The translations under genes and the position numbers were made by a program. This document shows positions 1 to 64,000 of a stretch of 64,000 bases of DNA, piece after piece. Where the stretch lies: NCBI RefSeq assembly GCF_901686465.1, contig NZ_LR594487.1, positions 1,857,650 through 1,921,649 on the forward strand. The letters run 5' to 3'. The notes beneath the pieces were generated by a model, which saw only the letters and a program-made list of their open reading frames with translations, was not told where the DNA came from and did not search any database. The DNA is from Halorubrum sp. DM2 (lineage in GTDB: Archaea > Halobacteriota > Halobacteria > Halobacteriales > Haloferacaceae). Each line of letters begins with the position of its first letter. The stretch's first letter is position 1.

Positions 1-303
1 AAGCGAAGCGGAGACCGGTCGACGAGGCTGGGGAGGCGTGAGGCTGTGCGGTGCGGGGCGGGACTCGAAGGGGCAGTCGCGAGGCTGACAGAGGCGACGC
101 AAGCACCGCAGGAGCGAGTGAAACGAGCGACGAGGAGCGTGGTTCGAGACGCCTTCGGCGTCTCGTCATCACGAAAGGCGCTTTGCGCCTTTCGAACGAC
201 AGCGAGCGTCTGTCCGCCTCGCGACTGGGGCTTCGGCGGTCTCCGTTGTGAAGCCGTCCTCGACAAAAATAGTCAGGTATAGCCGAGCGGCTGGGACTTC
301 GGT
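1..303 (-). repeat. Dispersed modular hairpin repeat, copy A (cut by window start)
   Basis: Reading on the minus strand, two boxes of the family lie at 291-300 (CTGGGACTTC on plus) and 225-234 (CTGGGGCTTC), 66 bp apart. A 12-bp inverted repeat follows: CAGTCGCGAGGC at 74-85 and GCCTCGCGACTG at 216-227. Between its arms sit two perfect hairpin modules, 145-165 (9-bp stem, loop TTC) and 172-194 (10-bp stem, loop TTT). The tail (plus 26-73) matches the tails of copies B and C and runs off the window. Short reading frames here are by-products of the repeat. Confidence 0.85.
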
Positions 304-347
304 AGTCGTGTCGATCCGCAATTTATAACCGCCCTTCAGCGATCAGC

Positions 348-376
348 CGTTTCAGGCGAAACGTCTCTGAAAAGAG
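348..376. other. Two adjacent small hairpins downstream of the dpp operon
   Basis: CGTTTC-AGGC-GAAACG (348-363) is followed directly by CTCT-GAAA-AGAG (365-376), the second with a GAAA tetraloop. They lie 47-75 bp beyond the stop codon of the minus-strand ABC operon and could mark its 3' end. The rest of 304-422 shows only a TATA-like stretch (319-330) and no gene. Confidence 0.4.
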
Positions 377-422
377 GATCCCAACAAAGCCGGCGAACTA
401 TATCGTGGAAAAGCGAGCGCCG

Positions 423-1781
423 CTAGTCGTCCGCTTCCGGTCTGCCGGCCCGCACACCGTCGTCGAACGCGCTCTCGTCTACGGCCGCGGCGACCGCCTC
501 GTCACGCCGCAGGTGACACGCCGCGTAGTGGCGGTCGTCGCCGAGTTCCGACCCCAGTTCATAGGCGGGGTTCGAGGTCGCGCAGACGCTCTCGTCCGTG
601 AACCGCTCGGCGAGGAGCCGTTCGGCGTCGTCCCACTCGTCGCGCTCGATGTGCCCGAGCGCCTCGTCGAGCAGGGTGCCCGCGTCGCCGCTCGGCGTCG
701 CGTCGTCGAAGTACCGGCCGCGGAGCGCGTTCGGGTCGGTCTCCTCGAACGCCCGGCGCTCGACCGCCCGCTGGAACTTCACGACGTTCCGCCACGCCTC
801 GTCTGTCATGTCGTACTCGTCCGGCTGGATCACACTCGGACACCGCGTCCGGAACCGACAGCCGGAGGGCGGGTCGATCGGGGAGGGTACGTCGCCGGAC
901 AGAAGCGCCTTCCGCCCGCCGCTCCTCGGATCCGGAACCGGAATCGCATCGAGTAACGCCTTCGTGTACGGGTGTTTCGGGTTCTCGAACAGCTCCTCCT
1001 TGTCGGCCAGTTCGACGACCTCGCCGAGGTACATCACCGCGACGCGGTCCGAGATGTGCCGGATGACGCTCAGGTCGTGCGCGATGAACAGGTACGTCAG
1101 GTCGAACTCCTCCTGTAGCTCCTCCATCGTGTTGAGCACCTGCGCCTGAATCGAGACGTCGAGGGCGCTCACCGGCTCGTCGCAGACGATGAAGTCGGGG
1201 TTCACCGACAGCGCACGCGCGAGGTTCACGCGCTGGCGCTGCCCGCCGGAGAACGCGTGGGGGTAGCGGTTGTAGTGTTGCGGGTCGAGTCCGACCTTCT
1301 CTAACAGCTCCTTCGCGCGCGCCTCGCGGCCCTCCTCGTCGAGCATGCCGTGCGCCTTCATCGGCTCCTCGACGATCGGTCCGACCTTCATCCGCGGGTC
1401 GAGCGAGGACTGCGGGTCCTGAAAGATCATCTGCATGTCCTTCCGCATCCGCCGCAGCGGCTCGCCGGACAGCGACGCGAGGTCCTTCCCCTGGAAGTAG
1501 ACGCTCCCGCTCGTCGGTTCCAACAGCCGGAGGACGGTGCGCGCCAGCGTCGACTTCCCGCAGCCGGACTCGCCGACGAGCCCGAGCGTCTCCCCCTCCT
1601 TGATGTCGAAGCTCACGCCGTCGACCGCGCGGACGTCGGAGGTGGACCGGCTGACGTACGGGAACTCGTCGTCGAGTTGGACGCCGGCAAACAGCCCGCT
1701 CTCGTTGTCGAAGTGCTTGCACAGGTCGCGGACCTGTAACAGCGCCTCGGGGTCCGACTCGGGCGGCCCGACCTCGCTCAT
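423..1781 (-). CDS. dppF: Dipeptide/oligopeptide ABC transporter ATP-binding protein (DppF-like)
   Basis: Second ATPase of a peptide/nickel-type importer; hydrolyses ATP on the cytoplasmic face of the permease pair. Walker [10 protein letters not shown] at residues 70-78, signature SGGQ at 178-181, Walker B ending DEP at about 201-203 and switch His in IAHD at 233-236. At 452 residues it is about 110 longer than usual. The C-terminal oligopeptide/HPY cysteine region is split: Cys308 and Cys314 are followed by an acidic insert of about 85 residues before Cys400 and Cys422. The start overlaps the stop of the DppD gene by 4 nt, so translation is probably coupled. It is the last gene of the operon. 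Peptide specificity is inferred from family only. Confidence 0.93.
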
Positions 1782-2899
1782 TCCGCCTCACCCCCGGTCT
1801 CGGTGAAGCCGGCGGAGAAGCCGCCGGCCGCCTCTGCCTCCATCGGCGGGCTCTCGTCGTACCCCACGTCGAACGCGTCGTGTTTCACGCACGCGGCCGC
1901 GTGGCGCGCTTCTCCCTCCTCGTTCAGATTTCGCGGCTCGGGGTGGACCTCGCGGCACACCTCCCGGGCCTCGGGGCACCGGGAGTGGAACCGACAGCCG
2001 GCGGGCGGGTCGATCGCCTCCGGCATCACCCCCTCGATCGGTCTGAGCTCGTCGACCGTCCGGTCGGGACGGGGCATCGAGTCGAGCAGCGCCGTCGTGT
2101 ACGGGTGTTTCGTGTCGTAGAACAGGTCGTCAACCTCGGCCTGCTCGATGATCTCGCCGAGGTACATCACGTTGACTCGGTCGCAGATCTCCGCGACGAC
2201 GCTCATGTCGTGGGTGACCCAGATGAAGGAGGTGTCGTACTTCTCTTGGAGGTCGGTCACCATCTCCAAGATTTCGCCCTCGACCGTGACGTCGAGCGCG
2301 GTCGTCGGCTCGTCGGCGATGATGAGATCCGGCTGGCAGGCGAGCGCCATCGCGATCAGCACGCGCTGTCGCATCCCGCCGGAGAACTGGTGCGGGTACT
2401 CGTCGTACCGCGACTCGGGTGCCGGGATCCCGACCTCCCTGAGCATGTCGATCGCCTCCTCTTTCGCCTCGTCGGCGTCGAGGTCGCGGTTGATCTCGAT
2501 GAACTCCCGGAGCTGTCCCCCGACCGTGAACACGGGGTTCAACGACTCCATCGGGTCCTGGAAGATGATCGCGATCTCGCGGCCGCGGATCCGCTTCCGC
2601 ATCTCGTTTTCGGTGAGCATCTCGTCGCGCGGCCGCAACTCGCCGTCGTCGTCCTCTTCGAGCCCGAAGATCGTCTCGCCTTTGAACTCGATCTCGCCGC
2701 CGACGATCTCGCCGGGGCTGTCGACGAGCCGGAGGATACTGGAGGTCGCGACGGATTTCCCGGCACCTGACTCGCCGACGAGCCCGACGATCTCTCCCTC
2801 ATGAACGTCGAAGGAGATGCCGTCGACGGCGCGGACCGTTCCGTCCTCGGTGAAGAACTGTGTCTTGAGATCGCGTACGCTGAGTAGTGGTTCGCTCAT
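1778..2899 (-). CDS. dppD: Dipeptide/oligopeptide ABC transporter ATP-binding protein (DppD-like)
   Basis: First ATPase of the importer, 373 residues. Walker A GESGAGKS at 42-49, SGGMRQR signature and Walker B followed by DEPTTALD, the typical opp/dpp sequence. The C-terminal HPY domain has the undivided cysteine pattern (GCRFHSRCP, then VC and AAC), which in some relatives holds an iron-sulfur cluster. Its start lies 1 nt beyond the stop of the DppC gene, and its end overlaps the DppF start, so the whole set reads as one polycistron. Together with DppF it would form the heterodimeric motor. Confidence 0.94.
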
Positions 2900-2900
2900 G

Positions 2901-3887
2901 TCAGTTGTTTATCCGCGGATCGAGGGCGTCCTGTAGGCCGTCGCCGAGAATGTTGAAGCCGATGACGGTGATCAGAATGGCGATGCCGGGGAAGATGCTG
3001 AACGTCGGCGCGGGGAGCATGTACCCCCGCGAGGCCGACAGCATCTGTCCCCACGACGGCGTCGGCGGCTGCGCGCCGAAGCCGAGGAACGAGAGCCCGG
3101 CCACGATGAGGATGCTCACCCCGACCTGAAGCGTCGCTTGGACCAACACCGGCGCGAAGCTGTTCGGGATGATGTGCCGGAAGATGATGTTGCGGTCCTT
3201 CACCCCGGCGGCCCGGGCGGCCTCGACGTAGTCCTCCTCGCGGATGGAGACGACCCGCGACCGGATGAGCCGGTTGAACACGGGGATCGCCGTGATCCCG
3301 ACGCCGATCATCGCGAACGTGAGGTCCCGCCCGAACGCGGTCATGAACGCGATGACTAAGACGAGGAACGGGATCGCGTAGATGGTCTCCGTGACCCGCT
3401 GGAGCACGTCGTCGATCCAGCCGCCGTAGTAGCCGGAGACCGCGCCGATGACGGTGCCGCCGCCGAGCCCGATCGCGGTCGCGAGGAAGCCGACCGTCAT
3501 CGCGATCCGGGTCCCGTAGATGGTCCGCGCGAGCAGGTCGCGGCCCCGGTGGTCGGTCCCGAGCGGGTGTTCGAGCACGCCCTGCCCGAACTGGTTCTCC
3601 ATGCCGACCGGCGGGAGCAGCCGCCGGACGTTCTCCGGGTCGGTCTCGGGGTTGTACAGCACCGCCTCCGCGATCGCGTAGTCGAGGACGTAGTAGTCGA
3701 ACGCGGCGAAGATCGCGACGAAGGTCATGAACCCGACGATGTAGGTCCCGATCCGCGCCGTCGTGTCCTGTCTGACCTGTTTCAGGGTGTACCGGAGGCC
3801 GACTCGGGCTTCCACCTCGTCCGGCCCGCCGCTCTCGTCGGCCCCGTCCGGCGTGTCGTCGTCCGAAGTTGCGCTGTTTATCGACAT
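2901..3887 (-). CDS. dppC: Peptide ABC transporter permease (DppC-like)
   Basis: Inner-membrane permease of the importer, 328 residues. An acidic N-terminal tail of about 35 residues precedes the first membrane segment (TYIVGFMTFVAIFAAF); the typical DppC motif LGTDHRGRD follows a periplasmic loop, and five further hydrophobic segments follow. The coupling loop carries the EAA-type motif EAARAAGVKDRNIIFRHIIP, which contacts the ATPases. Its ATG overlaps the TGA of the DppB gene, a classic coupled arrangement. Confidence 0.93.
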   Translation of the reverse strand: MSINSATSDDDTPDGADESGGPDEVEARVGLRYTLKQVRQDTTARIGTYIVGFMTFVAIFAAFDYYVLDYAIAEAVLYNPETDPENVRRLLPPVGMENQFGQGVLEHPLGTDHRGRDLLARTIYGTRIAMTVGFLATAIGLGGGTVIGAVSGYYGGWIDDVLQRVTETIYAIPFLVLVIAFMTAFGRDLTFAMIGVGITAIPVFNRLIRSRVVSIREEDYVEAARAAGVKDRNIIFRHIIPNSFAPVLVQATLQVGVSILIVAGLSFLGFGAQPPTPSWGQMLSASRGYMLPAPTFSIFPGIAILITVIGFNILGDGLQDALDPRINN

Positions 3888-4882
3888 CAGTCTTCACCGT
3901 AGGTGACCCGCGGGTCGAGGTAGCTGTACGTGATGTCCGTGACGATTACGCCGATCACGTACACGAACCCGAACACAAGCGTCGTCCCCATGATCAGTTC
4001 GTAGTCTTGGTTGTTTATCGCCGTGATGATCAGCCGTCCCATCCCCTGAATCTCGAAGACGGTCTCCGTGAGCACGGCACCGCCGAGGGCGGTCGACAGT
4101 CCGAGACCGATGATGGTGATCACCGGGAGCTGTGCGACCTGGAACGCGTGTTTGCGCACGATCGTCGACTCGGGCACTCCGTACGCCCGGGCGAGCTTGA
4201 CGTACTCGCCTTGAAGCGAGTCGACCATCGACGAGCGCTCGATCCGCGTGATCTGTGCCATCTGGAGCGTTCCGAGCGCGATCATCGGCAAGAAGAGGTG
4301 GTGTACCGACTGGCGGAGCACCTCGAACTGCGTCGCCGCCCCCCGCACGTCAGCCGGGTTCGCCCACGGGAGGATGAGTCCCCGCGCGGGGAACCACCCG
4401 AGATAGAACGCGAAGACGATGATCAACACCAGTCCGATCCAGAACGACGGCGTCGAGACGCCGATCAGCGAGACGATCCGGGAGACGTGGTCGGCCGGCT
4501 CGTTCCGCCGCTTGGCCGAAAGCACGCCTAACGGGATCGCCGTGACGATCGCGAACGCGAACGCGGACAGCATGAGCAACAGCGTCACCGGCAGCCGGAG
4601 CATGATCATCTCCAAGACCGGCCGGTCGTAGTAGATGCTGAGGCCGAGATCCCCTGTCAAGACGCCGGAGAGGTACGTGAAGTACCGGACGTGTATCGGC
4701 CGGTCGAGACCGTACCGGGCCCGGATCGCCTCGACCTGCTCCTGTGCCGGCGTCGGTCCCAGCATGATCTCCACCGGGTCGCCGGGGATCTGGTTTGCTA
4801 GGAAGAAGGTTATCGTCACGATACCTATCAGTACGGGTATCGCCTGTGCGAACCGTCGGAGTGTATACCGAAGTAAACTCAC
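3887..4882 (-). CDS. dppB: Peptide ABC transporter permease (DppB-like)
   Basis: Partner permease, 331 residues with a GTG start at 4882. This start gives the family's usual N-terminus (VSLLRYTLRRFAQAIPVLIG); the open frame extends 46 codons upstream but that part is Arg-rich and unlike the family. A first membrane helix, a large external loop with GDLGLS, then five more helices and the EAA loop EYVKLARAYGVPESTIVRKH are visible. It lies 219 bp downstream of the binding-protein gene, a gap that may allow separate expression levels. Confidence 0.92.
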   Translation of the reverse strand: MSLLRYTLRRFAQAIPVLIGIVTITFFLANQIPGDPVEIMLGPTPAQEQVEAIRARYGLDRPIHVRYFTYLSGVLTGDLGLSIYYDRPVLEMIMLRLPVTLLLMLSAFAFAIVTAIPLGVLSAKRRNEPADHVSRIVSLIGVSTPSFWIGLVLIIVFAFYLGWFPARGLILPWANPADVRGAATQFEVLRQSVHHLFLPMIALGTLQMAQITRIERSSMVDSLQGEYVKLARAYGVPESTIVRKHAFQVAQLPVITIIGLGLSTALGGAVLTETVFEIQGMGRLIITAINNQDYELIMGTTLVFGFVYVIGVIVTDITYSYLDPRVTYGED

Positions 4883-5101
4883 TGTCGTGGATCTCTCGTT
4901 GCTTCGATTCGGTCTTTGCTGTCGCTTATCCGTTTCGCTCCCGCCGACCACCAAGACGGTGACCGCGGACGGCCGCCGAACGCGTCGACGACGTCCCGAA
5001 GGGCTCGCGTCCGGCCGCATCCGCGCCGCGATCCATCCACCGTCGCGACGCGGTTTCGTCGTGGTTCCGACGCGATTCGTTCCGTTCGTCTCCCGACTCG
5101 A

Positions 5102-6736
5102 TTACCGGGACACCGTAGCGTCGTCCAGCTGGATCTCCGACGAGATCGGGTGTGCGCTGAAGCCCTCCACGGCGCTACGGACTCCGTAGGAGTTGTTCAG
5201 GTTGTACGCCGGGATGTGGACGCGCTCCTCGAGCAGCGTCGTCGTCGCCTCGATGTAGAGCTGCCGGCGCTCCTCGCGGTCGGCGGACTCGCGGGCCTGC
5301 GTCAGCTTCTCGGAGGCCTCGTCGTACCCGTGGAAGGTCCCGTTGGTGACGCCGTCCGTCTCCTGGCTCAGCAGGTTGTACACGAACGCGTCCGGGTCCG
5401 GGCTGCCCGACCAGCCGAGCGTGTACATGTTGTACTCGTCCGCGCTGTTCGGCCCGTCGTCGCTCTGGTACGCCTCGGTGAACGTCCCCCAGTCGAGTCG
5501 CTGGACCTCGACGTTGTCGAAGCCGGCGTTCTGGAGGCCGTCGCCGATGCTGATACCGATCTGTTCGCGCTTGTCGTCCGGCGGAACGATGATCCGCCAG
5601 TCGTAGTCCATCGAAACGCCGGCCTCGTCGAACAGCGCCTGCGCCTCTTCGAGGTCCTGTCCGTGGGAGATCTCGGACCACTCGTCGACCGGGAAGTTCC
5701 ACTCCTCGGAGATAGACGACGGGTACGGGCTGTACTGTCGCACACCGGACGGCTCGACGAAGTTCTCGACCGCCTGATCCATCGAGAAGCAGTAGTCGAC
5801 CGCCTCGCGGACGAGGGGGTCGCTCGTCGGACCGTTGGCGCAGTTGAACGCGAGGTAGAAGTATCCCACACCCGGTTCCTCGGTGATACTGGCGTTCTGG
5901 TTGCTCTCGACCGTCTCGTACAGCTGGGGCGGAATGGTCTCGATGACGTCGACGTTCCCCGTCTCCAACTCGGTGACGCGGGTCGTCTGCTCCTCGATGG
6001 GGTCGAACTCGATCTGGCCGATCTCCGGGAGGTTGTCGCTGTCCCAGTAGTCGTCCCACCGCTCGACGGTCGCGTAGTCCTCAGGCTCCCACTCGACGAG
6101 CTGGAAGGGACCGGAGCCGACCGGGTCCTGATTGTACGCCTCGGTGTCCTCCTGACGCACGGAGGCGTTGACGACGCTGCGCACCATGGCGATCGTGAAC
6201 GCGCCGTAAGGGTACGAGAGATCGAACTGAGCCGTGTACTCGTCGATGGCCTCCCCGCTGTCGATCATGTTGACCTCGGGGGCGTTCTCGGTCTGCTCCT
6301 CGACGGGAGCGAGCATCGTGTGGACGACGTCTTCCGCGGTGACGGGGTCGCCGTTCTGGAACTCGGCGTCCTCGCGCAGCGGGACGATAAAGCGGGTGCC
6401 GTCGCGCTCGACCGTCGGCATCTCCGCGGCGATCTTCGGCTCGATGCCGACGCCCTCGCCGTACTCGTAGATACCGTCGAAGAGCTGTCCGGTGATCTGG
6501 GCGGACGGGACGTCGTTCATGACGATCGGGTCCATGTCGAGCGGCCCCTTCGCCTGCGAGAAGTACAGGGTCGGACCGCTGCTGCCGCCGTCGCCGCCGT
6601 CGCCGCCGTCGCCGCCGTCGCCGCCGTCGCCGCCGTCGCCGCCGCCGGTACACCCGGCGAGCAGGAGGGAGGTACCGGCTGCCCCGCCGGCGAGGACCTT
6701 CCGTCGCGAAATGCGTTGTGTGTGTTGTCGACGCAT
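5102..6736 (-). CDS. Peptide/nickel-type ABC transporter substrate-binding lipoprotein (SBP family 5)
   Basis: Extracellular substrate receptor of the adjacent importer, 544 residues. The N-terminus has a Tat-like SRRKVL motif and a lipobox ending LAGC with Cys29 as the predicted lipidated residue. A Gly-Gly-Asp repeat linker (nt about 6586-6650) tethers the domain to the membrane. The body shows the family order: lobe I start (GPTLYFSQAKG), the QNGDPVTAEDV segment, DPVGSGPF, then the C-terminal half. This makes it a useful internal control for the permuted paralogue at 15914-17800. First gene of the operon, with its own strong TATA box. Confidence 0.94.
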   Translation of the reverse strand: MRRQHTQRISRRKVLAGGAAGTSLLLAGCTGGGDGGDGGDGGDGGDGGDGGSSGPTLYFSQAKGPLDMDPIVMNDVPSAQITGQLFDGIYEYGEGVGIEPKIAAEMPTVERDGTRFIVPLREDAEFQNGDPVTAEDVVHTMLAPVEEQTENAPEVNMIDSGEAIDEYTAQFDLSYPYGAFTIAMVRSVVNASVRQEDTEAYNQDPVGSGPFQLVEWEPEDYATVERWDDYWDSDNLPEIGQIEFDPIEEQTTRVTELETGNVDVIETIPPQLYETVESNQNASITEEPGVGYFYLAFNCANGPTSDPLVREAVDYCFSMDQAVENFVEPSGVRQYSPYPSSISEEWNFPVDEWSEISHGQDLEEAQALFDEAGVSMDYDWRIIVPPDDKREQIGISIGDGLQNAGFDNVEVQRLDWGTFTEAYQSDDGPNSADEYNMYTLGWSGSPDPDAFVYNLLSQETDGVTNGTFHGYDEASEKLTQARESADREERRQLYIEATTTLLEERVHIPAYNLNNSYGVRSAVEGFSAHPISSEIQLDDATVSR

Positions 6737-6756
6737 ACTGCCGAAGTCTTGTTTCT

Positions 6757-6768
6757 GTTTAATAAATA
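6757..6768 (-). promoter_or_regulatory. TATA box of the dpp operon
   Basis: On the minus strand AATATTTATTAAAC is centred about 27 nt upstream of the ATG at 6736, which fits a leaderless mRNA. It is the most AT-rich stretch of the first 8 kb. Confidence 0.7.
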
Positions 6769-6982
6769 TTTTGGCTCACGTTGTCCGTACGGTCATCTCT
6801 CCCCGCTGTGGTGCCTTTTTGTCCGTTGCGATACCCCGAACGCCGCTCGGATCCGAAGATAATCTGACAGGATCGCTGGCCGAAGGTCGCGAATCGGTCT
6901 CCGCGATGATGTCGAACCTCGATACCCGTCGGGAGGAGTAACCCGCATCCGGACGGAACGGGTGACTGGGTCCAGTTCGGTG

Positions 6983-8638
6983 TCAGCGGCCGTCAGAAGC
7001 CGGCCCCTCGCCCGTCTCTCCGACGCCCGTCACGGTTCCGACCCCCTTGCTCGACCCCTCGCGGAAGACGAACCGCTGCCCCTCCTCGATCAGGTACGGG
7101 CGGAACTTGAACCGGACGCGCGCCTCGCCCGTGTCGCCCGGGAGGAGCCGCCCCTCCTCCGGGAAGAACGCGGCCGCCTCCGACAGGGTTTCGAGGTGTA
7201 CCACCGGCTCGTACCCCTCCTGGATCCGGGTCGGGTGGTTCAACACCATCACCTCGGCGTCGAACTCCCGGACCGGTTCCGGCTCGCTCCCCCGAGGCAC
7301 CAAGGCCATCCCGCGTTCGATCTCCGCCTCGTCGACGCCCTTCAGCGCGATGCCGACGATCCGCCCCGCGGTCGCCCTGTCGACCCGGTGGTAGTGCATC
7401 TCGATCGACCGCACCTCCACCTCGCGGAACGACCCGTCGGGCATGGGACCGAGCAGGAGTTCGTCGCCGGTCTCGACGGTCCCGGAGTTCACCGTGCCGG
7501 AGGCGACCGCGCCCACGCCCGTCACCTTATAGCTCCGGTCGACGTACATCCGGAACGTCTCGCGGTCGGGCGTCGCGCGCTTCGGCAGGCGCTCGAACAG
7601 GTGATCGAGCGTCCCGATCCCGTCTTTCGTCACCGCGCTGGTCCGCAGCAGGGGGACGACGCCGTCGCCGACCTCCGCGACCGCGGTGTCGACCCCGTGG
7701 CGATCGACCAAAAGCGGCGTCTGCCCGGCGTCGCGGAGCATCGACTCGACCTCGCGTTCGACCTCGGCGAGCCGGTCGTCGCTCACCGCGTCCGCCTTCG
7801 TGACCGCGACGATGGTCGGCAGTTCGGTCGCGAGCAGGATTCCGAGGTGTTCTCGGGTCGTCTTCGTCGGCCCGTCGTCGGCGGCCACGACGAGGAGCCC
7901 GTAGTCGAGCTTCTGGCCGACCAGCCCGCGGATCGTCGTCCGGAGCCACGGCTCGTGGCCCACCGTATCGACGAACGAGACGAGGCGGTCCGCCGCCTCG
8001 ACGACGCCGGCGCGGTCCGCCTTCCGGTGGGGGTTGTCCATCCGGACCGGCTCGTCGGCGTCGTCGTCGAATCCGTACACCGCGTACGAGAGGTCCGCCG
8101 AGAGACCGCGCTCGACCTCGTGGGGCTGGACGTCGAGGAAGCCGCGCGTGCCGCCCTGCCCATCGTCGGCGTGTCCGGTGACGAGTGTCCCCACGAGCGT
8201 CGACTTCCCGTGGTCGACGTGGCCGGCCGTGCCGACCACGAGGTGGTCCTCGTCGGCCTCGAACACGCCCCCGTCGCGCAGGGTGGCGAGCCCGACCAAC
8301 CCCGCCTCGTCGGCGTCGCCCCCGTCGCCGGCGCTCCACGTCTCGACGTCGGCGATGTGGGCGTCCGCCTCGTCGGCCAGCAGCGAGAGCACGTCCATCG
8401 TCTCGGAGAAGCTCTCCGGGGAGACGCCCGCCAGCCCGCCGTCGTCGGTGACGCCGAGGACGTAGGTCGCCTCGCCGTCGCCGGAGAGCACGCGGTGACG
8501 AAGCTGGGCCACGAGCGACTCCATGCGCCCGTCGGCCAAGTGGACCTCGCGCGTCAGCCGCTCCTTGAACTCGATAGCGCCGCCATCCCGCTCGCCGCGC
8601 TCGATGGCCCGCCGGAGGGCGGACCGGTCAGCGCTCAT
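6983..8638 (-). CDS. GTPBP1-family translational GTPase
   Basis: A 551-residue EF1A-like GTPase of the GTPBP1/2 type found in haloarchaea. After an N-terminal domain of about 130 residues come G1 GHVDHGKST (139-147), G3 in FVDTVGHEPW, and a G4 written TKAD rather than NKxD. Beta-barrel domains II and III follow, ending near FRPYLIEEGQRFVFREG. The ATG at 8638 is preferred; 18 upstream codons are open but Lys/Arg-rich and unlike the acidic protein. It is monocistronic. Its precise role (mRNA decay or translation factor) cannot be read from the sequence. Confidence 0.88.
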   Translation of the reverse strand: MSADRSALRRAIERGERDGGAIEFKERLTREVHLADGRMESLVAQLRHRVLSGDGEATYVLGVTDDGGLAGVSPESFSETMDVLSLLADEADAHIADVETWSAGDGGDADEAGLVGLATLRDGGVFEADEDHLVVGTAGHVDHGKSTLVGTLVTGHADDGQGGTRGFLDVQPHEVERGLSADLSYAVYGFDDDADEPVRMDNPHRKADRAGVVEAADRLVSFVDTVGHEPWLRTTIRGLVGQKLDYGLLVVAADDGPTKTTREHLGILLATELPTIVAVTKADAVSDDRLAEVEREVESMLRDAGQTPLLVDRHGVDTAVAEVGDGVVPLLRTSAVTKDGIGTLDHLFERLPKRATPDRETFRMYVDRSYKVTGVGAVASGTVNSGTVETGDELLLGPMPDGSFREVEVRSIEMHYHRVDRATAGRIVGIALKGVDEAEIERGMALVPRGSEPEPVREFDAEVMVLNHPTRIQEGYEPVVHLETLSEAAAFFPEEGRLLPGDTGEARVRFKFRPYLIEEGQRFVFREGSSKGVGTVTGVGETGEGPASDGR

Positions 8639-8788
8639 GTCCGCACGTAGGCGACAGCCGGGCTTAACGGTTTTCGTGGTACGTGACCCCACGGCTCGTG
8701 ATCGGTACCGAGCGCTCCGGAGCCGCGCCGGAAACCTCCGTCCGGCTCAGGGCAGGTGATTTAACCGACCGCCGCAGACAACGACGAT

Positions 8789-9637
8789 ATGGACACCTCG
8801 GTCCCCAGCGTCGCCGAACGGCGCGTCCACGTCGTCCCGCTCGGCTACGAGCGCGACCGGATCGTCGAACCCCTCCGCCGCCACGGTGCCGACGTCGCGT
8901 ACCTGCTCGTCGACGCCCCCGACCGCGACGGCGAGCGCGGCGACGTGGACTTCGCGGCCGCGACGGCGAGCGACCCGGCCGACACCCGCATCGAACCCGA
9001 CGAACTCACCGACTACCAGCGCGACGCGTGGACGGCCGTCGCCGAGTTCGCCGAGGTCCGACCGGTCCCGGTCGCGCTCGCGGACGTGTACGACGTGCTC
9101 GGCGTGACGACGACGATCTCCGCCCGCCATCAGGCCGGCGCGGCGGACGGCGACCGCCTCTTCGGAAACGTCTCGACCGGCCCGCGGATCGCCGCGGTCG
9201 GCGTCGCGATGGCCTGTATGATCGTCGGCGCGCGCCCCTACAGCGTCGAGCCCGAGCGCCACCGCCACGACCTCCGTGAGGAGCCGCTCACCGAGGGCGT
9301 CGAGCGTACCGTCGACCTGCCCATCTACCCGATGGACGCGCCCACGACCGACCAGGTCGCGGTGCTCGGTCGGCTCCACGACCGCGCCGAGGGGAACCTG
9401 ACCACGGACAAGTGGAACCTGATCGAGTGGGCGCGCGAGCGCGGGCTGTCGTTCCTCCGCGAGGCGGGCGAGAGCCGGACGGCGAAGTACCGCGCGCTGG
9501 AGACCCACGTGCTCTCGCCGCTGCGCGAGCGCGGCTACGTCGAATTAGAGGACGTCGGCCGCTCCGACACCGTCCGGCTCACCGAGACCGGCCGCCGCGT
9601 CTTCTTCGCGTTCAAGCACAAGCTCGACGAGCGATAG
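8789..9637 (+). CDS. HFX_2341-type winged-helix transcriptional regulator (DUF6293 family)
   Basis: 282 residues. The N-terminal half (VHVVPLGYERDRIVEPL) resembles a nucleotide- or ligand-binding Rossmann-like domain of the DUF6293/Csa3-like type. The C-terminal half, from about residue 190, is a winged helix (NLTTDKWNLIEWARERGLSF ... TAKYRALETHVLSPL ... VRLTETGRRVFF). Such proteins are common haloarchaeal regulators, but the target is unknown. Start at ATG 8789; the gene is divergent from the GTPase. I recognise the family from memory of its conserved C-terminus. Confidence 0.8.
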   Translation: MDTSVPSVAERRVHVVPLGYERDRIVEPLRRHGADVAYLLVDAPDRDGERGDVDFAAATASDPADTRIEPDELTDYQRDAWTAVAEFAEVRPVPVALADVYDVLGVTTTISARHQAGAADGDRLFGNVSTGPRIAAVGVAMACMIVGARPYSVEPERHRHDLREEPLTEGVERTVDLPIYPMDAPTTDQVAVLGRLHDRAEGNLTTDKWNLIEWARERGLSFLREAGESRTAKYRALETHVLSPLRERGYVELEDVGRSDTVRLTETGRRVFFAFKHKLDER

Positions 9638-9983
9638 CGCGGCCGACGAACGGGATCGAGGTCGACGAACGAACCAGAGCCGTCGAACCGTGCCCGGTCG
9701 ACACGCACGACGCGACTCGTCCGACCTGATTCGATTGTTCGGTCTATCCGTACTATCGATAGCTAACGTAGAATTATCCCCCGCACGTGGATTTAGATGC
9801 GTGACGCCCGCCGGGCGGGCGGGGCATTCCCTCCGCTCCCTCCCCACCTGCTCGCTACGCGGTCCCGCTGACGCCGCCGCGCCCGCCCGCCGGTCCGTCA
9901 CGAACCGACGGCTCTCCTGCCGTCTTTCACGCTTCTCCGAGCGATCCACACGCTTAGCATCCCGCGTCCGAACCCACGGGACG
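9638..9983. other. Intergenic region before the ACR3-like gene
   Basis: No gene is seen in these 346 bases. An AT-richer part (9727-9780) contains the 10-bp palindrome CTATCGATAG (9753-9762) and possible promoter elements. An imperfect inverted repeat of about 22 bp occupies 9801-9822 and 9880-9901. Confidence 0.5.
9801..9901. repeat. Imperfect inverted repeat flanking a 57-nt core
   Basis: Arms 9801-9822 and 9880-9901 both begin GTGACG when read inward and both end GGGCGGGCG; the middle 6-7 bases differ. The core is pyrimidine-rich (CCCTCCGCTCCCTCC). It resembles a small palindromic insertion. No second copy was recognised in this window. Confidence 0.4.
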
Positions 9984-10955
9984 ATGGACACCGTCGAGAA
10001 GTACCAGTCGGCGCTCGTCTTCGCCGCCATCGCCGCGGGGCTCGCCCTCGGGCAGGTCGACGGCGTCGCGCCCGTCGCGGACCGCCTCATCGTCCCGTTC
10101 CTGATGGGGATGCTGTTTGCCGCGTTCGTCGGCATTCCGCTGTCCCGGCTGCGGGAGGCGTTCGGGAACCGCCGAGTCGTCGGGTCGAGCCTGCTAGTCA
10201 ACTTCGTCTGGAGTCCGCTCCTCGCGGTCGGACTGGGCGCTGTCTTCCTCCGCGACCAGCCCGCGCTCTGGATCGGGCTGATAATGCTCCTCGTGACGCC
10301 GTGTACGGACTGGTACCTCGTGTTCACGGACGTCGCCGACGGCGACGTGCCGCTCGCGACCTCCGTACTGCCGTACAACCTCGTCCTCCAGCTCGTGCTG
10401 TTGCCGGTGTACCTCTACGCGTTCGCGGGGACGCTGGTGGACCTGCCGCTCGCGCTGCTGGCCGAGAGCGTCCTCCTCGTGTTGGTCGTCCCGCTCCTCT
10501 TCGGGGCCGTCGCCCGCCGGTGGATCACCCGGAGAAAGGGGGCGACGTGGCTCAGGGAGCGGTTCCTGCCGCGGATGAGTCCGATCCAGGTCGTCTTCCT
10601 CGCGCTCGCCATCGGGGCGATGTTCGCGTCGCAGGGGGACGTGATCGTTGAGAACCCGCGCCTGCTGGCGCTGATGGCGGTTCCGGTCGTGCTCTTTTAC
10701 GCGATCAACCTCGCGGTCGGGTTCCTCGCCGGCCGCCTGCTCTCCTTCTCGTACGGCGAGTTGGTCTGTTTCAACAACACTATCCTCTCGCGGAACTCCC
10801 CCACCGCGCTCGCCATCGCGGTCGTCGCCTTTCCGAACGAGCCGCTGATCCCGCTGGCGCTCGTGATCGGCCCGCTGCTCGAACTCCCGCTCTTGGGCGT
10901 CGTCTCGCAGGTACACCTCGCGGTCAGGGAGCGGTGGTCGGTCGAAGGGTCGTGA
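9984..10955 (+). CDS. ACR3-type arsenite efflux carrier / bile acid:sodium symporter family protein
   Basis: 323-residue integral membrane protein with about ten hydrophobic segments. Family features include MGMLFAAFVGIPL, LLVTPCTDWYLVFTDVADGD with the Cys that ACR3 carriers need for As(III) transport, and the late helix FNNTILSRNSPTALAIAVVAFP. The ATG at 9984 is chosen because translation above it is Arg/Ser-rich and non-membrane. No arsR or arsC neighbour is seen, so arsenite as substrate is an inference from the family; other anions or bile-acid-like substrates are possible. Confidence 0.85.
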   Translation: MDTVEKYQSALVFAAIAAGLALGQVDGVAPVADRLIVPFLMGMLFAAFVGIPLSRLREAFGNRRVVGSSLLVNFVWSPLLAVGLGAVFLRDQPALWIGLIMLLVTPCTDWYLVFTDVADGDVPLATSVLPYNLVLQLVLLPVYLYAFAGTLVDLPLALLAESVLLVLVVPLLFGAVARRWITRRKGATWLRERFLPRMSPIQVVFLALAIGAMFASQGDVIVENPRLLALMAVPVVLFYAINLAVGFLAGRLLSFSYGELVCFNNTILSRNSPTALAIAVVAFPNEPLIPLALVIGPLLELPLLGVVSQVHLAVRERWSVEGS

Positions 10956-10999
10956 TTTGACCTCCCGCCGTACTACTCGGCTCTCCCCCGAGTACCGGC

Positions 11000-12031
11000 T
11001 CACTCCTCCGTGAGGTCGACGTACGTCCGCCGGACGGTCACGGGCGTCACGTCGGCGACGTCGGCGGCCTCCTGCTGGGTACACTCCGCGTCCAACTCGC
11101 GCGCGGCGGTGTAGAGGCAGGCGGCCGCGACGCCGACCGGGTTGCGGCCGTTTGCGATCCCCTCCTCGACGGCGCGGTCGGCCAGCTCGCCCGCTCGGCG
11201 CTCGACGGCGGGGTCGCAGCCGAGGTCGCTGGCGAACCGCGGGAGGTACTCGGCGGGACCGGTCGGTGCGATCGGCAGGCCGAGTTCGCGGTTCATCGCG
11301 TCGAACGCCGCCTGATGCTCGTCCTCGCTCGCCTTCGCCTCGGCGCACACCTCGCCGACGGTGCGGGCCACGTCGGCGGTCCGGCAGGCGACGTAGACGC
11401 AGGCGGCCGCGAACCCCTCCAGCGAGCGCCCGCGGAGCAGGCTCTCCTCCTGCGCGGAGTCGAACAGCGAACAGGCGGTGTCGCGGACGCTGTCGGGTAG
11501 CTCCAAGACGCCGGTGAGCCTCCGGATCTCGGTGTACGCGTACACCTTGTTGCGGTCGCGTTTCGTCGAGATCTGCGCGCGGTTGTGCTGGGTCCGCATC
11601 CGGGCGAGCCGCCGCCGCTTGCGCCCCTTCACCTTCGTCGACCGACCGATCTCCGTCGAGAGCCCGCGGTCGTGCCGCGAGCGCGTCAGGGGCGCGCCGG
11701 TGCGTTTGGGGTTCGTGTCGTCGTCGTCGAACGACCGCCACTCCGGCCCGTGGTCGATCCGGTCGGCCTCGACGACGAGTCCGCAGTCGCCGCAGACGCG
11801 CTCCGCGCCCTCGACGCGCGTCCGACCGCCGCACTCCGGACACGTCTCGCGGTCGCCGGTCTCGTCGGCCGTCGCGGTCTCGCGGTCGCCGGCCTCGCGG
11901 TCGCCGGCCTCGCGGTCGACCGCCTCGTCGGCGGTCGCGGCGCGGTCCGTCGTCGCGGCGCGGTCGGCGGTCGCGACGTCGTCGGCTTCGGCGCGGGGCG
12001 TCCGGGTTCGGGTCGAGCGTGCTTCACTCAT
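11000..12031 (-). CDS. tfb: Transcription initiation factor IIB (TFB)
   Basis: General transcription factor that bridges TBP-DNA and RNA polymerase. The 343-residue protein has a zinc ribbon (CPECGG ... CGDCG), the B-reader region (GPEWRSFDDDD ... KRTGAPLTRSRHDRGLST) and two cyclin folds, ending in a helix-turn-helix that contacts BRE (QQEAADVADVTPVTVRRTY). Unusually, about 60 acidic residues precede the zinc ribbon and are built from short Asp-Arg-Glu/Ala repeats; at DNA level a 15-bp unit is repeated about three times near 11875-11920. Haloarchaea carry many TFB paralogues, so this one may be specialised. ATG at 12031 follows an in-frame GTG at 12034. Confidence 0.94.
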   Translation of the reverse strand: MSEARSTRTRTPRAEADDVATADRAATTDRAATADEAVDREAGDREAGDRETATADETGDRETCPECGGRTRVEGAERVCGDCGLVVEADRIDHGPEWRSFDDDDTNPKRTGAPLTRSRHDRGLSTEIGRSTKVKGRKRRRLARMRTQHNRAQISTKRDRNKVYAYTEIRRLTGVLELPDSVRDTACSLFDSAQEESLLRGRSLEGFAAACVYVACRTADVARTVGEVCAEAKASEDEHQAAFDAMNRELGLPIAPTGPAEYLPRFASDLGCDPAVERRAGELADRAVEEGIANGRNPVGVAAACLYTAARELDAECTQQEAADVADVTPVTVRRTYVDLTEE

Positions 12032-12057
12032 CACACGTCGAACTCCGGCCCGATCCC

Positions 12058-12066
12058 TTACTTAAA
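12058..12066 (-). promoter_or_regulatory. TATA box of tfb
   Basis: TTTAAGTAA on the minus strand, about 31 nt upstream of the ATG at 12031, implying little or no leader. Confidence 0.6.
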
Positions 12067-12162
12067 CCCGGGCAGATCGGCGGTCGATCGGCCCGATCGC
12101 GACGCTCGAACCGACCGGTTATCGGTCGGTGATCCACCGACTCACCCCGCCGCAGTACGGTG

Positions 12163-12170
12163 GTTTTAAC
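12163..12170 (+). promoter_or_regulatory. TATA box of the HTH protein gene
   Basis: GTTTTAAC centred about 28 nt upstream of the ATG at 12195. The spacing supports that ATG over the in-frame start 66 nt upstream, and a leaderless transcript. Confidence 0.6.
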
Positions 12171-12194
12171 CCTCCGCGTCGAGCATCGGTTCGC

Positions 12195-12716
12195 ATGACG
12201 CTGTCGGAGATCGCGGCCGGGGTCGAGGTGACCTCGCGCCAGCGCGATCGCGGGGTCGCCCTCGCGGACGACACGGAGACGCCGCTGGTCGACCGCCTGT
12301 CGGACCACGCCGAGTCGCTCCCGTGTACGCCCGAAGCGACCGCCACGCTCGTCGACGCCTACACCGCCGGCCGGAGCGTCGGCGACGCGGCCCGCGAGGC
12401 GGGCGTCTCTCCGATGACGGCCGCGAAGACCCTCCACCGGTGTGGCGTCGCGGGCGTCTGCCCGCTCTCCCCGACCGGGCGCGACGTCGTCCGCGACTGG
12501 CTCGCGGGCCGGACCTCGCGCAGCGAGGCCGTCGAACTCACGGGCGGCGACGAGGCGGACTTCGCGCTGGCGACGTACGTCGAGACGCACGACCCCGTCG
12601 ACGCCGTCGCGGAGGCGGTCGACGCACAGGTCGCCGGCTCAGCGCCGCTCGGAGACGGACTCGGTGACGGCGGTCCCCTCGGCGACGCGCTCGGTTCCAC
12701 CGACGGGCTTCGCTGA
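12195..12716 (+). CDS. Conserved haloarchaeal HTH protein of unknown function
   Basis: 173 residues. A helix-turn-helix-like segment is visible at about 56-86 (AYTAGRSVGDAAREAGVSPM then TAAKTLHRCGV), followed by a second possible helical repeat (VRDWLAGRTSRSEAVELTGG). The C-terminal 25 residues are Gly/Ser-rich and probably disordered. It is divergent from tfb, sharing a 160-bp promoter region, and convergent with the ParA-like gene. Role in DNA binding is inferred from the fold only. Confidence 0.75.
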   Translation: MTLSEIAAGVEVTSRQRDRGVALADDTETPLVDRLSDHAESLPCTPEATATLVDAYTAGRSVGDAAREAGVSPMTAAKTLHRCGVAGVCPLSPTGRDVVRDWLAGRTSRSEAVELTGGDEADFALATYVETHDPVDAVAEAVDAQVAGSAPLGDGLGDGGPLGDALGSTDGLR

Positions 12717-12751
12717 TCTCGACGCCCCGATTCCCCGTCTCGACTCCGCTT

Positions 12752-13606
12752 TCAGGACGTGATCCGATCTATCAGCCCCTGCTCCGGGAACTCCACGTCG
12801 AGCGACGCGTCGAACGCGGCCTCGTAGGCGACCGCGATCGCACGCGCGTACGCGTCTCCCCTCGATGCTGCGGTCGGGGCGGCCCTCACCTCGGGGTCGG
12901 TCGCCGGCACGCGGACGACGCCCGAACCGTTCCGTCCCGCGTCGTCGGCTGCGGGGTCGCCGTCCGTCTCGCCCGCGCCGGGGTGCTCGACCGCGAGCGT
13001 CGCGTCGAGGCTTCCCCCGACGTCGGCGATCCGGCCGCGGAGCCGCTGTGTCGCATCGCCGCCGTGCGCCGTCGCCGGCCTGACCGCGGCCGCGCGGTCG
13101 GCGCTCGTCGCGGCCGCGACCGCCTCGTTCGACCCCGCGGGCGCGGCGTCGACGACCACCGCGTCGTACGTCGTCGCCGCCTCGTCGATCCGCTGTTCCA
13201 GCTTCCGGGCGGCCTCCGCGGTCTTCGCCCGCGCGACGCGCTCGAAGGGTGCCCGCGCCGGCACCGCGTCGACGCGTCCCGAGAGGACCGGTCCGTCGCG
13301 GTCCCCGTCGCCGCCCCTGCTCTTGCCGCGCTCGCCGCCGGATCCGGACCGCGCGGCGTCGCGCGTCCCGGCGACCGGGTACGCCGCCGCCGACAGCGGC
13401 GCGTCCGTATCGTCGGTGAGGAGCGCGGTGAGGTCCGGATCGATCCGGCCGGCCACGTACTCGGAGAGCCCCTGCGTGGTGAACGCGGCGTCGACGACCG
13501 CGACGTCGTCGCCGCCGCGAGCGCCCATCGCCGCCAGCTCGACCGCGGTCCGCGTCGTTCCCGCGCCGCCGGTCGCCCCGACCAGCGCGAGCGTCGTCGC
13601 CTGCAT
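12752..13606 (-). CDS. Atypical ParA/MinD-like P-loop protein
   Basis: 284 residues with the overall ParA/MinD layout: an N-terminal P-loop strand (LALVGATGGAGTTRTAVELA), an Asp-containing strand (VAVVDAAFTTQGLSEY), a DAAPAGSNEAV segment and a later VRVPATDPEV strand. Both lysines of the deviant Walker A (KGGxGKT) are replaced by Thr, similar to the altered P-loops of TadZ/CpaE-type proteins. An acidic, low-complexity insert lies near residues 85-105. It may bind nucleotide weakly or act as a scaffold. Starts at ATG 13606, alone in its transcription unit. Confidence 0.75.
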   Translation of the reverse strand: MQATTLALVGATGGAGTTRTAVELAAMGARGGDDVAVVDAAFTTQGLSEYVAGRIDPDLTALLTDDTDAPLSAAAYPVAGTRDAARSGSGGERGKSRGGDGDRDGPVLSGRVDAVPARAPFERVARAKTAEAARKLEQRIDEAATTYDAVVVDAAPAGSNEAVAAATSADRAAAVRPATAHGGDATQRLRGRIADVGGSLDATLAVEHPGAGETDGDPAADDAGRNGSGVVRVPATDPEVRAAPTAASRGDAYARAIAVAYEAAFDASLDVEFPEQGLIDRITS

Positions 13607-13683
13607 GTTCCGGCGTCGCCGGAGCCGATTCTTAAAAAGAGCGAATCAGAGCGGCGGTCCGGTCAGGGACTCGGAAACCGCAA

Positions 13684-14115
13684 TTAGCCGTCGATCGCGG
13701 CCGCGACCTCGTCGGCGACCGCGTCGAGTTCGTCGTCCGAGAGGGCCGGCCGCTCGCCCGCGACCGCGTGGATCGGTGCGCCGCCGTCGCCATCGAACCG
13801 CGGGACGACGTGAACGTGGACGTGGGGGACCTCCTGGCCCGCCGCCTCACCGTCGTTGACCCCGACGTTCGCGCCGTCCGCGTCGACCGCGTCTTGGATC
13901 CGCGGCGTGAGCGACGCGACCGCGTCGAACAGGTCGCTCGCGAGGGCGGCGTCGAGGTCGCCGACGTGCTGCGCGTGCGACTTCGGAATCACCAACGTGT
14001 GCCCGCGCGCGAGCGGGTTCGCGTCGAGGAACGCCAGCACGGCGTCGGTCTCGTACACGGTCCGGGCCGGGATCTCGCCGGCGACGATCGAACAGAAGAT
14101 GCAGTCGTCGGACAT
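13684..14115 (-). CDS. HIT family nucleotide hydrolase/transferase
   Basis: 143 residues. CIFCSIVAGEIPA at the N-terminus (zinc ligands in the Hint branch), LVIPKSHAQHVGDL in the middle and the catalytic histidine triad HVHVHVVPRF near residues 98-107. Hint-type proteins cleave adenosine phosphoramidates; the exact substrate is unknown. The ATG at 14115 gives the family's usual start MSDDCIFC; ten upstream codons are probably not translated. Confidence 0.92.
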   Translation of the reverse strand: MSDDCIFCSIVAGEIPARTVYETDAVLAFLDANPLARGHTLVIPKSHAQHVGDLDAALASDLFDAVASLTPRIQDAVDADGANVGVNDGEAAGQEVPHVHVHVVPRFDGDGGAPIHAVAGERPALSDDELDAVADEVAAAIDG

Positions 14116-14245
14116 ACGCGGGGGATCGGCGGGGACTCGCATCAAGCTTTCCCGGCGGGCGGTGACGGCGTCCTCCGCGGTGTCCCGGGCGACTGCCTCC
14201 CCGTCCCGCCAACGGACCTATATCCGCCGCGCCGAAACGGGCGGC

Positions 14246-14548
14246 ATGGACGACCGGCTCGAACGCGTCATCCGCCAGCAGCTCCGGAAGGCGGGAAAGC
14301 AGTTCGAGGAGGCCAAACGCGCATACGCCGAGGGGCGCGACGACCCCGACGGCGACGCGGCCGGCGCGGCGCGGTTCGACCTCCCGACCGACGACTCCGG
14401 GCGCGCCCGCATCGTCTGCCGACGCCACGCTGAGCGCCGGACCGTGCCGGTCGACGCCGAGGGGCGGCCCGCCTGCTTCGCGTCCGGCCACCCCGACTGC
14501 GAGGGCTGTGCCGAGGACGTCCGCGACGGCGTCGTCGAGACGTGGTGA
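14246..14548 (+). CDS. Small haloarchaeal protein with a cysteine-rich C-terminus
   Basis: 100 residues: an N-terminal basic/acidic helix (LERVIRQQLRKAGKQFEEAK) and a C-terminal part with four Cys and two nearby His (VCRRHAERR ... CFASGHPDCEGC), which could bind zinc. Start at ATG 14246. I suspect a named domain of unknown function but cannot fix the number. It is divergent from the HIT gene. Confidence 0.75.
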   Translation: MDDRLERVIRQQLRKAGKQFEEAKRAYAEGRDDPDGDAAGAARFDLPTDDSGRARIVCRRHAERRTVPVDAEGRPACFASGHPDCEGCAEDVRDGVVETW

Positions 14549-14629
14549 TCTTCCCCCCTCCCGAACCGCCGGCCCTGACGCGCTGAGACCACCCGAACAC
14601 GTTTGTGTCCGGCGGTTCTCGTGGCCCGC

Positions 14630-15823
14630 ATGAAGCGGGCTCGCGTCGTCGTCGCCCTCCTCGCCGTCGTCGGGGTCGGTCTCGTTCTCTCCGGGGTCTT
14701 CGCCGGAGCGAGCGAGGAGCCGGCCGTCGGCGACGTCGCCGACGACCGCCTCATCGCCGTCGACGGAGAGTACCGGCTCTGGCCGTACACGAGTCGGAGC
14801 CGGAGCGTCGAGGGGCGAACGCTCGCGATCAACGTGGTGTTCCACGCGGACGCGGCGACGACGCGGGCCGCCATCGAGGGCGATCCGACCGCGAACTGGG
14901 AGGAGACGGAGCCGGACGAGGCGGCTTCGACGGCCGACGACGACGATCAAGTCCGAGAGTTCGTCGCCCGCGACTGGCGGGACGCCCACAGCTCGCTCCG
15001 CTACTCGTACGTCGAGGGACCGAGCGGCGGCGCGTGGCTCACCGAGACGTTCGAACTCCACGACGGGGCGTACCTCGGGGTCCGCGACCACCTCCGCGCC
15101 TACGAGTCCCCGGACGGCAGTTACACCGCGATACAGGCCCACGAGGAGTACTACGACTGGTTCCGGCTCCGTCACACCGTGCCCGACATCGACGCGCCCG
15201 CGCTCCGGCTCGAATCCGAGTTCGTCGAGTCGGACCGCGCGACCGACGTCCGCCGCGAGTACCGCGGTATCGACGGCGGGCGCAGCGACGGCTGGCTCTC
15301 CGTGATCGAACTGGCGGCCGCGGCGGCGCTCGCCGGGGCGCTGCTCGGGCGGCGGACCCGCGAGACGGCGACCGACCTCGTCCGGCGGCTCCGCACCGAT
15401 GTCGGCCGACACGCGACGGCGGCGACGCTGGGACTGGCGCTCGGCGCGGTCCTCGTCGGCGTCCGCGTCGCGGGCGTGACGCTGGAGGCGGCGTTACCGG
15501 GCGCGTCGCCGAAGGCCATCGCCGCGCCGCTGTACCTCGTCCTCGTGGTCGGGTTGCCCGCGCTGGTCGTCTGGCGCGCCCCGGGAACCGATCCGGCGGC
15601 CGCCGCGCTGGCCGTCGTCGTCGGTCTCGGCGGCGGCTTCCTCGCCGACTTCGCCGCGCTCGGGGTGGCGGTCCCGCCGGACCTCATCGTCCACCGGGTG
15701 GCGCTCCTCGCCGCGCTCGGCGTCGTCGCCATCGGACGGGCGGCCGCCGACCGGTCGGTCGTCGTCGCGGGGCTGGCGGCGTGGGCCGTCGGACTGGCGC
15801 TGCCGCTGATGAGCGTGATCTGA
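14630..15823 (+). CDS. Membrane protein with N-terminal signal anchor and C-terminal helix bundle
   Basis: 397 residues. A signal-anchor helix (MKRARVVVALLAVVGVGLVL) is followed by an external domain of about 190 residues containing DRLIAVDGEYRLWPYTSRS and a Trp/Tyr-rich segment, then six or so C-terminal transmembrane helices from about residue 225. The ATG at 14630 puts the Lys/Arg pair directly before the first helix. Function unknown. It lies 90 bp upstream of the permuted binding-protein gene on the same strand, though no functional link is shown. Confidence 0.75.
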   Translation: MKRARVVVALLAVVGVGLVLSGVFAGASEEPAVGDVADDRLIAVDGEYRLWPYTSRSRSVEGRTLAINVVFHADAATTRAAIEGDPTANWEETEPDEAASTADDDDQVREFVARDWRDAHSSLRYSYVEGPSGGAWLTETFELHDGAYLGVRDHLRAYESPDGSYTAIQAHEEYYDWFRLRHTVPDIDAPALRLESEFVESDRATDVRREYRGIDGGRSDGWLSVIELAAAAALAGALLGRRTRETATDLVRRLRTDVGRHATAATLGLALGAVLVGVRVAGVTLEAALPGASPKAIAAPLYLVLVVGLPALVVWRAPGTDPAAAALAVVVGLGGGFLADFAALGVAVPPDLIVHRVALLAALGVVAIGRAAADRSVVVAGLAAWAVGLALPLMSVI

Positions 15824-15913
15824 TCCGCTCGCCCGCGCCGACGCCCCGCTCCGATCGCGGAGCCAGCACAGAAGAGATATACCGGACGCCTGAAAATAAG
15901 CGGAAACGAACGA

Positions 15914-17800
15914 ATGCCCCGACCGATCAGTCGACGCGCGGCGCTTGCCGGACTCGGCCTCGCGGCCGCCAGCGCCGGCTGTCTCGGTCGCACGGAGAAC
16001 ATCGCGGGACGCGACCCCCACTCGCAGCTGACCCTCGAAATTAACACCACGCCGGCGGACGACGACCCCAACGGGATCCGCATCGCGAGACAGCTCGAAG
16101 AGCACCTGACCGCGGTCGGCGTCGACGTCCGACTTAACACCGTCGGCCAGACGGACCTCTGGCGGAAGGTGCTCATCAACCAGAACTTCGACCTTTACGT
16201 CGGGCAGTTCGTGGAGACGGAGCCGTTCGACGCGGACGCGCTGTACGGGCTGACCCACTCGAAGTTCATCGCCGAGTCCGGCTGGCAGAACCCGTACGGT
16301 CTCACGGAGATCGCGGTCGACGACGCGCTGGAGCGACAGCGCCGCGTCTCCGGGGACGAACGGACCGACGCTGTCGGGGCGCTTCAGGAGACGCTGTGTG
16401 AACTCCAGCCCTTCTCGGTCGTCGCGTTTCCCGACGCGCTCACCGCCGTCCGGGAGAATCGGTTCGAGGGGTGGACGGAGGACCGCCAGCCGCTCTCCGT
16501 CACCGGTCTCCTCGAACTCGACTCCGCGACCAACGGCTCGGCGGACGCCGACTCCGCGACCAACGGCTCGACGGACGCCAACGCGACGACCGAGGGCGCG
16601 GCCGATCCGGACGGCGGCACCCTCCGGCTCGTGACGACCGACGACCGCATCACGGAGAACTGGAACCCGATCGCGGCGGAGTACCGGAAGTACGGCACGT
16701 TCACCGGGCTGTTGTACGACCCGCTCGTTCGCGCGGACGACGAGTCCGTCGTCCCGTGGCTGGCGGCCGACTGGGAGCGCGTCGACGACGAGACTCTCGA
16801 CGTTTCGCTCCGCGACGCCCGCTGGCACGACGGCGAGCCGGTGACGGCGACCGACGTCGCGTTCACCTACCGGTTCCTCCGCGACACGTCGCTGGGGAGC
16901 GTCGGGACGCCGGTCCCGACCCCGCGGTTTCGCGGCCGAAGCTCCCTCGTCGGCGACGAGCGGGCCCTCGACGACGCGACGGTCCGCCTCACCGTGCCCG
17001 ATGTCAACGAGACGGTCGCCGCGCGGGCGCTTCAGGTGCCGATCCTCCCGAAACACGTCTGGTCGGAGCGGACCGACGCGGCGACGATAGCCGGCTTCGA
17101 ACTCGACTTCGAGACTACGGAGGCGGTCGTCTCGAACAACCCCGACCCCGTCGGTAGCGGTCCGCTGCGCTTCGTCGAGGCGGAGGCCGGGGAGTCGGTC
17201 GTCTTCGAACGGAACCCCGACCACTTCCTCGTCCGCCCGGCGTCGGACGGCGAGTCGGCGGATTCGGGCGAGACGACGGACCCGCGGGCGGGAGTGCCGC
17301 CCCGCTACCGCGGGAAGCCGGCGTTCGACCGGCTCCGCATCGAGGTGCTGCCGTCGGACATCTCGGCCGTGGAGTCGGTCTCCGACGGACTTGCGGACGC
17401 GACCGTCTCCAACCTCGGTCCGGCGTCGGTCCCCCTGATCGGCCGCTCGACCGATGCTCGCCTCGTGAGCGGTCGGTCAGCGGCGTTCTACCACGTCGGC
17501 TACAACGTGCGGCGGAGCCCGCTGTCGAACCCCCGCTTCCGGTCGGTCGTCGCGCGGCTGATCGACAAGTCCGCGCTCGTCGCCGACGCCTTCGACGGGT
17601 ACGCGCGGGCGGCGTCGTCCCCGCTCGCGGCGTCGCCGGCCACGGTCCCGGACTCGGTTGCGTGGGACGGCGACACCGACCCGGTCCACCCGTTCTTCGA
17701 CGACGAGGGATCGCTGGACGTCGACGCCGCCAGAGCGACGCTGCGCGACATCGGGTACCGCTTCGACGAGGAGGGTCGGCTGCTCTCGCGGGGGCAATGA
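15914..17800 (+). CDS. Circularly permuted family-5 ABC substrate-binding lipoprotein
   Basis: 628 residues. A Tat-type SRRAAL signal and lipobox with Cys23 start the protein. Residues about 35-200 then match the C-terminal third of normal SBP_5 proteins (LTLEINTTPADDDPNGIRIA, ENRFEGWTED). A low-complexity linker (about 201-234) follows. Residues 235-628 match the usual N-terminal two thirds (GGTLRLVTTDD, WHDGEPVTATDVAFTYRF, DPVGSGPLRFVE, SNPRFRSVVARLIDK), and the protein stops at LDVDAARATLRDIGYRFDEE, exactly where a normal family member would continue into the part found here at the front. No permease or ATPase is adjacent; the next gene encodes a PAP2 protein with a 4-nt overlap. The ligand is unknown. 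Confidence 0.85.
   Translation: MPRPISRRAALAGLGLAAASAGCLGRTENIAGRDPHSQLTLEINTTPADDDPNGIRIARQLEEHLTAVGVDVRLNTVGQTDLWRKVLINQNFDLYVGQFVETEPFDADALYGLTHSKFIAESGWQNPYGLTEIAVDDALERQRRVSGDERTDAVGALQETLCELQPFSVVAFPDALTAVRENRFEGWTEDRQPLSVTGLLELDSATNGSADADSATNGSTDANATTEGAADPDGGTLRLVTTDDRITENWNPIAAEYRKYGTFTGLLYDPLVRADDESVVPWLAADWERVDDETLDVSLRDARWHDGEPVTATDVAFTYRFLRDTSLGSVGTPVPTPRFRGRSSLVGDERALDDATVRLTVPDVNETVAARALQVPILPKHVWSERTDAATIAGFELDFETTEAVVSNNPDPVGSGPLRFVEAEAGESVVFERNPDHFLVRPASDGESADSGETTDPRAGVPPRYRGKPAFDRLRIEVLPSDISAVESVSDGLADATVSNLGPASVPLIGRSTDARLVSGRSAAFYHVGYNVRRSPLSNPRFRSVVARLIDKSALVADAFDGYARAASSPLAASPATVPDSVAWDGDTDPVHPFFDDEGSLDVDAARATLRDIGYRFDEEGRLLSRGQ
16521..16580 (+). repeat. 30-bp direct repeat encoding the linker of the permuted protein
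   Basis: Two near-identical 30-bp units (16521-16550 and 16551-16580) encode the repeated linker peptide DSATNGSADA/DSATNGSTDA. They differ at only a few bases, so the duplication looks recent. Confidence 0.75.
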
Positions 17801-18678
17801 CGCCGTTCCTGTCGGTTCTCACGTCGGTCGTGGCGTGGGTCGGGGCGATGCTGGCGGTCGCGAGCCTCGCGGTCGTCGGGCCCGTTCGGCTCCGCGCGGC
17901 GTGGAGCGGGATCCGCGCGCGGCTGTGGGACGCGCGCCGGGCCGGCGCGGTCCTCGTCGTGGTGCTGCTCGCTAGCGCCGTCGGCCGAAGCTCCCTACAG
18001 ACCGTCTCCGAGCTGTTCGGGCTACAGGCGACGGCGCTCATCTACGCGCTGGAGGGCGGGTTCGTCGCGTGGATTCAGGCGACGTTCGCCGGGCCCACGC
18101 TGACCACGTACTTCTCGTGGGTGTACGTGTACGGGTACGCGTTCCTGCTCGCGTTCCCGGTGATCGCGTACCTCGCGCTCCAGCGGACGGTGACGCTCAG
18201 GCGCGTCCTCGTCGCGTACGCGCTCAACTACGGCATCGGGTTGGTGCTGTACACGGCCGTGTTCGCCCACGGTCCGCGAAACGTTATGCCGGAGATGGTG
18301 ACGCCGCTGCTGTTCGCCAACCAGCCCGACGTGATGGCACTGACGAGTGAGGTGAACGTGAACTCGAACGTCTTTCCGTCACTTCACACCTCTCTCGCGG
18401 TCACTGTGGGGACGTTCGCGGTTCTGACCCGCGAGGAGTACCCGCGCTGGACGCCCCTCGGGGTCTGGCTCGCGCTGTCGGTCGTCGTCGCGACGATGTA
18501 CCTCGGTATCCACTGGCTCACCGACGTGATCGCCGGCTTCGCGCTCGCGTTCGGCTCCGTCTCGCTCGCGTACCGCCTCGTGGACCCCCGCGACGCCGCC
18601 GAGCCGAGCGATACCGCCAAGTCGAGCGGCGATGCGGACGGGGAACGCCCCGGTTCAGAGACCGGTGCGGGCGACTGA
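17797..18678 (+). CDS. PAP2-family phosphatase (membrane)
   Basis: 293-residue membrane protein with about six helices. Motif 2 is PSLHTS and motif 3 is HWLTDVIAGF, giving the catalytic histidines and aspartate of PAP2 phosphatases; the third element (motif 1, KxxxxxxRP) is not clear, as in inositolphosphotransferase-like relatives. The C-terminus is an acidic Ser/Gly-rich tail. The ATG overlaps the TGA of the permuted binding-protein gene (ATGA), so the two are co-translated. A phospholipid or isoprenyl phosphate substrate is likely from the family. Confidence 0.87.
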   Translation: MTPFLSVLTSVVAWVGAMLAVASLAVVGPVRLRAAWSGIRARLWDARRAGAVLVVVLLASAVGRSSLQTVSELFGLQATALIYALEGGFVAWIQATFAGPTLTTYFSWVYVYGYAFLLAFPVIAYLALQRTVTLRRVLVAYALNYGIGLVLYTAVFAHGPRNVMPEMVTPLLFANQPDVMALTSEVNVNSNVFPSLHTSLAVTVGTFAVLTREEYPRWTPLGVWLALSVVVATMYLGIHWLTDVIAGFALAFGSVSLAYRLVDPRDAAEPSDTAKSSGDADGERPGSETGAGD

Positions 18679-18734
18679 TCGGGCCGCCCGAAATCAGGGC
18701 GGACGGCCGGCCGGTACTTCCGATACCGCCGCGG

Positions 18735-19391
18735 TCAGACGCCTTCGACGAGTCGTTCGAGCTGCTCCGGCGGGACCGCGCCGCGGGCGGCGTGGCCGTC
18801 GTACGCGAACGTCGGGACGCCGGTGACTCCCTGCCGTCGCGCGGCGTCGAAGAGGTCCGTCACGCGCTCGCGGAGGTCGTCGTCCGCGAGCGCCTCGTCG
18901 ACGACGGCGGCGTCGAGCCCGTCGATGTCGGCCGCGATCTCGGCGAGCACGTCGCGGTCGCCGATGTCGCGCCCGTCGATCCAGAGCGCGTCGAAGACGG
19001 CCTCGTCGAACGCGAGCCACGCGTCGGGCGCGGTCTCGCGCACGTGGACCGAGACGATCTGGGCGGGCAGCGAGTCGACGTCCGTGCGGAGCTCCTCGGT
19101 CATCTCCGCGTCGTACTCCTTCTGTAGGCGGCGGACGTTCTCTCTCGCCTGCTCGTAGTACTCGTCGTCTTTGCCGTCGTCGGCGTCGTGGTCGATCTCG
19201 CCGTCCGGACCGCGCTTGCCCGCCCGGAGGTCGAACGGGTGCCAGTCGATCGCGAGCGGCTCCTCGCGCGTCTCCTGATACCGCGCGAGCGACTGCCGCC
19301 CGAGGTAGCAGAACGGACAGACGTAATCGGAGTAGACGGTGATCGCGTCGGGTTCGTCGGTGCCGGATGCCGCGTCGGAGTCGGTTGCCAT
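18735..19391 (-). CDS. DsbA/FrnE-family thioredoxin-fold oxidoreductase
   Basis: 218 residues. The active-site motif CPFC is at 25-28 in ITVYSDYVCPFCYLG. The FrnE-type helical insertion follows, and the end has the cis-Pro loop QGVTGVPTFAYDG. No signal peptide, so it is probably cytoplasmic, acting on disulfides or in 2-hydroxychromene-isomerase-like chemistry. It is divergent from thiD. Confidence 0.9.
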   Translation of the reverse strand: MATDSDAASGTDEPDAITVYSDYVCPFCYLGRQSLARYQETREEPLAIDWHPFDLRAGKRGPDGEIDHDADDGKDDEYYEQARENVRRLQKEYDAEMTEELRTDVDSLPAQIVSVHVRETAPDAWLAFDEAVFDALWIDGRDIGDRDVLAEIAADIDGLDAAVVDEALADDDLRERVTDLFDAARRQGVTGVPTFAYDGHAARGAVPPEQLERLVEGV

Positions 19392-19450
19392 GCCCGCGCT
19401 ACGTCGCGGAGCCGAAAAGGTCGTTCGGCAACGGAAGGTCCGGGATGCGG

Positions 19451-19484
19451 GAGGCCGGCCGATCCGCGAGGCCGGCCGATCCGC
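19451..19484. repeat. Perfect 17-bp tandem duplication
   Basis: GAGGCCGGCCGATCCGC occurs twice head to tail (19451-19467, 19468-19484) between the divergent dsbA-like and thiD genes. It contains the palindrome GGCCGGCC, so each copy could be a protein-binding site for either promoter. Confidence 0.8.
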
Positions 19485-19522
19485 GAGACGCGACTCGTCG
19501 GGTCTCCCGCCGAATCACTACC

Positions 19523-19550
19523 AATTAATACAACCGCATTGTACAACCGC
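19523..19550 (+). promoter_or_regulatory. thiD promoter with paired TACAACCGC boxes
   Basis: A TATA box (AATTAATA, 19523-19530) lies about 27 nt before the ATG at 19553. Two perfect TACAACCGC direct repeats (19529-19537, 19542-19550), 13 bp apart, fill the space up to the start codon, a position suited to a repressor. Confidence 0.55.
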
Positions 19551-19552
19551 CT

Positions 19553-20410
19553 ATGCCCGACTACGACCCGGTCGACCCGCCGATCGCGCTGACGATCGCC
19601 GGCAGCGACAGCGGCGGCGGGGCGGGGATTCAGGCCGACCTGTCCGCGATGACCGCGCACGGCGTCTTCGGGACCGCGGTGGTGACGGCGACGACCGCGC
19701 AGAACACCCGCGGCGTCGAGGACGTTCACCCCGTCCCTCCTGACCACGTCGCGAGCCAGTACGCGGCGGTCGCCGACGACTTCGACGTCGGCGCGATCAA
19801 GACGGGAATGTTGGCGACCGCCGAGATCGTCGAGACGGTGACCGACTCGGTCGCGGACGGCGGCGTCCCGCTCGTCGTCGACCCCGTGATGGTCGCGGCG
19901 ACCGGCGACCGACTGCTCTCGCCCGCCGCCGAGGCGGCCTACGGGGACCTGATCGCGGCCGCGACGCTCGTGACGCCGAACGCCGACGAGGCGGCGGTCC
20001 TGACCGACGCGCCGGTCGAGACGCCGGGCGACGCGGAGGCGGCCGGGCGGGAACTCGTTGCGCTCGGCGCGGACGCGGCGCTGGTGAAGGGCGGCCACCT
20101 CGCGGGGACGACGGACGCGGACGGCGACGGGACGGGTGAGACCGTCATCGACACGCTCGTTCGTGCGGACAGCGACGGCGGAGGCGACCTCGTTGTCGAC
20201 CGCTTCGAGTCGCCGCGGATCGACACCGACGCGACGCACGGCTCCGGCTGCGCGCTGTCGAGCGCGATCGCCGCGCGGCTGGCGCGCGGAGAACCGCTCC
20301 GCGAGGCGGTCGAGGCCGCGGTCGCGGAGATGAGCGAGGCGGTCCGGCGCGGCTACGACGTGGGTGAGGGTCCCGGCGCGGTGAATCCGACCGTGTTGGG
20401 CGGCGAGTGA
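19553..20410 (+). CDS. thiD: Hydroxymethylpyrimidine/phosphomethylpyrimidine kinase ThiD
   Basis: Phosphorylates HMP and then HMP-phosphate in thiamine synthesis. 285 residues of the ribokinase fold: N-terminal ALTIAGSDSGGGAGIQADL (substrate site), VDPVMVAATGD, LVTPNADEA, and the anion-hole motif THGSGCALSSAIAARL near residues 224-239. It lacks the C-terminal ThiN domain found in many archaeal ThiD proteins, so ThiN or ThiE would have to be elsewhere. The paired promoter boxes suggest thiamine-linked control. Confidence 0.94.
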   Translation: MPDYDPVDPPIALTIAGSDSGGGAGIQADLSAMTAHGVFGTAVVTATTAQNTRGVEDVHPVPPDHVASQYAAVADDFDVGAIKTGMLATAEIVETVTDSVADGGVPLVVDPVMVAATGDRLLSPAAEAAYGDLIAAATLVTPNADEAAVLTDAPVETPGDAEAAGRELVALGADAALVKGGHLAGTTDADGDGTGETVIDTLVRADSDGGGDLVVDRFESPRIDTDATHGSGCALSSAIAARLARGEPLREAVEAAVAEMSEAVRRGYDVGEGPGAVNPTVLGGE

Positions 20411-20439
20411 GCGGTCGAGGCGATCGTGGTTGCCGTTGA

Positions 20440-20766
20440 CGAAGCTCTCGTCGCTCGGCAATACGTCGTTGGAGCCAGCGAGAGTACCTCAACCACCGAG
20501 ACAGCCGAAGCCCCAGCCGCGAGGACTCGCGCGGCTCGCTGCGCGCTTCGGTCGCTCACTTCGTTCGCTCCCTCCAGTGCTTGCTTCGCCGTGCTTCGCC
20601 CTCGCGGCTGCCCCTTCGAGCCCTACCCGCCCCGCACCGCACAGCACCTCACGCCTCCCCAGCCTCGTCGCTGGCGGTCTTCGCTTCGCTCGACCGCCAC
20701 CGACTCCCTCGCGCGGTGCCGTTCGCGGTCGCCGGGGGCGACCGCTCACGGGCACGCGCCACCGCC
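20440..20766 (+). repeat. Dispersed modular hairpin repeat, copy B
   Basis: Box 1 is degenerate (GAAGCTCTCG, 20441-20450, with CGCTCGGCAATACG after it); box 2 is GAAGCCCCAG at 20507-20516, 66 bp on. The inverted repeat arms are CAGCCGCGAGG (20514-20524) and CCTCGCGGCTG (20600-20610). This copy lacks the 3-nt-loop modules between the arms. The tail has a hairpin TGGCGGTC/GACCGCCA (20672-20679, 20692-20699; loop TTCGCTTCGCTC) and a hairpin of 9 bp with loop GGG (20725-20745). It ends 8 bp from the stop of the ZIP gene. Confidence 0.85.
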
Positions 20767-20774
20767 TCGTTCAG

Positions 20775-21572
20775 CTATAGGTATGCCAGCGGAATCATGA
20801 GCGCGACGCCGAGCGCCATCCCGCCGACGAGGATCGGCTTCCCGCCGCGTGGGAGGTCGGCACCGGTTTCGAGCGCCTCGGGGACGAACTCCGAGAGGAC
20901 GAGGTAGATCATCGCTCCGGCGGCGAAACCGAAACCGTACGGGAGGAACGCGCGGGCGTACCGCACGAACGCGAACGCGACCACGGCCCCGATCGGCTGC
21001 GGCAGGCTGGAGAAGACGGCCCACCACACCATCTTCCACTTCGAGACGCCCATCGCCCGCAGCGGGATCGAGATTGCGGTCCCCTCGGGGACGTTGTGGA
21101 TCGAGATGGCGAGGGTCATGAACACCGCCAACAGCGGTACCGTGAAGCCGAACAGCACCGTCCCGCCCTCCAGTCCGAGGTCCGCGAAGGAGACGCCGAC
21201 CGCGATCCCCTCCGGGAAGCTGTGGACCGTTAATACGCCGAGGATCAAGATTAGCTTCTTGAAGTCCGCCTCGGCGTACTCCTGCGGGTCGATCTCGGCG
21301 TCGGTCAGCACGTCGTGTGCCACGACGACGAGGACGACGCCCGCGAGCATCCCGACCGCGATCTCCACCGGCGTTCCCTCTGCCAGCCCCTCCTGAACGA
21401 GACCGAACAGTGACGCGGAGATCATGATCCCCGACGCGAACCCCCATAGTGCCACGTTCCCGCGGTCGCTGATCGTCTCGAAGAAGAAGAACGGCAGCGC
21501 GCCGATACCCGTCGCCAGCGCCGTGATCAGCCCGGCGACGAAGACGAAGAGGTAGGCGTCGAGCGCGACCAT
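20775..21572 (-). CDS. ZIP family divalent metal transporter
   Basis: 265-residue membrane protein with eight hydrophobic segments. The two metal-site helices carry HSFPEGIAVGVSF and HNVPEGTAISIP, the hallmark HxxPEG pairs of the ZupT-like branch. Zinc or other divalent cations would be imported. The ATG at 21572 places the first helix at the N-terminus; a 9-codon upstream extension is basic and unlikely. Divergent from mutS. Confidence 0.92.
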   Translation of the reverse strand: MVALDAYLFVFVAGLITALATGIGALPFFFFETISDRGNVALWGFASGIMISASLFGLVQEGLAEGTPVEIAVGMLAGVVLVVVAHDVLTDAEIDPQEYAEADFKKLILILGVLTVHSFPEGIAVGVSFADLGLEGGTVLFGFTVPLLAVFMTLAISIHNVPEGTAISIPLRAMGVSKWKMVWWAVFSSLPQPIGAVVAFAFVRYARAFLPYGFGFAAGAMIYLVLSEFVPEALETGADLPRGGKPILVGGMALGVALMIPLAYL

Positions 21573-21669
21573 ACGTCTCGGCGTTCGACGAGCAGTCACT
21601 TAGTGTCGGCGCGGGCCGGTCGCGTGACACCCGCAGGGTTTTACCCTCACACGGCGGGAGTACGGACAT

Positions 21670-24483
21670 ATGGCAACGGGGATCGTCGGGGAGTTCCTCG
21701 ATCTCAAGGCGGAGACGGACGCGGATGTCCTCGCGATGCAGTGCGGCGACTTCTACGAGTTCTTCGCGGACGACGCCGAGCTGGTCGCCGACGAACTGGA
21801 CCTTTCGATCTCGCAGAAGTCCTCGCACGGCTCGTCGTACCCGATGGCGGGCGTGCCGCTCTCGGAGCTGACGCCGTACGTGAACGCCTTAGTCGAGCGC
21901 GGCTACCGGGTCGCGGTCGCGGACCAGTACGACACCGACGACGGCGGCCACGCCCGCGAGATCGTCCGCGTCGTCACGCCGGGGACCGTCCTCGAAACGA
22001 GCGACGACGACGCGCGCTACCTCGCCGCGGTGGTCCGCGAGGAGGGCGCGACGGGTGGCGCGGCCGGCGCGGCGGGCGACGCCGCGGACGCCGACGGCCC
22101 CTACGGACTCGCGTTCGCCGACGTCACCACGGGCCGGTTCCTCGCCACGACGGTCGACGGCGGGAGCGATCTGCGCGCCGAACTCTACCGGTTCGACCCG
22201 GCGGAGGTGCTGCCCGGTCCCGCCGTCCGCAATGACGACGGCCTGCTCGGCGCGGTCCGCGAGGACCTCTCGGGGCGCGTGACCGCCTTCGACCCGGAGG
22301 CGTTCGCGCCGGGGCGCGCCGAACACGCGGTCCGCAAGCAGTTCGGCCGCGAGACGACCGACAGCGTCGGCCTCGACTCGGCGCTCGCGGTCCGGGCCGC
22401 GGGCGCGGTCCTCTCGTACGTCGAGGAGACCGGCGCGGGCGTGTTGGCCTCGATGACCCGCCTGACCGCCTACGGCGCGGACGACCGCGTCGACGTGGAC
22501 GCGACGACGCAGCGCAACCTCGAGATCACGGAGACGATGCGGGGCGACGCCGACGGAACGCTCTTCGACACCGTCGACCACACCGTCACCGCCGCCGGCG
22601 GGCGGCTGCTCCGCGAGTGGCTCACCCGGCCGCGGCGCGACCGCGAGACGCTCACGGCTCGGCTCGACGCGGTCGAGGCGCTGTCGGCCGCGGCGCTCGC
22701 CCGCGACCGGGTCCGCGAGGTGCTCGGCGACGCGTACGACCTCGAACGGCTCGCGGCGCGGACGACGAGCGGAACCGCGGGCGCGCGGGAACTCCTCTCG
22801 GTCCGCGACACGCTCGCGCTGCTCCCGGCGCTTTCGGACGCGATCGAGGGAACCCCGCTCGCCGACTCGCCCGCGGCCGCCGTCCTCGACCGCGTCGACC
22901 GCGAGCGCGCGGCCGCCCTCCGCGCGGAACTCGACGAGGCGCTCGCGGAGGACCCCCCGAAGGCGAAGACCGGCGGCGGGCTGCTCAAGGAGGGGTACGA
23001 CGACGAGCTGGACGAGCTGATCGAGCGCCACGAGTCGGTAAAATCGTGGCTCGACGGCCTCGCGGAGCGCGAGAAGCGGACGCACGGACTCAGCCACGTC
23101 ACCGTCGACCGCAACAAGACCGACGGCTACTACATTCAGGTGGGCAAGTCCGTCGCGGATCAGGTCCCCGAGGGCTACCGCGAGATCAAGACGCTGAAGA
23201 ACTCGAAGCGGTTCGTCACCGACGAGCTGGCCGAGAAGGAGCGGGAAGTCCTCAGGCTGGAGGAGGTCCGCGGCGAGCTGGAGTACGAGCTGTTCGAGGA
23301 GCTGCGCGAGCGCATCGCCGAGCGCGCCGAACTGCTTCAGGACGCCGGGCGGGCGGTCGCCGAGCTCGACGCGCTCGCCTCGCTGGCGACCCACGCCGCC
23401 CGTCGGGACTGGACGCGCCCGGAGCTGACCGAGGAGCGCCGGCTCGACGTCGAGGCCGGTCGCCACCCGGTCGTCGAGGGGACGACCGACTTCGTCCCGA
23501 ACGACCTCCGGCTCGACGCGGAGCGCGAGTTCCTGATCGTCACCGGGCCGAACATGAGCGGGAAGTCGACGTACATGCGGCAGGCGGCGCTGATCCAACT
23601 GCTCGCGCAGGCCGGTTCGTTCGTCCCCGCCCGCGCCGCCGAGGTCGGGCTCGTCGACGGTATCTACACCCGGGTCGGCGCGCTCGACGAGCTGGCGCAG
23701 GGACGGTCGACGTTCATGGTCGAGATGCAGGAGCTGTCGAACATCCTCCACTCGGCGACCGACGAGTCGCTCGTCATCTTAGACGAGGTCGGCCGCGGCA
23801 CCGCCACCTACGACGGCATCTCCATCGCGTGGGCGGCGACCGAGTACCTCCACAATCAGGTGCGCGCGCGGACCCTCTTCGCCACCCACTACCACGAGCT
23901 GACGACGCTCGCGGACCACCTCCCGCGCGTCGCGAACGTCCACGTCGCCGTCGACGAGCGCGACGGCGAGGTGACGTTCCTCCGCACCGTCCGCGACGGC
24001 CCGACGAACCGGTCGTACGGCGTCCACGTCGCCGACCTCGCCGGCGTCCCCGACCCCGTGGTCTCCCGCGCGGACGAGGTCCTCGACCGGCTCCGCGAGG
24101 AGAAGGCGATCGAGGCCCGCGGCGGGTCGCGGGGCGGCGACGGTTCGCCCCCGGGCGACGGCGCGGGCGGCGACACCCAGCAGGTCGTCTTCGACCTCTC
24201 GTCCGGGTCGTTCTCCGAGAGCGACGCCGGGATGACGGCGAATAACGCCGGAACGCCGGCTGGCGACGCGGCGGTCTCGGAGGGGAGCCCCGACGGGGTG
24301 GCTCCGGAGTCGCAGTCGGGCGGTTCCGGCGCGGCCGTGGAGACCGCGGCGGCCGCGGAAAGCGATCGGCTTGACCCTGAGACACGCGCCGTGATCGAGG
24401 AACTGGGCGATGTCGATGTCGCGGAGACGCCCCCGGTGGAACTGCTTTCGCGGGTTCAGGAGTGGCAGGAGCGGCTGGAATGA
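21670..24483 (+). CDS. mutS: DNA mismatch repair protein MutS
   Basis: 937 residues, a full MutS1-type protein. The mismatch-contact motif FYE is at residues about 27-29 in QCGDFYEFF. Connector, lever and clamp domains follow, and the ATPase has Walker A TGPNMSGKST (about 626-635), STFMVEMQE, Walker B LVILDEVGRGT and FATHYHEL. The C-terminal 120 residues include a Gly/Ala-rich linker and the short VIEELGDVDVAETPPVELLS motif typical of MutS ends. A TATA-like GGTTTTACC (21637-21645) lies about 29 nt upstream. No mutL is adjacent. Confidence 0.96.
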   Translation: MATGIVGEFLDLKAETDADVLAMQCGDFYEFFADDAELVADELDLSISQKSSHGSSYPMAGVPLSELTPYVNALVERGYRVAVADQYDTDDGGHAREIVRVVTPGTVLETSDDDARYLAAVVREEGATGGAAGAAGDAADADGPYGLAFADVTTGRFLATTVDGGSDLRAELYRFDPAEVLPGPAVRNDDGLLGAVREDLSGRVTAFDPEAFAPGRAEHAVRKQFGRETTDSVGLDSALAVRAAGAVLSYVEETGAGVLASMTRLTAYGADDRVDVDATTQRNLEITETMRGDADGTLFDTVDHTVTAAGGRLLREWLTRPRRDRETLTARLDAVEALSAAALARDRVREVLGDAYDLERLAARTTSGTAGARELLSVRDTLALLPALSDAIEGTPLADSPAAAVLDRVDRERAAALRAELDEALAEDPPKAKTGGGLLKEGYDDELDELIERHESVKSWLDGLAEREKRTHGLSHVTVDRNKTDGYYIQVGKSVADQVPEGYREIKTLKNSKRFVTDELAEKEREVLRLEEVRGELEYELFEELRERIAERAELLQDAGRAVAELDALASLATHAARRDWTRPELTEERRLDVEAGRHPVVEGTTDFVPNDLRLDAEREFLIVTGPNMSGKSTYMRQAALIQLLAQAGSFVPARAAEVGLVDGIYTRVGALDELAQGRSTFMVEMQELSNILHSATDESLVILDEVGRGTATYDGISIAWAATEYLHNQVRARTLFATHYHELTTLADHLPRVANVHVAVDERDGEVTFLRTVRDGPTNRSYGVHVADLAGVPDPVVSRADEVLDRLREEKAIEARGGSRGGDGSPPGDGAGGDTQQVVFDLSSGSFSESDAGMTANNAGTPAGDAAVSEGSPDGVAPESQSGGSGAAVETAAAAESDRLDPETRAVIEELGDVDVAETPPVELLSRVQEWQERLE

Positions 24484-24532
24484 GGCTGCGTCTGACGTAA
24501 GAACTAATGTCTGACCTCGTCGTGTGGTGTGT

Positions 24533-24883
24533 ATGGGCATCATGAGCAAGATCCTCGGCGGGGGTGGGAGCCGCTCCGTCGACGACTACGTCGAGCTCGA
24601 CACGGACGACTTCGCCGACGCGCACGCGGAGACGGGCACACAGGTACACTTCGCCGAGATCGGCGACCAGAGCGATGTCATCCCGATCAAAGACGCCGTC
24701 TACGACGGGGACTTCGTCATCGCCGACATCACCCGCCACTCCACGTCGGACCGGACGATAGAACACGTCTACGACGAACTCCGGCAGGTGGTACAGGAGG
24801 TCGACGGCGACATCGTCCAGAAGGGCGACGACCAGATCATCGTCACCCCCACGGGCGTCAAGGTCTCGCGGCAGAAGCTGTAA
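24533..24883 (+). CDS. sepF: Cell division protein SepF
   Basis: Archaeal SepF anchors FtsZ to the membrane. 116 residues: an amphipathic N-terminal membrane-targeting helix (MGIMSKILGG), a Gly/Ser linker, then the SepF core (VIPIKDAVYDGDFVIADITR ... VVQEVDGDIVQKGDDQIIVTP). A TATA-like AAGAACTAATG sits about 29 nt upstream. Nothing in the neighbourhood is a division gene; mutS is just upstream but has a separate promoter. Confidence 0.93.
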   Translation: MGIMSKILGGGGSRSVDDYVELDTDDFADAHAETGTQVHFAEIGDQSDVIPIKDAVYDGDFVIADITRHSTSDRTIEHVYDELRQVVQEVDGDIVQKGDDQIIVTPTGVKVSRQKL

Positions 24884-25002
24884 GCACCGCCTTCCCGCGA
24901 CCACCTCCGTTTGTCTTTCCGCCGTCCCGGCTTTCCGGCCGGATCCGGGCGCACCGGCCGAACCGTGTCATATATGGCGTTCTCCCGCCCACGTAGAGTC
25001 GA

Positions 25003-25899
25003 ATGGACGAGCCGGTCCTGTTGACGGGTGCCGGGGGACGGGTGGGACAGGCCATCCTCCGCGGCATCGGCGACGACTACGAGTGGCGGCTCCTCGACCG
25101 GGAACCGCTCCCGGCCGCGAAGGTGCCCGCCGACGTTACTGACGCCGATCTACACGTCGCCGACATCACCGACGAGCGCGCCGTCCGTGAGGCGGTCGCC
25201 GACGTCGGCGCGGTGATCCACCTCGCGGGCGACCCCCGGAAGACAGCGCCGTGGGACTCCGTCCTCAGAAACAACATCGACGGCGCACAGGTCGTGATGC
25301 GCGCCGCCGCCGAGGCCGGCGTCGAGAAGTTCGTCTTCGCCTCCTCGAACCACGCCGTCGGCGGCTACGAGACCGACGAGCGGACCCCGAACCTGTACCG
25401 CGAGGACGACGACTACCGGCTTGACGGCACGGAACTCCCCCGCCCCGGCAACCTCTACGGCGTCTCGAAGGCGGCCGGCGAGTCGCTCGGGCGCTTCTAC
25501 CACGATGAGTACGGGATGAGCGTCGTCTGCGTCCGCATCGGCAACCTCACCAAGAACCACCCGCCGCGCGAGTACGAGCGCGGACAGGCGATGTGGCTCT
25601 CACACCGCGACTGCGCGCACCTGTTCGACCGCTGTCTCCGGGCCGACTACGGCTACGAGGTCGTGTACGGCATCTCGGACAACGACCGCCGCTACTACTC
25701 GATCGAACGCGCCCGCGAGGCGCTCGGCTACGATCCGGCCGACAACTCCGCCGACTACACGTTCGAGGGCGAACCCAAACCGGACCGCGACTCCGACACT
25801 GACCGGGAGTCCGTCGACGACCCCGACGTGACGGGAGACGACGCGCCCGCCGAGCCGAATTTCCCCGCCGACCCAGACGCGCCGAGCGACGACGCCTGA
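25003..25899 (+). CDS. azf: NAD-dependent glucose-6-phosphate dehydrogenase Azf
   Basis: SDR-type enzyme that oxidises glucose-6-phosphate in the haloarchaeal oxidative pentose phosphate pathway. 298 residues with dinucleotide motif TGAGGRVG (6-13), VIHLAGDP, VFASSNHAVGGYE and catalytic YGVSKAAGE. The sequence follows my memory of the Haloferax volcanii enzyme closely, including IGNLTKNHPPREYERGQAMW. The last 40 residues are an acidic tail. TATA (CATATATG, 24969-24976) fits a leaderless start. A uronate dehydrogenase is the nearest alternative. Confidence 0.87.
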   Translation: MDEPVLLTGAGGRVGQAILRGIGDDYEWRLLDREPLPAAKVPADVTDADLHVADITDERAVREAVADVGAVIHLAGDPRKTAPWDSVLRNNIDGAQVVMRAAAEAGVEKFVFASSNHAVGGYETDERTPNLYREDDDYRLDGTELPRPGNLYGVSKAAGESLGRFYHDEYGMSVVCVRIGNLTKNHPPREYERGQAMWLSHRDCAHLFDRCLRADYGYEVVYGISDNDRRYYSIERAREALGYDPADNSADYTFEGEPKPDRDSDTDRESVDDPDVTGDDAPAEPNFPADPDAPSDDA

Positions 25900-25940
25900 C
25901 CGACTCGGTCGGTCGTCGCCCGCGGTCCCGCTCCGACTCG

Positions 25941-26621
25941 TTAAAACAGTCCGTCGACGTCGCGCCGCTTCCGCTCCTCGATCGCCACGTGATCGGCCAG
26001 CCGCGCGGCCACCTGCGGCCGGGTGTCCGGCGTGTGGAGGTAGGCGAACAAGAGTTCCGCAAAGCGACTCCGCCCCGTCCCCCGCTCCGTTTCAGCGAGG
26101 TCGGCCGCGACCGCGAGCGCCTCGGCGTCGCCCGGCTCGCCCGCCCTCGCCAGCGCCGGAGCTGCGAGCCGAGCGGCGTCGAGCGACAGCCCGTCGAAGC
26201 CCGGCGCGTCGCCGTCGACGCGGACCCGCGGTGAACGACTCACGTCGGCGTCTTCCGGATCCGTCGCAAGTCGCTCCGCCCACTTCTGGACCGGGGCCAG
26301 CGTCACTCCGTGCGCGTCGGAGACGCCCTCAAGCGCGCCGACGGCGGTCTCCGCGCCGTTGACTGCCTTCGGGTCGCCGTCGACCACGCGCCGCGTCGCT
26401 GCCGCGGTCCCGGCCAGTCCCCGGAGCAGCCGATCGGCGTCGCCGCTCTCGCCGTCGGCCGACCCCGCCGCCGTCTCCCAGACGCCGCGCGCCGCGGAGA
26501 AGTACCTCTCGTTGAACAGTGCGGCACCCGCGGCGAGCGCGACCGCCGTGGACGGTCGCGCGGCCGGATCCGCGTCGTCGCGGGCTCGCCCGTCGTGACT
26601 ACCGGAGTCGCGATCGGTCAC
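25941..26621 (-). CDS. DUF309 domain protein
   Basis: 226 residues, GTG start at 26621. The DUF309 helical motif (AGAALFNERYFSAARGVWE) appears near residues 30-50, with AHEVWE-like spacing but Ala-Arg-Gly in place of Ala-His-Glu. The remainder is Ala-rich helical, ending KRRDVDGLF. No enzymatic residues are evident and the function of the family is unknown. Convergent with azf. Confidence 0.75.
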   Translation of the reverse strand: MTDRDSGSHDGRARDDADPAARPSTAVALAAGAALFNERYFSAARGVWETAAGSADGESGDADRLLRGLAGTAAATRRVVDGDPKAVNGAETAVGALEGVSDAHGVTLAPVQKWAERLATDPEDADVSRSPRVRVDGDAPGFDGLSLDAARLAAPALARAGEPGDAEALAVAADLAETERGTGRSRFAELLFAYLHTPDTRPQVAARLADHVAIEERKRRDVDGLF

Positions 26622-26763
26622 GGTTCCCGCTCGGTGGCGACGAGTGATAAATAGCGAGTTCCGCGAGTGGAGGCGTCAGCGGGGGGAGGGGCGTCGCCGG
26701 GGACGATCAGTTCGACCGGCCGCGGCGCGTCGCGGCGGTGCCGTCCGGCCTGCGGTGCGCGCG

Positions 26764-27042
26764 TCAGGCCTCGCCGACGCTCGCGTCGTCGTTCGGCAGT
26801 CTGAGCGTCCGGCCGACCGCGTCCGGGTACCGTCGGTGGAGCGCCGCGCCGGCGACGCCGCCCAACAGCGCCGCGAGCGCGATCGCGGCCGCGACCGGGA
26901 ACGAGAGGACCGCGACGGTCAACACCGGCAGCACCGCGAAGGCGACCGCAACGCCCGGGCTGGAGAGCGGCGTAGCCGGATGCGGGTTCGCGTACGGGTC
27001 GGGGCGGACTCTGCGTCTGGAGGGGTCGTGGTCTGTCGTCAT
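26764..27042 (-). CDS. Small two-helix membrane protein
   Basis: 92 residues with two adjacent hydrophobic segments (about 29-48 and 51-68), a charged N-terminal tail (MTTDHDPSRRRVRPDPYANP) and a hydrophilic C-terminus. ATG at 27042. It resembles small haloarchaeal membrane proteins of unknown function. Confidence 0.7.
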   Translation of the reverse strand: MTTDHDPSRRRVRPDPYANPHPATPLSSPGVAVAFAVLPVLTVAVLSFPVAAAIALAALLGGVAGAALHRRYPDAVGRTLRLPNDDASVGEA

Positions 27043-27530
27043 CGTCGGTAGCGGATCGCCAGCGCGGGGGGTCGCGCTATAGAGGGAGCATTTCGGCCGC
27101 CGAGAACGGCATCTCGTGGGTCACGGCGGCGGAGCGACGCCGGGAAAGGGGACCGGCAGAAGACGGGGTCGCCTCGGCGGTCGAGCCGGCCGTCCCTGCG
27201 CGGGGGTCACGCGGCGACGGCACCGAGGCGAGCGGTGACCGCCCCGCGGATCCGTCTCCCGACGCTCCGGCGTGGGGCGAACGTCGGAATGGGGTCGCGG
27301 ACGGTCATGGGTTCGTCCCGGCGGTGGGTACCGGCCGGGCGTGAGTTCACCGAGTACCGGAACCGAATTAATCGTTTCTCGTGTGTGCGGATCAATGGCG
27401 TGATCGGCTCGCCGCGTCGATCCGTCGCAGGCGAGCCGCCGCGTCGGTCCGTCCCACAAGCGAGCCGCCGCGTCGATCCCTCGACCGCACCAGTACACTA
27501 ACGGAGGCGGAGTCTGTATCCATACTAGAC
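27043..27530. other. Intergenic region upstream of the antiporter
   Basis: These 488 bases hold no convincing gene. A TATA-like GAATTAATC (27364-27372) would start transcription near 27394, leaving a leader of about 135 nt that contains the imperfect repeats at 27405-27485. A 33-codon minus-strand frame (starting MTVRDPIPTF) is possible but unsupported. Confidence 0.45.
27405..27485 (+). repeat. Imperfect tandem repeats in the antiporter leader
   Basis: CGAGCCGCCGCGTCG recurs at about 27432 and 27461 (29-bp period), with a weaker first copy from 27405 (GGCTCGCCGCGTCGATCCGT). All share GCGTCGRTCCNTC. They lie between the predicted transcription start and the GTG start codon. Confidence 0.6.
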
Positions 27531-29387
27531 GTGTCTAGTAGCCTGCTGCCGGTGATCGCGGCGATACTCGTGTCGGGGCTCGCGGTACAGCTGCTCGCTC
27601 ACCGGCTGCGGGTGCCGAGCGTCATCTTCTACCTCGCGATCGGCGTGGTGTTAGGCCCGGAGGTGCTGGGACTCGTCACGCTGGAGACGTTCGGCGACGG
27701 ACTGGAGATAATCGTCGGACTCAGTGTCGCCATCATCGTCTTCGAGGGGGCGTTCGCGCTTCAGATCGACCGGATCCGGCGCGCGTCGACGGTGTCGCTC
27801 CGCTTGGTGACGATAAGCGCCCTCGTGATGTTCCTCGGCACCGCGGCGGCGGTCCGCGTCTTCGCCGGCGGCACGTGGGAGATATCGCTGCTCATCGGCG
27901 CGCTGCTCGTGGCGACCGGGCCGACCGTTATCACCCCGATCCTCAACGTGGTCCGGGTGCGGGATCACGTTGCGACCGCGTTAGAGACTGAGGGGATCGT
28001 CAACGACGTGACCGCCGCGATCGTCGCGGTCGTGATATTCGAGACGCTGCTGCTCGACGACCTCGGCGTCCCCGCGACGGTGTTCTCCTTCCTCCAGCGG
28101 TTCGGCGTCGGGATCGCTGCGGGGCTGCTCGCCACCGTCGTCATCTACGTGCTCTTGGACAGCGACCTCGTCCCCGAACGCGACGTACAGGCGTCACAGT
28201 TCCTCGTGCTGGCGGCCGCGATCGGGTCGTTCGCGGCCGCCGAGGCGGTCGCCGCCGAGGCGGGAATCGCGGCGGCGGCGACGAGCGGAATCCTCCTCGG
28301 GAACCTCGGGCTGGACAACCGCGAGGAGATAGAGAGCTTCGCACAGAACACGACCACGATCGTCCTCTCGTTCGTGTTCATCTCGCTGGCCGCGCTGATC
28401 GACGTCGAGGCGATCGCCGGACTCGGCGTCGGCGTGATCGCGATCGTCGCCGTCATCATGCTCGTCTTGCGGCCGCTGGGGGCGTTCGTCGCGACCCTCG
28501 GCGTCGAGCGGTTCACCCGGCCCGAGCGGCTGTTCATCGCGAGCGTCGGACCGCGGGGGATCATCCCGGCGAGCGTGGCGACGCTGTTCGCCATCGAGCT
28601 GGAGCTCGCGGGCAGCGTCGCGGCCGGCGAACTGCTCGTCGGTACGGTGTTCGCGGTCATCTTCGCGACGGTCCTGATCGAGGCGGGGCTCGCGCGGCAG
28701 ATCGGCGAGTTCCTCGGAGTGTCACCAATGCGCACGATAATCATCGGCGGGGGCCGGGTCGGCCAGGCGCTCGCCACGCGACTGGAGAACAGGGGCGAGT
28801 ACGTCGTGGTCGTCGAGTCGGACCCGGAGGCCGTCGAGCGGGCGCGCTCGGAGGGGTTCACCGTCTACGAGGGCGACGGCAGTGACACGGAGACGCTCCG
28901 CGGCGTCAACATCGAGGACGCGAAGCGGTTCGTCACCACGACGACCGACGACGACATCAACCTCCTCGCGTGTCAGCTCGCGATCACAAAGTTCGATGTC
29001 GAATCCGTCTACTCGCGGGTGAACGACCCGGACAACGTCGACGCCTTCGACAGCATCGGCGTCAAGGGCATCGACGCCTCGACGGCGACCGCGGTGGCCA
29101 TCGACGACGAGATCGAGCGGCCGGCGCTCACCCACTGGATGAACGAGCTCGGCGACAACCACGACGTTCAGGAGGTCGAGGTGACCTCTCAGAAACTCGC
29201 GGGCAAGACCATCCGAGACCTCAACGCGCAGATCCCCGACGGGACCTTCGTCGCCGTCGTGAGCCGCGACGGCGAGAACCACGTCCCCACCGCCGACAGC
29301 GTCCTCGAAATCGGCGACCACGTGACGTTCATCGGCGACACCGACGCGGTCCGTCGGGCGATGGACCGGTTCCACCCGCACGATTAA
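27531..29387 (+). CDS. CPA-family cation:proton antiporter with TrkA-N/TrkA-C domains
   Basis: 618 residues with a GTG start at 27531; earlier in-frame codons encode an Arg-rich stretch unlike a membrane N-terminus. Residues about 1-390 form a 12-13 helix Na+/H+ exchanger domain (LPVIAAILVSGLAVQLLAHR ... LRVPSVIFYLAIGVVLGP). From about 395 comes a TrkA-N (RCK) domain with IIIGGGRVGQALA and a TrkA-C domain (residues about 535-612). The regulatory domains suggest nucleotide-gated K+ or Na+ efflux. GGAGGCGGAG at 27503-27512 is a weak ribosome-binding candidate, farther upstream than usual. Confidence 0.9.
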   Translation: MSSSLLPVIAAILVSGLAVQLLAHRLRVPSVIFYLAIGVVLGPEVLGLVTLETFGDGLEIIVGLSVAIIVFEGAFALQIDRIRRASTVSLRLVTISALVMFLGTAAAVRVFAGGTWEISLLIGALLVATGPTVITPILNVVRVRDHVATALETEGIVNDVTAAIVAVVIFETLLLDDLGVPATVFSFLQRFGVGIAAGLLATVVIYVLLDSDLVPERDVQASQFLVLAAAIGSFAAAEAVAAEAGIAAAATSGILLGNLGLDNREEIESFAQNTTTIVLSFVFISLAALIDVEAIAGLGVGVIAIVAVIMLVLRPLGAFVATLGVERFTRPERLFIASVGPRGIIPASVATLFAIELELAGSVAAGELLVGTVFAVIFATVLIEAGLARQIGEFLGVSPMRTIIIGGGRVGQALATRLENRGEYVVVVESDPEAVERARSEGFTVYEGDGSDTETLRGVNIEDAKRFVTTTTDDDINLLACQLAITKFDVESVYSRVNDPDNVDAFDSIGVKGIDASTATAVAIDDEIERPALTHWMNELGDNHDVQEVEVTSQKLAGKTIRDLNAQIPDGTFVAVVSRDGENHVPTADSVLEIGDHVTFIGDTDAVRRAMDRFHPHD

Positions 29388-29435
29388 GACGTCGCTCGGG
29401 TGGTCTGGCCCGTCCGTTTCTAACTAGCCGTTGAC

Positions 29436-29816
29436 GACGTAACGGTCGCTGAAGCCCCAGTCGCTCGGCTGTACGTAGCTGGTTTTCGCACAGTGCCGAT
29501 CATCGAGACCGCTGAAGCCCCAGTCGCGAGGCGGGCGCACGCTCGCTGCGGTCCTCGTCACTCGCGCTGCTCGTTCCTGCGGTCCTTGCGTCGTCATCAG
29601 AACGCTTTGCGTTCTGATCGGCTCACGAGAGCTCTGCTCTCGTGAACGCCTGCGCCCGCCTCGCGACTGCCCCTTTGAGTCCCGCCCCGCACCGCCCAGC
29701 ACAGCACCTCACGCCTCCCCAGCCTCGTCAGTCGCCACCGCTTCGCTCCGGCGACTGACTCCCTCGCGGGCGGTTCGCGGGTGCTATCGCACCCGCTCAC
29801 CGGCGCGCCACCGATT
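29436..29816 (+). repeat. Dispersed modular hairpin repeat, copy C (most complete)
   Basis: Box 1 GAAGCCCCAG at 29451-29460 (followed by TCGCTCGGCTGTACG) and box 2 at 29514-29523, 63 bp apart. Inverted repeat arms CAGTCGCGAGGCGGGCG (from 29521) and CGCCCGCCTCGCGACTG (about 29651-29667). Two modules between them: 29596-29618 (10-bp stem, loop TTT) and 29623-29645 (10-bp stem, loop TCT). The tail matches copies A and B, with hairpins GTCAGTCGCC/GGCGACTGAC (29727-29736, 29750-29759) and GCGGGTGC/GCACCCGC (29777-29784, 29789-29796). Confidence 0.88.
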
Positions 29817-29911
29817 CTTAAAGACTCATGTCTGTACCCGCATCGGGGACCCGACACCGTCTTTCCCGACAATCCCACGGCTCGTGCTGTTCAGAGCTTG
29901 GTGTGTCCGAA

Positions 29912-30029
29912 AACGTCCTGACGGAGTCCTACGCGAGCGGCGAAGCCGCGAGCGTAGGGCACGTCAGGACGTGAACGCGGCGGCTGTCGAACGAAGTGAG
30001 ACAGCCGCAAAGTGAACGTCCTGACGGAG
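29912..30029. repeat. Duplicated tRNA-Arg 3' end flanking hairpins
   Basis: AACGTCCTGACGGAG, the last bases of the tRNA-Arg gene plus three flanking bases, occurs at 30015-30029 and again at 29912-29926. Between them lie GCGGC-GAA-GCCGC, a 9-bp hairpin GCGGCTGTC/GACAGCCGC (29980-29988, 30000-30008) and a third, inverted partial copy (CGTCAGGACGT, near 29962-29972). The layout looks like an old integration scar at a tRNA. Confidence 0.6.
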
Positions 30030-30089
30030 ATTTGAACTCCGGTCCCTGGCTCCGCAAGCCAAGAGGATAGTCCACTACCCTACCAGGAC
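30017..30089 (-). tRNA. tRNA-Arg (anticodon GCG)
   Basis: A 73-nt cloverleaf on the minus strand: acceptor GTCCTGG pairs with TCAGGAC, discriminator G, anticodon stem TTGGC/GCCAG with loop TTGCGGA giving anticodon GCG, and T-arm CGGAG-TTCAAAT-CTCCG. No intron and no encoded CCA. It reads CGC and CGU codons. Confidence 0.93.
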
Positions 30090-30339
30090 TCATCTCTACG
30101 TATCGCGGTAGAACTTAAGACGGTTACGGTCCGGCGGCCGCGTGCCTGCGGTCCGCACGCATCCGCCGGCGCGGGATGAACACCTTTTGTACCGAGGGGA
30201 CCCCATGAACGCCCATGAGACGCCTTCGAGCCGCGACCGCCGCCCGAGCCGGTCGCTCCGCCGGCCGTCCGGGACCCGGCACGAATCCCGGTCAACGGCA
30301 ACGCTTATCCGCGAACTCGCCGACCACGGAGGTACGCGT

Positions 30340-31827
30340 ATGGGAGCCATAGAGGAGGTGTACGAGGACCTCGACACCGACGTCGAGTTCGAGGAGTTCG
30401 AGGCTGCGGTCGAGGACAAGGTCGAGCAGATGGGCGGGCTGGCGGACGAGGAGACCGCCGCGATGCTCATCGCGCACGAGCTGCGCGACGAGGAGGCCGA
30501 TACCATCGCCGACATCGAACCGGGAATGAACGAGGTGAAGTTCCTCGGGAAGGTGACCGCCATCGGCGAGATCCGGACCTTCGAGCGCGACGACGAGGAG
30601 GCCGAGGAGGGACGCGTCTGTAACGTCGACGTCGCGGACGCCTCCGGCTCCGTCCGGGTCGCGCTGTGGGACGACATGGCCGCGGCCGCGGAGGAGGAAC
30701 TGGAAGTCGGACAGGTCCTCAGGGTGATGGGCCGCCCCAAGGAGGGGTACAGCGGCCTCGAAGTGAGCGCCGACAAGGTCGAACCCGACGAGGACGCCGA
30801 GGTGGACGTTCAGGTGCTCGACACCTACCAGGTCGAGGACCTCACGCTCGGCGCGTCCGACGTCGACCTCGTCGGGCAGGTGCTCGACACCGACTCGATC
30901 CGGACGTTCGACCGCGACGACGGCAGCGAAGGCCGGGTCGCCAACCTCACCGTCGGCGACGAGACGGGTCGCGTCCGCGTCACGCTGTGGGACGACAAGG
31001 CGGACCTCGCCGAGGAGTTCGAGGCCGGCGAGGTCGTTGAGGTCGGCGACGGCTACGTCCGAGAGCGCGACGGCGACCTGGAGCTTCACGTCGGCGACCG
31101 CGGCACCGTCGAGCGCGTCGACGAGGACGTCGAGTACGTCCCGGAGACGACCGACATCGCCGACCTCGAAATCGACCAGACGGTCGATATCGCCGGCGGC
31201 GTCATCGAGACGGATCCGAAGCGGACGTTCGACCGCGACGACGGCAGCGAGGGGCAGGTCCGCAACGTCCGGATCAAAGACGAGACGGGCGAGATCCGCG
31301 TCGCGCTGTGGGGCGACAAGGCCGACCGCGACATCGACCTCGCCGACCGCGTCGTCTTCACCGACGTCGAGATCCAGGACGGCTGGCAGGACGACTTAGA
31401 GGCGTCCGCGAACTGGCGCTCGACCGTCTCAGTCCTCGACGGGGAAAGTGAGGCGGCCGCGGCGAGCGCGACGACGGGATCCGGTGCCGACGGGAGCGGT
31501 GCCGGCGACGACCGCGGCGCGGACGAGACCGGGCTCGGTGCCTTCGCCGAGGACGGACAGAAGGCGGCCGCCGAGGCCGTCGCCGGGGAGTCCGGCGGCG
31601 ACGACGGGAGCGGTCCGAGCGGCGGCGCTGCGGCCGCGACGACCGACCGGTCGGCCGCGGACGTCGAGTTCACCGGGACGGTGGTCCAGACGGGCGACCC
31701 CGTCGTGCTCGACGACGGAACGCAGACGAAGACCGTCGACACCGACGCGAGCCTTCGGCTCGGCGAGGAGATAACGGTCCGCGGTCCCGAGCGCGACGGC
31801 ACCATCGACGCGGACGACGTCTTCTGA
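30340..31827 (+). CDS. rpa2: Replication protein A-like single-stranded DNA-binding protein (three OB folds)
   Basis: 495 residues. Three OB folds are recognisable by their repeated pattern (EIRTFERDDEE ... SVRVALWDD; SIRTFDRDDGS ... RVRVTLWDD; PKRTFDRDDGS ... EIRVALWGD) at about 70-150, 180-270 and 285-365. A long Ala/Gly/Ser-rich linker and a short C-terminal OB-like segment (DVEFTGTVVQTGDPVVLDDG) follow. GGAGGT (30328-30333) six bases upstream of ATG 30340 is a good ribosome-binding site, unlike the leaderless neighbours. The histone and deacetylase genes follow as in other haloarchaea, supporting the rpa2 assignment. Confidence 0.88.
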   Translation: MGAIEEVYEDLDTDVEFEEFEAAVEDKVEQMGGLADEETAAMLIAHELRDEEADTIADIEPGMNEVKFLGKVTAIGEIRTFERDDEEAEEGRVCNVDVADASGSVRVALWDDMAAAAEEELEVGQVLRVMGRPKEGYSGLEVSADKVEPDEDAEVDVQVLDTYQVEDLTLGASDVDLVGQVLDTDSIRTFDRDDGSEGRVANLTVGDETGRVRVTLWDDKADLAEEFEAGEVVEVGDGYVRERDGDLELHVGDRGTVERVDEDVEYVPETTDIADLEIDQTVDIAGGVIETDPKRTFDRDDGSEGQVRNVRIKDETGEIRVALWGDKADRDIDLADRVVFTDVEIQDGWQDDLEASANWRSTVSVLDGESEAAAASATTGSGADGSGAGDDRGADETGLGAFAEDGQKAAAEAVAGESGGDDGSGPSGGAAAATTDRSAADVEFTGTVVQTGDPVVLDDGTQTKTVDTDASLRLGEEITVRGPERDGTIDADDVF

Positions 31828-31870
31828 CGCCGCTCGTTCGGGATCCGGCGGGGATGCGGCTAACGGAAAG

Positions 31871-31900
31871 CGTTATACGACACACGGACGCGTCTGTGTG
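31871..31900 (+). promoter_or_regulatory. Histone promoter with a 20-bp near-palindrome over the start site
   Basis: TATA-like GTTATACG (31872-31879) is about 27 nt before the ATG at 31902. CACACGGACGCGTCTGTGTG (31881-31900), a palindrome with one mismatched pair, fills the space from TATA to start codon and covers the predicted transcription start. Confidence 0.6.
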
Positions 31901-31901
31901 T

Positions 31902-32333
31902 ATGAGTGTCGAGTTACCGTTCGCGCCGGTCGACGGCATAATCCGGCGGAACGCGGGGGAACTCCGCGTCAGCGCGGACGCCGCCGAGGAGCTGGCCCGT
32001 CGGATCCAGTCGCACGGCGCTGAACTGGCCGTCGACGCGGCCGAGCGCGCGACCGCGGACGGTCGGAAAACGCTGATGGCGGCGGACTTCGGCGTCGAGC
32101 AGGTCGTCAGCCGCGAGGACCTCACGCTGCCGGTCGCGCCTATCGACCGGATTGCTCGCCTCCGGATCGACGACCGATATCGCGTCGGCGTCGACGCGCG
32201 CGTCGCGCTGGCCGACATCTTAGAGGACTACGCGAACAACGTCGCGAGCGCGGCGGCGACGCTGGCTCGCCACGCGGACCGACGAACGGTACAGGCCGAG
32301 GACATCGAGACGTACTTCGCGCTGTTCGAGTAG
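31902..32333 (+). CDS. Archaeal histone, fused doublet
   Basis: 143 residues holding two complete histone folds in tandem: the first begins LPFAPVDGIIRRNAGELRVS and ends about residue 68, the second begins LPVAPIDRIARLRIDDRYRV and ends with RTVQAEDIETYFALFE. Doublet histones are characteristic of haloarchaea and form a pseudo-dimer that binds DNA. The stop codon abuts the ATG of the deacetylase gene, so the two are one unit. Strong leaderless promoter. Confidence 0.94.
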   Translation: MSVELPFAPVDGIIRRNAGELRVSADAAEELARRIQSHGAELAVDAAERATADGRKTLMAADFGVEQVVSREDLTLPVAPIDRIARLRIDDRYRVGVDARVALADILEDYANNVASAAATLARHADRRTVQAEDIETYFALFE

Positions 32334-33338
32334 ATGCGGTTCGGCTACAGCGAGCGGTGTCTCGAACACGACACCGGCGAGCGACACCCGGAGAACCCGG
32401 ACCGACTCCGCGCGATCCGCCGCGGGCTCACGAAGCGACACGGCGTCGAGTACGTCGAGGCGGACCCGGCCGAGAAGGCGGCCGTCACGGCCGTCCACGA
32501 CCTCGACTACGTCGACGAACTGGAGTCGTTCGTCGCCGACGGCGGCGGGAGCTGGGACCCCGACACCGTCGCCAGCGAGGGGACGTGGGACGCGGCGCTC
32601 ACCGCCGCCGGGCTCGCGCAGTGGGCGGCCCGCGAGGCGATCGATGGGACGGGCGGACGCCAGACGCCGTTCGCGCTCGGCCGCCCGCCGGGCCACCACG
32701 CGGTCACCGGCGACGCGATGGGATTCTGTTTTTTCAACAACGCCGCGGTCGCGGCCCAGACCGTCCTCGACGGGGGCCTCGCGGACCGCGTCGCGATCTT
32801 CGACTGGGACGTCCACCACGGGAACGGCACGCAGGACATCTTCTACGATCGCGGCGACGTCTTCTACGCCTCGATCCACGAAGACGGCCTCTACCCGGAC
32901 ACGGGCGCGCTCGACGAGACCGGCGAGGGGGACGGGGCGGGGACGACCGCGAACCTCCCGCTGGCGGCCGGCGCGGGCGATGCCGACTACCTGTACGCCG
33001 TTGACGAGGCGATCGCACCGGCCGTCGACCGGTTCGACCCCGACCTGTTGCTCGTCTCCGCGGGCTTCGACGCGCACCGCCACGACCCCATCTCGCGGAT
33101 GCGCGTCTCCTCCGAAGGGTACGCGCTGTTGACCGACCGGATCCGGACGCTCGCGAGCGACGTCGACGCCGCCGACGCGTACGTCCTCGAAGGCGGATAC
33201 GGACTCGACACGCTCGCCGAGGGCGTCTCGATGGTCCACGAGACGTACGACGGACGGACCCCCGTCGCCACCGACGAGGAGCCGGACGAGAAGACGGAGT
33301 CGCTTGTCGCCGACCTCCGATCGGAACTGGATCTGTAG
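32334..33338 (+). CDS. Histone deacetylase family protein
   Basis: 334 residues of the arginase/deacetylase fold. Zinc and catalytic motifs are all present: GRPPGHHAV (His-His pair, about residue 117-125), FFNNAAVAA, DWDVHHGNGTQD (zinc ligands), HEDGLYPDTG and SAGFDAHRHDP near 240. It directly follows the histone gene with no gap. Deacetylation of histone or other lysines is inferred; related enzymes also act on acetylpolyamines or acetoin-pathway proteins. Confidence 0.92.
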   Translation: MRFGYSERCLEHDTGERHPENPDRLRAIRRGLTKRHGVEYVEADPAEKAAVTAVHDLDYVDELESFVADGGGSWDPDTVASEGTWDAALTAAGLAQWAAREAIDGTGGRQTPFALGRPPGHHAVTGDAMGFCFFNNAAVAAQTVLDGGLADRVAIFDWDVHHGNGTQDIFYDRGDVFYASIHEDGLYPDTGALDETGEGDGAGTTANLPLAAGAGDADYLYAVDEAIAPAVDRFDPDLLLVSAGFDAHRHDPISRMRVSSEGYALLTDRIRTLASDVDAADAYVLEGGYGLDTLAEGVSMVHETYDGRTPVATDEEPDEKTESLVADLRSELDL

Positions 33339-33450
33339 CTCGGAAACGAGTCGTCAGACTCGCGATTCGCGATGCTTACCGCTCGTTGGTTCGTCGATGC
33401 CGGAATCGCTCGTCGCCGCCGCTCTTTGCTCGTAATCGGCGTCGACAAAA

Positions 33451-33537
33451 CGCCCGGAGCGGGATTTGAACCGGAATCAGACGTGCTCGCTCCCGTCGGT
33501 CGCTGCGCGCGACTGATAGGGTTCAAATCCTCTGGCG
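33451..33537. repeat. tRNA-Asp 3'-end fragment with an inverted partner
   Basis: 33451-33472 is identical to the 3' end of the tRNA-Asp genes (same 22 bases as 33600-33621). An inverted, diverged copy (GGGTTCAAATCCTCTGGCG) lies at 33519-33537, so GGATTTGAACC/GGTTCAAATCC form an 11-bp inverted repeat (33462-33472, 33520-33530). The sequence between is GC-rich with ATCAG/CTGAT at its ends. It cannot fold as a full tRNA; a pseudo-tRNA or att-site remnant is likely. Confidence 0.65.
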
Positions 33538-33599
33538 CTTTGCTGTCGCAGAACTCACTCGTCGCTTCGCTTCTTGTTCGTTGTTGCGACAGCGAAAGA

Positions 33600-33672
33600 C
33601 GCCCGGAGCGGGATTTGAACCCGCGTCACGACCGTGACAGGGTCGTATGATGGGCCACTACACCATCCGGGC
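33600..33672 (-). tRNA. tRNA-Asp (anticodon GTC), distal copy
   Basis: 73 nt on the minus strand: acceptor GCCCGGA/TCCGGGC, discriminator G, anticodon stem CGACC/GGTCG with loop CTGTCAC (anticodon GTC), T-arm GCGGG-TTCAAAT-CCCGC. Sequence identical to the next copy, 29 bp away. Confidence 0.95.
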
Positions 33673-33701
33673 AAACAGCGACAGCGCCCCGAAACTGGGG
33701 A

Positions 33702-33774
33702 CGCCCGGAGCGGGATTTGAACCCGCGTCACGACCGTGACAGGGTCGTATGATGGGCCACTACACCATCCGGGC
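33702..33774 (-). tRNA. tRNA-Asp (anticodon GTC), proximal copy
   Basis: Identical in sequence to the copy at 33600-33672 and on the same strand, so probably transcribed first. Two identical Asp tRNA genes fit the very high Asp content of halophile proteins. Confidence 0.95.
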
Positions 33775-33990
33775 TTGTCGCATCAGTTCGTACCCCTGTC
33801 TGGCAAATAAGGCTTGTCATCCCCGACGAGGGTGGGGGTCGATGACAGGAACTTTCGGCCTGTCGGTGGGGACGGTGAAGGGGTCGACGGCTCGCGATAC
33901 CCGTCTTATCCGGTATCCTTTTGTGGGAACCTCGCGTGCGTGTGAGTGTCGAACGCCCCCGACTCGTGAGCGGTGCGCAGCGGCGCTTGG

Positions 33991-34000
33991 TAAGTCTTAT
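33991..34000 (+). promoter_or_regulatory. Probable TATA box of the rpo operon
   Basis: TAAGTCTTAT lies 63-72 nt before the rpoH ATG (34063), giving a leader of roughly 35-40 nt. No stronger AT-rich element is seen between it and the gene. Confidence 0.45.
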
Positions 34001-34062
34001 GCCGCTGGCGCGTGTACACATCTGTAGTATCTCGTGATAGCTTCTCCCCACCACCAGCACCC

Positions 34063-34293
34063 ATGGTAGACGTAAGCCAACACGAACTCGTCCCGGACCA
34101 CGTCCTCCTCGACGACCCCGAGGAGGTCGAATCGGTCCTGGCGGAGTACGACGTGAAGAAGACCCACTTACCGAAGATCAAACGCACCGATCCCGCGATC
34201 CCCGACGAGGCCGAGGTCGGCGACGTGGTGAAGATCGTTCGAAACTCTCGCACGACCGACGAGGCGGTCGTGTACCGACTGGTCGTCTCATGA
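34063..34293 (+). CDS. rpoH: DNA-directed RNA polymerase subunit H (Rpo5)
   Basis: 76 residues, homologous to the C-terminal domain of eukaryotic Rpb5: starts [17 protein letters not shown] and contains [20 protein letters not shown] followed by [20 protein letters not shown]. First gene of the polymerase operon; its stop overlaps the rpoB'' start (ATGA). Confidence 0.97.
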
Positions 34294-35855
34294 ACAGGCA
34301 AGATCGACGCGTGGTTTCACGCGAATACTTCTCAGACGAACGGCTCGCCGAACACCACTTCCGCTCGTTCAACAACTTCCTGGACCGCGGCATGCAGGAG
34401 GTCGTCGACGAGAAGGAGACGATCGAGACGGACATCGGCGACAAGGAGGGCCAGGAGCCGGTGTACGTCGAGCTCGGTGACGTGCGGATGGCGACCCCCC
34501 GCGTCCGCGAGGCCGACGGGTCGGAGGAATTGCTGTACCCGCAGGAAGCCCGGCTGCGCAACATCACCTACTCCGCGCCGGTCTTCATGGAGATGTCCGT
34601 CATTCGCGGCGGCGAGGACGAGCCGGAGCAGGTCGTCGACACGACCGAGACTAAGGTCGGCCGGATGCCGATCATGGTCGGCTCAAACAAGTGTAACATG
34701 GCGGGCTTCTCCGACGAGGAGCTCATCGACATCGGCGAGGACCCCGTCGACCCCGGCGGCTACTTCATCGTCAACGGCTCCGAGCGCGTGCTGATGACAT
34801 CGGAGGACCTCGCCCCGAACAAGATCCTCGCCGAGTACGACTCGAAGTACGGCGACGAGATCCAGGTCGCGAAGACGTTCTCCCAGCGCCGCGGGTACCG
34901 CGCGCTGGTGCTGTGCGAGCGCAACCGCGAGGGGCTGCTCGAAGTGTCGTTCCCGTCCGTCTCGGGGTCGATCGACTTCGTGACGCTCGTCCGCGCGCTC
35001 GGCTTAGAGTCGGACGAGGAGATCGTCCACCGCGTCTCGGACGACCCCGAGATCGTGAAGTTCATGCTGGAGAACTTAGAGGAGGCCTCGGTCCAGACGA
35101 CCGAGGAGGCCATCGAGACCCTCGGCGAGCGCGTCGCCTCCGGGCAGGGGAAGAACTACCAGCTCAAGCGGGCGAACTACGTTATCGACCGCTACCTCCT
35201 CCCGCACCTCCACGAGGAGGGCGTCGACGAGGAGGACGTGCGGATCAACAAGGCGTACTACCTCTGCCGGATGGCCGAGGCGTGTTTCGAACTCGCCTTG
35301 GACCGCCGCGAGGCCGACGACAAGGACCACTACGCGAACAAGCGCCTGAAGGTCTCCGGCGACCTCATGCGCGACCTGTTCCGCACCGCGCTCAACAAGC
35401 TGGCGCGCGACGTGAAGTACCAGCTCGAACGCGCGAACATGCGGAACCGGCAGCTCACCGTCAACACGGTGGTCCGCTCGGACGTGCTGACCGAGCGGCT
35501 CGAACACCCGATCGCGACGGGCAACTGGGTCGGCGGGCGCTCTGGGGTCTCCCAGCTCGTCGACCGGACGGACTACATGGGCGTGCTCTCGCACCTCCGG
35601 CGGCTTCGGTCGCCGCTGTCGCGGTCGCAGCCGCACTTCGAGGCGCGGGACCTCCACGCGACCCAGTGGGGTCGCATCTGCCCCTCCGAGACCCCGGAGG
35701 GACCGAACTGCGGGCTGGTGAAGAACTTCGCGCAGGCGATGGAGCTGTCACAGACCGTCGAGGACGAACAGGGGCTGAAACGAGAACTGGCGTCGATGGG
35801 TGTCGAGGGGATCCCCGGCATCGAGGGCGTCGAACGACAGACGGCGGACGACTAA
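34290..35855 (+). CDS. rpoB2: DNA-directed RNA polymerase subunit B'' (Rpo2N)
   Basis: 521 residues, the N-terminal half of the second-largest subunit (protrusion and lobe). Seen: NSRQDRRV-like start, [29 protein letters not shown], and the conserved end [20 protein letters not shown] with [20 protein letters not shown]. The B subunit is split here as in other euryarchaea, and B' begins one base after the stop. Confidence 0.97.
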
Positions 35856-35856
35856 T

Positions 35857-37686
35857 ATGGCACAAGCAGAACGCGAAGCGAAGGTGTACGTCAACGGGAG
35901 CCTCGTGGGCACCCACGAGAACCCGGACGAGCTCGCAGAACAGATCCGCGAGGCGCGCCGCCGCGGCGACGTGAGCGAGATGGTGAACGTCTCCGTGAAA
36001 GACCGGACCCGAGAGGTCATCGTCAACGCGGATGCGGGGCGGGCGCGACGTCCGCTCATCGTCGTCGAGAACGGCGAACCGCTCCTCGGCGACGAGGAGA
36101 TTGAGGCGCTCGAACGCGGCGACGTCGAGTTCGAGGACCTCGTCGAGCGCGGCTACGTCGAGTTTATCGACGCCGAGGAGGAGGAGGACATCCTCGTCGC
36201 CGTCGACGAGGAGGACGTGTCCGAGGACCACACGCACCTCGAGATCGACCCGCAACTGGTGTTCGGCATCGGCGCGGGGATGATCCCGTACCCCGAACAC
36301 AACGCGAGCCCCCGGATTACGATGGGCGCGGGGATGATGAAGCAGTCGCTCGGGCTCCCCTCCGCCAACTACCGGATCCGGCCGGACACGCGTCAGCACC
36401 TCCTGCACTACCCGCAGCTGGCGATGGTGAAGACGCAGACGTCCGACCAGATCAGCTTCGACAAGCGGCCGGCGGCGCAGAACTTCGTCGTCGCCGTGAT
36501 GTCCTACGAGGGGTTCAACATCGAGGACGCCTTGGTGATGAACCAGGGGTCGGTCGACCGCGCGCTCACCCGCTCGCACTTCTTCCGGACCTACGAGGGC
36601 GAGGAGCGGCGATACCCCGGCGGGCAGGAGGACCGCTTCGAGATCCCCGATCAGGACGTTCGCGGCGCGCGCGGCGAGGACGCCTACACCCACCTCGACG
36701 AGGACGGCCTCGTCAACCCCGAGACGAAAGTCGACGAGTCGTCGGTCCTGCTCGGCAAGACCAGTCCGCCGCGCTTCCTCGAAGAGCCGGACGACATGGG
36801 CGGACTCTCCCCACAGAAGCGTCGCGAGACCTCGGTCACGATGCGCTCGGGCGAGTCCGGCGTCGTCGACACGGTGACGCTGATGGAGGGCGAGGACGGC
36901 TCTAAGCTCTCGAAGGTGAAGGTGCGCGACCAGCGCGTCCCCGAACTGGGCGACAAGTTCGCGTCCCGACACGGCCAGAAGGGCGTCGTCGGCCACCTCG
37001 CGCCCCAAGAGGACATGCCGTTCACCGAGGAGGGGGTCGTCCCCGACCTCGTGATGAACCCGCACGCGCTGCCGTCGCGGATGACGGTCGGCCACGTGCT
37101 GGAGATGCTCGGCGGGAAGGTCGGTTCGCTCCGGGGCTCGCGGGTCGACGGGACGCCGTTCCAGGGCGAAGACGAGGAGGAGCTCCGCGACGGACTGGAG
37201 GACCACGGGTTCAAGTCCTCCGGCAAGGAGGTCATGTACTCCGGCGTCACCGGCGAGAAGATCGACGCCGAGATCTTCGTCGGGACGATCTTCTACCACA
37301 AGCTGTACCACATGGTGTCGAACAAGCTCCACGCCCGCTCGCGCGGGCCGGTTCAGGTGCTCACGCGCCAGCCGACCGAGGGGCGCGCCCGCGAGGGCGG
37401 GCTGCGCGTCGGGGAGATGGAGCGCGACACGATCATCGGCCACGGCGCGTCGATGGTGCTCAACGAGCGGCTGCTGGAGTCCTCGGACGCCGAGACGGTC
37501 CACGTCTCCGCGGAGACGGGGCTCGTCGCGGTCGAGGACCGCGAGCAGCGCCGCGTGTACGACCCGGTCACGGGCGACGAGGACGACATCCACGAGCTGG
37601 AGGTCAGCTACGCGTTCAAGCTGCTGCTCGACGAGATGATCGCCCTCGGCATCCGACCGAAACTCGAACTGGAGGACGCGATTTAG
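35857..37686 (+). CDS. rpoB1: DNA-directed RNA polymerase subunit B' (Rpo2C)
   Basis: 609 residues forming the hybrid-binding and wall part of the second-largest subunit. Conserved blocks: [69 protein letters not shown] and [16 protein letters not shown] at 35857 gives the usual start [14 protein letters not shown]. The gene abuts rpoA1 without a gap. Confidence 0.97.
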
Positions 37687-40620
37687 ATGTCAATGCAAAC
37701 ACCGAAAGTGCTCGGCGGGATCGACTTCGGACTCATGGACCCGGAGACGTACCGGGACATGTCCGCGACGAAAGTGATCACGGCCGACACGTACGACGAC
37801 GACGGCTATCCGATCGACATGGGGCTGATGGACCCGCGACTGGGCGTTATCGACCCCGGACTGGAGTGTCGGACCTGCGGCTCGCACTCCGGCTCCTGTA
37901 ACGGCCACTTCGGCCACATCGAGCTGGCCGCGCCGGTCATCCACGTCGGCTTTACCAAGCTCATCCGGCGGCTGCTCCGCTCGACGTGTCGCGAGTGCGG
38001 GAAGCTCGCCTTGGACGAGGCGCAGCGCGACGAGTTCCGCGACCGCTACGAGCGGGCGAAGGAGCTCGGCGACGACGAACACGACGTGCTGAAGGCGGCC
38101 GTCCGGCAGGCCCGAAAGGCGTCCACCTGTCCGTTCTGTGGCGAGCCGCAGGCGGACATCAAACACGAGAAGCCGACCACCTACTACGAGGTCCAAGACG
38201 TTCTCTCGGGCGACTACTCCGAGCGCATCGCGGCCGCGATGCAGCCCGACGAGGAGGAGGACGACCCGGGCACCTCGCCACAGGAGCTGGCCGAGGAGAC
38301 GGACATCGCCCTCGACCGGATCAACGAGATCATGGCCGGCGAGTTCCGCCCGCGCAAGGATGACCGCCGCGCCATCGAGAAGGCGCTCGACGTCGATCTG
38401 ACCGAGGAGGACATGAACAAGCTGATGCCCTCGGACATCCGCGACTGGTTCGAGGACATCCCGGACGAGGATCTGGAGGTCCTCGGCATCGACTCCGAGC
38501 ACTCCCGCCCGGAGTGGATGATCCTGACGGTGCTGCCGGTCCCGCCGGTCACCACCCGACCCTCGATCACGCTGGACAACGGCCAGCGCTCCGAGGACGA
38601 CCTCACCCACAAGCTGGTCGACATCATCCGGATCAACCAGCGGTTCATGGAGAACCGCGAGGCGGGCGCGCCGCAGCTGATCATCGAGGACCTCTGGGAA
38701 CTCCTCCAGTACCACGTCACCACGTTCGTCGACAACGAGATCAGCGGGACGCCGCCGGCGCGACACCGCTCCGGTCGTCCCCTCAAGACCCTCAGCCAGC
38801 GGCTGAAGGGGAAGGAGGGCCGCTTCCGCGGCTCGCTTTCGGGGAAACGCGTCAACTTCTCCGCCCGGACCGTCATCTCGCCCGACCCGACGCTCTCGCT
38901 GAACGAGGTCGGCGTTCCGGACCGGGTCGCCATGGAGATGACCCAGACGCTCAACGTCACCGAGCGCAACGTCGAGGAGGCGCGCCAGTACGTCCGGAAC
39001 GGGCCGGAGGCCCACCCCGGAGCCAACTACGTGCGCCGCCCCGACGGTCGCCGGCTGAAGGTAACCGAGAAGAACTGCGAGGAGCTCGCCGAGAAGGTCG
39101 AGCCCGACTGGGAGGTGAACCGCCACCTCGTGGACGGCGACATCGTGATCTTCAACCGGCAGCCGTCGCTCCACCGGATGTCCATCATGGCCCACGAGGT
39201 CGTGGTGATGCCGTACAAGACGTTCCGGCTCAACACCGTCGTCTGTCCGCCGTACAACGCCGACTTCGACGGCGACGAGATGAACATGCACGCGCTGCAA
39301 AACGAGGAGGCTCGCGCCGAGGCGCGCGTCCTCATGCGCGTCCAAGAGCAGATCCTGAGCCCCCGCTTCGGCGGGAACATCATCGGCGCGATCCAAGACC
39401 ACATCTCCGGGACGTATCTGCTCACGCACTCGAACCCCGAGTTCACGGAGACGCAGGCGCTCGACCTGCTGCGCGCGACTCGCGTCGACGAGCTGCCCGA
39501 GGCGGACGGCGTCGACGACGAGGGCCGCGAGTACTGGACCGGTCGGACGCTGTTCTCGGAGCTGCTCCCCGACGATCTGGACCTGTCGTTCACGTCGTCG
39601 GCGGGCGACGACGTCGTCATCGAGGACGGCCAGCTGATCGAGGGCACCATCGACGAGGACGCGGTCGGCGCGTTCGGCGGCGAAGTCGTCGACACGCTCA
39701 CGAAGGAGTACGGCGAGACGCGCTCGCGCGTGTTCATCAACGAGATCGCGTCGCTGGCGATGCGCGCGATCATGAACTTCGGGTTCTCGATCGGGATCGA
39801 CGACGAGTCGATCCCGCCGGAGGCCGAAGAGCAGGTCGACGACGCGATCGAGAGCGCCTACGACCGCGTTCAGGAACTGATCGCGACCTACGAGGCCGGC
39901 GAGCTTGAGTCGCTTCCCGGGCGCGGCGTCGACGAGACGCTGGAGATGAAGATCATGCAGACGCTCGGGAAGGCCCGCGACTCGGCCGGGGAGATCGCCG
40001 ATCAGCACTTCGGCGACGACAACCCGGCGGTCGTGATGGCCCGCTCGGGTGCGCGTGGCTCGATGCTGAACCTGACGCAGATGGCCGGTTCCGTCGGCCA
40101 GCAGGCGGTCCGCGGCGAGCGGATCAACCGCGGCTACGAGGACCGGACGCTCTCTCACTACCGGCCGAACGACCTCTCTTCGGAGGCGCACGGCTTCGTG
40201 GAGAACTCCTACCGCGGCGGGCTCACCCCCGAGGAGTTCTTCTTCCACGCGATGGGCGGCCGCGAGGGGCTGGTCGACACGGCGGTCCGGACCTCCAAGT
40301 CCGGCTACCTCCAGCGTCGGCTCATCAACGCGCTCTCCGAGCTGGAGGCGCAGTACGACGGCACGGTCCGGGACACCTCGGGCCGGATCGTCCAGTTCGA
40401 GTTCGGCGAGGACGGCACCTCGCCGGTGAAGGTCTCTTCCGGCGAGGAGGACGGCATCGACGTCGACGGCATCGTCGACCGCGTCGTCGACGCCGAGTTC
40501 GAGTCCAGCGAGGAGAAAGAGCGGTTCCTCGGCGAGCGCGAGCCGCCGACGAACCTCTCGGAGCACGCCGGACCGGGCCTGAACAAGGCCGCCGAACTGG
40601 AGGTGGAGTCGGATGACTGA
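37687..40620 (+). CDS. rpoA1: DNA-directed RNA polymerase subunit A' (Rpo1N)
   Basis: 977 residues carrying the active site. N-terminal zinc sites ([17 protein letters not shown], then CRECGK and CPFCGE), the [15 protein letters not shown] and [11 protein letters not shown] blocks, and the catalytic Mg-binding [10 protein letters not shown]. The end (residues about 860-977) has an acidic extension typical of halophiles. It overlaps rpoA2 by 8 nt in another frame, so termination and reinitiation are coupled. Confidence 0.97.
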
Positions 40621-41827
40621 ATACGACCACGTCACCGACGACATGGAGGCGGTCGTCGAGGCGACCGAGCTCCCCCGCCGGCTCAAGACGAAGGTGTACG
40701 AGGCGCTCGACCGCAAGGCCGAGGAGACCGGCGAGGTCACCATCGAGCAGGCGACGGACGTCGTCGAGGGCGTCGAGAACCGCTACGAGCAGACGCGGGT
40801 CGACCCCTTGGATCCGGTGGGCACCGTCTCGGCGCAGTCGATCGGCGAGCCCGGGACGCAGATGACGATGAACACGTTCCACTACGCCGGCGTCGCCGAG
40901 ATCGACGTCACGCAGGGGCTGCCGCGGCTCATCGAGCTAGTGGACGCCCGGAAGACGCCGGACACGCCGATGATGACGGTGTATCTCGAAGAGGAGTACG
41001 CGACCGACCGCGAGAAGGCTCACGAGGTCGTCTGGTCGATCGAGGCGACGCGCATCCTCGCGCTCGGCGACGTGTCGACGAACGTCGCGGACATGCTGGT
41101 CCGGATCGACCTGAACGACGACACGCTCTTAGAGCGGTGGCCGACCCACTCGAACCCCGCTGAGATCGCGGAGATCATCGCGGAGACGATCGAGGACGCG
41201 CTCGGCGTGAACGCCCGGCAGTCGGGCACCGTGGTCGAGTTCGGTCCCAACGAGCCGAGCTACCGCGAGCTGCTCCAGCTCGTCGAGCGGCTCCGCGAGA
41301 TCGTCTTCAAGGGGATCGAGGAGATCGAACGCGTCGTCATCCGCAAAGAGGAGATCGACGGCGGCGAGGAGTTCGTCCTCTACACCGAGGGGTCGGCGTT
41401 CGGCGACACCCTCGCGATCGAGGGCGTCGACGCCTCCCGGTCGACGTGTAACAACATCCACGAGATCTACCGGAACCTCGGCGTCGAGGCGGCCCGCGAG
41501 ACCATCATCGACGAGACGAAGAACACGCTCGAAGAGCAGGGGCTCGACGACGTGAACGTCCGGCACCTCATGCTCGTCGCGGACATCATGACGAACAACG
41601 GCGAGATCGAGTCGATCGGCCGGCACGGTATCTCCGGTAACAAGGACTCGGTCCTCGCGCGCGCGGCGTTCGAGGTGACGGTGAACCACCTGCTCGACGC
41701 CGCGATCCACGGCGAGTACGACGAGCTCGACGGCGTCATCGAGAACGTCATCGCCGGTAAGCCCATCTCGATGGGGACCGGCGACGTCGACCTCCGGATG
41801 GGGTCGCGTGTCGTGAGCGACGACTGA
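40613..41827 (+). CDS. rpoA2: DNA-directed RNA polymerase subunit A'' (Rpo1C)
   Basis: 404 residues, the C-terminal part of the largest subunit with the trigger loop and clamp: [20 protein letters not shown] and [20 protein letters not shown] are the conserved bridge/trigger-loop region. The end [13 protein letters not shown] is followed by the nusA start, which shares one base with the stop codon. Confidence 0.97.
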
Positions 41828-42246
41828 TGCGCGTCGAGCTCTCCGACGAGGCGCGGCGCTACATCGGTCGGTTCGACGAGCTGACCGGCGTCACGCCGAC
41901 CGACTGCCTCGTGGAGGGCGACCGCCTCGTGTTCGTGGTGCCCGCGGGCGAGATGGCGGCCGCGATCGGACAGGGCGGCGAGACCGTCGCGGAGGCCGAA
42001 CGCCGGCTCGCGAAGTCGATCGAACTGGTCGAGGACGCGGACACCGCCGAGGCGTTCGTCGCGAGCACGCTCGCGCCGGCGGCCGTCAACGCCGTCACCA
42101 TCTCAGAGCAGACCGATCGCGTGGCGTACGTCGAGGTCCCCGAGGCGGACCGCGGCGTCGCCATCGGCGCGGACGGGGCGAACATCGAGACCGCGCGCCG
42201 GCTCGCGGAGCGGCACTACGACGTCGACGACGTACAGCTGACCTGA
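41827..42246 (+). CDS. nusA: NusA-like KH-domain transcription factor
   Basis: 139 residues, the short archaeal NusA with two KH domains and no S1 or N-terminal polymerase-binding domain. GxxG-type loops occur in AAAIGQGGETVAEAERR and GVAIGADGANIETARRL. Probably binds nascent RNA near polymerase. It closes the rpo part of the cluster. Confidence 0.95.
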   Translation: MRVELSDEARRYIGRFDELTGVTPTDCLVEGDRLVFVVPAGEMAAAIGQGGETVAEAERRLAKSIELVEDADTAEAFVASTLAPAAVNAVTISEQTDRVAYVEVPEADRGVAIGADGANIETARRLAERHYDVDDVQLT

Positions 42247-42383
42247 CGCGTCCCGCTCTCGTTTCGCCTGCGAGGGCGGCGAACGTTCGGGGGTCGGTCG
42301 CCCTGACTGATCGCACGAACGACGACGTCTCGCGCCGGCTTATCGGCTCAACGTTGTTTTGCGTCCGTCGTTCGATCCGTGAG

Positions 42384-42431
42384 ACGCCCTCAGATCCTCC
42401 GAGCGATACCTCTCGACGGATCTGAGGGCGT
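42384..42431 (+). other. 14-bp stem-loop between nusA and rps12
   Basis: ACGCCCTCAGATCC (42384-42397) pairs perfectly with GGATCTGAGGGCGT (42418-42431) around a 20-nt loop that has an inner CGAG/CTCG pair. It stands 137 bp after nusA and ends 23 bp before the rps12 TATA box. It could end rpo transcripts or protect their 3' end; there is no long T tract after it. Confidence 0.65.
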
Positions 42432-42453
42432 TTCGCGTCGGAGAAAGACGACG

Positions 42454-42462
42454 CTTAAGTAG
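42454..42462 (+). promoter_or_regulatory. TATA box of rps12
   Basis: CTTAAGTAG centred about 28 nt before the ATG at 42486. It implies that rps12-rps7 can be transcribed without a leader, independently of the rpo genes. Confidence 0.65.
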
Positions 42463-42485
42463 CTCCGTTCGGAAGTGGATGTACG

Positions 42486-42914
42486 ATGGCGAACGGCAAG
42501 TACGCGGCCCGTAAGCTCAAAAAGGACCGGCAGAAGCGTCGCTGGTCCGACTCCGAGTACGCTCGGCGCGAGCGCGGGCTCAAAAAGAAGTCCGACCCGC
42601 TTGAGGGTGCCCCGCAGGCGCGCGGCATCGTCTTGGAAAAGGTCGGCATCGAGGCAAAGCAGCCGAACTCGGCGATCCGAAAGTGCGTCCGGGTTCAGCT
42701 CATCAAAAACGGGAAACAGGTCACCGCGTTCTGTCCCGGTGACGGCGCGATTTCCTTCATCGACGAACACGACGAGGTCACGATCGCCGGGATCGGCGGC
42801 GCGAAGGGTCGCGCGATGGGCGACCTCTCCGGCGTCAACTACAAGGTCGAGAAGGTCAACGGCGTGTCGATGATCGAACTGGTTCGCGGGAACGCGGAGA
42901 AACCGGTCAGATGA
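42486..42914 (+). CDS. rps12: 30S ribosomal protein S12 (uS12)
   Basis: 142 residues, decoding-centre protein. Conserved [20 protein letters not shown] and [18 protein letters not shown] are present, and the archaeal N-terminal block [20 protein letters not shown] precedes them. Its stop overlaps the rps7 start by 4 nt. Confidence 0.97.
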
Positions 42915-43564
42915 GCGGTGAGGAGACCGAGGCGGCGTCCGGCGAGGACGTCGCCGCCGACGAGCCGGATCCGGACGCGCCCGCGTCCAGCGAGGCCGCA
43001 AACGAGAACGCCAAGCTGTTCGGCGTCTGGGATGTCACCGAGATCGCCTACGAGGACCCCTCGACGAAGCGGTACATGACGGTGACGCCCATCGCGCACA
43101 CGATGGGTCGCCACGCGTCCAAGCAGTTCAAGAAGTCCGAAATTTCCCTCGTCGAGCGGCTGATCAACCGCCTGATGCAGACCGACGAGAACACGGGGAA
43201 GAAACAGCAGGCGACGCGGATCGTCCGTGACGCCTTCGATATCGTTCACGAGCGGACCGAGGAGAACCCGGTCCAGATCCTCGTGACGGCCGTCGAGAAC
43301 GCCGCGCCTCGCGAGGAGACCGTCCGCCTGAAGTACGGCGGCATCTCCGTCCCGAAGGCCGTCGACGTCGCGCCCCAGCGCCGCGTCGACCAGGCGCTGC
43401 TTTTCATCTCTGACGGCGTCGCCAGCGCGACGTACAAGTCGACGACCTCGGCCGCCGAGGCGCTCGCGAACGAACTGATCTCCGCCGCCGACTACGACGT
43501 CGAGGCCTCCTACTCCATCTCGCAGAAGGAAGAGCGCGAACGCGTCGCCGCTGCGGCCCGCTGA
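42911..43564 (+). CDS. rps7: 30S ribosomal protein S7 (uS7)
   Basis: 217 residues. An acidic N-terminal tail of about 35 residues precedes the S7 core ([60 protein letters not shown]). The core contains the 16S rRNA-binding basic patch. In many archaea the elongation factor 2 gene follows; here it does not. Confidence 0.96.
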
Positions 43565-43727
43565 CGTCGGACCGACCGACGGGCCGTTTCTCTCCGACTC
43601 GCTACGCCGACTACCGGCGGGTCCGTCGACACGTCCCGAGGGCCGCGCTTGACGACCGCTCGCGTCACCAGTCGCGGCGAACGTTTCACGGCTGCGACAC
43701 CTACTTACCGCTGGTCTAATGACACCC

Positions 43728-45041
43728 ATGGGTATGGCGAACACACTCACGCGGTCGTGGAACCGGTATCGCGCGGTACCGATCGTCTACCGGATCGGGC
43801 TGGCCTTCGCGCTCGGCTCGCTCGTCGGACTCGCGGTGGGGCAGCCCGCGACGGCGCTCCAGCCGCTCGGCGACCTGTTCGTGAACCTCCTGAGCATGCT
43901 GATCGTCCCCATCGTCGTGTTCACCCTCCTGATGGGGGCGCGCCGGCTCTCGCCGAGCAACCTCGGTAAGATCGGCGGGCAGGTGGTCGGCTTGTACGCC
44001 CTCACCTCGGCCGCGGCGGTCGGCTTCGGACTGCTGGTCGCGAACCTCATCGACCCCGGGGTCAACCTCGAATTGGGTGACGCGGAGGCACAGACCGCGG
44101 AAGCGCCCGACATCGTCGAGGTGATTCTGGGGATCGTCCCCCAGAACCCCATCGGCGCGATGGCCTCGGGTGACATCCTCCCGACCATTTTCTTCGTCAT
44201 CGTGTTCGGCATCGCGTTGGCGCTCGTCGAGCAGTCCACCGACTCGCCGGACATCCGAAACGGGGTCGAGTCGTTCTACGACCTCGCGGAGGCCGGGGCC
44301 GAGGCGATGTTCAAGGTGGTCTGGGGCGTGATGGAGTACGGCGTCGTCGGCGTGTTCGCCCTGATGGCGGCTGTGTTCGGGCGGGCGGGCGTCGACGCCA
44401 TCGTCCCGTTCGCGCTGCTCATCGCGGCGCTCGCGATCGCCGTGGTCGCTCACATCGCGGTCGTTCACCTCGCCGTCCTCGTGCGGCTGCTCGCCGGACA
44501 GTCGCCGGTCGCGTTCCTCACGGGCGGTCGCGACGCGCTCATCACCGCCCTGTCGATCCGCTCCTCGTCCGGGACGCTGCCCGTGACGATGGCGAACGCC
44601 GACGACAACTTCCACATTGACGAGGGGGTGTACAGCTTCTCCCTGCCGCTCGGCGCGACGATCAACATGGACGGTACCGCGCTGTATCAGGGCGTGGCTG
44701 CGGTGTTCGCCGCGAACCTTGTCGGCGTCCAGCTCACCATCGCCGAGCAGGCGACGGTCGTGCTCGTCGCCGTGCTGGCGAGCGTCGGCGCGGCCGGCGT
44801 CCCGGGGACCGGACTCATCATGCTGACGCTCGTGTTGACACAGCTCGGACTTCCGCTCGAAGTCGTCGGGTTCGTCGCCGGCGTGGACCCGATACTGGAC
44901 CGGTTGCGGACGATGACGAACATCAGCGGCGACCTCGCGGTGACGACGGTCGTCGCGAAGTGGAACGACGCCGTCGACTTCTCGCGGGGCGCGTGGGTCG
45001 GCGAGAGCGGTGACCCCGGCGTCGCCGCTGGCGACGACTGA
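43728..45041 (+). CDS. Dicarboxylate/amino acid:cation symporter (DAACS family)
   Basis: 437 residues, sodium- or proton-coupled importer of the GltP/DctA type. Signatures: the serine-rich hairpin loop (IRSSSGTLPVTMANAD) and the NMDGT motif (LPLGATINMDGTALYQ), with eight membrane helices and two hairpins. Three in-frame ATGs exist (43719, 43728, 43734); a TATA-like CTACTTACC near 43700 favours one of the last two. It occupies the place where tef2 would stand in the str operon. Confidence 0.9.
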   Translation: MGMANTLTRSWNRYRAVPIVYRIGLAFALGSLVGLAVGQPATALQPLGDLFVNLLSMLIVPIVVFTLLMGARRLSPSNLGKIGGQVVGLYALTSAAAVGFGLLVANLIDPGVNLELGDAEAQTAEAPDIVEVILGIVPQNPIGAMASGDILPTIFFVIVFGIALALVEQSTDSPDIRNGVESFYDLAEAGAEAMFKVVWGVMEYGVVGVFALMAAVFGRAGVDAIVPFALLIAALAIAVVAHIAVVHLAVLVRLLAGQSPVAFLTGGRDALITALSIRSSSGTLPVTMANADDNFHIDEGVYSFSLPLGATINMDGTALYQGVAAVFAANLVGVQLTIAEQATVVLVAVLASVGAAGVPGTGLIMLTLVLTQLGLPLEVVGFVAGVDPILDRLRTMTNISGDLAVTTVVAKWNDAVDFSRGAWVGESGDPGVAAGDD

Positions 45042-45055
45042 AAAAAGAGAAATCG
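45041..45055 (-). terminator. T-rich terminator of the aconitase gene
   Basis: On the minus strand the sequence GATTTCTCTTTTTTC starts about 36 nt after the aconitase stop codon. Such T tracts end transcription in archaea. It overlaps the last base of the convergent symporter gene. Confidence 0.6.
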
Positions 45056-45090
45056 GTCTTTCGCTCGGGCGGTCGGCGTCGACTGTGCGC

Positions 45091-47076
45091 TCAGTCGTCG
45101 GCCGGCGTCGCGCCGGAGCCGTCGTCGACGTGCTGCTGTTTGACCCACGAGAGCTTGCCGCCCGCCGAGAGGATCTCGCGCTCGCGCTCGGAGGCGTCGA
45201 GGTCGGCGGTGAACTCCCACTCGCCGTTGACGCTCACGGTGAACTCCTCCTGCCCGGAGGAGACGCCCGCGGGCACGTCGTCGACGATGTGGAGGTCGTC
45301 GCCCTGGTCGATCCGCTCGTACGTCTCCGCGTCGATCGCCAGCGGGACGATCCCGAAGTTGAACAGGTTCGCCTTGTGGATGCGGGCGAAGCTCTGCGCG
45401 AAGACCGCCTCGATGCCGAGGTACATCGGACAGAGGGCGGCGTGTTCGCGCGAGGAGCCCTGGCCGTAGTTCTCGCCGGCCACGAGGACGCCGCCGTCGG
45501 CGGCGAGCGCGCGCTCGGCGAACGTGTCGTCGACGCGCGAGAGCGTGAACTCGGAGAGCTTCTCGATGTTCGAGCGGAACTTCAGGATGTCCGCCGTCGC
45601 CGGGATGATGTGGTCGGTGGTGATGTTGTCCTCCATCTTGAGGAGGGCCTCACCGCCGTCCACGTCGATGTCGTCTTTCAGCGGCACGTCGCCGATGTTC
45701 GGCCCCTTGACGAGCCCGTCGTCGATCGCCTCGTCGGGCGAGATGATGTCGGAGTCGTCCTTCCCCATCCCGGGACCGTACTTCGTCCCCATCTCTAGGC
45801 CGGGCGCTTCGAGGTCGCCGAGCTCGTCCGCGAGGTCGCGGGGGTCGACGATCTCGCCGGTGATGGCCGCCGCGGTGGCGACCTCGGGCGAGCAGAGGAA
45901 GACGGAGTCGTCCTCGATGCCGGAACGCCCCTCGAAGTTGCGGTTGAAGGTACGCAGCGAGACGGAGTCGGAGGCGGGCACGTGGCCGATACCGATACAT
46001 GCGCCGCAGGTCGCCTCGGAGAAGTTGACGCCGGCCGCCATCATCTCCGCGGTCCAGCCCTCGCGGGCCAGCATCTCGGAGGCCTGCTTCGAGCCGGGCG
46101 CGACGATCATCTCGGTCTGCTTCGCGACCTCGCGGTCCTCCAGCATCTTCGCGCTGGGGAGGATGTCCTCGTAGGCACCGTTGGTACAGGAGCCGACGAT
46201 GACCTGCTCGACGTCGGTCCCCTCGTACTCGCTGACGGGGGCGACGTTGTCGGGCATCGAGGGCGCGGCCACGAGCGGTTCGAGCTCGTTCAAGTCGACC
46301 TCGACCGTCTCGGCGTACTCCGCGTCGTCGTCGGGCTGGAGGTCGACGTACTCCTCCTCGCGGTCCTGACGCGCGAGCCAGTCTTTCGTCTTCTCGTCGG
46401 TCGCGAAGATCGAGGAGGTCGCGCCGAGCTCGGTGCCGAGGTTCGTGATCGTGGTGCGCTCGGGGATCGAGAGCTTCTCGGCTCCCGGTCCGGTGTACTC
46501 GAAGATCTTGCCCACGCCGCCCTTGACGGTCAGCTCGCCGAGCAGGTGGAGCGCGACGTCCTTGGCGGTCGCCCACTCGGGGAGCTCGCCTTCGAGGTGG
46601 ACGTTGACGACTTCCGGCATCTCGACGTAGTAGGGGCCGCCGCCCATCGCGACGGCGATGTCGAGCCCGCCCGCGCCGATCGCGAGTTGGCCGAGGCCGC
46701 CGGGCGTCGGCGTGTGCGAGTCGGAGCCGAGCAGCGTCTTGCCGGGCGCGGCGAAGTTCTCCTTGTGGACCTGGTGGCAGATCCCGTTGCCGGGGCGGGA
46801 GAAGTACGCGCCGTACGTGCCCGCCGCCGAGCGGAGGAACCGGTGGTCGTCGGTGTTCTTGAAGTCGAACTGGTACGTCTGGTGGTCGCAGTACTGCGCG
46901 GCCAGCTCCGTCTGGACCTCGTCCAGATCGAGGGCCTCGAACTGGAGCCACACCATCGTCCCCGTCGTGTCCTGCGTCAGCACCTGATCGATCTCGATAC
47001 CGATCTCCTCGCCGGGCGTCAGCTCGCCCTCGACGAGATGGTCATCGAGGATCTTCTCCGTAATCGTTTGTCCCAT
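45091..47076 (-). CDS. acn: Aconitate hydratase
   Basis: TCA-cycle enzyme interconverting citrate and isocitrate. 661 residues of the single-chain aconitase/IPM-isomerase type: GSDSHTPTPGGLGQLAIGAG, the cluster cysteines in GSCTNGAYED and ATCGACIGIGHVP, and the C-terminal swivel domain with NYGQGSSREHAALCPMYLG. Three Fe-S cysteines are visible. A TATA box about 30 nt upstream suggests a leaderless transcript. Confidence 0.95.
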   Translation of the reverse strand: MGQTITEKILDDHLVEGELTPGEEIGIEIDQVLTQDTTGTMVWLQFEALDLDEVQTELAAQYCDHQTYQFDFKNTDDHRFLRSAAGTYGAYFSRPGNGICHQVHKENFAAPGKTLLGSDSHTPTPGGLGQLAIGAGGLDIAVAMGGGPYYVEMPEVVNVHLEGELPEWATAKDVALHLLGELTVKGGVGKIFEYTGPGAEKLSIPERTTITNLGTELGATSSIFATDEKTKDWLARQDREEEYVDLQPDDDAEYAETVEVDLNELEPLVAAPSMPDNVAPVSEYEGTDVEQVIVGSCTNGAYEDILPSAKMLEDREVAKQTEMIVAPGSKQASEMLAREGWTAEMMAAGVNFSEATCGACIGIGHVPASDSVSLRTFNRNFEGRSGIEDDSVFLCSPEVATAAAITGEIVDPRDLADELGDLEAPGLEMGTKYGPGMGKDDSDIISPDEAIDDGLVKGPNIGDVPLKDDIDVDGGEALLKMEDNITTDHIIPATADILKFRSNIEKLSEFTLSRVDDTFAERALAADGGVLVAGENYGQGSSREHAALCPMYLGIEAVFAQSFARIHKANLFNFGIVPLAIDAETYERIDQGDDLHIVDDVPAGVSSGQEEFTVSVNGEWEFTADLDASEREREILSAGGKLSWVKQQHVDDGSGATPADD

Positions 47077-47102
47077 ATCACGCGAAGATGGCTCTCCCGT
47101 GG

Positions 47103-47110
47103 ATATAAAA
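47103..47110 (-). promoter_or_regulatory. TATA box of acn
   Basis: TTTTATAT on the minus strand, centred about 30 nt upstream of the ATG at 47076. The remaining sequence to the dut gene (47111-47351) shows only a small TTCAC-C-GTGAA dyad (47188-47198). Confidence 0.7.
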
Positions 47111-47351
47111 CCCGCGAGTTTCCCGAAGATCGACCGTGTTAGATCCCCTGATGCGGCAACGATCGCTGTAATCTCCGCGTGGTACCATTCACCGTGAAAT
47201 ACGTATCCGTGGTGACCCTTTTAGGTCATTAAATGCCTGAAACGGCAAAATTCGACCGCTTCAGCGGTTCCGGAGATACCCGCCGCTTCGGCCGCGATTG
47301 CGCCGGAGCGCGGGCGACACCGTTTAGGCTCGCCCGTGGTTCCGAACGCGC

Positions 47352-47825
47352 ATGTTCGACTCGGGAGCCGCGGTCGCGGCGGCGCTATCCGCGGCCGGTG
47401 CCGACCTCGACGACGCGCAGCGACAGCCGAACGGCGTCGACCTCACCGTCGACGCCGTGTTCGAACCGACGGAACCGGGGTTCGTCGGGCGCGACGGGAA
47501 GCGCGTGGCCGAGCGACGCGAACTGGAGCCGGAGGACGGCCGCTACCGGCTCGACCGGGGCACCTACGTCGTCCGATACGGCGAGCCGGTGCGGATCCCC
47601 GAGGAGCGCATCGGCTTCGTCCTCCCGCGCTCGACGCTCCTCCGGAACGCCTGTACCCTCGACACCGCCGTCTGGGACGCGGGCTACGAGGGCGTCGGCG
47701 AGGGGCGGCTCGACGTGGGGCACGCGATCGAGATCGAACCGGGCGCGCGGATCGCACAGCTGGTGCTCGCCGATGCCGACCACGACGGGACCTACGACGG
47801 CGCGTATCAGGGCGAACGGCTCTAA
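47352..47825 (+). CDS. dut: dUTPase-like nucleotidohydrolase (dut/dcd family)
   Basis: 157 residues of the trimeric dUTPase fold. The conserved IGFVLPRSTLLRNACTLDTAVWDAGYEGVG region holds the phosphate-binding PRSTLLR and the Asp/Tyr/Glu uracil-site loop; GARIAQLVLADADHDG is the later motif. It likely hydrolyses dUTP (and possibly dCTP) to keep uracil out of DNA. A TATA-like GTTTAGGCT lies about 27 nt upstream of the ATG. Confidence 0.88.
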   Translation: MFDSGAAVAAALSAAGADLDDAQRQPNGVDLTVDAVFEPTEPGFVGRDGKRVAERRELEPEDGRYRLDRGTYVVRYGEPVRIPEERIGFVLPRSTLLRNACTLDTAVWDAGYEGVGEGRLDVGHAIEIEPGARIAQLVLADADHDGTYDGAYQGERL

Positions 47826-48142
47826 CAGTCCGACTACAGACGCGACGCTGGCGACGCACAGATACGACGCCGCACGTGTGAGCCACTCGGGATGTAAAGG
47901 AACGAACGGCACGCCCGTGCCGGGAAAAGGTGGCACGAGCGTGTCGTTCTGTAGGTCCCCGCTGACGCTTCGGCCCTCCAAGCGAAGCGTCACCTGAGAT
48001 AAGCGGTGGTAGACACTTAAGCGTGCCGGGGCCGGCAGTACCGTCGTATTAGCTGACGGCGAGCCGTTCACAACAGTTCGCCAACAAGGGGTCGAAAGAC
48101 GACCTGCCGGCTGTCCCGTCGGACGACCGCGTCTCGCTCGCG
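47826..48142. other. Convergent intergenic region between dut and the LLM gene
   Basis: 317 bases with no coding gene. Two strong hairpins and a minus-strand TATA element occupy 47886-48021 (see the ncRNA entry). Toward 48060-48142 I see nothing recognisable. Confidence 0.55.
47886..47992 (-). ncRNA. Candidate small RNA with two hairpins
   Basis: On the minus strand a TATA-like GCTTAAGTG (48013-48021) predicts a start near 47992. There a perfect 10-bp hairpin begins (47983-47992 with 47963-47972; loop CTTGGAGGGC). A second, near-continuous stem of 17 pairs follows (47944-47949/47900-47905, 47939-47943/47910-47914, 47932-47937/47916-47921; loop ACCTTTTCCC). The end is pyrimidine-rich (GTTCCTTTACATCC). 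Promoter distance, compact fold and T-rich end fit an sRNA of about 105 nt. The 5' loop carries GGAGG. A plus-strand RNA would fold similarly, so the strand is not certain. Confidence 0.5.
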
Positions 48143-49507
48143 CTACTGTCGGGCGGGGTGGTCCGCGCGGAGCCGCGACTGCCCCTCGCCGAGGAGCCGC
48201 TCGCGGAGCGTCTCGCCCGCGGGTTCCGCGTCTGCCGGGGGAACGAGGCCGCGCTCGCGGAGCTCCGGGACGACGAGGTCGACGAAGTCGACGAGCGAGT
48301 CGGGCCGGACGACTTCCTTGACGTTGAACCCGTGGATGCCCACCTCCTCGTGCCAGTACTGGAGCTCGTCGGCGACCTGTTCGGGCGTCCCGACGACCTT
48401 CGGCGAGGTCGTGCCGAGCCCGCAGAACTCCGCGACCTCGCGGACCGTCCACTCCCGGTCGGGTTGGGCCTTCGTGAACGCGTTCACCGTCCCCTGAATC
48501 GCGTCCGTCTCGATGTGTTCGACCTTCTGGTCGGGGTCCAGCTCCGAGAGGTCCATGTCGAGGAACCCGGACAACAGCGCGAGCGTCGCCTCGACGTCGA
48601 CGTGGCGCTTGTACTCCTCGTACTTCGCCTCCGCGAGCGCCTCCGTCTCGCCGACGACCGGCACGACGCCGATGAAGAACTTCAGGCTCTCGGGGTCGCG
48701 GCCGGCGTCGGCCGCGCGCGATTTCACGTCGTCCACGTACTCGCGGACGCCCGCCTCGGTCGGCTGGCTGGCGAAGACGGCCTCGGCGTTGCGCGCGGCG
48801 AAGTCGCGCCCGTAGTCCGAGGAGCCGGCCTGATAGACGACCGGCGTGCGCTGGGGCGACGGCTCGGAGCCGTGCGGGCCGGGCACCGAGAAGTGGTCGC
48901 CCTCGTGGTCGATCGCGTGTACCTTCTCCGGGTCGCTGTACCGGCCGGACTCCCGGTCGACCTCGACCGCGTCGTCGTCCCACGACTCCTCCCACAGCTT
49001 GTAACAGACGTCGAGGAACTCGTCGGCGCGGTCGTACCGGGTCTCCTTGTCCATCCGCTCGTCGAGTCCGAGATTCTCCGCGGCCGACTCCAGGTAGGAG
49101 GTGACGACGTTGAGCGCGATCCGGCCGTCGGTGAGGTGATCGAGCGTCGAGAACTCCCGCGCGAGCTGGTAGGGGTGGTTGTACGTCGTCGAGCGCGTCA
49201 CCGCGAAGCCGAGGTCGTCGGTGACCTCAGCCATCGCGGGCACGACGAGCTGCGGGTCGTTCGCGGGCGTCTGGACTGCCTTCTCGACGGCGACCTCGCG
49301 GTCGTCGCCGTACACGTCGTAGACCCCGCGCACGTCCGCGAAGAACACGGCGTCGAAGCCGCCTCGCTCGGCGGTGCGCGCGACCTCCGTCCAGTACTCG
49401 CGGTCGGCGTAGTCCGCCGACCGGTCGCCGGGGTACCGCCACGACCCGGGCGAGACGTGTTCGACCGAGGTCATGGTGAAGAGGTTGAGATGTAGGTGAT
49501 CGGACAC
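48143..49507 (-). CDS. LLM-class flavin-dependent monooxygenase (NtaA/SnaA/DszA-like)
   Basis: 454 residues, TIM-barrel oxidoreductase using FMNH2. Hallmarks of the nitrilotriacetate-monooxygenase branch: ARTAERGGFDAVFFADV at the N-terminus, DHLTDGRIALNVVTSYLESAAENLG, YQAGSSDYGRDFAARNAEAVFA, and the C-terminal VVGTPEQVADELQYWHEEVG. No flavin reductase is adjacent. The substrate (a sulfonate, chelate or similar xenobiotic in other species) cannot be inferred. ATG at 49507. Confidence 0.88.
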   Translation of the reverse strand: MSDHLHLNLFTMTSVEHVSPGSWRYPGDRSADYADREYWTEVARTAERGGFDAVFFADVRGVYDVYGDDREVAVEKAVQTPANDPQLVVPAMAEVTDDLGFAVTRSTTYNHPYQLAREFSTLDHLTDGRIALNVVTSYLESAAENLGLDERMDKETRYDRADEFLDVCYKLWEESWDDDAVEVDRESGRYSDPEKVHAIDHEGDHFSVPGPHGSEPSPQRTPVVYQAGSSDYGRDFAARNAEAVFASQPTEAGVREYVDDVKSRAADAGRDPESLKFFIGVVPVVGETEALAEAKYEEYKRHVDVEATLALLSGFLDMDLSELDPDQKVEHIETDAIQGTVNAFTKAQPDREWTVREVAEFCGLGTTSPKVVGTPEQVADELQYWHEEVGIHGFNVKEVVRPDSLVDFVDLVVPELRERGLVPPADAEPAGETLRERLLGEGQSRLRADHPARQ

Positions 49508-49630
49508 GGGTGCCCGTACGCGCTTCGGGGTAATACGACCACAGAAAGTGGCGTCACTTGTCGCGGTCGCGGACGCGGGCGGTTGAGGTCATCGACGACC
49601 GTCGAGTCCGGCGTCTCCGGCCTCGATCGA

Positions 49631-50041
49631 CTACGCCGAGACCGACTCCGGCGAGGAGACGTACGCGGCGAAGTCGGAGGTGGTGATGATGCCGATGGGC
49701 GTGTCCCCGTCGACGACCGGCACGTGGTGGAAGCCGTGTTCGAGCATCGTCGCGGCGACCGCCGACACGTCGTCCTGCGCACTCGCCGTGATCGGGTCCG
49801 CCGTCATGTACCGCTCGACCGTCGTCTCGGCCTTCGGCTGGCTCTTCGCGACGATGTCGACGAAGTCCGTCGAGGTGAGGATCCCCACGAGCGCCCCGTC
49901 GTCTTCCTCGACGACGAGGACGGAGCTGATATCGTTCTCGAGCAGCACGGCGGCCGCATCCTCTACCAAGGTGTCCGGCGTCACCGTGTGGAGGTCCGTC
50001 GACATCAGTCGCGCCACGAAGACGTCTTCGATCTCGTCCAT
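49631..50041 (-). CDS. CBS domain pair protein
   Basis: 136 residues, two CBS domains in tandem (VARLMSTDLHTVTPDTLVED ... LVGILTSTDFVDIV; VERYMTADPITASAQDDVSA ... PIGIITTSDFAAYV). Such modules bind adenosine nucleotides and sense energy state. It has no catalytic partner in the same protein. The ATG at 50041 is chosen because upstream residues are Ser/Arg-rich antisense-like sequence. Neighbours give no clue. Confidence 0.9.
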   Translation of the reverse strand: MDEIEDVFVARLMSTDLHTVTPDTLVEDAAAVLLENDISSVLVVEEDDGALVGILTSTDFVDIVAKSQPKAETTVERYMTADPITASAQDDVSAVAATMLEHGFHHVPVVDGDTPIGIITTSDFAAYVSSPESVSA

Positions 50042-50075
50042 ACCGGAGAAACCCGCTGTCGCCGTATAAGCGTTC

Positions 50076-51032
50076 TCACAGATACCGGGAGAGCCCGGAC
50101 TGCCGGCGCGGGCCGTCCCCGTCGGGGGCGGCGACCCACGCGGTCCGCTCGTCCCGGAGGCGCTCCCGCGCCGCGTCCGGGGGGTCGGCCGGCTCGAAGG
50201 CGGGACAGTCGCGCCCGCACTCGCGGCCGGGGTCGACCACGCGGCCGAACTGCGCGCAGCGCGGCCGGCCGTCGGCGGTCGCCTCCCCGTGTACGCACCC
50301 CGGCGGGTCGGGCCGCCACCCCTTCCCGTACGCCCGCTCGGCGATCCGGCGACGTTTGCGGGCCTTCGCCGCCGGGTCGACGAGCGCGACGTCCGTGCGC
50401 GAGGGGCGCTCGTCGCGTATCTCCACCCCCGGCGCGTCCGGCTCGAGCGGCGTCGGCTCGCGGACCACCTCACGCTCGCCCGTCTCGGGGTCGAACCGCC
50501 AGACTCCGACTGCTTCCGGGATCCGGTTGAGGTGTGCGCGGGTGACGTAGGAGGCGGTCGCGAGGACGACCTCGTCGAACAGGCCGAGCGCGACGTCGTA
50601 CCGAAGCTGGGCTTCGAGGTCGCCGGGGGTTCCGAGGTCCGGCTTGTTCTCGACCGCGACCAGCCCGTCGACCCAGTCGTCCGGGTAGCGCGCGGTCGCG
50701 CGCACGACCGGTCGGCCGCCCCGGCGCTCGCGTTCGAGGTAGCCGACCTCGACCGCGCGCTCGACGACGGCCGCGGCCCGGTCCGGCGGGAGGTCGAACG
50801 CCTCCGCGACGGGGACCGCCTCGCCCGGGCCGACGGCGGCCTCGATGGCGGGGTCGGGGATCCGTTCGGCGGCGATCGCGGCGCGGTCGTCGAAGTTCGG
50901 GCCGGGCCGGAGGAGGCAGACGTCGACGATCCGGGTCCCGGGCGTCTCGACGCCCGCGCCGAGCTGTCGGGCGACGACCCGGTCCGGGGATTCGAGCGCG
51001 GCACAGAGGGCCAGCTCGAACCGATACTCCAT
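50076..51032 (-). CDS. DUF5787-like protein, probable PD-(D/E)XK nuclease fold
   Basis: 318 residues. An Asp on a strand (TRIVDVCLL, Asp37), then a winged-helix-like stretch (about 68-112), then an E-x-K strand (LVAVENKPDLG, Glu128 and Lys130) followed by a Gln/Arg helix (DLEAQLRYDVAL) match the restriction-endonuclease-like core in order. A C-terminal basic segment (AKARKRRRIAERAYGKGWRP) and four cysteines (GCVHG, RCAQF, ECGRDCPAF) could bind DNA and a metal or iron-sulfur cluster. The DUF number is from memory; the nuclease fold is my inference. Confidence 0.75.
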   Translation of the reverse strand: MEYRFELALCAALESPDRVVARQLGAGVETPGTRIVDVCLLRPGPNFDDRAAIAAERIPDPAIEAAVGPGEAVPVAEAFDLPPDRAAAVVERAVEVGYLERERRGGRPVVRATARYPDDWVDGLVAVENKPDLGTPGDLEAQLRYDVALGLFDEVVLATASYVTRAHLNRIPEAVGVWRFDPETGEREVVREPTPLEPDAPGVEIRDERPSRTDVALVDPAAKARKRRRIAERAYGKGWRPDPPGCVHGEATADGRPRCAQFGRVVDPGRECGRDCPAFEPADPPDAARERLRDERTAWVAAPDGDGPRRQSGLSRYL

Positions 51033-51151
51033 GCCCGGTGAAGGGGCGCGGCGGGCTAAAGCGCGTCGGCGACTCCTTCGCTCTCCGCCGTTCTCGGACT
51101 CCTCGCTGCCCCGGTCGAAACCGGTATTCCCCGACGGTCCCTACGGAGACC

Positions 51152-51535
51152 ATGCGCCGGGTCACCCGGAATCTCCTCGTCGCCATCGCCCTGGTCGTCG
51201 TCGCGCTGCTCGCGCTCGGCGCGCTGCCGAGCTACCTCGGGAGCGGCGACCCCTACTACCTCACCGTCGAGCCGATCGAGACCGACGAGGCCGCCGCCGA
51301 CGTGAACAACGTCTCCGACCGGCGGTACCCCTACCTGGTCGGCGCGATAGGGAGCGCGGACGGGCGCTCCGAGGGCTACCAGACCGGTCCGTTCGGGATG
51401 AAGGAGTGGTTCACGCACACGCCGTTCGACGAGGTCGACGCCTTGACCCGGCAGGTGCCTGACGCCGCGACCGAGGGCGGCGTGCGGGTGCGCCGCGACG
51501 GGCAGGTCTACCACGCGGAGGTGATCCGCCCGTGA
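51152..51535 (+). CDS. Signal-anchored haloarchaeal protein of unknown function
   Basis: 127 residues: a single N-terminal membrane helix (NLLVAIALVVVALLALGALP) and a soluble external domain with YYLTVEPIETDEAAADVNNV and FGMKEWFTHTPFDEVDALTR. The ATG at 51152 follows a divergent promoter shared with the DUF5787 gene. The gene overlaps the Nudix start by 4 nt (GTGA), so the two are probably one operon. Confidence 0.78.
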   Translation: MRRVTRNLLVAIALVVVALLALGALPSYLGSGDPYYLTVEPIETDEAAADVNNVSDRRYPYLVGAIGSADGRSEGYQTGPFGMKEWFTHTPFDEVDALTRQVPDAATEGGVRVRRDGQVYHAEVIRP

Positions 51536-52176
51536 CGGGCGACCACGACGACGGTGCGGCCGAAGGCGATCCGACCGGCAACGCACCGGCCGCCGACCTC
51601 CGCGACCTTCCCGCGTTCTCGGACGGCCGGAACCACTCGCTGCCGGGCGAGCCGGAGTGGCCGGTGAAGGAGGTCGTCGTTGAGTACGACGAGGGCTGGT
51701 TCGTCGGCGGCTACGACCGCGTCGAGCAGCCGGACGGGACCGAGAAGAAGTACTACTGGGCGGAGCTGTCGCCCGCGACGGTGATCGTCGCGGTCGCCGA
51801 CGACCGGGTGCTGTTCGTCGAGCAGTACCGTCCGACGGTGCGGAACACCCAACTGGAGCTCCCGGCGGGGATCGTCGAATCGGGCGAGTCCTACACCGAG
51901 GCCGGCGCGCGTGAACTCGCCGAGGAGACCGGGTTCGAGCCGGACTCGACCGCGTTGCTTCAGGAGGTGTGGTGTTCGACGGGCGTGTTGCGTCACACGC
52001 GCGGCTACGTGTTCGCGGAGGGGCTGACCCCGGTCGACGTCGACCACGACAGCAACGAGTTCCTCGCGCCGCGGGCGGTCCCGGTCGAGGAGGCGCTGGA
52101 TATCGCGCGGGAACCGCCCACGAACGACGCGACGCTGGAGGGGCTGCTGCTTGCGGAGCGCGAGGGATTGTTGTAG
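51532..52176 (+). CDS. Nudix hydrolase, ADP-ribose pyrophosphatase-like
   Basis: 214 residues, GTG start. The Nudix box is GIVESGESYTEAGARELAEE plus TGFEPD, matching Gx5Ex7REUxEExGU, and sits after the strand FVEQYRPTVRNTQLELPAG as in ADP-ribose pyrophosphatases. Metal-dependent cleavage of ADP-ribose or a similar nucleotide sugar is likely. Confidence 0.9.
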   Translation: MTGDHDDGAAEGDPTGNAPAADLRDLPAFSDGRNHSLPGEPEWPVKEVVVEYDEGWFVGGYDRVEQPDGTEKKYYWAELSPATVIVAVADDRVLFVEQYRPTVRNTQLELPAGIVESGESYTEAGARELAEETGFEPDSTALLQEVWCSTGVLRHTRGYVFAEGLTPVDVDHDSNEFLAPRAVPVEEALDIAREPPTNDATLEGLLLAEREGLL

Positions 52177-52541
52177 GTGGTCGGCGGCTGGGGGCATCGT
52201 TTCCCGCTTGTCGCGGTCCATGTTGTACTCCGTTTCCGGCTGTAGATCGGCCTTGGACCCCGGTTATGGACGGTCGCTCGAATCTGATCAACACCAAGTA
52301 CCTCAAGAAATAATCCTGCCAGCTGGAGCTGAATACTGAGTTTCATCAACAGCCGCGGTGTTGCTTCTCGCTCCACCCCCTACGTTTACTTCGTCTAAGC
52401 AGCCGCTGAGGGGGTCGTCTTCGGGTATATATCACTTTGAAAATGTACTGCCTCAGTCTTCAATCCGTATCCAAACACTACCCATATTATGAAGCTAATA
52501 ATTATGGAACGGGGACATATCCAACTGTTAGGTAGTGATAA
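52177..52541. other. AT-richer intergenic region before the GT61 gene
   Basis: No gene in 365 bases. GC content falls from about 52240 onward and stays low through the glycosyltransferase gene. GGGTATATATCAC (52424-52436) is a clear TATA element about 105 nt before the start codon. Confidence 0.5.
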
Positions 52542-53690
52542 ATGATGTCAACAAATGTGTCCAGAAAGCTGTACAAAAAGAAAAAAGAGATATATGGGAA
52601 AATATATCAAACGATACAACACCCGCTGAAATCAGTTGTCCACCAGAAGTTGATACGACAGAGCAAGTTGAAACAGGTGGCTTCAAAGGAATCTATCATT
52701 CGTTTCGGGAAACGAGAGCAGTATCAACCAGATCTTGGCCGCCACGAATGGATTGTGAAGCATTGTGGTACAAGAGGTCCACAAACCTTCCCACGACCGT
52801 TTACCTGTATTATAGATGATGCAAAGTTAGTCGGTTCGTATCCAATTCCTCTCACAAATTCTCATAGATGTCCGCTTGATGCTATCGGTACAGAGGACAC
52901 CTTCAATCTGAATCTTCTGTTCTCATTAAAATCAATTCCCGGAGAAGCGCGCTCGTATCTAAGCAAGGATAGTTTCGACGTCGACCTAGGTTTCCTCATG
53001 TATGATTACTGGTCTTCCGGGTACTTCCATTGGCACTTTGATAATTTGATACAGCTACGGGGATTAGAAGCATTCGAGTCCACAACCGGTCGGAGGCCAA
53101 AACTCATCGTTCCCCCGGATTTATCGGACTGGCAACAGGAATCCCTTGAAATAATGGGGTACGACGAGGATGACCTTGTCCGATGGGAGCCACCACTCGG
53201 GACAGTTGAGGAATTAGTGGTAGTTACGAATCAACGACCCCGACCTGACTCTGTCAGATGGCTTCGCCAATCACTCGATATAACAAATGTAGATCAACCC
53301 AGCAATAGTCGTATTTACGTTTCTCGCTCGGACGCGGACAGACGGCGAGTCCTAAATGAGGAAGAAGTGATGGCCTGTCTCTCCCAGTATGGGTTTGATA
53401 AATTTGTTCCAGGAAATCATACAGTACGTGACCAGATACGAACGATGAAGAATGCCGAAGTAGTCGTGGGACCGCATGGAGCCGGATTAACCAACATTCT
53501 TCACTGCCCCGAAGATACGAATATTCTTGAATTGCTACCAAAGTCGGATCCCCGTAGGCACTTTTTCGACTTAGCAAATAAACTCAACCTGGACTATTCT
53601 TGTTGTCTATGTGATGACTCCGGGACAGATCTCGTTGTCGACGTAGAGGCACTACACCAGGAACTACAGGAGGTCCTGGACGATAGTTGA
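52542..53690 (+). CDS. Glycosyltransferase family 61 (DUF563) protein, probably acquired
   Basis: 382 residues. The C-terminal half carries the family block: RIYVSRSDADRRRVLNEEEV, FVPGNHTVRDQIRTMKNAE, then VVVGPHGAGLTNILHCPEDT and LELLPKSDPRRHFFDLA; the middle has WSSGYFHWHFDNL. The first 60 residues are Lys-rich and basic, unlike the acidic proteome. Codon use is AT-rich at third positions compared with every neighbour. It stands alone, without other surface-polysaccharide genes, and is bordered on the right by repeat copy D. Likely sugar transfer for surface glycans. Confidence 0.88.
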   Translation: MMSTNVSRKLYKKKKEIYGKIYQTIQHPLKSVVHQKLIRQSKLKQVASKESIIRFGKREQYQPDLGRHEWIVKHCGTRGPQTFPRPFTCIIDDAKLVGSYPIPLTNSHRCPLDAIGTEDTFNLNLLFSLKSIPGEARSYLSKDSFDVDLGFLMYDYWSSGYFHWHFDNLIQLRGLEAFESTTGRRPKLIVPPDLSDWQQESLEIMGYDEDDLVRWEPPLGTVEELVVVTNQRPRPDSVRWLRQSLDITNVDQPSNSRIYVSRSDADRRRVLNEEEVMACLSQYGFDKFVPGNHTVRDQIRTMKNAEVVVGPHGAGLTNILHCPEDTNILELLPKSDPRRHFFDLANKLNLDYSCCLCDDSGTDLVVDVEALHQELQEVLDDS

Positions 53691-53739
53691 CAGAATCATT
53701 GTTGCTTAATCCCTCATAAGCCACTGACCGACACAAACA

Positions 53740-53980
53740 CCGTCAAAGCCCCAGCCGCTCGGCTATACGGTACTTTCGCCGAGAGCAACTCCGTGACCGA
53801 GACCACCGAAGCCCCAGCCGCGAGGCGGACGGACGTTCGCCGTCGTTCGAAAGGCGCGGAGCGCCTTTCGTGATGTCGTCAGAACGCAGAGCGTTCTGAC
53901 TGCTAGCCAGAAATGCCCAATTTCTGACGATGACGAGAGAGCTTCGATCCCTCGTTGCGGTGCTGTAGCCGGCGACGCCA
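53740..53980 (+). repeat. Dispersed modular hairpin repeat, copy D
   Basis: Box 1 AAAGCCCCAG at 53746-53755 (then CCGCTCGGCTATACGG) and box 2 GAAGCCCCAG at 53808-53817, 62 bp apart. Modules: 53848-53870 (10-bp stem, loop GGA), 53878-53900 (10-bp stem, loop AGA) and a 7-bp variant at 53908-53926. The first shares its stem with a module of copy A, the second with one of copy C. The right arm of the inverted repeat and most of the tail are missing; only a CGACGCCACCG end near 53974 resembles the tail terminus. Confidence 0.8.
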
Positions 53981-54048
53981 CCGCAATCGATCGGGCGACA
54001 CTCTACCAGAGAAACCCGACGAACGTCCAGTCTCCGCGGGTGACACGT

Positions 54049-54057
54049 GGATATTAG
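54049..54057 (+). promoter_or_regulatory. TATA box of nadE
   Basis: GGATATTAG centred about 29 nt before the ATG at 54082; leaderless transcript likely. It lies just beyond repeat copy D. Confidence 0.6.
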
Positions 54058-54081
54058 TCGTCTCGGTCCCTGACTCTGCCT

Positions 54082-54915
54082 ATGAGCCAGACCTCGGAGC
54101 AGTCGGTGTTGCTGTCGGACGACCCCCCGCTCGACCTCCGCCTGTCGGAGTCGGAACTGGAGGCGACCCGCGAGCGCATCGTTTCGTTCGTCTCGGATGT
54201 CGTCGACGACGCGGGCGCTGAGGGCGCGGTCCTCGGTCTCTCGGGCGGCATCGACTCGACGCTCACCGCGCACCTCGCGGTCGAGGCGCTCGGCGAGGAC
54301 GGTCTCCACGGCCTCACGATGCCCTCGGCGGTGAACGACGCGGACGTGATGAGCGACGCGGAGCGCGTCGCTGACGACCTCGGTATCGAGTACGACGTGG
54401 TCGAGATCCAGCCCATCGCTGAGGCGTTCTTCGACGCGTTCCCGGACGCGGCCGACGACCGCACGGCCGCCGGGAACGTGTACGTCCGCACCCGCGCCGT
54501 GTTGAACTACTTCGTCGCGAACGCGGAAGACCGGGTCGTCCTCGGGACCGGGAACCGCGCCGAGGCGATGACCGGTTACTACACGAAGTACGGCGATCAG
54601 GCGGTCGACTGTAACCCCATCGGGAACCTCTACAAACAGCAGGTGCGCCAGCTGGCCGCCCACGTCGGCGTGCCGCGCGAACTGGTGATGCAGGAGCCGA
54701 CCGCGGGCATGTGGGAGGGCCAGACCGACGCCGCGGAGATGGGGCTCGACTACGACACCGTCGACGCCATCCTCGCGGTCCACGTCGACGGCGGCCTCTC
54801 GCGTTCGGCGACGGTCCGCGAGCTGGACGTCCCCGAGGAGGCGGTCGACCGCGTCGTCGACCTCCACGAGCGCAGCGCCCACAAGCGGGCGATGCCGCCC
54901 GCGCCCGATCAGTAG
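54082..54915 (+). CDS. nadE: NH3-dependent NAD+ synthetase NadE
   Basis: 277 residues; makes NAD+ from deamido-NAD+, ATP and ammonia. ATP pyrophosphatase loop LGLSGGIDSTLTAHLAVEAL, GTGNRAEAMTGYYTKYGDQA and DCNPIGNLYKQQVRQLAAHV are intact. There is no glutaminase domain, so free ammonia is the donor. The C-terminal region ends HKRAMPPAP as in other archaeal members. Confidence 0.95.
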   Translation: MSQTSEQSVLLSDDPPLDLRLSESELEATRERIVSFVSDVVDDAGAEGAVLGLSGGIDSTLTAHLAVEALGEDGLHGLTMPSAVNDADVMSDAERVADDLGIEYDVVEIQPIAEAFFDAFPDAADDRTAAGNVYVRTRAVLNYFVANAEDRVVLGTGNRAEAMTGYYTKYGDQAVDCNPIGNLYKQQVRQLAAHVGVPRELVMQEPTAGMWEGQTDAAEMGLDYDTVDAILAVHVDGGLSRSATVRELDVPEEAVDRVVDLHERSAHKRAMPPAPDQ

Positions 54916-55046
54916 GGGTCCGCGGGGATCACGGAGAGGGCCGAAACGAACCGACACCGTCCTCGGCGGGAGGTGGGACTCGATGGCGGTCGAGATTCGA
55001 CGGTGTCTGAGGCTCGGCGGCGACGGGAGTCGGCGGCGGCCGGAAC

Positions 55047-55196
55047 TCAGGCGTCCGGCGCTCGCTCCTTGGCGACCTCCGCGATCCCGGCGTTCGCGGA
55101 GCAGTTCGGGCACGCGTGTACTCGGCCGCGTGCGTCCGAGAACACCCGGACGAACCGTTCGGAGACGTGCGTCTCGCAGTGTTCACACGTGGGCAT
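55047..55196 (-). CDS. Zinc-ribbon microprotein (DUF7563-like)
   Basis: A 49-residue protein with two Cys pairs spaced as in a zinc ribbon: TCEHC near the start and ACPNC near residue 29-32, separated by VSERFVRVFSDARGRVH. The ATG is at 55196 and the TGA at 55047-55049. Small haloarchaeal proteins with this shape are common; the family name is from memory. A possible TATA (AACCTATGATA on the minus strand) lies about 40 nt upstream. Confidence 0.72.
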   Translation of the reverse strand: MPTCEHCETHVSERFVRVFSDARGRVHACPNCSANAGIAEVAKERAPDA

Positions 55197-55378
55197 CTGA
55201 AGCGAACACCTCATGTGGCGTGTGGGCGGGTATCATAGGTTGACTCCGTAACTCACACTCGGGTCTCCACCCCTAAGTGAACTTTTCAAACTTCGACCAA
55301 AATCTCACCCAAATCCGATTGAGAGGCGTCGAAAAGACGATATCCGTCCGCTGCGGTGGCCGGGATGACTCCCGCCGA

Positions 55379-56467
55379 TCAGAACTCGCGGAGGTCGTCG
55401 AGGACCGCCGCGGCCGAGCCGTCGTCGATCGCCTCGCGGGCCAGTTCCAGTCCCTCCTCGATGGAGTCGGCATCCTCGCCGGCGTAGATACGGAGCGCGG
55501 CGTTGACGGCGACCGCGTCCGCGAAGGCGTCGTCGCGCTCGCCGGCCAGCACCGCCTCGGTGATCTCGGCGGAGTCGGCCGCGACATCGTCGACCGCGAG
55601 GTCCTCCTCTTCGAGGTCCATCCCGTACTCCGCGGTCTCGATCTCGAAGTCGGTGAAGCTCGCGCCCTCGGAGCCGGCCTCGTCACCCGCGGCGTCCCAC
55701 TCGGCGACCTTCGTGTAGCCGGGGCGCACGTCGTCGTACCCCTCCATCCCCTGGAACATCAGGACGCGGTCGAGGTCGTGGAACTCGCTCTCGACGAACG
55801 TGTCGACCACCTTCTTCGCGAACGCGAGGTGATAGAAGGAGCCGAGGTGGGTCGACGCCCCGGCCGGGTTCGCCAGCGTCTCGATGGTGTTGACGAACGA
55901 CCGAACGCCCACTTGGTCGCGCCGGTCGAACAGGTCGTCGACGGCGGGGTTGAACGCGGGCTGGTAGTAGAAGCCGAAGCCGGTCTCGTCGACCATGTCG
56001 GCGGAGTCCGACGGCGTCAGCTCGGTGTGGACGCCGAGTTCGTCGAGGACGTGCTTGTACGCGTCCTGCTTCTGCGTGGGGACGCGGTCCCCCGAGTGGA
56101 CGACGACGGGGGTGCCCGCCGCGGCCGCGACGGCACCGGCCGCGACGCCGAGGATCGCGGTCCGGCCTTTCCCGTCGTAGTTCGCGCCGCAGTCGACGGG
56201 GTCGGCGTCGGGTTCGGCGTACTCGACGCGCTCGCACATCACGTCGACGTACGCGCCCAGCTCCTCCGCCGTGTTCCGCTTCCACCGGTTCGCGAGCCAG
56301 AACGCTCCGAGCGTCGTCGGGTCCGGCTCGCCCGCGAGGATGCGCTCGAACGCCTCGGTCGCCTGCGCGCGCGTGAGGTCGTCGGCCGACTTGTGGCCGG
56401 AGCCGCAGACCTCGGTCATCAGCCGTTTGAGGGGCCAGTCGCCGAACTCCTGAGTCGCCTGAGCCAT
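55379..56467 (-). CDS. Anthranilate phosphoribosyltransferase-like protein (TrpD2/YbiB type)
   Basis: 362 residues of the class IV phosphoribosyltransferase fold: the N-terminal helical domain (DDLTRAQATEAFERILAGE, TLGAFWLANRWKRNTAEELG), then DCGANYDGKGRTAILGVAAG, VVVHSGDRVPTQKQDAYKHV and FYYQPAFNPAV. The canonical GTGGD and NIST-type motifs of true TrpD are altered, which is typical of the TrpD2 branch that may bind nucleic acids. No trp genes are nearby. ATG at 56467. Confidence 0.82.
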   Translation of the reverse strand: MAQATQEFGDWPLKRLMTEVCGSGHKSADDLTRAQATEAFERILAGEPDPTTLGAFWLANRWKRNTAEELGAYVDVMCERVEYAEPDADPVDCGANYDGKGRTAILGVAAGAVAAAAGTPVVVHSGDRVPTQKQDAYKHVLDELGVHTELTPSDSADMVDETGFGFYYQPAFNPAVDDLFDRRDQVGVRSFVNTIETLANPAGASTHLGSFYHLAFAKKVVDTFVESEFHDLDRVLMFQGMEGYDDVRPGYTKVAEWDAAGDEAGSEGASFTDFEIETAEYGMDLEEEDLAVDDVAADSAEITEAVLAGERDDAFADAVAVNAALRIYAGEDADSIEEGLELAREAIDDGSAAAVLDDLREF

Positions 56468-56582
56468 ACGCTCCGTTCGGCCTTCCCGACGAAAAGTCCC
56501 CCGCTCGGCTCCCGAGCGCTGGGAAGGGAGGCCGAGACGGGGCCACGGAAGATATTTACCCGACCCCGCCGCGGGACGGACC

Positions 56583-57074
56583 GTGAGCGATCGAGCTTCG
56601 AACGCCGAGAGTCGAACGCGCTCTGCCGAGCGACGGCGTCGACCGACGAGACGAGCCGTCCTCGTCGGCTCCGCGCTTACGGCGGGCGGCCTCTCGGGGT
56701 GTCTCGGCGGCGCGTTCCGCGACGAGTCACCGACGGCGACCGTGTCGGCGCGCTCGACCGAGCCGGTCGACGATCCCGAACACGACGCGAGCGTCGAGGT
56801 GGACGATGAGACCGCGCGGATCGACGGACGGTTCGCCGCACCGGTCGAGTGTGTCGCCCTCGACGTGAACACGTTCACGTCGTCGCCGGAGGAGGGTATC
56901 GCCATCGTGGAAGTCGCGGTCACGGAGACCAGAAACGGCTGTAAAGGCCCTGCGGCCGTCGAGTACGAGGGCGAGGTCGCGTTCGGCTTCCCGCTCCGGG
57001 ATCTCACGGTGAACCACCGTCTCGACGGCGGCGAGGACCGAGTCACCGTCGCGCGCTACGAGCAAGAGGGCTGA
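56583..57074 (+). CDS. Tat-type lipoprotein of unknown function
   Basis: 163 residues, GTG start. A twin-arginine segment ([16 protein letters not shown]) and a lipobox ending LSGC predict export and lipid anchoring at residue about 40. The mature part is acidic, with one beta-rich domain (VECVALDVNTFTSSPEEGIA ... VEVAVTETRNGCKG) and two cysteines that could form a disulfide. No family recognised. Divergent from the TrpD2-like gene. Confidence 0.72.
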   Translation: MSDRASNAESRTRSAERRRRPTRRAVLVGSALTAGGLSGCLGGAFRDESPTATVSARSTEPVDDPEHDASVEVDDETARIDGRFAAPVECVALDVNTFTSSPEEGIAIVEVAVTETRNGCKGPAAVEYEGEVAFGFPLRDLTVNHRLDGGEDRVTVARYEQEG

Positions 57075-57253
57075 CGCTTACCGCCTGCGGCGCGCGCGAG
57101 CGGCGGATCCGGACTGCGGGACTGTTCTCGCGGCGTCCGTGGTAACTGTTCTCAAAGTAGAAACGCACGCACGTATCTTTCTAGCGGTTAGAATTGTATT
57201 TCTAGGTTATTTTGTGTCTCTCGTATTCCATAACTAGCCTCAAACAGCGTCAG

Positions 57254-57262
57254 AGTTATATG
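57254..57262 (+). promoter_or_regulatory. TATA box upstream of the 52-residue gene
   Basis: AGTTATATG, about 34 nt before ATG 57292, within a markedly AT-rich stretch (57165-57265). Confidence 0.55.
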
Positions 57263-57291
57263 TACGTCCATCTAGTAGGCGATCGTACCCG

Positions 57292-57450
57292 ATGACGTCC
57301 AAATCCGTGTCCACGGCGCTCACGCTGTACCGTTCCCGCACACTGACCCTCGAACAGGCGGCGACCGTCGGCGGCTGCTCGACGGCCCAGCTTGAGGAGA
57401 GCGCCCGGGCGTTCGCGCCGACGCCGAGCGAGACTCTCGGCGACGACTGA
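57292..57450 (+). CDS. Small HTH-like haloarchaeal protein (52 aa)
   Basis: Starts MTSKSVSTALTLYRSRTLTL and continues EQAATVGGCSTAQLEESARA, a pattern I associate with short UPF0175/HTH-like haloarchaeal proteins. The phrase TALTLYRSRTLTLEQAA is consistent with the first helices of a helix-turn-helix. ATG at 57292, TGA at 57448-57450, with its own TATA box. Function unknown. Confidence 0.65.
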   Translation: MTSKSVSTALTLYRSRTLTLEQAATVGGCSTAQLEESARAFAPTPSETLGDD

Positions 57451-57623
57451 CTCCTCGAACTCGACGGCGACCGATCGCTCGCCGCTCGGCTCCCACAGCC
57501 CCGCCGACCTCCCCGCCCCGCTGCCGATCGGCCCTATCGCCTCGACGCGCTCCGAACCCCGCGGTCTGCTGTTCTCCGACGCGCTCCGAAAACAGTACGT
57601 ACGCCCGGCTCCAAGCGTGGGTA

Positions 57624-58682
57624 ATGAGTCTGGACGCGGACTGGCGGACCGATGTCGACGCGGTCGACGCGGCCCTCATCGACGAGTACCAGAGCGGCTT
57701 CCCCGTCGAGTCGCGCCCGTTCGAGCGGGTCGCCCGCGAGATCGCGGCCGAGACGGGCGTCGACCTCGACGCCGACGCGGTCCTCGACCGCGTCCGCGAC
57801 CTCCGCGAGCGCGGCGTGTTCCGGCGGTTCGGTGCGGTCCTCAACCCCCCGGTCATCGGTTCCTCGACGCTCGCGGCGGTGCGCGCGCCCGAAGAGCGCT
57901 TCGACGAGGTCGCGGAGACGATCAACGGCTACCGGCAGGTGAACCACAACTACCGCCGGGACCACGAGTGGAACCAGTGGTTCGTCGTCACCGCCGGCTC
58001 GCGGGAGCGGCGCGACGCGATCCTCGCCGAGATCGAGGAGCGCACGGGCTGTGCGGTGCTGGCGCTCCCGATGCTCACGGACTACTACATCGATCTCGAG
58101 TTTCCGGTCGTCAACGGCGACCGGTTCGCTCGGGAGTCGCTAGAGGAAACGGCGGTCTCCGCCACCCGCATCTCCGAGAACGCCCGCGGCGACCTGAGCG
58201 CGCTGGAGGCCGACCTCCTCTTAGCGATCCAGGACGGCTTCCCGCTGTCCGCGACCCCCTACGCCGACGTGGCGAGGGAGGTCGACGCCGCCGTCGACGA
58301 CGTGCTCGCGGCGGTCGAGCGACTGCTCGCGGACGGCTGTATCAAGCGGATCGGCTGTATCGTCAACCACGTCGTCACCGGCTTCACGAACAACTGTATG
58401 GTGGTCTGGGACGTGCCCGACGACGAGCTCGACGAACGCGGTGAGGCGGTCGGGAGCCTCCCGTACGTCACGCTCTGTTACCACCGCCCGCGCCGCTCCG
58501 ACCAGGACTGGGAGTACAACCTGTTCACGATGATCCACGGCCGCGAGGCGGACGCGGTCGACGCGAAGATCGACGAACTGGCGGCCGATCACCTCCCATT
58601 CGACCACGAGCGGCTCTACTCGACGGAGACGCTGAAACAGACCGGCGCGCGCTACGAGGACCTCGTCGCCGACGCGGAATAG
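57624..58682 (+). CDS. ahbAB: Siroheme decarboxylase, AhbA-AhbB fusion
   Basis: 352 residues formed by two Lrp/AsnC-like halves. The first has ERGVFRRFGAVLNPPVIGSS and VNHNYRRDHEWNQWFVVTA; the second has DGCIKRIGCIVNHVVTGFTN and LCYHRPRRSDQDWEYNLFTM. These are the paired heme-pathway motifs of AhbA and AhbB, which decarboxylate siroheme to didecarboxysiroheme in alternative heme synthesis. In many archaea the two are separate genes, here one chain. Often labelled Lrp/AsnC regulator; the HRP and Trp motifs favour the enzyme. Confidence 0.87.
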   Translation: MSLDADWRTDVDAVDAALIDEYQSGFPVESRPFERVAREIAAETGVDLDADAVLDRVRDLRERGVFRRFGAVLNPPVIGSSTLAAVRAPEERFDEVAETINGYRQVNHNYRRDHEWNQWFVVTAGSRERRDAILAEIEERTGCAVLALPMLTDYYIDLEFPVVNGDRFARESLEETAVSATRISENARGDLSALEADLLLAIQDGFPLSATPYADVAREVDAAVDDVLAAVERLLADGCIKRIGCIVNHVVTGFTNNCMVVWDVPDDELDERGEAVGSLPYVTLCYHRPRRSDQDWEYNLFTMIHGREADAVDAKIDELAADHLPFDHERLYSTETLKQTGARYEDLVADAE

Positions 58683-58696
58683 GGGATCTGTTGGAA

Positions 58697-58708
58697 TCCT
58701 CCTTTTTG
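58697..58708 (+). terminator. T-tract terminator of ahbAB
   Basis: TCCTCCTTTTTG about 15-25 nt after the stop codon at 58682, typical of archaeal T-rich termination. Confidence 0.55.
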
Positions 58709-58760
58709 GATATGTCTCTGCTTGAAACGGTCGGTCGATAGAGGCTGTGAACTAACTGAT

Positions 58761-58949
58761 TCACGTCAGGAGCATAAACGGAATTGCGAGAAGAGCCCCA
58801 ATAAATACGAGCGCAGAGAATACGTTCCACGATTGAGCGGTAATACTGTAAAGTAAGCCCATAAGAATGAACACATACCCAACAGAGACGAGAGACAATA
58901 TCATCCCCCTACTGAGGAGTCCGTCTTCTCTTCCATTTCTCATTAACAT
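58761..58949 (-). CDS. Small AT-rich two-helix membrane protein
   Basis: 62 residues with a basic start (MLMRNGREDGLLSRG) and two hydrophobic segments (ILSLVSVGYVFILMGLLYSI and VFSALVFIGALLAIPFMLL). Base composition is much lower in GC than the neighbours and remains so to 59060. No family recognised; an in-frame ATG two codons downstream is an alternative start. Confidence 0.6.
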   Translation of the reverse strand: MLMRNGREDGLLSRGMILSLVSVGYVFILMGLLYSITAQSWNVFSALVFIGALLAIPFMLLT

Positions 58950-59062
58950 ACTATCACTTCAATAATGGAGAGTAAAAATGTAGTGCCACCGAATTATACG
59001 AATATTAATGCCTGTATATTAAGTAGTTAAAGATATAAAATTATTAACTATTACTAATCTCA

Positions 59063-59102
59063 AAAAAGTTGGGGAACCCGAACCCTCGACCGCGGGTTCG
59101 GT
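59063..59102 (-). terminator. Hairpin plus T6 terminator of the sop2-htr2 operon
   Basis: On the minus strand, directly after the rhodopsin stop codon, CCGAACCC/GGGTTCGG (59079-59086 with 59095-59102) form an 8-bp stem with an 8-nt loop. A run of six T follows 10 nt later (59063-59068). It looks like a bacterial-type intrinsic terminator. Confidence 0.7.
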
Positions 59103-59858
59103 TCAGTCGTCGCTCGGGTCCGTGACGGCCGCGCCCGACGACTCGAACGCCGCCGCGGCGTCCGCCTCGTCGAGACCGAGTCGGTCGAGGGCGTCCGCGC
59201 CCGCGACGGCGACCGCGACGAACCCGACCTTGGAGACGACATCGAGGTAGACGAACACGAGCATCTCCGTCGCGGGCGTCAGGATCCCGAACCCGGTCGG
59301 CGCGAGCAGCCACACCACGGGGTACAGCGTCCACAGGACCACGGTGATGTTCCGGAGCGTCCCGAAGACGGCGCGGACCCGGCCGCACTCGGTCGACGCC
59401 GATCGCGGGAGCGTGACGAGCAGCCCGTACACCAAGGCGACGTAGGCGGCCCCGGCGACGCCGAACGCGACCCACGAGGCCGTCCCGGTCGTCACGGAGG
59501 CGGCCACCCCGCCCGCGATTATCACCACGTCGACCGCGATCAGCCCGCCGAGCACCCGGCGCGACGGTCGCGCGAGGAGCCCGAGATAGAGGATGAGAAG
59601 CGGCGTCGTCACGAGCCAGTCGAGGTACCGCGCGGCCTCGAGGTCGCCGCCGGGGGTCGACACGATGCCGAACCCGAGCGCCATCGCTACGTACGCCAGC
59701 GCCGCGACGCCGGTGACCCCGGCGAGCGTGGCGTAGTGGCGCGCGTGGGAGTCGCTCCCGTCGTCGGACCCGGCGACCCAGCGCCACAGCGGCGGCACGG
59801 TGCCCGCGGCCATCGCCGCGGCACCGATCCACGCCCAGACGGTGGTGTCGACGATCAT
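59103..59858 (-). CDS. sop2: Sensory rhodopsin II
   Basis: Seven-helix retinal protein for blue-light phototaxis, 251 residues. Retinal Lys is Lys210 in [11 protein letters not shown]; Arg77 and Asp80 ([12 protein letters not shown]) match BR Arg82 and Asp85; the BR Asp96 position is Tyr91, so no proton donor, as in sensory types. Asp206 matches BR Asp212. Helix F to G residues [18 protein letters not shown] and ILTP follow N. pharaonis SRII; Tyr179 corresponds to its Tyr174, and Ser209 replaces its signalling Thr204. Starts in the last codon of the transducer gene (ATGA), so the pair is co-translated. Confidence 0.9.
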
Positions 59859-61507
59859 CTCGAATCACCTCCGTCGTCGTCGCCGCTCGGCGCGCCGCCG
59901 CCGAACTCGAACTCTCCGCCGTCGGAGACGACGGTCTCGCCCCCCGTCGCGGCGTCGCCGTCGCCCGGTCCCGAGAGTCCGCTCTCGGCGGTGTCGAACG
60001 AGAACCCGTCGACTGCGCTCCTGAGTGCCCGCGCCCGCTCCGAGAGCGACCCGGCGGCGGTCTCGACGGCCCCGAGCGTCTCCTCCTGTTCGTCGACCGC
60101 GCCGGTCACGTCGCCCGCCGCACTCGCCGTCTGCGCGCTGATCGCGGAGACGTCCTCCACGTGCCCGACGACCGCGTCGACGGAGTTCGCCTGCGTCTCG
60201 GTCGCGTCGGTGATCTCGGCCATGCTCGTGTCGGTCCGCTCGGAGGCCTCCGCGAGCCGTTCGAGCGCGTCGATCGACGTCTCGACGGTGTCGACCCCGG
60301 CGGAGATCCGCTCTTCGGTGCGAGCCATCGCCGCCGCGCCCGTCTCGGCGCGCTCCTGAACCGCGTGGATCCGGGCCTCGATCTCGCCCGCGGACTCCTG
60401 TGTCTCCTCCGCGAGCGACTTCACCTCCTCGGCGACGACCGCGAAGCCGGCTCCGTCCGCACCCGACCGGGCCGCCTCGATCGACGCGTTCAGGGCCAGC
60501 AGGTTCGTCTGTTCCGCGATCTCCGAGATGGTGTCGACCACCTGGCCGATCTCCTCGACCTCCGCCGCGAGCGCCTCGACCTCGGCGGTCGTCTCCGCGG
60601 TCGTCTCCTCGACGGCGTCCATCTCGGCGAGCGCCTCCTCGGCCGCCTCGCGACCCTCTTCGCCGACCGCGGCCGCGTGTTCGGCGGTCTCCGCGACGTC
60701 GGTGACCGTCGAGGCCACTTCCTCCGCGGAGGAGGCGAGGCTCTCGGCCTCGTCGGTCGCCGCCCGGAGGTCGTCGCGCTGGGTGCGCGCGCCCTCCGCG
60801 ATCTCCGTGACCGCCTCGGAGACGGTCCCGGTCGTCGCCCGCAGGCTGTCGGTGCGGTCGTCGACCCGCCCGGCGACGTCCGCGGTGTCCTCCGCGACGG
60901 TCGCAACCGAGGCGACGGTGCCCTCAAGCTCTTCGGCCATCTCGTTGAACGCGGTCCCGACCCGTGCCATCGCCTCGTTGTCGCTCGCCGGCTCGACCCG
61001 TCGCGTCAGGTCGCCGTCGGCGAGTGCGCGCATAGCGGTCTCGTACTCGGACGCCTTCCGCTCGACCGTCTCGGCGCGCGCGTCGGCCTCTCGCCGGGCC
61101 TGCTCCGCCTCCTCGCGCGCCCGTTCCGCGTCGTCGATCTCCGCGCGCAGCGAGCCGCGCATCTCGTCGAACGCGCCGAACAGACGGCCAATCTCGTCGG
61201 ACCGACCGGACTCCAACTCGACCGTGAGGTCGCCGTCGGCCATCCGCTCGGCCTTCCCGGTGAGCTGCCGGAGCGCGATGACAGTGTTCGAACCGACGGT
61301 AACGCCGATGAGCGCCAGCCCGATCACCGTCAGAAGCGACATGCCGACGAGACCAGAGCGGACCTCCGCTCCGGCCGGGCCGAGCTCCGTCGCCCTGAGA
61401 TACACGATCGCCCCGTACGCCACCGAAACCCCCGTGACCGCGACCAGCGACAGCGCGAGCCGTGTGCCGTAGCTGGACCGGATCCTTTCGATCGGTCCCT
61501 TGTCCAT
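59855..61507 (-). CDS. htr2: Sensory rhodopsin II transducer (HtrII)
   Basis: 550 residues. Two transmembrane helices (about 16-36 and 52-74) with a very short external segment (residues about 37-51), then tandem HAMP domains (near 75-150 and 170-215), and a C-terminal MCP signalling domain of about 300 residues. The hairpin tip [20 protein letters not shown] is the CheA/CheW-contact motif. Small periplasmic part means no chemoreceptor domain, as in light-only transducers. First gene of the two-gene operon, with its own TATA box. Confidence 0.92.
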
Positions 61508-61534
61508 GTTGTACCCGTTCGAAACCTCGCGATC

Positions 61535-61543
61535 GGTATAATC
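61535..61543 (-). promoter_or_regulatory. TATA box of the htr2-sop2 operon
   Basis: GATTATACC on the minus strand, about 32 nt upstream of ATG 61507. Confidence 0.6.
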
Positions 61544-61628
61544 GCTCCCCGCCAGTACTCACTCGTGATAATCAAGTTCGGCCGCCGAGACGGTCGGACT
61601 TTTCCGGTCGCCGGGGGAACGGTCGGAC

Positions 61629-62435
61629 ATGACCGACGCATTCGACCGACTCGGCTACGGGACGTACAAGCTGGCGGCCGGCGAGGAGTGCGCCGCCGGG
61701 GTCGCTCACGCGATCGACACCGGCTACCGCCACGTCGACACCGCGCAGGGGTACGACAACGAGGCCTCAGTCGGCGACGGGATCGACCGAAGTGATGTCG
61801 ACCGCGAGGACCTGTTCGTCGCCACGAAGCTCTCGACGGACAACCTCTCGTACGACGACGCGGTCGAGACCGCGCAGGCCAGCCGCGACCGCCTCGGCGT
61901 CGACTCGATCGACCTGCTGTACGTCCACTGGCCGATCAACAGCTACGACCCCGCGGAGACGCTGCCCGCGCTCGACGACCTCGTCGACGACGGCGTGATC
62001 GACCGGATCGGCCTCTCGAACTTCGAGCCGGACCAGCTCGACGAGGCGATCGACCGCCTCGACCACGACGTGTTCGCCCATCAGGTCGAGTGTCACCCCC
62101 TCCTCCAGCAGGAGACGCTCCGCGAGTACGCCGTCGACGACGGCCACTGGCTCGTCGCCTACTCGCCGATCGCGCGCAACCGCGTCGCCGATGTCGACGC
62201 GCTCCGGGAGATCGCCGCGAGCCACGACGCGACGCCCGCGCAGGTGAGCCTCGCGTGGCTGCTCTCGAAGGAGCGCGTCGCGCCGATCCCGAAGGCGGCC
62301 GACTTCGGGCACGTTGCGGACAACTGGGCCGCCCGCGAGATCGAGCTGACGGCCGACCAGATCGCCCGGATCGACGCGCTCGACCGCGGCGAACGCGTCG
62401 TCGACTTCGAGGAGGCCCCGTGGAACCGGGCCTGA
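61629..62435 (+). CDS. Aldo/keto reductase
   Basis: 268 residues, TIM-barrel NADPH-dependent reductase. Catalytic set visible: Asp in DTGYRHVDTAQGYDNEASVG, Tyr in the same block, Lys in VATKLSTDN, His in LLYVHWPIN. The NADPH-binding end is SKERVAPIPKAADFGHVADN. Substrate unknown; related archaeal enzymes reduce aldehydes and sugar derivatives. ATG at 61629, divergent from htr2. Confidence 0.9.
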   Translation: MTDAFDRLGYGTYKLAAGEECAAGVAHAIDTGYRHVDTAQGYDNEASVGDGIDRSDVDREDLFVATKLSTDNLSYDDAVETAQASRDRLGVDSIDLLYVHWPINSYDPAETLPALDDLVDDGVIDRIGLSNFEPDQLDEAIDRLDHDVFAHQVECHPLLQQETLREYAVDDGHWLVAYSPIARNRVADVDALREIAASHDATPAQVSLAWLLSKERVAPIPKAADFGHVADNWAAREIELTADQIARIDALDRGERVVDFEEAPWNRA

Positions 62436-62508
62436 CCTCCGGAGCGCTCAATACCGGTATTGTCCCCTCATAGTCGGTTTAACGGACCTCCCGGCCGAAC
62501 GATCGACC

Positions 62509-62706
62509 GTGCCGGACTCGACCCCCGAGACCGACGCAGCTCTCGACTCCGAGAGCGAGTCCGGCTCCCGCGACCGTCCGGCCCTCCTCGCGGCGACGCC
62601 GGACGCCGACGCGGTGTTCGAGCGCCTCCGGACGCTCGCCCTCCTCGCCGGTTTCCTCGGTCTCCTCCTGACGCTGATCGGGGTGGAACTGCTCGTCCGG
62701 ATCTGA
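62509..62706 (+). CDS. Small single-helix membrane protein
   Basis: 65 residues, GTG start, Ser/Asp-rich N-terminus and one C-terminal membrane segment (TLALLAGFLGLLLTLIGVEL). No family known to me; coding signal is modest. Confidence 0.5.
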   Translation: MPDSTPETDAALDSESESGSRDRPALLAATPDADAVFERLRTLALLAGFLGLLLTLIGVELLVRI

Positions 62707-62860
62707 GCTGCCGCCCGGTCCGACTGTCCCGTCGGGGCAGTCGGCGGACCGAAACTGAACGTGGAATTGACCCGATCCGGCGACGAACCCTGTCCTCCCC
62801 GTCGGTTTCACTTCCGCTTCCGGGCGCGTTTTTAAAAGGTGCGGGCACGACACTTCGCAC

Positions 62861-63262
62861 ATGGCCCAGTCCACGTTCGACGACGACGACCTGTTCGGCG
62901 AGGCGGCCGAGGAGACCCGCGCCGAGGTCGAGGAACATCTGGCCGCGGCGCGCGAGCAGCTCCCCGACCCGGACGCGGTGTGGGAGACGGACGCGGACAA
63001 CGTGCTCGGCGCGCTCAACGGACTGAAGTCCGCGCTCGACGCCGGCGACGCGATCGACAGCGTGCGCTCGGCGAAGAAGGCGTACGTCCTCGGCGAGCGC
63101 GCCGACGCCTTCGAGGACGCCGACGATCTGGAAGCCGAGATCGAGGAGCTCGAATCGCTCGTCGGCGACATCGAGAGCGCCGCCGACGAGGTGGCCTCCC
63201 TCACCGGTACCATCCCCGCGATCCGCGGGGCACTCCAAGACGCGGCCGACGACGAGGAGTAG
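62861..63262 (+). CDS. DUF5790-family helical protein
   Basis: 133 residues, acidic and almost all helical, with heptad-like runs (DADDLEAEIEELESLVGDIE). The sequence FDDDDLFGEAAEETRAEVEE and VWETDADNVLGALNGLKSAL are the parts I associate with this haloarchaeal family. No signal peptide. Function unknown; a coiled-coil scaffold is possible. Confidence 0.8.
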   Translation: MAQSTFDDDDLFGEAAEETRAEVEEHLAAAREQLPDPDAVWETDADNVLGALNGLKSALDAGDAIDSVRSAKKAYVLGERADAFEDADDLEAEIEELESLVGDIESAADEVASLTGTIPAIRGALQDAADDEE

Positions 63263-63296
63263 CGACCGTTCGGAGCGGCCGCCGCTCCGGCCCCTG

Positions 63297-64000
63297 CTAC
63301 TCCGGACCCTCTCGCTCCGCGCTCCGGTCGACGACCGCCGCCGCCAGCTCCGCGAGCCCCGTGCTCGCGCGGTCGAGCAGGATCTCGCCGCGCTCGGCGT
63401 CGCCGTCCCGCGGGTCGCCGACGACGCCGTTGTCGGTGAACTCGTCGGAGTCGTGCGCGAGGTTCACGCCCGAGACCCACTCGCCCCACCGGTCGGCCGC
63501 GCCCGCGCCCGCCTCGTCGACGCGCTCCTCGCGGACCAGTTCCGGGTTCGTCGCGCGCAGCAGCGCCGTCTCCAGCGGTCCCGCGTGGCCCATGTCGCTC
63601 GCGTGGTCGCCGACCGCCTCGAACCACGTGAACGCGACGCCGTAGCCGCCGTGGTCGGGGTCGCGCGAGAACCGGCGGGCGACCTCCGCGAGCGCCTCCA
63701 CGTTCCCGCCGTGCCCGTTGACGAACACGACGCGGTCGACCCCGTGTGCGACCAGCGACTCGGCGGACTCCCGGACGTACGCGCGGAACGTCTCCGGGGA
63801 GACCCACATCGTCCCGTCGAACGCGCGGTGTTCCTCGGCGACCCCGACCGGGATCGGCGGGGCGACCGCGACCTCGCCGCGGTTCGCGGCCGCCCCCTCT
63901 CCCGACTCGTCGGCCTCCTCGATCGGTTCGCCGGTCTCGTACGCGTCGGCCCCGGCGTCGGCGACGGCGACGGCGTTCATCGTGTCCGTGCCGAGCGGGG
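63297..64000 (-). CDS. Creatininase family protein (5' end beyond window)
   Basis: The frame continues past the window end: it includes PLGTDT before the first internal Met (at 63980), the canonical start of the creatininase zinc site, so the true start lies beyond position 64000. Seen are PPIPVGVAEEHRAFDGTMWV, VVFVNGHGGNVEALAEVAR and DMGHAGPLETALL, which hold the metal ligands. Members include creatininase, F420 and mycofactocin peptidases; no neighbour decides. Confidence 0.85.
   Translation of the reverse strand, partial: PLGTDTMNAVAVADAGADAYETGEPIEEADESGEGAAANRGEVAVAPPIPVGVAEEHRAFDGTMWVSPETFRAYVRESAESLVAHGVDRVVFVNGHGGNVEALAEVARRFSRDPDHGGYGVAFTWFEAVGDHASDMGHAGPLETALLRATNPELVREERVDEAGAGAADRWGEWVSGVNLAHDSDEFTDNGVVGDPRDGDAERGEILLDRASTGLAELAAAVVDRSAEREGPE

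Follow-up and report, generated by a model that had tools for sequence, protein, structure and literature searches.

A gene for a solute-binding lipoprotein in Halorubrum sp. DM2 appears to open with segments that belong at the end of its family, which raises the questions of whether this order is genuine, how often it has arisen and what a protein built in this way might do. The window is the whole stretch of DNA analysed, 64,000 nucleotides long, and the features that bear on these questions are as follows, with the evidence for each in brackets.

5102-6736, − strand: normal-order SBP_5 comparator P0003 (Dpp/Opp permease and ATPase genes adjoin, locus L162)
14630-15823, + strand: upstream membrane protein C (predicted extracytoplasmic beta domain and C-terminal membrane helices)
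15914-17800, + strand: permuted SBP_5 lipoprotein gene P0002 (ORF and translation, Pfam and own HMMs, 79 near-complete relatives)
15914-15982, + strand: Tat-type leader with lipobox MPRPISRRAALAGLGLAAASAGC and predicted lipid-modified Cys23 (sequence)
15980-16051, + strand: tether plus first strand, the 24 aa between Cys23 and where the C-part model begins (tether comparison)
16052-16477, + strand: equivalent of the C-terminal third, aa 47-188 (own C-part HMM 1-141, E 1.9e-40)
16519-16578, + strand: two tandem 30-bp repeats lengthening the linker (repeat search)
16523-16624, + strand: linker bridging what were once the C- and N-termini (AlphaFold2 pLDDT, variable in relatives)
16625-17782, + strand: equivalent of the N-terminal two thirds, aa 238-623 (own N-part HMM 2-330, E 1.5e-98; Pfam 2-279)
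17797-18678, + strand: PAP2-superfamily membrane phosphatase gene (Pfam PF14378/PF01569, 76/79 neighbourhoods)

Segment order and predicted fold of P0002

P0002 is read from an ATG start as an uninterrupted + strand frame of 628 aa, in which a Tat/lipobox leader is followed by the C-terminal third (aa 47-188), a linker and the N-terminal two thirds (aa 238-623) of a family-5 solute-binding protein (SBP). The protein matches PF00496 (SBP_bac_5) at 153.1 bits against a curated cut-off of 32.4 (E 1.4e-44), a match also present in all 52 members of set A2. A profile search of the genome placed the later part of the model first, with model positions 287-363 at 1873671-1873910 and positions 2-279 at 1874397-1875410, marking P0002 as a variant of SBP_bac_5 and not an ordinary member. 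To avoid circularity, the HMMs used to determine order were trained exclusively on 70 haloarchaeal proteins of normal order; the C-part HMM (2-133 of 134) matched aa 51-186 at E 7.4e-15, and aa 242-616 were matched by the N-part HMM (5-318 of 320) at E 2.2e-55, with the same models matching P0003 in the usual order, N-part at 56-377 and C-part at 387-526. BLASTP of P0002 against P0003 aligned the N-part alone (20% identity, E 1e-7), such that the case for permutation rests on the profiles and relatives and not on that pair. Following the leader the chain starts with SQLTLEINTT, the segment there opening with SQLTLEINTTPADDD, and it ends with ...ARATLRDIGYRFDEEGRLLSRGQ, this start and end falling in one loop as the proposed matching of the break points had it. 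P0002 is a circularly permuted SBP, in which the ancestral termini are joined and the new termini lie in a loop when compared with a normal homologue, and the sequence-only reading that had claimed this is borne out by the Pfam order, the normal-only HMMs and 79 relatives of the same order.

Searches of the family and class gave collinear full-length matches to P0002 in many genera, with nine diverse relatives aligning over their full length and breaking at the same place. A scan of GTDB genomes recovered 80 loci, of which 79 are near-complete and named; in all 79 the C-part comes first and the N-part last. Permuted relatives occur in Halorubrum, Halopenitus, Halorussus, Haladaptatus, Haloarcula, Natronomonas, Natronorubrum, Halosimplex and others. 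That an assembly error, a frame artefact or a local rearrangement mimics a permutation has a negligible likelihood: no point was found in its favour, the frame is uninterrupted in the P0002 genome, collinear matches extend across the class and the 79 same-order relatives refute it, which settles the comparison with orthologues that had been advised against a local rearrangement. At L202, L055 and L257 the permuted SBP gene is present in tandem copies, with PAP2 at each locus too.

An RR and lipobox-like motif is found in 74/79 relatives. The linker had been ascribed to a recent 30-bp duplication, and the repeat is real (copies at 16519-16548 and 16549-16578, 97% alike, with a third copy at 67%), but it lengthened the linker and did not create it, a linker of mostly 21-59 aa being present in every relative.

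AlphaFold2, run on the mature P0002 chain with 51 relatives and without templates, gave one confident single structure (mean pLDDT 89, pTM 0.87). Values of pLDDT below 50 were confined to mature residues 1-10 and, in the linker, 191-207, so that the structure prediction suggested earlier as a check returned disorder only in the lipobox tail and linker. The best 50 Foldseek matches in the PDB were mainly family-5 binding proteins (NikZ, AppA, AccA, DppA and others), the alignments being partial and limited by chain order (TMq ≤0.44 among these 50), which is what a permutant should give. With the listed PDB matches dominated by family-5 proteins a type I/cluster B fold was not indicated for P0002, and no solved permuted homologue was among the matches listed from sequence and fold searches.

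Read against the known SBP_5 fold, the segment at 16052-16477 would represent the second half of lobe II and the return to lobe I, with that at 16625-17782 ending at the lobe II loop. Both ends of the chain would then lie in a lobe II surface loop, and the flexible linker would join the ancestral N- and C-termini in lobe I. Given the observed order, the known fold and the model would make lobe I one continuous stretch of chain and split lobe II in two, with the membrane lipid anchor predicted to hold lobe II and not lobe I. The Venus-flytrap movement is probably preserved, since permuted relatives are still found in full Dpp/Opp operons.

Recurrence of permutation in family 5

A set of 105 family-5 proteins drawn from 12 haloarchaeal genomes comprised 70 of normal and 35 of permuted order, although the resulting 33% is a biased frequency because the genomes were partly chosen for junction-spanning matches. 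The P0002 genome itself encodes a second permuted SBP_5, P0004 (G000:C1:2554443-2556449; L049:7444-9453), heading a complete operon of SBP, DppB, DppC, OppD and OppF. Both orders are represented among its relatives, with normal-order proteins at 60-65% identity. One of these, L237 (G254:C8), matches at 525-706 residues 58-239 of P0004 (66% identity, reaching the last residue of L237) and at 109-520 residues 246-668 (61% identity), an almost residue-exact rotation that lacks four residues where the chain is cut. P0004 is derived separately from P0002.

At least 7 order changes were counted on the careful tree, with the starred branches forcing 5, and the 5-95% range over bootstrap trees was 7; the family-5 tree is unrooted, such that gains and reversions are not separable on it. 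In most permutants the break follows the helix that leads into the loop. In L230 (G055) and L256 (G174) it lies ahead of that helix, about 25 residues earlier, and this alone is an argument for separate events. A single permutation ancestral to all permuted family-5 proteins, scattered over the tree by long-branch artefact, would account for the shared loop in most of them, and the deep branches are indeed long with many weak forks. Such an origin is nevertheless very unlikely, as one permuted clade is rejected (AU test p=1.7e-54), at least 5 changes follow from the starred branches with a bootstrap range of 7, the cut in L230 and L256 is displaced, and normal-order relatives are 61-66% identical to P0004. 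Circular permutation is, as judged by these sequence comparisons, recurrent in the family-5 SBPs of haloarchaea, and the initial claim for P0002 was too modest.

In L183, L231 and L242, which belong to the normal-order sister clade of the P0002 branch, the loop that corresponds exactly to the permutants' break point contains inserts of 50-103 residues, which shows that changes are tolerated at this site.

Permuted SBP_5 proteins were also found on plasmids of the Alphaproteobacteria Ketogulonicigenium, Nitratireductor, Roseomonas, Microvirga and Neorhizobium (L260, L261, L264, L265 and L266). In the annotated records of Ketogulonicigenium, Nitratireductor and Roseomonas (L260, L261 and L264) they lie within ABC operons, and annotated permuted records carry the generic name 'ABC transporter substrate-binding protein'. 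On a quick tree with weak deep support the bacterial permutants group among the haloarchaeal ABC-type permutants. Two-piece matches in Rhizobium leguminosarum and Deinococcus were rejected as permutants, their order being normal. The Ketogulonicigenium and Nitratireductor proteins have plain signal sequences without a lipobox, and membrane tethering therefore cannot be the sole reason for permutation.

Gene neighbourhood and probable role

DppB or DppC adjoins 64/70 of the normal-order proteins and 20/22 of the permuted proteins outside the P0002 branch. Among the sampled members of the P0002 branch DppB/C adjoins none and 21/22 have PAP2, and no DppB/C permease gene was found within 7 kb at any of the 79 P0002-branch loci. 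The PAP2 gene lies directly downstream of the permuted SBP in 76/79 named relatives (L111, L127 and L142 being the three without it), with the SBP stop and PAP2 start overlapping by 1 or 4 bases in 63/76; for P0002 itself the PAP2 start overlaps the stop codon as ATGA. The catalytic-type residues R161, H197, H239 and D243 of PAP2 are conserved at 98-100%, and the protein falls below NCBIfam equivalog cut-offs. The tether in the P0002 branch is nearly invariant in length (23-27 aa) and roughly neutral in charge, with that of ABC-type permutants spanning 18-81 aa and being acidic.

Upstream of the permuted SBP, protein C is found in 47/79 relatives. Its AlphaFold2 model is of moderate confidence (pLDDT 74.5), and it gave no Pfam family over cut-off and no significant PDB match. 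An LssY-type identity was considered for protein C and not supported.

The absence of a Dpp-type permease nearby and the joining of the gene to that for PAP2 suggest that P0002 is most likely a lipid-anchored receptor that would bind its ligand, either a solute or a lipid-linked compound, on the outside of the cell and present it to the PAP2 membrane phosphatase or regulate that enzyme. On gene order, overlap and conservation the probable partner of the P0002 branch is PAP2 and not an ABC importer of its own, and these together with the 23-27 aa tether point to a receptor anchored at a fixed distance. As for the origin of the permutation, the most likely route is a tandem duplication in frame, after which the outer parts were lost.

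Orphan SBPs that use permeases encoded elsewhere are known generally, and the P0002 genome contains several complete Dpp/Opp operons, such that P0002 could be an orphan feeding one of these with PAP2 a mere conserved neighbour. This is the less probable reading, though not a negligible one, given that PAP2 adjoins in 76/79 relatives with start/stop overlap in 63/76, and that the tether is short and near constant, unlike that of the permease-linked relatives. The lack of a permease nearby and the near-constant anchoring distance would also suit a cleft that no longer binds a ligand and now serves a structural or sensory purpose, such as chaperoning or regulating PAP2, but this appears improbable in view of the strong Pfam match (E 1.4e-44) and the complete predicted fold. 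Taken as a whole, the best explanation, and a likely one, is that P0002 is a complete two-lobed lipid-anchored permuted SBP, most likely a receptor working with PAP2, that has arisen by duplication and loss. Evenly balanced, in our judgement, is the wider proposal that the family-5 lobe II loop is a natural permutation hot spot, reused in haloarchaea and shared with Alphaproteobacteria, and that one permuted branch has given up ABC transport and become the receptor in a pairing with the PAP2 phosphatase.

Comparison with known systems

P0002 shares with the SBP_bac_5/cluster C proteins (DppA, OppA, NikA and AppA) both Pfam parts and the predicted two-lobed fold, and has a lipoprotein export signal like that of neighbouring haloarchaeal SBPs. 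It differs from them in that its segments are rotated, permease genes do not lie alongside and the predicted lipid anchor is on the other lobe. Order-blind annotation hides permuted SBPs of this type, which serves as a warning. The partner resembles PAP2_3, undecaprenyl diphosphatase and PgpB proteins in matching PF14378 and PF01569 and in its conserved His/His/Asp residues; in the literature searched no description was found of a PAP2-superfamily member operating with a solute-binding lipoprotein, and a module of binding lipoprotein and PAP2 phosphatase across Halobacteria is suggested.

The circularly permuted SBP is already known as a kind from Treponema pallidum Tp0684 (TpMglB-2), a natural circularly permuted lipoprotein of 'type Ic/cluster Bc' that binds glucose and changes conformation, for which its authors proposed that tethering favours the permuted form (PMC4990184). 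TpMglB-2 was the only natural precedent found in the open-access literature searched, PMC2588589 being rejected as a further case as the co-occurrence of terms was incidental, and no report of natural circular permutation in family 5 was found in that literature, which omits most subscription papers; within it the family-5 case is new. P0002 and TpMglB-2 have in common natural permutation of an SBP and a lipoprotein nature, but TpMglB-2 has the type I/cluster B sugar-binding fold and another break, while here the family is 5 and the permutation is recurrent, and the tethering proposal fails to cover the lipobox-free permutants of Ketogulonicigenium and Nitratireductor. In the literature found natural SBP permutation had rested on the one type I case; family 5 offers many solved normal-order structures, P0004 with L237 as a before-and-after pair, and what are probably several separate events, with this pair and these events making the effects of chain order on folding, anchoring and permease docking directly testable.
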